A stretch of DNA of 24,349 bases from a virus. Of this stretch, positions 1 through 24,349 are shown piece after piece; position 1 is the stretch's first letter, and every line of letters begins with the position of its first letter. The notes below the pieces were generated by a model that was not told the origin of the DNA, searched no databases, and saw only the letters and a program-made list of their open reading frames with translations. Location: IMG/VR virus record IMGVR_UViG_3300025894_000064, positions 1 to 24,349 of that record. One strand, 5' to 3'. Both the position numbers and the translations under genes were made by a program.

Positions 1-919
1 TGGTGCCATCAAACACGCCTCCGGTTAAATATCCAGTTAGACGTTTGTCTTCGTTATTTGCTACTGAACTATTATTAGCGGCATTAAGTGGAACGCCTTT
101 TTTGTCAAGGTCAACTGGTTCACCGTCGTGATCAGCTGTATATTCTGTGTCGTCTGCACTTGGTAAGTTATCTCGACCAAGCGTTGTTTTAAGTTCAAAT
201 AGATGTTCAACATCATATCCTGATTTTGGTACTTCGGCAGTTGCCTGTGCAATAACAGCGTCATTGATAGCAATATTTTTATCATACTGACTAAGAATTT
301 GAGCAGTGGTTGTTGCAGTACCTTCAACAGCAATTTTATTAATAATGTCTTTGTATTCTTGTGCGTCCACCATTGGTTCAAATTTAACACGCCACAAGTG
401 AGGCCACCATGTTGGACTGAATCCTTCAGATGCAAAACTAGCATCTCCCGCTACATAATATCTTTTTAAAGCAACAGGTACGTCATCGTCTAATGCATAA
501 AAGTCTTTAAGATGTGGTAATTCAATAACATCACCAGCTATAATTTTACGTCCTAGTTGTGCAACCATGTCGTTTAAATGGAAGGTTACCATAATACTAG
601 CACCTGTTAGAAAAATACCAAACTGAGATAGATCAAAATCGCTATCTCCTCTTGTGTAATGTCCTCGTACCTCATAAACATCATCATCATATTGACGATC
701 TCTGTTTTCTACAAATAGCAGATCTTGTATATTCTTTTCGCTTTGAGTACCATATTGAGGTTGAGTTGCATCGCCTTGGTCACCTTGATCCTTTGTACCA
801 ATGTATTTGTGTACAAACATTCCAGTGCCACCTATTGTAAACATTTCGGAAATACGGCGATCTGTAAACTTGTAATCGTTACTATGTTGTCCGTCTTTCC
901 ATAGGCTAAGTCTTGGCAT
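1..919 (-). CDS. gp14: Neck protein, T4 gp14-like (C-terminus beyond window)
   Basis: Reads leftward from ATG at 919 and stays open for about 306 codons to base 1, so the C-terminus is missing. In T4 the gp13/gp14 neck closes the filled head and receives the tail. The first 170 residues carry the features I associate with marine T4-like gp14: N-terminus MPRLSLWKDGQ, a segment FVHKYIG, then VENRDR, a long Phe/Leu-rich stretch (DFDLSQFGIFLTG), and GDVIELPHLKDFYAL around residues 140-155, followed by a Trp-rich SPTWWPHLWR. The 'GD-I-(F/E)-x-P' signature aligns with the corresponding part of T4 gp14 (GDLIYFPM). AAGGA lies a few bases upstream of the ATG, and a late-promoter-like ATAAATAA at 948-955 reads toward the gene. 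The gene is on the opposite strand to gp13, although the two proteins act together. The family call is from memory of motifs, not a search. Confidence 0.75.
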   Translation of the reverse strand, partial: MPRLSLWKDGQHSNDYKFTDRRISEMFTIGGTGMFVHKYIGTKDQGDQGDATQPQYGTQSEKNIQDLLFVENRDRQYDDDVYEVRGHYTRGDSDFDLSQFGIFLTGASIMVTFHLNDMVAQLGRKIIAGDVIELPHLKDFYALDDDVPVALKRYYVAGDASFASEGFSPTWWPHLWRVKFEPMVDAQEYKDIINKIAVEGTATTTAQILSQYDKNIAINDAVIAQATAEVPKSGYDVEHLFELKTTLGRDNLPSADDTEYTADHDGEPVDLDKKGVPLNAANNSSVANNEDKRLTGYLTGGVFDGT

Positions 920-947
920 TTTTGCAAAATCCTTATTAGTTGTACTC

Positions 948-955
948 TTATTTAT
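948..955 (-). promoter_or_regulatory. T4-type late promoter box for gp14
   Basis: On the minus strand the bases read ATAAATAA within TAATAAATAAG, about 29 bases before the gp14 ATG at 919. T4 late promoters have only a TATAAATA core and no -35 element. The distance leaves room for a leader carrying the AAGGA ribosome site. Confidence 0.5.
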
Positions 956-987
956 TAGAAAAATCTCCTGTGTGGTTAAATAAATGG

Positions 988-1015
988 TTGACAAATCCTT
1001 GTTATGTGTTATTAT
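988..1015 (+). promoter_or_regulatory. sigma70-type promoter for the 414-aa gene
   Basis: TTGACA at 988-993 (perfect -35) is followed by a 16-base spacer and TATTAT at 1010-1015 (5 of 6 to TATAAT). The start codon is at 1057 and the AGGAG ribosome site is about 8 bases before it. Predicted to be used by host RNA polymerase early in infection. Confidence 0.75.
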
Positions 1016-1056
1016 GTATATTGTAGTGTATTTTATAAGTACCAAAAGGAGCGGAT

Positions 1057-2301
1057 ATGGCTGTTACAAAAAAACGTATAAATCTAACCCCAAAGAAAAA
1101 GAAGCCCAGAGCTAAAGTACACATTAGACGTGGCTCTAAACTACAAGAACCAAATTGGGAAGGATCTGAGCATTGGGATGGTAAACAGTATCACGATTTT
1201 ACTCGTGTTGCTTCTGATTTTTATTATGCTGAGTATAAAGGAAGTGATTTGGTTCCATATCTGTGGGCCTGGATGAAAGAGAATGATTACACTAACCAAC
1301 AAATTAAAGAAGCAAAAGCGGCACCGTCACATGCAATTTCGACAGTAGCATGTTATAATGCACGTATGCTTTCAAATGGTAGACCTGACTATCACAAAGC
1401 ACATGATGAGTACTGGCAATCTCTTGCAGGTACAATGGGTGATGTTAGACCAGTAAGTACTTGGATACGTGAACAAATTGAAAAAGCAATTGAGCTTGGT
1501 GCTCCGCTTGTAGCAGAAAAAGAAGCTGAAGCCCAAGCGGCAAAAGCAAAAGGTACATATTACAAGCCAACTATTCAAGATCGACTTAATGAAAAAGTTG
1601 ATGAAATACTAGGTGAGCTTGAAGGTCGTTACGACGAAGTAATACTAGGTTCTAAATCGGCTAAAGCAGATGCCTACAAACTGTTCCAAGATGAAAAGCT
1701 ACCTCAGTCTAAAATTGGTGATGTTGTTAAATTTGTTACTGAACGTAAACAAGGACTTGAAGAAGATTGGAAAGATCTAAAGAAAGGCGATCCAGACTGC
1801 AAAGAAGGTTACGCTCATATGAAGCCTGCAGATTGGAAGCGACACATTGCTTGGTATGAAGAAGTACTAGCAGATTGTACTAGTTTCTCTCAATTGAAAA
1901 AAGCTACACGTAAAACTCGTGTTAAGAAGAGTCCGTCAAGAGAAAAGATTGTTTCAAAGCTCAAGTATAAAGCTGAAGATACAGTTGTTAAAGTTGCTAG
2001 TATTAATCCAATGCAGATACTAGATGCTGAAGTGCTTTGGGTTTATAATACTAAAACACGTAAACTAGGCAAATATGTTGCTGACGATCATCAAAAGCTA
2101 GGTGTCAAAGGTGCTAGTATTACAAACTTTGTAGAAAGTGCTAGTGTGCAAAAAACATTACGTAAGCCTGAAGAGCAATTGAAAACCTTCCAAAAAGCAA
2201 ACAAAGTTGCTCTAAGGAAGTTTATGTCAACTGTAAAAACCACTGAAACCAAACTAAACGGTAGAATTAACAACGAAACAATTCTAATCAAAGTTCAGTA
2301 A
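1057..2301 (+). CDS. Unknown basic protein, 414 aa
   Basis: I do not recognise a family. ATG at 1057 has a clear AGGAG site. The protein opens with a strongly basic tail (residues 1-30: TKKRINLTPKKKKPRAK), which could bind nucleic acid. A Trp/Tyr-rich region follows (about 30-75: WEGSEHWDGKQYHDF, YLWAWMK), then a Lys/Glu-rich helical middle with coiled-coil-like stretches (about 150-245) and another basic patch near 285-305. There is no signal peptide or membrane segment. It sits between divergent gp14 and gp13 and has its own sigma70-type promoter, so it is probably made early, unlike the neck genes around it. An early DNA-associated role would fit the basic termini, but that is inference. 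Confidence 0.85.
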   Translation: MAVTKKRINLTPKKKKPRAKVHIRRGSKLQEPNWEGSEHWDGKQYHDFTRVASDFYYAEYKGSDLVPYLWAWMKENDYTNQQIKEAKAAPSHAISTVACYNARMLSNGRPDYHKAHDEYWQSLAGTMGDVRPVSTWIREQIEKAIELGAPLVAEKEAEAQAAKAKGTYYKPTIQDRLNEKVDEILGELEGRYDEVILGSKSAKADAYKLFQDEKLPQSKIGDVVKFVTERKQGLEEDWKDLKKGDPDCKEGYAHMKPADWKRHIAWYEEVLADCTSFSQLKKATRKTRVKKSPSREKIVSKLKYKAEDTVVKVASINPMQILDAEVLWVYNTKTRKLGKYVADDHQKLGVKGASITNFVESASVQKTLRKPEEQLKTFQKANKVALRKFMSTVKTTETKLNGRINNETILIKVQ

Positions 2302-2315
2302 CTTATTACAACCCT

Positions 2316-2324
2316 GATAAATAC
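2316..2324 (+). promoter_or_regulatory. T4-type late promoter box for gp13
   Basis: GATAAATAC at 2316-2324 lies in the 51-base gap before gp13 (ATG 2353), leaving a leader of about 23 bases. The same extended sequence, including the final C, recurs before gp19 and the gene after gp16. Confidence 0.7.
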
Positions 2325-2352
2325 ATTATATTAACTAGCAGGGTTACTCTCT

Positions 2353-3222
2353 ATGGCAACACAAAAATCTGGACTAAATGCTGACGGCACCTTAATTAGC
2401 GATAATCTATTTGATGCTGGTACTGGAACAGGTGCTGGACAAATTGAATTTGATGGTTCTAGTTTGCCAGCAGTAAATGCTCTTAAAAAACAAATTGAAG
2501 ACTATACTCGTTTAAAATTAGGTGACGGGCTGGTTGATGTAGAGCTTGATAAAGAGCATTACGATTTAGGAATACACAATGCATTAGTAAAGTTTCGTCA
2601 ACGTAGTAGTGCCGCAACTGAACAGAGTTATGCTTTCTTAAAATTACTACCTGAAACTTCAGAGTATATTTTACCATCTGAGATTATGACTGTTAATGCT
2701 ATATACCGTCGTGGCATTGGAAGTGCCACAGGCAATACCGCCACACAGTTTGAACCATTCTCAGCAGGGTATATGAATACGTATATGTTGGTAGCAGGTC
2801 GTGTTGGCGGCTTGTTGAGTTATGAATTATATGCACAGTACCAAGAACTAGCAATGACTATGTTTGGTGGTTACATGCAGTTTAATTGGAACAATGCAAA
2901 TAAAAAATTAACAATCATTCGTAAGATTCCAGATCAAAGCGATGAAGTTGTTGGGCTACAGGTTAACAACTACAAGCCAGATTTAATGTTACTAAATGAT
3001 CATATGGTATATCCTTGGTTACAAGATTATGCATATTCATTCTGTAAACGTATACTTGGAGAAGCAAGAAGCAAGTTTGCTAGTATTGCAGGACCAAGTG
3101 GTGGTACTGCTCTTAATGGACCTGCATTGGTTGCCGAAGCACAAGCCGAACTTGATGTGCTAGAGCAACAACTAAAAGATTATGTTGATGGTGGAATGCC
3201 ATTAACTTGGACAACAGGGTAA
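2353..3222 (+). CDS. gp13: Neck protein, T4 gp13-like
   Basis: Structural protein of the head-tail neck; in T4, gp13 with gp14 forms the ring that seals DNA in the head and docks the tail. At 289 aa the length is close to T4 gp13 (309 aa). The N-terminal third has the gp13 pattern of a helix and an aspartate pair (KKQIEDYTRLKLGDG, VDVELDKEHYDLGIHNAL). The middle has a Gly/Met/Tyr-rich stretch and the segment NWNNANKKLTIIRK, which aligns with T4 FNSANEQLKVMGNF. The C-terminal part (VYPWLQDYAYSFCKRILGEARSKF, then GG, then an EAQAELDVLEQQL helix and a hydrophobic end) matches T4 gp13's WVKDYATALAKEL...EEARLEKEALREEL. It follows a late promoter box and lies 6 bases before the next gene. Confidence 0.85.
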   Translation: MATQKSGLNADGTLISDNLFDAGTGTGAGQIEFDGSSLPAVNALKKQIEDYTRLKLGDGLVDVELDKEHYDLGIHNALVKFRQRSSAATEQSYAFLKLLPETSEYILPSEIMTVNAIYRRGIGSATGNTATQFEPFSAGYMNTYMLVAGRVGGLLSYELYAQYQELAMTMFGGYMQFNWNNANKKLTIIRKIPDQSDEVVGLQVNNYKPDLMLLNDHMVYPWLQDYAYSFCKRILGEARSKFASIAGPSGGTALNGPALVAEAQAELDVLEQQLKDYVDGGMPLTWTTG

Positions 3223-3228
3223 ACTAAA

Positions 3229-3525
3229 ATGAGAGCATTTGATTTTTTACCAGAAGATACTGATGTTACTGAACATGAATTAGTTTGGGCTAAATCTAAA
3301 AAAGGTCCCGTGATGAAATGGCGTTGTCTAAGTGGTCAACGTAAAGGACGAGTTGTTCCTAAAGTAATTGATTGTAGTAAACCAATTGATGTTGCACAAC
3401 GAGCTCGTATGAAAGTTACTCGTGCTAATACTAAGATTAGAGCGGCACGTAAAGCCAAGAAAACTAAAAGAGTAAATCCATACAGTCGTATGGTAAGAAA
3501 TCTTAATAAATCCAAAAAAAGATAG
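3229..3525 (+). CDS. Small very basic protein with capsid-targeting-like N-terminus
   Basis: 98 residues, no family recognised. The N-terminus MRAFDFLPEDTD resembles the T4 capsid-targeting sequence of internal proteins (MKTYQEFIAEA): Met-basic, aromatic at position 4, hydrophobic residues, and an [IL]-x-E at 7-9 where the T4 prohead protease cuts. The rest is rich in Lys and Arg (for example RKAKKTKRVNPYSR near the end), as expected of a DNA-packing protein. The 14091 gene begins almost identically (MRAFEFISES). It lies 6 bases after gp13, so it is probably transcribed late with the neck protein. A small internal head protein is the best guess; a DNA-binding protein with no head role remains possible. 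Confidence 0.75.
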   Translation: MRAFDFLPEDTDVTEHELVWAKSKKGPVMKWRCLSGQRKGRVVPKVIDCSKPIDVAQRARMKVTRANTKIRAARKAKKTKRVNPYSRMVRNLNKSKKR

Positions 3526-3526
3526 A

Positions 3527-3555
3527 TTGACACTACCCAATGTTTATGCTATAAT
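3527..3555 (+). promoter_or_regulatory. Perfect-consensus sigma70 promoter for dNMP kinase
   Basis: TTGACA at 3527-3532, a 17-base spacer, and TATAAT at 3550-3555. Both hexamers are perfect. The -35 begins two bases after the upstream gene's stop codon, so an early promoter is inserted directly behind a late gene. The kinase ATG is at 3585. Confidence 0.88.
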
Positions 3556-3584
3556 ACAGTATTAGCATTGGAGATTAATTCATT

Positions 3585-4172
3585 ATGATTGTTGGAATTT
3601 GTGGTCTTATTGGATCAGGCAAAGGAACAGTTGCTGATTTCCTAGTGAACGACAAAGGTTTTACTAAATTAAGTTTTGCAGATAAGTTAAAAGATAGTGT
3701 AGCTACATTATTCGATTGGCCTCGTCAACTACTTGAAGGTGATACTGAAGAAAGTAGACAATGGCGTGAGCAAGAAGATATATTTTGGTCAAAAGAATTA
3801 AGCCAGCCTGTAACTCCACGTTTTGTATTACAACTATACGGAACAGAATGTATGCGAAATGGATTCTATGATGGCATATGGGTTAGTTTTGTTAAAAAGA
3901 AAATACTTGATAATCCTAAACAAAATTTTATAATTCCAGACACCCGCTTTCCTAATGAAATTAATGTATTACATGAACTAGGTGGCGAAGTATGGTGGAT
4001 ACGCAGAGGCGAACTTCCGAGTTGGTGGAATATTGCAGTTATTGGTGAGACTCCGCCTGGAATACATGCAAGTGAATATGCTTGGGCAATGCCTGACGAT
4101 AAGTTTGATAGAGTTGTTTATAACGACGGAACTAAAGAAGAATTGTTTAAAAGTCTTCAATTTGTGGACTAG
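3585..4172 (+). CDS. gp1: Deoxynucleoside monophosphate kinase, T4 gp1-like
   Basis: Phosphorylates dNMPs to dNDPs, feeding the dNTP pool of the replicating phage in the cytoplasm. The N-terminus MIVGICGLIGSGKGTVADFL holds a P-loop at residues 7-15 (GLIGSGKGT). Further matches to the T4 gene 1 family are the LSFADKLKD segment (about 29-37), a Leu-Gln-Leu-Tyr-Gly-Thr-Glu segment near residue 85, and DTRFPNEI near residue 119, the typical dNMP kinase 'D-x-R-F-x-N-E' motif. 195 aa is slightly shorter than T4 gp1 (241 aa). It is driven by its own perfect sigma70 promoter, consistent with an early metabolic gene. Its last 26 bases overlap the convergent Cys-rich gene on the other strand. Confidence 0.88.
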   Translation: MIVGICGLIGSGKGTVADFLVNDKGFTKLSFADKLKDSVATLFDWPRQLLEGDTEESRQWREQEDIFWSKELSQPVTPRFVLQLYGTECMRNGFYDGIWVSFVKKKILDNPKQNFIIPDTRFPNEINVLHELGGEVWWIRRGELPSWWNIAVIGETPPGIHASEYAWAMPDDKFDRVVYNDGTKEELFKSLQFVD

Positions 4173-4497
4173 GCTTCCAAGGTATTCTACTTCCGTATAG
4201 CTCTGCTTTGCAGTTAGCACATATTGTTTTAAGATTAAAACTATCAACGTTTGATAGATTTCCGTCTACATGAAAGACAAACATTTGATTATTTGTCTTT
4301 GCTTTAAAGCCACACTTATCACATCTTTCTTTTTTACGATACCCCATACGATACCACATAGGTGCCGCTGGCTTTAATTTTTTCTTTTTACGGCTACATG
4401 AATCGCACATTTTGCGATAGTAAACTTTGTTGCCCTTACGACTATTAATAGCAACAGGTCTTTCTTCGCATACAGGGCATATTTTGCGTTCGCTCAT
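4147..4497 (-). CDS. Small Cys-rich HNH-like zinc protein
   Basis: 116 residues from ATG at 4497. A longer reading from TTG at 4515 is possible, but a late-promoter box occupies that stretch, so 4497 is preferred. Four CxxC knuckles are visible: C7/C10, C31/C34, C59/C62 and C93/C96. The C-terminal half resembles an HNH core: F-H76-V-D-G-N80, N83, N88-L, then C93-x-x-C96. The residue after the last Cys, normally His in 'C-x-x-C-H', is Lys97, so nuclease activity may be reduced or lost. It could be a small HNH endonuclease or a zinc-binding regulator derived from one. It converges on the dNMP kinase gene with a 26-base overlap. Predicted to be a late, leaderless message. Confidence 0.8.
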   Translation of the reverse strand: MSERKICPVCEERPVAINSRKGNKVYYRKMCDSCSRKKKKLKPAAPMWYRMGYRKKERCDKCGFKAKTNNQMFVFHVDGNLSNVDSFNLKTICANCKAELYGSRIPWKPSPQIEDF

Positions 4498-4502
4498 ATA
4501 GT

Positions 4503-4510
4503 TATTTATA
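4503..4510 (-). promoter_or_regulatory. Exact T4 late promoter core, 5 bases before ATG
   Basis: Minus strand reads TATAAATA at 4510-4503, then ACTAT, then ATG at 4497. In T4 the core is followed by about 5-7 bases before transcription starts, so the mRNA would begin at or very near the ATG. No ribosome site fits between box and ATG. Confidence 0.6.
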
Positions 4511-4560
4511 AGCAAACCTTAATTAAGGGCATCTGTAGAGCATGGTTTTTGGACATAATT

Positions 4561-4569
4561 AATAAATAC
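4561..4569 (+). promoter_or_regulatory. T4-type late promoter box for gp18
   Basis: AATAAATAC at 4561-4569, about 77 bases before the gp18 ATG. The 130-base gap 4516-4645 otherwise holds only an AT-rich leader and an AAGGAAG ribosome site at roughly 4632-4638. Confidence 0.6.
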
Positions 4570-4645
4570 ATTTAAGCAAAAACATTGTGTCCTCACTGAT
4601 ACAGAGTTTTTAAATATTACAATAGTGTAAAAGGAAGATAATAAA

Positions 4646-7600
4646 ATGGCATTAATTTCACCAGGTTTAGAGCTTAGTGTTACCGACGAGAGTGCATACG
4701 TACCAGGTGCCGTCGGAACAGTACCTCTAGTATTCCTAACAACCGAACAAGACAAAATTTATACAGGCACAACGATTGCCTCTGGTACAACTAAAGCTAA
4801 CGCCGCAACATTGCAGGCGTTCACTAGCCAACGTGAAATTGTTACTGCTCTTGGAACTCCGATATTTAAACAGAGCGCCAGCGGTACACCAACACACGGT
4901 TCACCACTAAACGAATACGGCTTAATGGCTTCATATTCCGCACTAGGACTAAGCAATAGACTATATGCTATCCGTGCTGATGTTAACCTTAAAGAGTTAG
5001 AAGCAACAAGCGTTCGACCAATTGGTGACCCAACTAACGGAACAAGTTGGTTAGACTTAGGATTAACTGATTGGGGCATTTACGAATGGGATGCCGCAAC
5101 ATTCCAGTTTACTAAAAAGACTCCAATTATCATTGATATTGATGACGAGATTAACCCAGCCACTCTTTCAGGCGGCAAGTATCCATCAACTGCAATTGGC
5201 AGTAACGGAGACTATGCAGTTGTAACAGTAGGCGGAGAAACAAAAACAGCACAAAATAGATTCTACTACAAAGACTATTTAGGTCGTTGGAGAAGACTAG
5301 GACTTGACGAATGGTACAGGTCTAAGCCAACTATTTCTGCTACAGTTTCAAATCCAACATTAACCACTGCCGAAGCTCTTACAGTCAACGGTGTTACAGT
5401 TACATTAACTGGTACTACAGTAGCTGAACTTAAAACATCATTTGATGGAGCATCCGGACTAACTGGTATTACAACATACGTTGATGGATCTAATAACTTT
5501 AAAATCTTTGCAGACTCAACAGCAACGTCAAATGGTACAGATGCAGACGGAAAGATTGCTATTGCTAACAGCGGTAGCGGAACAATATTAGCCGCACTAG
5601 GAATTACAGCAGGTACATATAATGGACCTGAACTATACCACGGTTCATATGTTGACGTTCCAGCATGGAGAGCATCAGATACAGACCCAAGACCATCAGG
5701 TAGTGTTTGGATTAAAACATCAGTACTAGGTGCTGGTATGAACTTATCACTTAAAAAGTACAATTCAGAAACAGATACATTTACTGCTGAAGCAGTAACA
5801 GTAGCCGCAGACTTTGCTAAAGCAGGATTTGCTCTAGATCCAAATGCAAATACATTTAGTACTCCTTTTGGAACTAAGATTGCATTGTACACAAATAATA
5901 CATCAACAGGTAACATTCTAAGATTGTTCGAAAGAGGTGTACAAGGTAAATCATCAAATACTGCTACACCAACTACACTAGCAGGCGGCGGAACTATTAC
6001 TATCCAAGCAACCAAGAGTGGCTTTGATACATTTTTTGATTACTCACTAACATTCCCAGTAACAGTTACTAACGCAGTTGATTGGGTTACAAGGTTCTCA
6101 GCACTTGGTATTCCTGAAGTTTCAGCAAAAGCAAATGCAGATGATACTATTACAATTACACACGATACTGGTGGAGTTATTACACTTAAAGACGTGTCAG
6201 GTACAATGGTTAGTGGTGCAGGCTTTACAGCGGCAAACTTCTTAGATGACGGCGACGGAGCAATTATCCTAAGTAACTGGAGAGTTTTAGCATACGAAGC
6301 AAGTATTACTAAGCCTTACAAAGAGCCAGCAGACGGTACATATTGGTATTACGGTGATGCAACTACAGTTGACATTATGATTAACGACAACGGTTGGAAA
6401 GGTTATAAGAACCTAAGCAATGATGCACGTGGTTATAATTTATCTAACACTGATCCAAATGGTGTTATTGTTACTGCAAGTAAGCCTGTTACACAAACAG
6501 ACGGAACAGGACTTGTAAGTGGAGATCTTTGGTTAGATACAAGTGATTTAATTAACTATCCAAAACTTTATCGTTACAATGATGCTAGTGAATTTGTTGC
6601 AATTGATGCAACAGATAGATTTAGTCAGAACGGTATTGCTTTTGCTGATGCACGTTGGGATGGAGCAGGAACAACAGATGTTGTTGCCTCAGCAATGCCA
6701 ACAGTAAAGAGTCTTTTAACAAGTGACTACTTAGACTTAGACGCTCCAAACCACAAGTTGTATCCAAGAGGATTACTACTTTGGAACACAAGACGTAGCG
6801 GATTTAATGTTAAGAAGTTTGCTAACAATTACTTTAACGAAAATAGTTTCCCAAATAAAACACTACCTACTATCGTAGATACATGGGTAAGTGTTTCGGG
6901 ACTAATGGATAGCCAGGCACCATTTATGGGTACTGCCGCACAACGCAACATGGTTGTTAAAGCTATGAAATCAGCAGTTGATGCAAATATCCAAATACGT
7001 GAAGAACAGTTTGCGTACAACCTAATTACTGCTCCTGGTTTTCCAGAAGTAATTCCAAATATGGTTGCACTAAACAACGATCGTAAGAATACAGCATTTG
7101 TAATTGGTGACACACCAATGACACTACCAGCAAATAGCATTAGTTTTGCTAACTGGGCAAATAACACAGACGGAACAGGACTTAGCACTGCTGATCCCTA
7201 CCTAGCTGTTTACTACCCACATGGTAAAACAAACGATCTAGCAGGTAACACTATTGTTATGCCAGCAAGTCATATGGCACTACGTACATATATCAGAAAT
7301 GATAATGTAAGTTACCAATGGTTTGCTCCAGCAGGTGTTAGACGTGGACTTATTGATAATGCCGCTGATATTGGTTGGATCAACCCTGTAACAGGTGGAT
7401 TTGTTAGAAATGCTATTAACAACGGTCTACGTGATGCACTTTACGAGAATAGAATTAACCCATTTACAATCCTTCCAGGTGTTGGACTAGTATGTTGGGG
7501 ACAAAAAACTCGTAACCCAGTTGCAAGTTCAATGGATAGAGTTAACGTTGCAAGACTAGTTAACTATATTAGAACGATCCTTGCAAATGTTGGTAACGCA

Positions 7601-7855
7601 TTCTTGTTTGAACCAAATGATAAGATTACAAGAGATCAAATTAAGAATATTATTGAAGGTGCGATTAACGACCTAATTGCAAAACGTGGTATTTACGATT
7701 ACCTTGTTGTTTGTGACGAAACAAATAACACACCAACTCGTATTGCACGTAACGAACTATACGTTGATATTGCAATTGAGCCAATGAAAGCAGTTGAATT
7801 TATATATATTCCAATTAGATTGAAAAACCCAGGTGATATTGCCGCAGGTGTATAA
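4646..7855 (+). CDS. gp18: Tail sheath protein gp18, enlarged
   Basis: Main contractile tail protein, which shortens to drive the tube through the host envelope. The N-terminus MALISPGLELSVTDES and the following VPGAVGTVPLVFLTT are classic sheath sequence. The C-terminal 300 residues keep the conserved sheath core: LLTSDYLDLDAPNHKLYPRG, WNTRRSGFNVKKF, WFAPAGVRRG, RINPFTILPGVGLVCWGQKT, NVARLVNYI and the terminal strand VEFIYIPIRL. At 1069 aa it far exceeds T4 gp18 (659 aa). The extra length lies between about residues 225 and 650 and includes two similar beta-rich insert domains (about 230-325 and 448-531) and three 'G-x-x-W' modules (about 352-380, 558-590, 625-660). Surface-exposed insert domains are the likely explanation. 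Single long frame with no break; AAGGAAG supports the start. Confidence 0.95.
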   Translation: MALISPGLELSVTDESAYVPGAVGTVPLVFLTTEQDKIYTGTTIASGTTKANAATLQAFTSQREIVTALGTPIFKQSASGTPTHGSPLNEYGLMASYSALGLSNRLYAIRADVNLKELEATSVRPIGDPTNGTSWLDLGLTDWGIYEWDAATFQFTKKTPIIIDIDDEINPATLSGGKYPSTAIGSNGDYAVVTVGGETKTAQNRFYYKDYLGRWRRLGLDEWYRSKPTISATVSNPTLTTAEALTVNGVTVTLTGTTVAELKTSFDGASGLTGITTYVDGSNNFKIFADSTATSNGTDADGKIAIANSGSGTILAALGITAGTYNGPELYHGSYVDVPAWRASDTDPRPSGSVWIKTSVLGAGMNLSLKKYNSETDTFTAEAVTVAADFAKAGFALDPNANTFSTPFGTKIALYTNNTSTGNILRLFERGVQGKSSNTATPTTLAGGGTITIQATKSGFDTFFDYSLTFPVTVTNAVDWVTRFSALGIPEVSAKANADDTITITHDTGGVITLKDVSGTMVSGAGFTAANFLDDGDGAIILSNWRVLAYEASITKPYKEPADGTYWYYGDATTVDIMINDNGWKGYKNLSNDARGYNLSNTDPNGVIVTASKPVTQTDGTGLVSGDLWLDTSDLINYPKLYRYNDASEFVAIDATDRFSQNGIAFADARWDGAGTTDVVASAMPTVKSLLTSDYLDLDAPNHKLYPRGLLLWNTRRSGFNVKKFANNYFNENSFPNKTLPTIVDTWVSVSGLMDSQAPFMGTAAQRNMVVKAMKSAVDANIQIREEQFAYNLITAPGFPEVIPNMVALNNDRKNTAFVIGDTPMTLPANSISFANWANNTDGTGLSTADPYLAVYYPHGKTNDLAGNTIVMPASHMALRTYIRNDNVSYQWFAPAGVRRGLIDNAADIGWINPVTGGFVRNAINNGLRDALYENRINPFTILPGVGLVCWGQKTRNPVASSMDRVNVARLVNYIRTILANVGNAFLFEPNDKITRDQIKNIIEGAINDLIAKRGIYDYLVVCDETNNTPTRIARNELYVDIAIEPMKAVEFIYIPIRLKNPGDIAAGV

Positions 7856-7870
7856 AATAAATTAAAAAAA

Positions 7871-7907
7871 ATCGGCAACTGGGGCTAAACTGGTCTCAGT
7901 TGTCGAT
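7871..7907 (+). terminator. Stem-loop after gp18
   Basis: An 11-bp stem (7871-7881 with 7897-7907; one G-U pair) around a 15-base loop, just after the gp18 stop. There is no T-run downstream on the plus strand; instead an A-run precedes it, so it would be a better terminator in the leftward direction. It may partly terminate gp18 transcription or stabilise the mRNA 3' end. The gp19 late box starts 9 bases later. Confidence 0.5.
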
Positions 7908-7915
7908 CAAATACA

Positions 7916-7924
7916 GATAAATAC
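7916..7924 (+). promoter_or_regulatory. T4-type late promoter box for gp19
   Basis: GATAAATAC at 7916-7924, followed by an AAGGAG ribosome site (about 7933-7938) and ATG at 7947. Confidence 0.7.
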
Positions 7925-7946
7925 TTCTGTATAAGGAGAACATAAC

Positions 7947-8564
7947 ATGTCAGTTGCAAGTTTAACAAAATTTACAGTTCCATTAGCTACGGACCAAAGT
8001 GCTACATCACAAGGTCTATTAATGCCAAAACTAAGCTATCGCTTTCGTGCCAGCTTTGATAACTTTGGTGTTAGTCAACCTAAGTCGGAACTGACAAAAC
8101 AAATAGTAAGTATTGCGAGACCACAGGTTGCATTCAACCCAATCACAATCGATACTTACAACTCAAAAGTATATCTTCAAGGTAAGCCAGAATGGCAAGA
8201 AACATCAGTTACATTGCGTGATGACGCAGGTGGAAACGTTTCACGTCTAGTTGGTGAACAGATTCAGAAACAATTTGACTTCCTAGAGCAGGCAAGTGCC
8301 GCTTCTGGAATTGATTACAAATTCTTATTACGTTTTGAAATGCTAGATGGTGGTAATGGAACATTAGAGCCAGCAGTATTAGAAACATGGGAACTATATG
8401 GTTGCATGTTGTCAAACGTAAACTACGGAGAAATGGCTTACGAAAACAATGAGCCAGCTACAATTCAGCTAAGTGTCAGATTTGACAACGCAATACAATC
8501 ACCAGTTGGTGTTGGTGTTGGAACGTTAGTTGGACGTACAGCCGCAGGAGCAATTACTGGCTAA
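7947..8564 (+). CDS. gp19: Tail tube protein gp19
   Basis: Stacks in hexameric rings to make the rigid inner tube through which DNA passes. 205 aa (T4 gp19 is 163 aa). The pattern fits gp19: LSYRFRASFDNFG near the start, VSIARPQVAFNPITIDTYNSK (the 'lP...YN' strand), EWQETSVTLRDDAGG with the acidic pair, a helix ending in FDFLEQA, and a C-terminal pattern of LETWELYGCMLSNVNYGEM then IQLSVRFDNA. It lies directly after sheath gp18, the standard T4-like order, with its own late box and AAGGAG. It ends in an intrinsic terminator at 8649-8683, so tube transcripts are probably a separate abundant message. Confidence 0.9.
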   Translation: MSVASLTKFTVPLATDQSATSQGLLMPKLSYRFRASFDNFGVSQPKSELTKQIVSIARPQVAFNPITIDTYNSKVYLQGKPEWQETSVTLRDDAGGNVSRLVGEQIQKQFDFLEQASAASGIDYKFLLRFEMLDGGNGTLEPAVLETWELYGCMLSNVNYGEMAYENNEPATIQLSVRFDNAIQSPVGVGVGTLVGRTAAGAITG

Positions 8565-8648
8565 TAATAATTAGGCAGACGACTCAACAATAAGAAAAAA
8601 AGTATTTTAAAAGCTAAAACTGTAAAAAGTAAATTGTTATAACTAGAT

Positions 8649-8683
8649 AAACTCGGGTCGAATTAAAACCCGGGTTTATTTTT
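8649..8683 (+). terminator. Intrinsic terminator after gp19
   Basis: A 10-bp stem with one G-U pair (8649-8658 with 8668-8677), a 9-base loop and a T-rich tail (TTTATTTTT) through 8683. It lies directly before the next late promoter box at 8686. The bases between the gp19 stop and this hairpin (8565-8648) are AT-rich and show nothing else. Confidence 0.85.
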
Positions 8684-8685
8684 GG

Positions 8686-8694
8686 CATAAATAC
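8686..8694 (+). promoter_or_regulatory. T4-type late promoter box, 5 bases before ATG
   Basis: CATAAATA at 8686-8693, then CTTGT, then ATG at 8699. No ribosome site can be found before the ATG, and a terminator sits just upstream, so this box is probably the gene's own promoter and gives a leaderless mRNA. Confidence 0.65.
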
Positions 8695-8698
8695 TTGT

Positions 8699-9997
8699 AT
8701 GAGCATAAACCAATTTTTAAAACAATTTTCACAAGGTGATCAGCTAAAAGACTATAGTCATGCCAGTAAACTATTTGTTTCTGACAACTATAAGCTATCC
8801 CCTAAATATGGATTTCTATATCATGTAGCGTTTGACTTAAACCCAGGCATTGCTACTACAGGCAACCAAGAGCAAATGGAACTTGGTATGCTTTGTAAGC
8901 AAGTAACATTGCCATCGTTTAAGATGAATATTAAAAAGCAAAATGCATATAATAGATGGAACTATACCCAAACAAAACTTGAGTATGATGATATAAGACT
9001 TACATTCCATGACGACAGTGCTGATGTTGTACGTAATTTTTGGTATGATTATTATAGCTATTATTTTAGAGATAGTGATTATTACGATAGTGTTTACAGA
9101 CAAGGACACAAGTATTCACCGAGTGTAGGTGGTGCATGGGGTTATACACCACGCAATTATCCTAAAACCTATCCCGATCCTTTTGGTGATGCACCTTCAA
9201 CTGATGCTCAATTACAATTTATAAATGCAATACACATTTACAGTTTTCATCAAAAACGATTTAGTAAGTATACACTAATAAACCCAATCATTAGTTCTTT
9301 TAAACACGGAGAACATGAAGCGGCCGCAGGTGATTCAATTCTATCACATGAAATGACAGTTCAATTTGAAACAGTTAAATATGCTACAGGCACAGTAACA
9401 GGAAATAATGTTAAAGGCTTTGCTGATTTACATTATGATAACTCACCAAGTCCACTAACTCCAGCTGGTGGCGGAACTAATAGTATTGCTGGTCCAGGTG
9501 GATTACTTGAAACAGCAGATGAGATAGTTGAAGATTTAGCGGCAGGCAATATTTCAAGTGCCGTTGTTAAAGCAAGTAGAGCATTAAGCAACTTTAAAAA
9601 TGGAGATTTTAAAGCTATTGCTAGTGCAGAATTAGGACAGATTGGAAAAGATATTTTAAGTGGACAAAATCCATTAGATAGATTAAGTGTACCAGGAATT
9701 AGTAATCTAAGTACTGGCCCAGTAGCACAAGGCTTAAAACAAATAGGCGGAAGTGTTGGCGATGCAATTGACTCTGGGTTTAAAGCAATTGGCGGCGTAA
9801 GTCCGGCAATTAGCAGTAATGGATCTTTACTAAGTACTGCTTCAAGTTTTGCATCAACAGCTAATTCGTTGAGTAACGGAACTCTTCCATTACCAACAAT
9901 TAATAATGCTATTAACTTTGCTAATCAAGTATCAGTGGCATCAGCTAAAGCCAAAGAAGCCGAAGTTCGTAAGCAACTTAATACTATAGCAACGTAA
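8699..9997 (+). CDS. Second tail-tube-fold protein, candidate tube initiator
   Basis: 432 aa. The first 225 residues resemble the tail tube fold: a segment LCKQVTLPSFKMNIKKQNAYNRWNY followed by DDIRLTFHDDSAD parallels the gp19 elements 'arP...YN' and 'VTLRDD'. A Tyr-rich loop follows (FWYDYYSYYFRDSDYYDSVY), then a strand pattern ending HEMTVQFETVKY. This suits gp54-like tube initiators or another tube-like protein at the tail end. The last 170 residues are Gly/Ser/Ala-rich and low in complexity (about 255-432), probably flexible or helical. Starts at ATG 8699 with no ribosome site, five bases after a late box. The exact T4 counterpart (gp54, gp48 or a marine-specific protein) cannot be settled by eye. 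Confidence 0.7.
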   Translation: MSINQFLKQFSQGDQLKDYSHASKLFVSDNYKLSPKYGFLYHVAFDLNPGIATTGNQEQMELGMLCKQVTLPSFKMNIKKQNAYNRWNYTQTKLEYDDIRLTFHDDSADVVRNFWYDYYSYYFRDSDYYDSVYRQGHKYSPSVGGAWGYTPRNYPKTYPDPFGDAPSTDAQLQFINAIHIYSFHQKRFSKYTLINPIISSFKHGEHEAAAGDSILSHEMTVQFETVKYATGTVTGNNVKGFADLHYDNSPSPLTPAGGGTNSIAGPGGLLETADEIVEDLAAGNISSAVVKASRALSNFKNGDFKAIASAELGQIGKDILSGQNPLDRLSVPGISNLSTGPVAQGLKQIGGSVGDAIDSGFKAIGGVSPAISSNGSLLSTASSFASTANSLSNGTLPLPTINNAINFANQVSVASAKAKEAEVRKQLNTIAT

Positions 9998-10011
9998 GGT
10001 GTAAAACAATA

Positions 10012-10025
10012 GCGTATAAAAATGT
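10012..10025 (+). repeat. 14-bp direct repeat, copy 1
   Basis: GCGTATAAAAATGT, identical to 10528-10541. Allowing mismatches, the similarity covers about 23 bases. This copy spans the start of the 154-aa gene; the other spans the start of the next gene. It looks like a decayed copy of the downstream gene's start. Confidence 0.8.
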
Positions 10026-10486
10026 TTAGTTTTGACGTAGAAAATATAACCAAAGGCGTAGGTGTAATTACAGCAACATTGGCAATGTTAGGTGGTGGTT
10101 ATACTCTATGGGATAAACTTGAAAACAAGGACATACTTACTTGGGCACCTGAGCACTTTAACATAGCACCATACGAAGGTGATTACAAAGTTACTGTGGC
10201 AAGAGAGAAACACAGAGATGATTGCACAGTCACAGACTTTACACTAACTGTTAGGGACAGCGAAAACATTGTCCACCAAGCATCAAGTAGTATTGGTAAA
10301 TTTATGGGTCCAGCAAGTGATACTGTTGATACGTTTGCATTTAAGATGCAGATTGAATCCGACCAAACGGTAGCACCAGGCATAGCAACACTGATTGCTT
10401 ATATTGATTATGATTGTCCAGAAGGTCATATTGCAGTAACATATCCAGATCACGAAAACTTAAGGTTTGAAATAACCACTAAATAG
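10022..10486 (+). CDS. Membrane-anchored protein of unknown function, 154 aa
   Basis: No family recognised. Residues about 11-30 (GVGVITATLAMLGGGYTLWD) form one membrane segment near the N-terminus; with the short acidic N-terminus before it this looks like a signal anchor. The remaining 120 residues look like a soluble beta-rich domain (alternating strands such as YKVTVAREK, VTDFTLTVRDSE, FAFKMQIES, ATLIAYIDYDC), possibly in the periplasm, with two Cys. The ribosome site is weak: AAGGTG is over 20 bases upstream. The gene lies between two copies of a 14-bp direct repeat, suggesting it was inserted here. It sits in a structural-gene region, so a virion or envelope role is equally open. Confidence 0.75.
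   Translation: MFSFDVENITKGVGVITATLAMLGGGYTLWDKLENKDILTWAPEHFNIAPYEGDYKVTVAREKHRDDCTVTDFTLTVRDSENIVHQASSSIGKFMGPASDTVDTFAFKMQIESDQTVAPGIATLIAYIDYDCPEGHIAVTYPDHENLRFEITTK
10478..10485 (+). promoter_or_regulatory. Possible late promoter box (weak)
   Basis: ACTAAATA at 10478-10485, overlapping the stop of the membrane protein gene, with AGGAG and ATG (10525) following. One base off the core, so only tentative. Confidence 0.35.
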
Positions 10487-10524
10487 TTATAAGGGCATAG
10501 GACTACTATTATAGGAGAAAACAA

Positions 10525-10911
10525 ATGGCGTATAAAAATGTATTAACAAATATATCCGGAGTAGATGTAAACTCTGTTGATAAAAGTGTTGATGGATTCT
10601 TTACTAACTACTTTGATCGTATTGTTGATATTAGTGGTCCTGAAAATGACGTTATTGTTTCTCATTTTGAAATGTACACAAGAGGAAACAAATTAGCGGC
10701 ACAGGCTCTAGCAAGTGCAGTTATATTTACAGCACAAAAATTAGAAGCGAGTCCAATGGAAGTACTCGACGATTTCAAAAATGTACCAATTGGTGATCTA
10801 AGCGAATACCTTTGCATGTACTTAAACCTCAATAGACAAGGTACTAGTTTACTTGGAATTAATAATGCTAAGGTTCGCAATAAATATGTCGAACGTAGCA
10901 TTTTACCATGA
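10525..10911 (+). CDS. Conserved small protein of T4-like marine phages, 128 aa
   Basis: Begins MAYKNVLTNISGVDVNSVD after an AGGAG site and ends in a Leu-Asn-rich stretch (YLCMYLNLNRQGTSLLG) followed by a basic YVERSILP. The layout resembles a small protein I remember as a conserved hypothetical in marine T4-like phages, but no function is known to me. It is mostly helical by eye, with no membrane segment or Cys motif. It overlaps gp4 by four bases (ATGA), so the two are translationally coupled; a head completion or packaging helper would fit that position. Its first 14 coding bases after ATG are repeated upstream at 10012. Confidence 0.85.
   Translation: MAYKNVLTNISGVDVNSVDKSVDGFFTNYFDRIVDISGPENDVIVSHFEMYTRGNKLAAQALASAVIFTAQKLEASPMEVLDDFKNVPIGDLSEYLCMYLNLNRQGTSLLGINNAKVRNKYVERSILP
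10528..10541 (+). repeat. 14-bp direct repeat, copy 2
   Basis: Same GCGTATAAAAATGT as 10012-10025, 516 bases downstream, forming codons 2-6 of the 128-aa gene. Confidence 0.8.
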
Positions 10912-11342
10912 GCAAATATTCCCAAGGCAAGTATCAAATAAAAAACCCAGACAAGTATGTTGGAAAAGGCACGCCTACATTTCGCAGTAGCTGGGAACAT
11001 GTCTTTATGTCGTTCTGTGATAATAATCCTAATATACTAAAGTGGGCAAGTGAACCAATACGTATTAACTATAAAAATCCGTTTACAGGAAAGAATACTA
11101 TATACGTTCCTGATTTTTTAATTTACTACATTGATCGCAGTGGTAATCACAGTGCTGATGTAATTGAAGTCAAACCCAAGAAAGAAACAAATCTTGGAGA
11201 GGCTAAAAGTCGACGAGACCAAGCATATACAGTGCTTAACATGGCAAAATGGGAAGCCGCTAAAGCATGGTGTAAGCAAAAAGGTCTTAATTTTAAGATA
11301 GTCACAGAAGAGCAAATTTTCCACCAAGGCAATAAACGATAA
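10908..11342 (+). CDS. gp4: Head completion protein gp4
   Basis: In T4, gp4 acts after DNA packaging to finish the head so that tails can join. 144 aa (T4 gp4 is 150 aa). Matches: the opening YQIKNPDKYVGKGTPTFRSSWE (T4 KWVPKNISKYRG...TYRSNWE), NPNILKWASEPIRINY (T4 NPEIIAWGSETAVIPY), the IEVKPKKET signature shared with T4 (IEIKPKKET), and a C-terminal KWEAAKAWCKQKGLNFKIVTEE (T4 KWKAAQSLAEKRGIKFRILTED). The 'PDF...IEVKPKKE' arrangement resembles a TnsA/Holliday-type nuclease core. Overlaps the preceding gene by four bases (ATGA). Confidence 0.93.
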   Translation: MSKYSQGKYQIKNPDKYVGKGTPTFRSSWEHVFMSFCDNNPNILKWASEPIRINYKNPFTGKNTIYVPDFLIYYIDRSGNHSADVIEVKPKKETNLGEAKSRRDQAYTVLNMAKWEAAKAWCKQKGLNFKIVTEEQIFHQGNKR

Positions 11343-11371
11343 GTATATACACATACTTAATAGGAATGCCA

Positions 11372-11899
11372 ATGACAAAAAAACTTGAAGAATTTTTTAA
11401 CGTAGATCCAGCTGATATACACGAGCCAACGCATGAGGAACCTGAAGAGGTAAACCCTGAGGTTGCAAAGAATGAAATTACTACTAACGTAGAAACAATT
11501 AGATCAGTTAACAATGCCATTGATAAGATTGATGTTGCATTACCAACTATTAAAGATTTAGATGCAAGTGATAACGAAATGGATGCTCTTGCTTCTTTAG
11601 CACAAGAAAAGTTTCAAGATCTAATGGATTTAGGAATGAATGTAGAGCCTAGGTTTAGCGGAGTTATTCTACAAACTGCTAGTCAACTACTTGGCCATTC
11701 AATTACTGCAAAAACAGCTAAAATGGATAAAAAACTAAAAATGGTTCAACTGCAATTACAAAAAGCCAGACTGGATCATCAAATTAATAAAGATAACGGC
11801 GGAGTTGAAGACCCAATTGAAGGTCAAGGTGTAGTTATTGATCGCTCGACACTATTAAACGAGATTTTGTCAGCAAACAAAAAGACCTCCGACGGATAA
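11372..11899 (+). CDS. gp16: Terminase small subunit gp16
   Basis: Recognises concatemer DNA and helps gp17 start packaging. ATG at 11372 is preferred because AGGA (11362-11365) is correctly spaced; the alternative ATG at 11366 would abut it. 175 aa (T4 gp16 is 164 aa). An acidic N-terminal arm (about 5-40) precedes a central helical region typical of gp16: LASLAQEKFQDLMDLGM, then FSGVILQTASQLLGHSITAKTAKMDKKLKMVQLQLQKARL, matching T4 [27 protein letters not shown]. A C-terminal tail ends in a helix (DRSTLLNEILSAN), like T4's SPTELMDEIGDA. Unlike in many T4-like phages, gp17 is about 5 kb away, separated by the phosphate transporter island. The stop overlaps a late promoter box. Confidence 0.87.
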   Translation: MTKKLEEFFNVDPADIHEPTHEEPEEVNPEVAKNEITTNVETIRSVNNAIDKIDVALPTIKDLDASDNEMDALASLAQEKFQDLMDLGMNVEPRFSGVILQTASQLLGHSITAKTAKMDKKLKMVQLQLQKARLDHQINKDNGGVEDPIEGQGVVIDRSTLLNEILSANKKTSDG

Positions 11900-11903
11900 A
11901 TAC
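11895..11903 (+). promoter_or_regulatory. T4-type late promoter box overlapping gp16 stop
   Basis: GATAAATAC at 11895-11903; the gp16 stop TAA is inside the box. The next gene starts at 11939 with a GAAGGTGG ribosome site. Confidence 0.65.
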
Positions 11904-11938
11904 ATTATAAAATATAAAAAACGAAGGTGGTTTGTTTA

Positions 11939-12406
11939 ATGAAAACATTTCAGACATATTATTTCGAAGCTGACAAAACCTATCAGTTTCGTATCAAATT
12001 AGCAGGCTTAGAGCCTAAGGGTGAAGCCCTTGATCGTATTACTAAAGCGATTGATGTGTATCAAGTTGAAACAGTCAGCAAGAGCAAACGTACACCTATA
12101 AGTGAACGTCCTGAGTTTCCAAGACACGGACCAATTGACACATACGAAGTTGAAGTTGACCTAAAATACCCAGCAACTGCTGAGGGTGTTAAGAATCTGT
12201 TAGTAAATAGAGCATTTATTTCTGCACACGATGTTGTGGTTGCTAGATGCGGAGAAGACTACGATATACTTTCAGAAACTGAAGTGTCAGACGAAGAAAA
12301 TGATAAAGGTAAGCAAGAAACTGTTGGACAAAAAAGAGTTGATAGTATGCTTAAAGACTTTGTTAAAGATTCAACTAAATTTGATGAGATAGCAAAGGAA
12401 AAATAA
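11939..12406 (+). CDS. Conserved hypothetical protein, 155 aa
   Basis: ATG at 11939 (MKTFQTYYF) is chosen over GTG at 11927 because GAAGGTGG is spaced 8 bases before it. The body resembles a conserved protein I recall from T4-like marine phages: YQFRIKLAGLEP, then a helix (DRITKAIDVYQVETVSKSKRTPI), a proline-rich FPRHGPIDTYEVEVDLKYPATAEGVKNLL, which looks like a ferredoxin-like alpha-beta core. The C-terminus is acidic then helical. Function unknown. A late promoter lies in front, and it is followed after one base by the 556-aa gene, so both are late and probably structural or assembly factors. Confidence 0.85.
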   Translation: MKTFQTYYFEADKTYQFRIKLAGLEPKGEALDRITKAIDVYQVETVSKSKRTPISERPEFPRHGPIDTYEVEVDLKYPATAEGVKNLLVNRAFISAHDVVVARCGEDYDILSETEVSDEENDKGKQETVGQKRVDSMLKDFVKDSTKFDEIAKEK

Positions 12407-12407
12407 A

Positions 12408-14078
12408 ATGACAGATTTTTATAAATTAAATGATCAGTTAAAAAATATTGACGAAGGCTATTACGAAATGCCTCCAATAGATAGAGAACGTTATACTGAC
12501 TTGGAAGGGGAAGGACTTGAAGGCCCATTCCAGACACGCAGTGGTAAAGTAGTATACTATGATCCTAAAGAAGGCAAGTACTACGATCGTGATAGCGATA
12601 TGTACCTATCACATGAAGAATTTCAAGCATACGACCAAAGCAAACCAGACGACTATAAGATTACTAAAATGGAGTTGCCTAAACTTAAAAGGACACAATC
12701 TGATTTAGATTATATGAGTCAGATGGACGATGCCCACGCACAAATTTATGGTGAAGGCAAAATGAGCGACATACACCAAGACGCTCAAGAGAATGATAAA
12801 GAAGATTTTATTGCAATGCATAAAGACTCTATGTCAGCAGACGAAGCCGGTAAGATGTGGGACGAAGTACAAAAACAGATGGACGAAGGCAAAAAGAAAG
12901 CAAAGAAAAAGTCTGATGCTGAGATAGACCAAAATTGGTTAGACGCACAAAATAGTATGCTTGATCATGAAGGTAAACCAAAGCCTGAATATACTAAAAT
13001 GAGAGATACAATGTCCGAAGGCATTGAACTAACAACATCATTACAACAAGCATACGAATCAATATTAAAAAGGGAAAATGATAGCCTGGCTAATCCTGAG
13101 GTTGTAGAGAGCCAAGCAGAAACATCAGAACTTGACGAACAGCAGGACTCAAAGGATTTACAAGAAGAACAAGTTGCCCCTTATGACAACAGTGAGTGTT
13201 CAACCGACGACGAAGAAGAAATTGTTAGTGAAGCACCACCATTACCCACTGAAAAACAAAAAGCTATGACACAAAGAATTAAAGATAGAATAGCTATGCG
13301 ATCAGGTTCCCCAGAAGATCAGGCAAACACAAAAGAAAAAGAATCTACAGCAAAGATGTTAAAGCTAGTACGAGAAATTAGCGAACATCGCCGTATGCTT
13401 GAAAATATGATTATTAAGTTAGCAGAAATTGACAATGGTGATCTACATGATCAACTTAGTACAATGTTTGACCTTAATACTAAATTTAGTGCAGTATTGC
13501 GTAGAGCAATGAGCATTGTTCCACGTTATGAAAGCATTAAAAATGAAGCATCAATTGGTGAAAAACCAATTGAAGAAAGCTATACTGCTATTGATAAAAC
13601 ATTTAATGAAATGTTTAACATGATGGGCCGTTTACTAAAAATTACACGTCAAGACGGTGTATTAAGTAAGATGGTAGGCTGGGAAGGCGGCGACCCAGCA
13701 TGGATTACTGATGCTAATCAAAAATTAATTGAAGCGATGGAAGCCATTGAAGAAGCACACAGGTTTAGTTACAGGGAAGAACATTCACAAATGAAAGATG
13801 AAAGTGTTGATAACGAATCCAAATCTGTACAAAAAAATCAGCTAACTGATATTAAAAAACTAGCTGGTATTGAAGAAGATGCAACACAGACCGTGGATGT
13901 CAAAGTAATCAACAGTGGTTACGGAACTGAAATGGGTATGAAAAGTGCAGAAATTATTAGCCAAGAATTAAATAATAATATGCAACCCGTTTTAAAAGTT
14001 AGAATTGAAGATCTTAATATGGGTGACCCAGTTGTTGCGGAATTCCGCAATGGTAGTTGGGTCGTAGATATGGACTAA
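12408..14078 (+). CDS. Acidic protein of unknown function, 556 aa
   Basis: No enzyme family recognised. Residues 43-75 contain a Tyr-rich motif, V-V-Y-Y-D-P-K-E-G-K-Y-Y-D-R-D-S-D-M-Y, resembling the OCRE (octamer) repeats of eukaryotic splicing factors; the similarity may be chance. A long hydrophilic, mainly helical and disordered region follows (about 80-300), with an acidic run near 270 (STDDEEEIVSE). A second half (about 310-460) looks like a coiled-coil-forming helical domain. Near residue 485 there is the motif QLTDIKKLAGIEED shared with other proteins here. The final 60 residues look like a small folded domain (VDVKVINSGYG...VLKVRIEDLNMGDPVVAEF). A late virion or prohead-internal protein is the best guess from position. 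Confidence 0.82.
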   Translation: MTDFYKLNDQLKNIDEGYYEMPPIDRERYTDLEGEGLEGPFQTRSGKVVYYDPKEGKYYDRDSDMYLSHEEFQAYDQSKPDDYKITKMELPKLKRTQSDLDYMSQMDDAHAQIYGEGKMSDIHQDAQENDKEDFIAMHKDSMSADEAGKMWDEVQKQMDEGKKKAKKKSDAEIDQNWLDAQNSMLDHEGKPKPEYTKMRDTMSEGIELTTSLQQAYESILKRENDSLANPEVVESQAETSELDEQQDSKDLQEEQVAPYDNSECSTDDEEEIVSEAPPLPTEKQKAMTQRIKDRIAMRSGSPEDQANTKEKESTAKMLKLVREISEHRRMLENMIIKLAEIDNGDLHDQLSTMFDLNTKFSAVLRRAMSIVPRYESIKNEASIGEKPIEESYTAIDKTFNEMFNMMGRLLKITRQDGVLSKMVGWEGGDPAWITDANQKLIEAMEAIEEAHRFSYREEHSQMKDESVDNESKSVQKNQLTDIKKLAGIEEDATQTVDVKVINSGYGTEMGMKSAEIISQELNNNMQPVLKVRIEDLNMGDPVVAEFRNGSWVVDMD

Positions 14079-14090
14079 CAAGGTCTAATT

Positions 14091-14447
14091 ATGAGAGCAT
14101 TTGAATTTATTTCTGAATCTAAGAGACGTCTACGTAAAGGCGCACAACATGCATTACCTACAGCTCATACATGGGCAACAGATTTTTATGGTGCATATAG
14201 ATTTGGACTTTCGTTAGCAAGTTCTCCAGATGGACCTGATATGCCTGAGGTTGGACCAACTGGCGGCAGAATGACTACTGTATCATACAGCGATGGTGAC
14301 CAATCGATACTTGACGGCGCTTCAAAACGAATGGGTATTTCAAAGAAAGATAAATTGACTAAAGGAAATAAAAGCCAAGAAATGCCAGATGTGAATACAA
14401 AAAGTACACTAGTTCCTAAAGGTCCAGTTAAACGTAAAAACAAATGA
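14091..14447 (+). CDS. Small basic protein with capsid-targeting-like N-terminus, 118 aa
   Basis: N-terminus MRAFEFISESKRRLRKG matches the T4 internal-protein capsid-targeting pattern, and F-I-S-E at 6-9 is a plausible prohead protease site ([IL]-x-E). The mature part would start at the basic SKRRLRKG. The middle has YGAYRFGLSLASSPDGPDMP, which I loosely recall from marine T4-like phages, and the C-terminus is basic (KGPVKRKNK). The 3229 gene starts the same way. It overlaps the next gene by four bases (ATGA). An internal head protein, perhaps co-injected with DNA, is inferred and not shown. Confidence 0.8.
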   Translation: MRAFEFISESKRRLRKGAQHALPTAHTWATDFYGAYRFGLSLASSPDGPDMPEVGPTGGRMTTVSYSDGDQSILDGASKRMGISKKDKLTKGNKSQEMPDVNTKSTLVPKGPVKRKNK

Positions 14448-14641
14448 CCAGATATAGAAACGAGTTAAGCGAACTTGTTAAACTGGCTGGCATCAAACAG
14501 GAATCCCCAGAAGACAACATCACTGATACTGCTAAAGAGAAAGCAGAATACCAACGTAAAAACAATGTTGAACCAGGCACTGATGAATGGTTCAAACTTT
14601 GGTTTGCTCGCCCTAAACTAACTGGTGAAAAACCTTTCTAA
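14444..14641 (+). CDS. Small protein with LAG motif, 65 aa
   Basis: Begins MTRYRNELSELVKLAGIKQE, carrying the Leu-Ala-Gly-Ile motif shared with the 556-aa and 529-aa proteins. The C-terminus VEPGTDEWFKLWFARPKLTGE is Trp/Phe-rich and looks like a conserved motif I recall at the end of hypothetical proteins of marine phages. It starts four bases before the previous stop (ATGA overlap), so it is co-translated with the capsid-targeting-like protein. Function unknown. Confidence 0.78.
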   Translation: MTRYRNELSELVKLAGIKQESPEDNITDTAKEKAEYQRKNNVEPGTDEWFKLWFARPKLTGEKPF

Positions 14642-14659
14642 CTGTAATATAATTGTAAT
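14642..14659 (+). promoter_or_regulatory. Pho-box-like direct repeat upstream of the PiT gene
   Basis: CTGTAAT, four A/T bases, TTGTAAT: two 7-base repeats spaced 11 bases apart, like the PhoB site (CTGTCAT-N4-CTGTCAT). 11 of 14 repeat positions match; both central C's are A. It lies 54 bases before the -10, farther than the usual place, so the call is tentative. Confidence 0.35.
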
Positions 14660-14666
14660 ATTAAAA

Positions 14667-14698
14667 TTTTGTCAAAACAGTAAATAATGTTGACAAAA
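14667..14698 (+). promoter_or_regulatory. Inverted and direct repeats over the PiT gene -35 region
   Basis: Perfect 9-base inverted repeat (TTTTGTCAA at 14667-14675, TTGACAAAA at 14690-14698) that includes the -35. The bases CAAAACAG also recur as a direct repeat at 14673-14680 and 14694-14701, exactly 21 bases apart (two helical turns). This suits an operator, though the right arm is also simply the -35. Confidence 0.4.
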
Positions 14699-14718
14699 CA
14701 GAAAATATAAGTTATACT
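14690..14718 (+). promoter_or_regulatory. sigma70-type promoter for the PiT transporter gene
   Basis: TTGACA at 14690-14695, a 17-base spacer, and TATACT at 14713-14718 (5 of 6). The predicted start is near 14725, leaving a leader of about 30 bases. Confidence 0.85.
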
Positions 14719-14755
14719 TACAGTGTAACGCCAATCAATTACGAAAGGTTATAGG

Positions 14756-15721
14756 ATGGATCAATTAACGTTATGGATGGCCTTGGGCTTTCTATTTGCG
14801 GGCTATAGTGTTATAGCAAACGATAGTATACAAACACTAGGTACATGGATTGCTAGTAATAACGAGCGATTTAAATGGACAACAATGTGGGCCGCCGCTT
14901 CGGCGGTTTTATTATGGGCATTGTGGTACGGATGGTATATGAATGGTGGCGACATAAGTTACGGCCGGTTAGATAAGATACCTTTTCAAGAAGTTAAATG
15001 GTATCATGCAATGGCACCATTAGTGCTATTACTATTAACAAGGATAGGCGTACCCGTTAGTACGTCTTTTTTAGTTTTAAGTGCTTTTGCAAGTACATTT
15101 GTATTAGAAAAAATGCTTGTAAAAAGTATAATGGGTTATGCCGTTGCGGCAGTATTTGCATATATGCTTTGGTTTTTTATAGCTAGATGGATAGATGAAA
15201 AGAACAATCCTGTTAAAGAGGAACGTAAAAAGTATTGGCGTATAGCACAATGGGTAAGTGCTGGATTTTTATGGTGGACTTGGCTAGCACATGATATTGC
15301 CAACATAGCAGTATTCTTACCAAGACAAGTTCCTTGGGATATGATGTTAGGTGTTAGTATTATATTTGTAGGCGGACTCGCATTTATGTTCCGTGAAGGC
15401 GGCGGCAAGATACAAGAAATTGTATTAGAAAAAGCACATACTAGATATGTAAGAAGTGCAACTATTATTAATACGGCATACTTTATATGTTTACTTTTCT
15501 TTAAAGAACTAAACAATATTCCAATGTCAACTACATGGGTATTTGTTGGTATACTATGTGGTCGTGAATTAGCAATAGGTACACTTAGTAATGGCGAATA
15601 TAAACTAAAAAATGTATTTCCTCTTATAGGTAGAGATTTCTTAAAAATGTTAGTTGGATTAGGTGCAAGTTTAGGTATTGTATTAACGATACATTACATA
15701 TTAGTACCAAACGGCTTTTGA
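14756..15721 (+). CDS. PiT-family (PHO4) phosphate transporter
   Basis: Integral membrane protein of 321 aa with about nine or ten hydrophobic segments; PiT proteins import phosphate using a cation gradient across the inner membrane. The two-fold PiT signature is visible in both halves. In the first, A-N22-D23-S-I-Q-T-L-G-T matches the 'G-x-N-D-x-x-N-x-x-G-T' motif, followed by G-V-P-V-S-T-S at 98-104 ('P-V-S-T-T-H'). In the second, A-H-D180-I-A-N183-I matches 'N-D-x-A-N', followed by P-M-S-T-T at 256-260 and G-x-L-x-G. The Asn-to-His change (H179) in the second half may alter the substrate. It lies in an accessory island and has its own strong host-type promoter, so it is probably expressed early to aid uptake in phosphate-poor water. 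Substrate and function are inferred. 321 aa is shorter than most bacterial PiTs. Confidence 0.75.
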   Translation: MDQLTLWMALGFLFAGYSVIANDSIQTLGTWIASNNERFKWTTMWAAASAVLLWALWYGWYMNGGDISYGRLDKIPFQEVKWYHAMAPLVLLLLTRIGVPVSTSFLVLSAFASTFVLEKMLVKSIMGYAVAAVFAYMLWFFIARWIDEKNNPVKEERKKYWRIAQWVSAGFLWWTWLAHDIANIAVFLPRQVPWDMMLGVSIIFVGGLAFMFREGGGKIQEIVLEKAHTRYVRSATIINTAYFICLLFFKELNNIPMSTTWVFVGILCGRELAIGTLSNGEYKLKNVFPLIGRDFLKMLVGLGASLGIVLTIHYILVPNGF

Positions 15722-15755
15722 GCTAGTTTTTGGTTAAATACGTTTGTAAAATAAC

Positions 15756-15784
15756 TTGACCAACCGGAAGATCTTTGCTATAAT
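15756..15784 (+). promoter_or_regulatory. sigma70-type promoter for the lipoprotein gene
   Basis: TTGACC at 15756-15761 (5 of 6), a 17-base spacer, and TATAAT at 15779-15784 (perfect). ATG is at 15814, after GAAAGGA. Confidence 0.82.
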
Positions 15785-15813
15785 AGGTCTAGGTTGAAAG
15801 GACACAAACTATT

Positions 15814-16074
15814 ATGAAAACTACTTTTGGAGTATTACTCACACTAGTACTAGCTTCGGCTTGTACACCACATTATAAAAAAGGTGAAATTGCTTATGAT
15901 TGGGTTGGTTGTCATGTTGTAGGATCAGAAAATCCTAAAAATGGTGAAACTGCTTTTGCTTTTATTACCAGCAACAAACTTAAAGAAGGACAACTACTCT
16001 ATTTTAAACAAGTTGATACCTCAACCGAAGAAAGTCGTGTAGGCAAAGTACAAACGGCTACACCTTGTAAATAA
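15814..16074 (+). CDS. Small putative lipoprotein, 86 aa
   Basis: MKTTFGVLLTLVLASAC is a short positively charged, hydrophobic signal with a lipobox-like A-S-A-C at 14-17, so Cys17 would be lipid-modified after cleavage by signal peptidase II. The mature part is 70 residues with two more Cys (positions 33 and 85) that could form a disulfide. No family recognised. It has its own strong sigma70-type promoter, so it is made early. Phage lipoproteins in the host envelope often block superinfection or DNA entry; this is a possibility by analogy, not shown here. The PiT gene upstream is probably a separate unit. Confidence 0.78.
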   Translation: MKTTFGVLLTLVLASACTPHYKKGEIAYDWVGCHVVGSENPKNGETAFAFITSNKLKEGQLLYFKQVDTSTEESRVGKVQTATPCK

Positions 16075-16077
16075 ATT

Positions 16078-16248
16078 ATGAATAGTAAAAATAATAACCC
16101 CAGCGATACAAAGACAGAAGATGAGTCTGAGTTAGCTGGGGTTAACTCTATGAAATACACTCAACGAGCTTGGGATAGGATTGTTGGTATAGGTAAAGTA
16201 CCAGCTAAGTATGCACTTAATCCTCAAGACGACCAATCTGAAGATTAG
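16078..16248 (+). CDS. Small ORF, 56 aa, possibly real
   Basis: ATG at 16078, three bases after the lipoprotein stop, reading MNSKNNNPSDTKTEDESEL and ending DDQSED. Hydrophilic and acidic with a central helix-like KYTQRAWDRIVGIGK. It includes S-E-L-A-G-V, a partial form of the LAG motif seen elsewhere. No ribosome site is strong. Its 3' end overlaps the convergent HNH gene by 32 bases, and a 10-bp inverted repeat lies inside it. It may be a real gene co-transcribed with the lipoprotein or may be structured RNA; coding is favoured weakly by the uninterrupted frame. Confidence 0.5.
   Translation: MNSKNNNPSDTKTEDESELAGVNSMKYTQRAWDRIVGIGKVPAKYALNPQDDQSED
16095..16144 (+). repeat. 10-bp perfect inverted repeat inside the small ORF
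   Basis: TAACCCCAGC at 16095-16104 pairs perfectly with GCTGGGGTTA at 16135-16144, with a 30-base loop. There is no T-run after it, so it is a poor intrinsic terminator. It could be an mRNA structure ending or protecting the lipoprotein message. Confidence 0.6.
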
Positions 16249-16768
16249 ATTTAGTTAATCCTAAGTAAGGTAACCATTCTTCTCTTAACTTAGTTCTACT
16301 TGGCCTTTTACGCCATTTGTTAACTAGATGATAATATTCAGGACTGAATGGTACTCTTAACGGCTTCTGTATCTTAGATCCTTTTTTCCAGTTGCATGGC
16401 TTACATGCAGTTACACAATTTTCCCATGACATATTTCCTCCAGCACTTTTTGGAATAACATGATCAATTGTTAATTCTTTTTCTTCAAATACTTCTGCAC
16501 AATATTGGCACTGAAACATATCTCGCAAGTACAAGTTTGCACGGCTAAACTTTACTCGTTTCATTGGATTAAAGTATTCGTGTGTTACACATATACTTGG
16601 CACAGGATAGCACACTGTAGGACTACGTACTACTTTGTCTGGGTAGTTTTCAATTACTGTTACTTTGTTTAAAAATACTAGTTTTATTGCCTGTTGCCAG
16701 CCAATAATGCTTAACGGAATAATTGATATTGGCTCGTAGTTTGCATTTAATAAAAGTGTGTCCATCAT
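16217..16768 (-). CDS. HNH endonuclease
   Basis: 183 aa on the minus strand from ATG at 16768 (a second ATG follows immediately). The HNH core is complete: a Zn knuckle C87-x-x-C90, D102-H103 with P-x-S-x-G-G, W115-E-N117, then C122-x-x-C125-N126 and K-K-G. The N-terminal 80 residues (LLLNANYEPISIIPLS...) resemble the conserved extension of the bacterial HNH family with this core. HNH nucleases next to terminase genes are frequent in phages, where some help packaging and others are homing or restriction-like enzymes. The gene lies directly before, and diverges from, the gp17 gene, and converges on the small 56-aa ORF. Homing activity is possible but no intron is seen. Confidence 0.85.
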   Translation of the reverse strand: MMDTLLLNANYEPISIIPLSIIGWQQAIKLVFLNKVTVIENYPDKVVRSPTVCYPVPSICVTHEYFNPMKRVKFSRANLYLRDMFQCQYCAEVFEEKELTIDHVIPKSAGGNMSWENCVTACKPCNWKKGSKIQKPLRVPFSPEYYHLVNKWRKRPSRTKLREEWLPYLGLTKSNLQIGRLED

Positions 16769-16797
16769 TAATACTTATTAGGCTAGTGTTGAGTGAT

Positions 16798-16814
16798 AAG
16801 TATAGTGTATACTT
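16798..16814. promoter_or_regulatory. Palindrome between HNH and gp17, possible operator
   Basis: AAGTATA-GTG-TATACTT: perfect 7-base inverted repeat with a 3-base spacer, in the 77-base gap between the divergent genes. It contains TATACT on each strand, but neither is followed back by a -35 at the right distance. A binding site for a dimeric regulator is possible. Confidence 0.4.
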
Positions 16815-16845
16815 GAAACGTATTTAACCACAGGGGAAATCTACA

Positions 16846-18411
16846 TTGAGTAAAAGTTTAGAAGGTGTATTAGTTAAACCTGCACACAAGAGTGAATCTT
16901 ATTCCAAAACACAATTAGCAGAACTTGTAAAATCTGCTGATCCTGTCAACGGCGTTTCCTATTTCCTTGAGAACTTTTTCTATATTCAGCATCCTACACA
17001 AGGTCGTTTACTTTATAATGCGTTTGATTACCAACGAGAGCTAATTGATGTCTATCATAATAATCGTTTTAGTATTAATTTACTAGGTAGACAGATGGGT
17101 AAAACTACGACAGCGGCAGGTTATTTGTTGTGGTATGCCATGTTTAAGCCAGATAGTACTATTCTTATTGCGGCACACAAATACACAGGTGCCCAGGAAA
17201 TTATGCAACGTATTCGTTATGCTTATGAGCTATGTCCAAATCATATTCGTGCTGGTGTTACTAGTTACAACAAGGGCAGTATAGACTTTGAAAATGGCAG
17301 TAGAATTGTTAGTACTACAACAACTGAAACAACAGGACGTGGTATGAGTATTACATTGTTGTATTGTGATGAGTTTGCATTTGTTCGTAATACTATTGCT
17401 CGAGAGTTTTGGACTAGTATTAGTCCTACACTAGCAACAGGTGGTAAAGCTATTCTTACAAGCACACCAAATAGTGACGAAGACCAATTTTGGTTGCTAT
17501 GGAAGGGTGCTAATAAAACACAAGATGAATTTGGGAACCGAACCGAAATAGGTGTAAATGGTTTTAAAGGATACATGGCTGTATGGGATAGGCATCCTGA
17601 ACGAGACGTAGAATGGGCTACTCAAGAACGTGCTAGTATCGGCGACGAAAGGTTTAAAAGAGAACACGAATGTGAACCTATTATATATGACGAGACATTA
17701 ATTAGTAGTATTAAATTGCTTGAACTCGAAGGTCGTGAACCAATTGAAAAGCAAGGACAGGTACGTTGGTTCAAGAAACCTGAAATTGGATGTCAGTATG
17801 TAGTTGCATTAGATCCTAGTTTAGGAACTGGCGGAGACAACTCAGCTATACAGGTTTATGAAGTACCTAGTTTGGTACAAGTTGCTGAGTGGAAACATAA
17901 CAAAACAGTAATACAAAGACAAATTGTTATACTAAAAGAGATAGTTAGTTATATAAATGACATTATTGGCGACCCTAATAAGATTTATTATAGTATTGAA
18001 AATAATACACTAGGAGAAGCAGGGCTAGTAAGTATCAGTGAAATTGGTGAAGAGAATATTTCAGGTGTGTTTCTTAGCGAAGCGGCCAAAAAAGGTAATG
18101 TTCGTAAATTCCGTCGAGGATTCAATACCACTGCTAAGAGTAAACTAGCCGCTTGTTCTAAATTTAAAATGTTACTTGAAACAAACAAGATAACAGTAAA
18201 CAGTAAAAATTTATTATCGGAATTAAAATCCTTTGTTAGTCATGGCATAAGTTTTAGTGCAAAGCCAGGTGAACATGATGACTTAGTAATGAGTACTTTG
18301 TTAGCAGTCAGAATGATTCAACTACTACAAAACTTTGACTCAGATCTTGATGACAAACTAAAAGATCAAATTGATGACTACATTGAACCGATGCCATTTA
18401 TAGTTGTGTAA
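16846..18411 (+). CDS. gp17: Large terminase subunit gp17
   Basis: Motor ATPase and nuclease that pumps DNA into the prohead. TTG start at 16846 is chosen because an AGGGGA ribosome site lies 7 bases upstream and no ATG suits. Domains: ATPase (about 40-285) with Walker A G81-R-Q-M-G-K-T-T88, Walker B L-L-Y-C-D175-E176, and coupling motif T-S-T-P at 205-208; nuclease (about 315-500) with D323 (A-L-D-P-S), E385 (S-I-E-N-N) and D478/D479 (E-H-D-D-L). These are the expected T4 gp17 catalytic residues. 521 aa is shorter than T4 gp17 (610 aa). gp16 is 5 kb upstream, so the terminase pair is split. No clear late promoter lies upstream. Confidence 0.95.
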   Translation: MSKSLEGVLVKPAHKSESYSKTQLAELVKSADPVNGVSYFLENFFYIQHPTQGRLLYNAFDYQRELIDVYHNNRFSINLLGRQMGKTTTAAGYLLWYAMFKPDSTILIAAHKYTGAQEIMQRIRYAYELCPNHIRAGVTSYNKGSIDFENGSRIVSTTTTETTGRGMSITLLYCDEFAFVRNTIAREFWTSISPTLATGGKAILTSTPNSDEDQFWLLWKGANKTQDEFGNRTEIGVNGFKGYMAVWDRHPERDVEWATQERASIGDERFKREHECEPIIYDETLISSIKLLELEGREPIEKQGQVRWFKKPEIGCQYVVALDPSLGTGGDNSAIQVYEVPSLVQVAEWKHNKTVIQRQIVILKEIVSYINDIIGDPNKIYYSIENNTLGEAGLVSISEIGEENISGVFLSEAAKKGNVRKFRRGFNTTAKSKLAACSKFKMLLETNKITVNSKNLLSELKSFVSHGISFSAKPGEHDDLVMSTLLAVRMIQLLQNFDSDLDDKLKDQIDDYIEPMPFIVV

Positions 18412-18420
18412 GAGGAACGT

Positions 18421-18990
18421 ATGGAGATAGAACAGATAACTGAGAACCTTTACTGGATTAACAATGTAGTTGATAACGAAACACTAAAAAGAGTACAAAC
18501 TGAACTTTACACACACGAAAAAGAAAACCCAGAACGTTGGCGCAAAGAAAATGCTCAGGATCATCTGAAACGTAAAATGATAGAAGATCATCCACTGTGC
18601 AATGTAGTAGAAGATCAAGTTAGAGAACAACTTCCTCTTATTAATTCAACAATAAACAGCCAATGGGATCACGCAGAAGGTACACGTTTTTGGATAGATG
18701 AACCAGGCTTTACAATTGGCATACACAGAGATGATAATGTAAAAATAGCATTACATTTATACTGGGATGGTGAGAATGGAACAACGTTTTGGACACCAAA
18801 ATTTGATCCAAAAGAAAAACGAAGTAGAGTAACTGATGATTATGGACTTACGTACCAGTTTAAATTTATACCAAACAGCGGTTACTTGATGCTAAATCCA
18901 AACAATGAAACTAACATGTTATTTCATTCAATGTTGCTACCAACAACGTGTCAGCGACTTGCAAGTTACACATATTTTCGCAAGGACTAA
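18421..18990 (+). CDS. 2-oxoglutarate/Fe(II)-dependent oxygenase
   Basis: 189 aa, one beta-barrel domain. The catalytic triad is clear: H102-R-D104 (G-I-H-R-D-D) and H169 (L-F-H-S-M), 65 residues apart, with R179 ten residues after the second His, the usual place of the 2-oxoglutarate-binding basic residue. The family uses 2-oxoglutarate and oxygen to hydroxylate proteins, nucleic acids or small molecules; prolyl-hydroxylase-like members are common in marine T4-like phages. The substrate cannot be read from the sequence. It sits 9 bases after gp17, with a GAGGAA site, so it is co-transcribed with terminase and possibly acts on a virion or DNA-associated protein. Confidence 0.83.
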   Translation: MEIEQITENLYWINNVVDNETLKRVQTELYTHEKENPERWRKENAQDHLKRKMIEDHPLCNVVEDQVREQLPLINSTINSQWDHAEGTRFWIDEPGFTIGIHRDDNVKIALHLYWDGENGTTFWTPKFDPKEKRSRVTDDYGLTYQFKFIPNSGYLMLNPNNETNMLFHSMLLPTTCQRLASYTYFRKD

Positions 18991-19002
18991 TTGTTTAAGT
19001 TA

Positions 19003-19010
19003 GGTAAATA
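19003..19010 (+). promoter_or_regulatory. Possible late promoter box, 5 bases before ATG
   Basis: GGTAAATA at 19003-19010, then GTATT, then ATG at 19016: the same 5-base spacing as the boxes at 4503 and 8686. One base short of the NATAAATA core (G for A). No other ribosome site is convincing. Confidence 0.5.
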
Positions 19011-19015
19011 GTATT

Positions 19016-20605
19016 ATGAAAGATATAAACAAAGTTGCAGAGCTATTATTCGACAAAATTCGTAGCCGTTTTTCTAACGTAACGTTAGGAACCGAGTCTG
19101 GTAAGAACACATCAGACCCAAGTCAAGCACGATTTTTTAACTTTAATTACATGTCAGGTGAAAAAGACTTTGGCAATGTAACTATAAGTATCATTGACGG
19201 AGTAAGTGTAAAGGTATACTTTAATAAAGACCTTAGTAGCAACTTAGATACAAAAGAACAAGATGAATGGTTTGAGTTCTTGCGTAACATGCGTCAGTTT
19301 GCTAGAAAGAATACACTAACATTTGATACCAGAGATATCAATCGCAGTTCGCTGGATTTACGTGATATTATGCAACAGACAAAAACGTCCATTCAACAAA
19401 CCAACGATTTAGATATTCAGGAAAGTAAGATGTACGGAACAAAAAGAAAAAGTTATGACCACGTTGGCGAAACTCGTCTTATTATTAAGCATGTTGATAT
19501 GGTTGATGAAGAGAAACGTGGATCAAGAACAAGAAATATTGACGCAGTATTTGTAGAAACAGCAGAAGGTGAACGTTATAAATTAAAAACAACCAATCTA
19601 CATGGTGCTCGTGCTATTGGTCAGCATGTTGCTCAGGGCGGTATGATGGTTGATGATCGCACCAACAAAATCTACGACATGGTTACTGAAATGCAACAAC
19701 TAAGAAAGTTTTTAATGGCAACAAGAAACGTAGAAGCATTTGAAGATACTGATATTCCACATATGGTTGAAGCGGCCCGTACCCGTTACACTGAAGTACA
19801 ACGTGGATTAAAAACAATGCGTGGACCAAAAGGTTATGCAAAATTTTGGGATAATCATGCACCTTCAGAAGAAATTGAAATAGACGACGAAGCCTCTTTA
19901 AAAGAACGCTTTACTAAAAAGTTTTTAGATCATCGCATTGAAGAAGCACTCCCCTTTGTGTATAAAGCATACCATAAAGTAAACGAAGCTGGGAAGTTAA
20001 CTAAATCAGTTAACGATGAAATTGATGCATGGGCAGACAGCATTATGGATAGCAACGAACAGCCAACATCAGAAAAAGGTTCCGAATTAAAGGAAGGTAC
20101 CTGGCACTTACCGTCAACTGATGAAGAAGTTGAAACGTTTAAAAAGTTAATGTCTAAACCACTTAAATTTGGCACTGAAGGCGATAATGCAACTAATGCT
20201 ATTGGTGCAGTGTTTGGTGATGATGAATTGTATGATAACTTATATTCTGCTAGTGAAATACAAGGTCCAGATGGCGATGCAAGATCAACTATAGTACAAT
20301 GGTTTACTCCATTATGGAAAGAAGTAACCAATGGTGACCATGATTACATGGAAAAAGAAATGCTTGAAAAGATTCAAGCCGTTGGATCATATTTACGTAC
20401 TTGGAAGCCAGAATCAGAACCGGCACCTGCTGATGCAGAAGGGCCAGATGAAGAACCAGCACCTGAAACTGAAGATGCCGACCTATCAGCTAAAAGAATG
20501 TCTATGCTAACAACTGCTATTGGAAAACACACAATCCAAAATTTACCAAAAGCAACCAAAGTTGAAGCTATCGAAGAACTTCAGCAACTAGCTGGACTTA
20601 AATAA
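19016..20605 (+). CDS. Unknown protein with LAG motif, 529 aa
   Basis: No family recognised. The N-terminal 130 residues look folded (for example NVTISIIDGVSVKVYFNKD strands). The middle includes SRTRNIDAVFVETAEGERYKLKTTNLHGARAIGQHVAQGG (about 163-205), a pattern that seems conserved and may form a small alpha-beta unit. Residues about 280-440 are helical and acidic. A Pro/Glu/Ala-rich linker (about 465-490: EPAPADAEGPDEEPAPETE) leads to a terminal helix ending E-E-L-Q-Q-L-A-G-L-K, the same Leu-Ala-Gly motif as in the 556-aa and 65-aa proteins, here at the very C-terminus. The long disordered linker before it suggests a tethered short interaction motif. Probable virion or assembly protein; predicted late and leaderless. 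Confidence 0.82.
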   Translation: MKDINKVAELLFDKIRSRFSNVTLGTESGKNTSDPSQARFFNFNYMSGEKDFGNVTISIIDGVSVKVYFNKDLSSNLDTKEQDEWFEFLRNMRQFARKNTLTFDTRDINRSSLDLRDIMQQTKTSIQQTNDLDIQESKMYGTKRKSYDHVGETRLIIKHVDMVDEEKRGSRTRNIDAVFVETAEGERYKLKTTNLHGARAIGQHVAQGGMMVDDRTNKIYDMVTEMQQLRKFLMATRNVEAFEDTDIPHMVEAARTRYTEVQRGLKTMRGPKGYAKFWDNHAPSEEIEIDDEASLKERFTKKFLDHRIEEALPFVYKAYHKVNEAGKLTKSVNDEIDAWADSIMDSNEQPTSEKGSELKEGTWHLPSTDEEVETFKKLMSKPLKFGTEGDNATNAIGAVFGDDELYDNLYSASEIQGPDGDARSTIVQWFTPLWKEVTNGDHDYMEKEMLEKIQAVGSYLRTWKPESEPAPADAEGPDEEPAPETEDADLSAKRMSMLTTAIGKHTIQNLPKATKVEAIEELQQLAGLK

Positions 20606-20647
20606 ACCACAAAATCCTCTTTTTTCTCTTTTTGGTAAAAAAGCCTG

Positions 20648-20676
20648 TTGACTGCTAAATAAAAGTAGCATATACT
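20648..20676 (+). promoter_or_regulatory. sigma70-type promoter for gp32
   Basis: TTGACT at 20648-20653 (5 of 6), a 17-base spacer, and TATACT at 20671-20676 (5 of 6). Transcription would start near 20683, downstream of the ATG at 20681, which rules that start out. The gap 20606-20647 holds a T-rich run and no clear hairpin. Confidence 0.82.
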
Positions 20677-20734
20677 GTGTATGTGCTTAGGCAAATATAG
20701 CAAAACATTATGGCACAAAAAAGGAGAATACATC

Positions 20735-21757
20735 ATGGCTTCATTAGCTGAAATACGTGCGAAACTCGCATCTCAAGAAAATAGACTCGGAAACAATCAA
20801 AGTGGCGGCGACAATGCTGTTTACGCACACTGGCAAGCCGCAGAAGGAACTACTTCCAGGCTTCGTTTCCTCCCCGACTCAGACACTAAAAATGATTTCT
20901 TTTGGGTAGAACGAAATATGATTCGTTTGCCTTTTAACGGAATCAAAGGTGACGTTAATAGTAAACCGCAAGTAGTACAAGTTCCTTGTATTGAAATGTG
21001 GGAACCTAACGCCTGTCCAATTCTGGCAGAAGTACGTACATGGTTCAAAGACTCAAGTCTTGAAGACATGGGTCGTAAGTATTGGAAGAAGCGTTCTTAT
21101 ATCTTCCAAGGCTTTGTACGAGAAGCTGGTTATGGAGACGATCAGGCTCCGGAGAACCCAATCAGACGTTTCATGATTAGTCCGCAAATCTTTAATATTG
21201 TTAAAGCGGCTCTTATGGATCCTGAGATGGAAGAACTCCCAACAGATACCGAGAGAGGATTAGACTTTAATATTGTAAAGACATCAAAAGGTGGCTATGC
21301 AGATTATAGTACTTCAAAATACTCTCGTAAGGAAACTGCACTTTCAGAAGTAGAACGTGCTAGTATTGATCAGTATGGATTGCATAATCTATCCGACTTC
21401 CTTCCTAAACGACCAAACGAAACTGAGCTTAAAGTTATTACTGAAATGTTTGAAGCATCAGTTGATGGTCAGGCTTATGACCCAGAAAAGTTTGGTGCTT
21501 ACTACAAACCAAGTGGCTTCCAGTATAATGCTGGTAAAGCAGACTCGGCAGTATCAGTACCAACAGCGGCTCCAGTTGCACCGGCAGTTGCTCCGGCACC
21601 TGAAGTTACACAGCCTGCACCAGCACCTGCTCCAGTAGCAGAAGTGGCTCCAGTAGTTGAAGCTGAACCAGCACCTGCACCAGCGGCAGAAACTGAAGGT
21701 TCAGGTAAACGAGCTGAAGACATTCTTGCAATGATCAGAAGCAGACAGACTTCGTAA
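20735..21757 (+). CDS. gp32: Single-stranded DNA-binding protein gp32
   Basis: Coats single-stranded DNA during replication and recombination and organises UvsX/UvsY filaments. ATG at 20735 (MASLAEIRAKLASQENR) is chosen over the in-frame ATG at 20681 because AAGGAG lies 8 bases before it and the promoter starts downstream of the other. 340 aa (T4 gp32 is 301 aa). The N-terminal basic/helix tail and the following FWVER, LPF, MWEPNACPI and YWKKRSYIFQGFV segments match the gp32 OB-fold core. Of the T4 zinc ligands (H64, C77, C87, C90), C85 and C94 are retained but the CPVC-type site is CPIL here, so zinc is probably absent. An Ala/Pro-rich linker (about 272-323) precedes a short helical C-terminus, unlike T4's acidic tail. 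Confidence 0.9.
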   Translation: MASLAEIRAKLASQENRLGNNQSGGDNAVYAHWQAAEGTTSRLRFLPDSDTKNDFFWVERNMIRLPFNGIKGDVNSKPQVVQVPCIEMWEPNACPILAEVRTWFKDSSLEDMGRKYWKKRSYIFQGFVREAGYGDDQAPENPIRRFMISPQIFNIVKAALMDPEMEELPTDTERGLDFNIVKTSKGGYADYSTSKYSRKETALSEVERASIDQYGLHNLSDFLPKRPNETELKVITEMFEASVDGQAYDPEKFGAYYKPSGFQYNAGKADSAVSVPTAAPVAPAVAPAPEVTQPAPAPAPVAEVAPVVEAEPAPAPAAETEGSGKRAEDILAMIRSRQTS

Positions 21758-21774
21758 AATAAAAGTCTAAGCAC

Positions 21775-21800
21775 TGTAGGGGAGTTTCGGCTCCCCTACA
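21775..21800 (+). terminator. Stem-loop terminator after gp32
   Basis: Perfect 10-bp GC-containing stem (21775-21784 with 21791-21800) and a TTTCGG loop, between the gp32 stop and uvsX. There is no T-run after it, so it may be a partial terminator or a processing signal that raises gp32 relative to uvsX. Stable UUCG-type loops are typical of T4-like phages. Confidence 0.7.
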
Positions 21801-21828
21801 TATCAACTATGGAATAAAGGAATAACTC

Positions 21829-22911
21829 ATGGCTAAACCGTTTGACGTAAGTAAATTTAGAAAAGACATTAACAAAGCAATCGATGGATTGACAATCGGA
21901 TTTCATGATCCAACTGATTGGGTAAGTACTGGTAATCATGCACTTAACTATCTTATTAGTGGCGACTTTCATAAAGGCGTGCCAATGGGTAAGGTTACAG
22001 TGTTTGCTGGAGAAAGTGGCGCAGGTAAAAGTTACTTTGCAAGTGGAAACATTGTAAAAGCCGCACAAGAACAAGGTATTTTTGTAGTACTAATTGACAG
22101 TGAAAATGCACTTGATGAAACTTGGTTACAAGCACTTGGAGTTGACACAGGTGAGGATAAATTGCTCAAATTAAGTATGAGCATGATTGACGATGTTGCT
22201 AAAACGATCTCATCATTTATGAAAGATTATAAAGCAATGTCCGACGAAGAACGCCCTAAAGTGTTATTTGTAATTGATAGTTTGGGTATGTTGTTAACAC
22301 CCACAGATGTTGATCAATTTGAAGCAGGTAATATGAAAGGTGATTTAGGTAGAAAGCCCAAAGCACTCACTGCACTTGTACGTAATACAGTTAATATGAT
22401 TGGTAGTTATAACGTAGGAATGGTTTGTACTAACCACACTTATGCTTCGCAAGATATGTTTGACCCAGATGATAAGATTAGTGGTGGACAAGGCTTTATC
22501 TATGCAAGTAGTATTGTTATTGCAATGCGAAAACTTAAACTAAAAGAAGATGAAGATGGCAATAAGATCAGTGATGTAATGGGTATTCGTGCCGCTTGTA
22601 AGGTTATGAAAACACGTTATGCAAAACCATTTGAAGGTGTGCAAGTTAAGATTCCTTATGAAACAGGTATGAATCCTTACAGTGGATTGGTTGACTTGTT
22701 TGAAAAGAAAAGTATTCTTAAGAAAACTGGTAATAGGCTAGAATATATTGATCCTACATCAGGAGAAGCAGTAACTCAATTCCGTAAGGCGTGGGAACGT
22801 AATGAAAATAACTCCCTCGAACTTATTATGAATAACTACAATGAGCCGACTATTGTCGACGAAGAAGACTTGGTTGAAATTGAAGACCAAGCTGAAGTAG
22901 GAGAATCTTAA
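21829..22911 (+). CDS. uvsX: RecA-like recombinase UvsX
   Basis: Forms filaments on ssDNA and carries out strand exchange for recombination-dependent replication. 360 aa (T4 UvsX is 391 aa). Walker A G61-E-S-G-A-G-K67-S, Walker B V-L-F-V-I-D150 (145-150), then a DNA-binding loop region around F-D-P-D-D-K-I-S-G-G-Q-G-F-I-Y-A-S. The C-terminus is acidic and Glu/Asp-rich (EEDLVEIEDQAEVGES), as in T4. An AAGGA site precedes ATG. Lies after gp32 and shares its stop with the next start (TAATG), so the small acidic protein is translationally coupled. Confidence 0.95.
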   Translation: MAKPFDVSKFRKDINKAIDGLTIGFHDPTDWVSTGNHALNYLISGDFHKGVPMGKVTVFAGESGAGKSYFASGNIVKAAQEQGIFVVLIDSENALDETWLQALGVDTGEDKLLKLSMSMIDDVAKTISSFMKDYKAMSDEERPKVLFVIDSLGMLLTPTDVDQFEAGNMKGDLGRKPKALTALVRNTVNMIGSYNVGMVCTNHTYASQDMFDPDDKISGGQGFIYASSIVIAMRKLKLKEDEDGNKISDVMGIRAACKVMKTRYAKPFEGVQVKIPYETGMNPYSGLVDLFEKKSILKKTGNRLEYIDPTSGEAVTQFRKAWERNENNSLELIMNNYNEPTIVDEEDLVEIEDQAEVGES

Positions 22912-23168
22912 TGGATGAAGAGTTTGATTTTTTAGTAACAACATATAACATCATGAAAGACTATGTACCTGCAAATCAAATGCAAGGTGCCGCAGATCAT
23001 TTAATGGGTGTGATTGTTGATACTATGGATGAACTAGACTTAAAAGAATTTGTTGCGGCTACAAGTTGCACATATCTCAAAAAATCTCATAGTGAATACG
23101 ATGTTGAAGATGACTATGACGATGATACTGATGAATTTGGAAGCGATTACGAAAACTACGATAATTAA
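22911..23168 (+). CDS. Small acidic protein between uvsX and uvsY, 85 aa
   Basis: No function known to me, though I recall a similar small protein beside uvsX in T4-like marine phages. It starts at the TAATG junction with uvsX, so expression is coupled. The N-terminal 55 residues are helical (MDEEFDFLVTTYNIMKDYV, then a helix ADHLMGVIVDTMDELDLKEF), and the C-terminus is a long Asp/Glu/Tyr run (about 60-85). An acidic tail of this kind often mimics DNA or binds an OB-fold protein, so interaction with gp32, UvsX or UvsY is a fair guess. The guess rests only on context. Confidence 0.8.
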   Translation: MDEEFDFLVTTYNIMKDYVPANQMQGAADHLMGVIVDTMDELDLKEFVAATSCTYLKKSHSEYDVEDDYDDDTDEFGSDYENYDN

Positions 23169-23177
23169 GGAAAAACA

Positions 23178-23633
23178 ATGTGGTACAGTAAAGTAGTTAA
23201 AGATTTAACACAATTACCTAACTTTATTTCTTATTACGAAAAAGAGCTAGAATCTGCTAGACGTGATGTCACTGTATCAGGAATTGTAGAACGTAACCTT
23301 AAAGACATGCCTGGAGTAACTGAACACCGTTTTAATCAATTGCAAGAGATTGAAGCCGTCCTCAGCTACTTGAATATACAACTTCGTAAAATTAGACGAA
23401 CACATTTTCAAAAATATCTTGAAGGTTATGCCAGAGCATTAACCAGCAGAGATGCAGAAAAATATGTTGATGGTGAAGATGAAGTTATTGACTTCGAAAC
23501 ACTAATCAATGAAGTTGCATTGCTACGTAATAAATGGCTAGGTGTGCATAAAGGTTTAGATAATAAACAATGGATGTTGGGTCATATTGTAAAACTTAGA
23601 ACGGCGGGAATGGAAGATGTTACCTTACTCTAA
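23178..23633 (+). CDS. uvsY: Recombination mediator UvsY
   Basis: In T4, UvsY binds ssDNA and gp32 and helps UvsX load. 151 aa (T4 UvsY is 137 aa). Mostly helical with heptad-like patterns and basic residues: LTQLPNFISYYEKELESARRD, then RFNQLQEIEAVLSYLNIQLRKIRRTHFQKYLEGY, typical of UvsY, then an acidic loop (VDGEDEVID) and a C-terminal helical region ending KWLGVHKGLDNKQWMLGHIVKLRTAG. AAGGA lies before ATG. Its last 17 bases overlap the next gene. Confidence 0.83.
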   Translation: MWYSKVVKDLTQLPNFISYYEKELESARRDVTVSGIVERNLKDMPGVTEHRFNQLQEIEAVLSYLNIQLRKIRRTHFQKYLEGYARALTSRDAEKYVDGEDEVIDFETLINEVALLRNKWLGVHKGLDNKQWMLGHIVKLRTAGMEDVTLL

Positions 23634-23901
23634 TGTCTTAGAAAAATGGACAGCCATTAGGGACTTAAGGCCTCAAAGAGGTGTTACAAATTCTATTGAT
23701 ATGCTTTATCTTAGAGAACGAATAGACCGCATGTATTCACAAATTCAAAGTTATCCGCTATTAAATAATGGCGATACTCCTTCTTTAGAACGATTAACAA
23801 AACAATTTACTGAGGAAGTAATTGATTATAGCAAATTAGTAACAGTGGAGATTTTAAAGAATGGACAAATTCACAAGCCCGTATCAAAGTCACTTACATA
23901 G
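23617..23901 (+). CDS. Small protein of unknown function after uvsY, 94 aa
   Basis: ATG at 23617 lies inside the end of uvsY (17-base overlap). Helical, with a basic N-terminus (SNVLEKWTAIRDLRPQRG), RERIDRMYSQIQSYPLL, and a C-terminal helix. No motif that I recognise. It in turn overlaps the methyltransferase start by 41 bases, so the genes form one continuous operon with recombination functions. Position suggests a replication or recombination accessory. Confidence 0.72.
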   Translation: MLPYSNVLEKWTAIRDLRPQRGVTNSIDMLYLRERIDRMYSQIQSYPLLNNGDTPSLERLTKQFTEEVIDYSKLVTVEILKNGQIHKPVSKSLT

Positions 23902-24349
23902 TCTACAGACTTTAAATCTAATATATCAATATGATAGTTTTCTTGATAGTTTAACTAACATTGCAGATATGGGTTGCGGTGAAGGAATTGATGTTAATTG
24001 GTGGGCTACACTTGAAACAAGAGACGAAGTATCAATACCACACAACTATAACGTATATGCAGTTGACAAAAAACTTAACGTTAACCCAAAGTATTTAGAT
24101 AACGATCGTGTTTATCCGGTAGAAGCTAATTTTGAAGATACTGGAATATTTTCAACTCCAGTAGATGTAATGTGGTGCCACGATGCATTTCAGTATGTTA
24201 AAGACCCTATGCAAACTCTTTATAACTGGAATAAAATGCTAGTACAAGATGGTATGTTGATTATTATCATGCCGCAACTTGCTGGATACGTAAACGGCAA
24301 GTTTAGTAATCGAGTATATGATGGAACAATACACCCTTACAACATATTA
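23861..24349 (+). CDS. SAM-dependent methyltransferase (C-terminus beyond window)
   Basis: The window ends after 163 codons. Class I methyltransferase features: the SAM-binding loop I-A-D-M-G-C-G-E-G near residue 35, an acidic residue after the next strand (V-Y-A-V-D, about 66-71), and D-V-M-W-C-H-D-A-F-Q-Y-V-K-D-P followed by a helix and strand (M-L-V-Q-D-G-M-L-I-I-I-M-P), the pattern of small-molecule or protein methyltransferases of the methyltransf_11/25 type. This is not a DNA methylase motif (no DPPY/NPPY in the part visible). The target is unknown. It overlaps the preceding gene by 41 bases. Confidence 0.78.
   Translation, partial: MDKFTSPYQSHLHSLQTLNLIYQYDSFLDSLTNIADMGCGEGIDVNWWATLETRDEVSIPHNYNVYAVDKKLNVNPKYLDNDRVYPVEANFEDTGIFSTPVDVMWCHDAFQYVKDPMQTLYNWNKMLVQDGMLIIIMPQLAGYVNGKFSNRVYDGTIHPYNIL

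Follow-up and report, generated by a model that had tools for sequence, protein, structure and literature searches.

A probable Pho box upstream of a PiT-like transporter gene in a T4-like myovirus and its relatives

Positions 14642-14659 of the window (the whole stretch of viral DNA analysed, 24,349 bases) probably form a Pho box, at which the phosphorylated PhoB of the host (PhoB~P) would turn on the phage gene encoding a PiT-like transporter in phosphate shortage. We put the probability of this reading at about 0.8. It is supported by the rank of the site with a PhoB matrix, its conservation, the boxes found at pstS genes and the phasing of the box with a downstream TAAATA element. Within it, PhoB binding, activation rather than repression, the form of RNA polymerase involved, and phosphate as the substrate are the parts that we infer from the sequence.

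Results

The repeat and its match to PhoB sites

The site opens the 114-bp gap 5' of the PiT-like gene and consists of two 7-bp direct repeats with an 11-bp period. The elements of the region are as follows.

14642-14648, plus strand: Pho-box half-site 1, CTGTAAT (from the sequence; scored jointly with half-site 2)
14649-14652, plus strand: A/T spacer ATAA between the half-sites (from the sequence)
14653-14659, plus strand: Pho-box half-site 2, TTGTAAT (from the sequence; kept in L009 and L200/L201)
14664-14670, plus strand: possible degenerate third half-site, AAATTTT, weak (one 11-bp step further; position only)
14667-14675 and 14690-14698, no strand: 9-bp perfect inverted repeat, TTTTGTCAA / TTGACAAAA (from the sequence)
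14681-14686, plus strand: TAAATA, core of an apparent T4-type late promoter and likely the -10 of a Pho promoter (offset from the box conserved)
14690-14718, plus strand: sigma70-like promoter TTGACA-17-TATACT, 11/12 consensus (probable box-independent start)
14756-15721, plus strand: PiT-like transporter gene, 321 aa (weak profile matches)

The initial annotation, made from the letters alone, had described two YTGTAAT 7-mers separated by four A/T bases at an 11-base period, and the sequence CTGTAAT-ATAA-TTGTAAT bears this out. The three mismatches it had counted are correct against strict CTGTCAT repeats; against the degenerate published consensus, CTGTCAT-A(AT)A(TA)-CTGT(CA)A(CT), there are only two. 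The pattern YTGTAAYN4YTGTAAY, which was devised after the site had been seen, occurs with no mismatches at 14642-14659 alone within the window.

A PhoB matrix was built independently of the window sequence, using 43 distinct 18-mers identified by ChIP-chip of PhoB in E. coli (PMC3465305, Table 2). With this E. coli matrix, the site scored 15.5 bits and ranked first among the 48,664 window positions on both strands; the runner-up position scored 12.6 bits. The PhoB-box architecture claimed for the repeat was thus confirmed. When the 114-bp spacer was dinucleotide-shuffled 2000 times, this score was reached once. The repeat exceeds chance expectation, and the earlier concession that it might be a chance AT-rich repeat was not upheld.

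No cyanobacterial Pho box (PyTTAAPyPyT/A repeats, up to three mismatches) coincided with the site in a scan of the window. The 47 window matches to that pattern were below the chance expectation; one of them, at 14658-14676 on the minus strand with three mismatches, overlaps the final two bases of the box. An Rfam search of the site returned no credible family. The candidate third half-site AAATTTT is present at the equivalent place in the alignment with L009.

Conservation and enrichment of the box

Two scans of viral contigs (80 of 171 relatives kept, then 80 of at least 519) provided 134 distinct viral PiT loci. These were clustered by upstream sequence into 77 non-redundant upstreams, leaving out loci with fewer than 100 upstream bases. 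One locus, L001, is the same phage as the window (99.976% over 8495 bases). An orthologous box in the same gene context was found in L009 (approximately 80% DNA identity over this stretch; 11.8 bits) and in L200/L201 (approximately 69-70%; 16.8 bits). The box is the best-conserved block of their alignment, and the remaining spacer has diverged; conservation in related phages, the check originally proposed for the repeat, was thereby found.

A box of at least 13 bits was present within 250 bp upstream of PiT in 16 of the 77 non-redundant viral loci (0.25 expected from elsewhere in the loci), compared with 2 of 478 upstreams of other ORFs in the same loci, and a box of at least 11 bits in 19 of the 77, unrelated contexts included (1.27 expected); the loci are not fully independent, and p-values are therefore indicative. 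A matrix-free count of repeated 7-mers in the 77 upstreams peaked at lag 11 (117 pairs) and lag 22 (53 pairs), with 8-46 pairs at the remaining lags from 7 to 30. With two G/C per 7-mer, the lag test gave no separation, since lag 8 had 20 loci and lag 9 had 16, compared with 19 for lag 11; hairpin repeats may contribute to these G/C-restricted counts. Half-site pairs by period across the 77 loci numbered 17 at 11, 10 at 9, 4-6 at 14-15, and 1-2 at 8, 10, 12 and 13.

No box of at least 11 bits was identified in 58 of the 77 non-redundant viral PiT upstreams. Some PiT genes without a box stand behind other genes, as in L012. In the L002-L004 cluster, the PiT DNA (4001-4963) is 99.4% identical to that of the window (14756-15721), the flanks are unrelated and no box was found in up to 4 kb of upstream sequence; the gene has therefore moved without this promoter. 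The comparison looks like a recent exact gene swap with the promoter left out. For PiT upstreams on bacterial chromosomes, none of 39 carried a site of at least 9 bits on the strand of the gene, and 3 of 39 carried one of at least 11 bits on either strand (0.91 expected).

Promoter elements and helical spacing

The place 10 bp past the window box reads TGTCAA, and there is no good -10 there. In E. coli Pho promoters, the -10 usually lies 10 bp after the 18-mer, and this is not required for binding. The initial annotation had taken TATACT at 14713-14718, 53 bp from the box, as the -10 and had regarded the long distance as a weakness. This objection did not hold, since the x of an xTAAATA element (TAAATA at 14681-14686) lies 20 bp past the box, an offset that is equal in L009, L200, L029, L011 and L018. 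The TTGACA/TATACT pair is not conserved in the L009 alignment, unlike the box-linked TAAATA, and is probably not the promoter. The promoter is thus probably the TAAATA element 20 bp past the box rather than this pair. Further window genes also have strong sigma70-like promoters, for example at 15756-15784. The inverted repeat surrounds the promoter and places TTGACA back to back on both strands; it is not kept in the L009 alignment.

The spacing was analysed in 20 loci with a box of at least 11 bits (the 19 non-redundant loci and L009), using the best box of each. TAAATA was present within 45 bp past the box in 15 of the 20 (2.7 expected). The distance from the box end to the x of xTAAATA in these 15 was 10 bp in six (L013 and L015 counted apart), 20 bp in six and 31-32 bp in three, with no other values. 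Across the relatives, the offsets of 10, 20-21 and 31-32 bp correspond to one, two and three helical turns from the box. The 31-32-bp class also carries TTGACT or TTGACA 17 bp before TATAAA. The p-values for these offsets treat the loci as independent, which is not fully the case, and can be trusted for their direction alone. A first profile of TATAAT matches past the 27 best boxes had shown no clear peak; a signal emerged with TAAATA alone.

Because this TAAATA rule emerged post hoc, it was checked on loci from another scan. Among 32 further non-redundant leader loci, a box of at least 11 bits was present in nine and TAAATA in five of these nine, with first offsets of 20, 21, 20, 20 and 32. 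As a built-in control, 25 sites of at least 12.5 bits elsewhere in the loci were considered, and three had TAAATA within 45 bp: the two pstS boxes of L012, with offsets of 10 and 32, and a site in L078 with an offset of 16.

The late promoters of T4 and KVP40 have been reported as TATAAATA, and those of S-PM2 as NATAAATA (PMC2984593). The window has AGTAAATA at 14679-14686, in which the late-promoter core is intact and the A preceding it is changed to G. The likeness to T4-type late promoters extends to the noncoding concentration of the element (11 of the 21 plus-strand TAAATA in the window lie in the noncoding 8%, several before structural genes) and to the gp55 late-sigma family phrog_234, matched in 3 of 24 PiT-phage records, including that of L195, which has a PiT Pho box. 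The 204- and 236-kb PiT-phage records gave no phrog_234 match, and across the entire window neither TAAATAA nor TATAAATA (one mismatch) was enriched. The Pho-linked form differs from these promoters in reading GTAAATA, as against ATAAATA at several structural genes, and in the predicted box of a host activator in front.

Association with pstS and phoRB genes

The strongest box outside the PiT upstreams of the 77 loci (18.5 bits) lies in L012, before a gene of PstS type (PF12849, E 1.1e-37), in the order box, pstS, ORF, PiT. A scan with this PstS yielded 10 viral loci, eight of them with the gene start, and four of these eight upstreams had a box of at least 13 bits (14.3-18.5 bits). Three viral pstS loci (L233, L235 and L236) have TATAAT exactly 10 bp past a box. 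Phage pstS genes in L080 (2560-2705), L291 and L300 were seen with Pho-box-like repeats, GTAAATA 21 bp on and a leader hairpin of the PiT type; the repeats score 10.3-10.6 bits in L291 and L300.

In one bacterial genome (G006, AG-457-D17; locus L133:2122-4960), a phoR-like gene lies divergent to PiT, together with a PhoB gene whose product matches TIGR02154 above cut-off (321.5 bits). The gap between PiT and phoR contains CTGTAACAAATCTGTAAC, which scores 18.8 bits and is oriented toward phoR. The source of this locus is an alphaproteobacterial single-cell genome. In L131 and L151, a box remains at PiT and the phoRB pair is gone. In five Flavobacteriales-type loci (L092, L100, L105, L110 and L126), both a phoB-like and a phoR-like gene are located upstream of PiT.

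The PstS family TIGR02136 was matched in none of the 12 candidate bacterial genomes, and PF12849 in four of the 12. The PF12849 genes in L228, L229 and L231 had no box of at least 9 bits, and that in L230 had one 9.5-bit site. The pattern CTGTAAYN4YTGTAAY had eight matches in 22 bacterial genomes, three before PiT and the rest inside coding sequence or close to genes of unrelated function. From these matches, no host Pho matrix could be built.

A leader hairpin in relatives

A hairpin of the form GTGAGCG-stem-GGTAAA-stem-CAAGCA precedes the start codon and ends in the ribosome site in 50 of the 77 viral PiT upstreams, and in 90 of the 134 loci (for example L023:3957-4000). It is absent from the window. 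Compensatory changes were observed in all five pairs of the stem among 30 sequences. No Rfam family was matched at cut-off, the freshwater-2 family (RF02980) scoring 17.6 bits against a cut-off of 49.9 in one locus. The leader is a candidate for a new cis-regulatory RNA.

A covariance model of the leader matched 42 times across 54 sources; PiT follows immediately in 41 cases and a pstS gene in one. A pattern scan found at least 121 copies in at least 119 loci, with at least 113 before PiT, at least two before PstS and at least six elsewhere. One of the latter precedes a truncated gene with a PiT-like beginning and, among the matches listed, four precede secreted or barrel-like proteins. The L283 leader gene matches PF24653 (E 3.4e-09), an outer-membrane barrel family of cyanophages. 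Genes that have a leader of the PiT type and encode small secreted or barrel-like proteins were seen at L283:5884-6232, L305:1973-2564 and L270:7635-8215. In L283 and L305, there is an own repeat, weak by the E. coli matrix (6.6-6.7 bits), exactly 10 bp before TTAAATA. The results point to a small phage phosphate regulon in which members other than PiT would be few.

The PiT-like gene, the phage and its host

The protein is a probable transporter. It matched PF01384 at E 0.0028 and 17.1 bits, below the curated cut-off of 33.7, and is therefore named PiT-like. A profile of 15 relatives matched TmPiT (6l85) at E 2.2e-05. A weak sulfate-permease hit was obtained as well, the sulfate permeases belonging to the same superfamily; phosphate is the presumed substrate. 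Of five AlphaFold models of PiT (15-row alignment), one had a mean pLDDT of 70.9 and the other four had values of 40-52; there was no PDB match at E <= 0.001, and the model was set aside. The gene is followed at 15814-16074 by a small lipoprotein-like gene that looks like a moron, with its own strong TTGACC-17-TATAAT promoter (15756-15784) and TTAAATA at 15734. Beside the PiT region, an HNH endonuclease gene (16217-16768, minus strand; PF14279, PF01844) is opposed to its neighbours and is a possible agent of local gene exchange.

The window belongs to a marine T4-like myovirus with a terminase, a tail sheath and a UvsX-like recombinase. The closest terminases, with identities of up to 54%, are encoded by large phages that infect Pseudomonas, Sinorhizobium and Agrobacterium. 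An alphaproteobacterial-type tmRNA was found above the Rfam cut-off in 10 of 40 PiT-bearing viral records, including the record of L009 (also L065:5013-5359), and Caulobacter alone matched among 14 control genomes. PhoB (TIGR02154) is encoded by none of the 40 viral records; among the 12 candidate bacterial genomes, one had a match above cut-off and 11 had some match. The host is likely an alphaproteobacterium, which would supply PhoB. The initial annotation had cited cyanophage pstS as a parallel; the host here is probably not a cyanobacterium.

Discussion

We propose that, when a phosphate-starved host is infected, host PhoB~P would bind at 14642-14659 and would recruit RNA polymerase to the TAAATA promoter (14681), two helical turns downstream. 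The phage PiT would thereby be made at times of phosphate shortage, and the adjoining TTGACA/TATACT promoter would supply box-independent expression. A broader proposal can be put forward tentatively, and at present we hold it to be possible rather than probable: a phage phosphate regulon in which host PhoB, in helical register (10, 20 or 31 bp), would drive gp55-dependent, T4-type late promoters of genes for an outer-membrane barrel, PstS and PiT, with the leader hairpin as a second, post-transcriptional control.

PhoB might instead bind and repress, leaving PiT off in starvation, an alternative that we consider unlikely. It has an alphaproteobacterial precedent in S. meliloti orfA-pit, where a Pho box just upstream of the translation start accompanies repression in phosphate starvation (PMC3131613); pit-type transporters are described as constitutive in E. 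coli and starvation-repressed in S. meliloti, and the window box does stand upstream of a strong sigma70-like promoter. The two cases share a Pho box, a predicted one in the phage, at a pit-type gene. They differ in placement: the window box is 96 bp from the translation start and upstream of the promoter elements, which is an activator position, and the same form of promoter precedes pstS, a starvation gene.

It is rather improbable that the box serves a host response regulator of the OmpR family other than PhoB. Direct repeats with an 11-bp period are common among sites of this family, several OmpR-type regulators are encoded in the candidate bacterial genomes, and TIGR02154 is matched above cut-off in one of 12 there, though in 11 of 12 at some level. 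Against this, the scoring matrix comes from PhoB itself, the boxes mark pstS and PiT, and an 18.8-bit box precedes the phoR-phoB pair divergent from PiT. The box could similarly be a relic, with the TTGACA-17-TATACT promoter alone driving PiT. That promoter matches 11/12 of the consensus and has strong counterparts at other window genes (15756-15784), but L009 retains the box and TAAATA without it, and L200 retains both at an unchanged 20-bp offset; we regard a relic as an improbable explanation as well. A functionless, chance AT-rich repeat, for which the AT-rich spacer, the box-less majority of relatives (58 of 77) and the near-identical, box-less PiT of L002-L004 could be cited, is very improbable given the matrix rank and shuffles, the orthologous conservation with the excess at PiT (16 of 77 versus 2 of 478) and the helical phasing of box and TAAATA.

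The preferred reading, activation by host PhoB, has parallels in the E. coli PhoB promoters (phoA, pstS, phoB, ugpB, phnC and phoE). These share with the phage sites the two 7-bp direct repeats, the 11-bp period, the A/T spacer and a high ChIP-matrix score, and the viral pstS genes with TATAAT 10 bp past the box have the canonical spacing. However, the phage half-sites are CTGTAAT/C where those of E. coli are CTGTCAT, and in the window 20 bp, rather than 10, separate the box from the probable -10, a late-type TAAATA.

Cyanophages already provide examples of phage genes controlled by the PhoB of the host, namely pstS of P-SSM2 and genes of the Synechococcus virus S-PM2d with PhoB gel shifts (PMC10976474). 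The resemblance is that of phage auxiliary genes under host PhoBR, here predicted from sequence; the present case differs in that the window site is not of the PyTTAAPyPyT/A form, in PiT rather than pstS alone being the gene concerned, and in a host that is probably alphaproteobacterial. A phage-encoded pit has also been described as an auxiliary metabolic gene in soil viruses (PMC10987575), whereas the contigs described here are aquatic and carry a predicted regulatory site; looking through the main text of that paper did not turn up the word 'promoter'. Within the open-access library and the terms searched, nothing emerged about Pho boxes preceding PiT genes in phages or about an action of PhoB at phage late promoters.

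Here, the signature extends to uncultivated aquatic myoviruses, which form a large and probably alphaproteobacterial group, and to a PiT-like transporter. The fixed helical spacing raises the question of whether a host response regulator can drive phage late transcription. Furthermore, a box followed by TAAATA at 10, 20-21 or 31-32 bp provides a rule for finding candidates for phosphate-responsive genes in viral metagenomes, which would be useful where Pho-box prediction alone in phage genomes has been called unreliable (PMC10976474).
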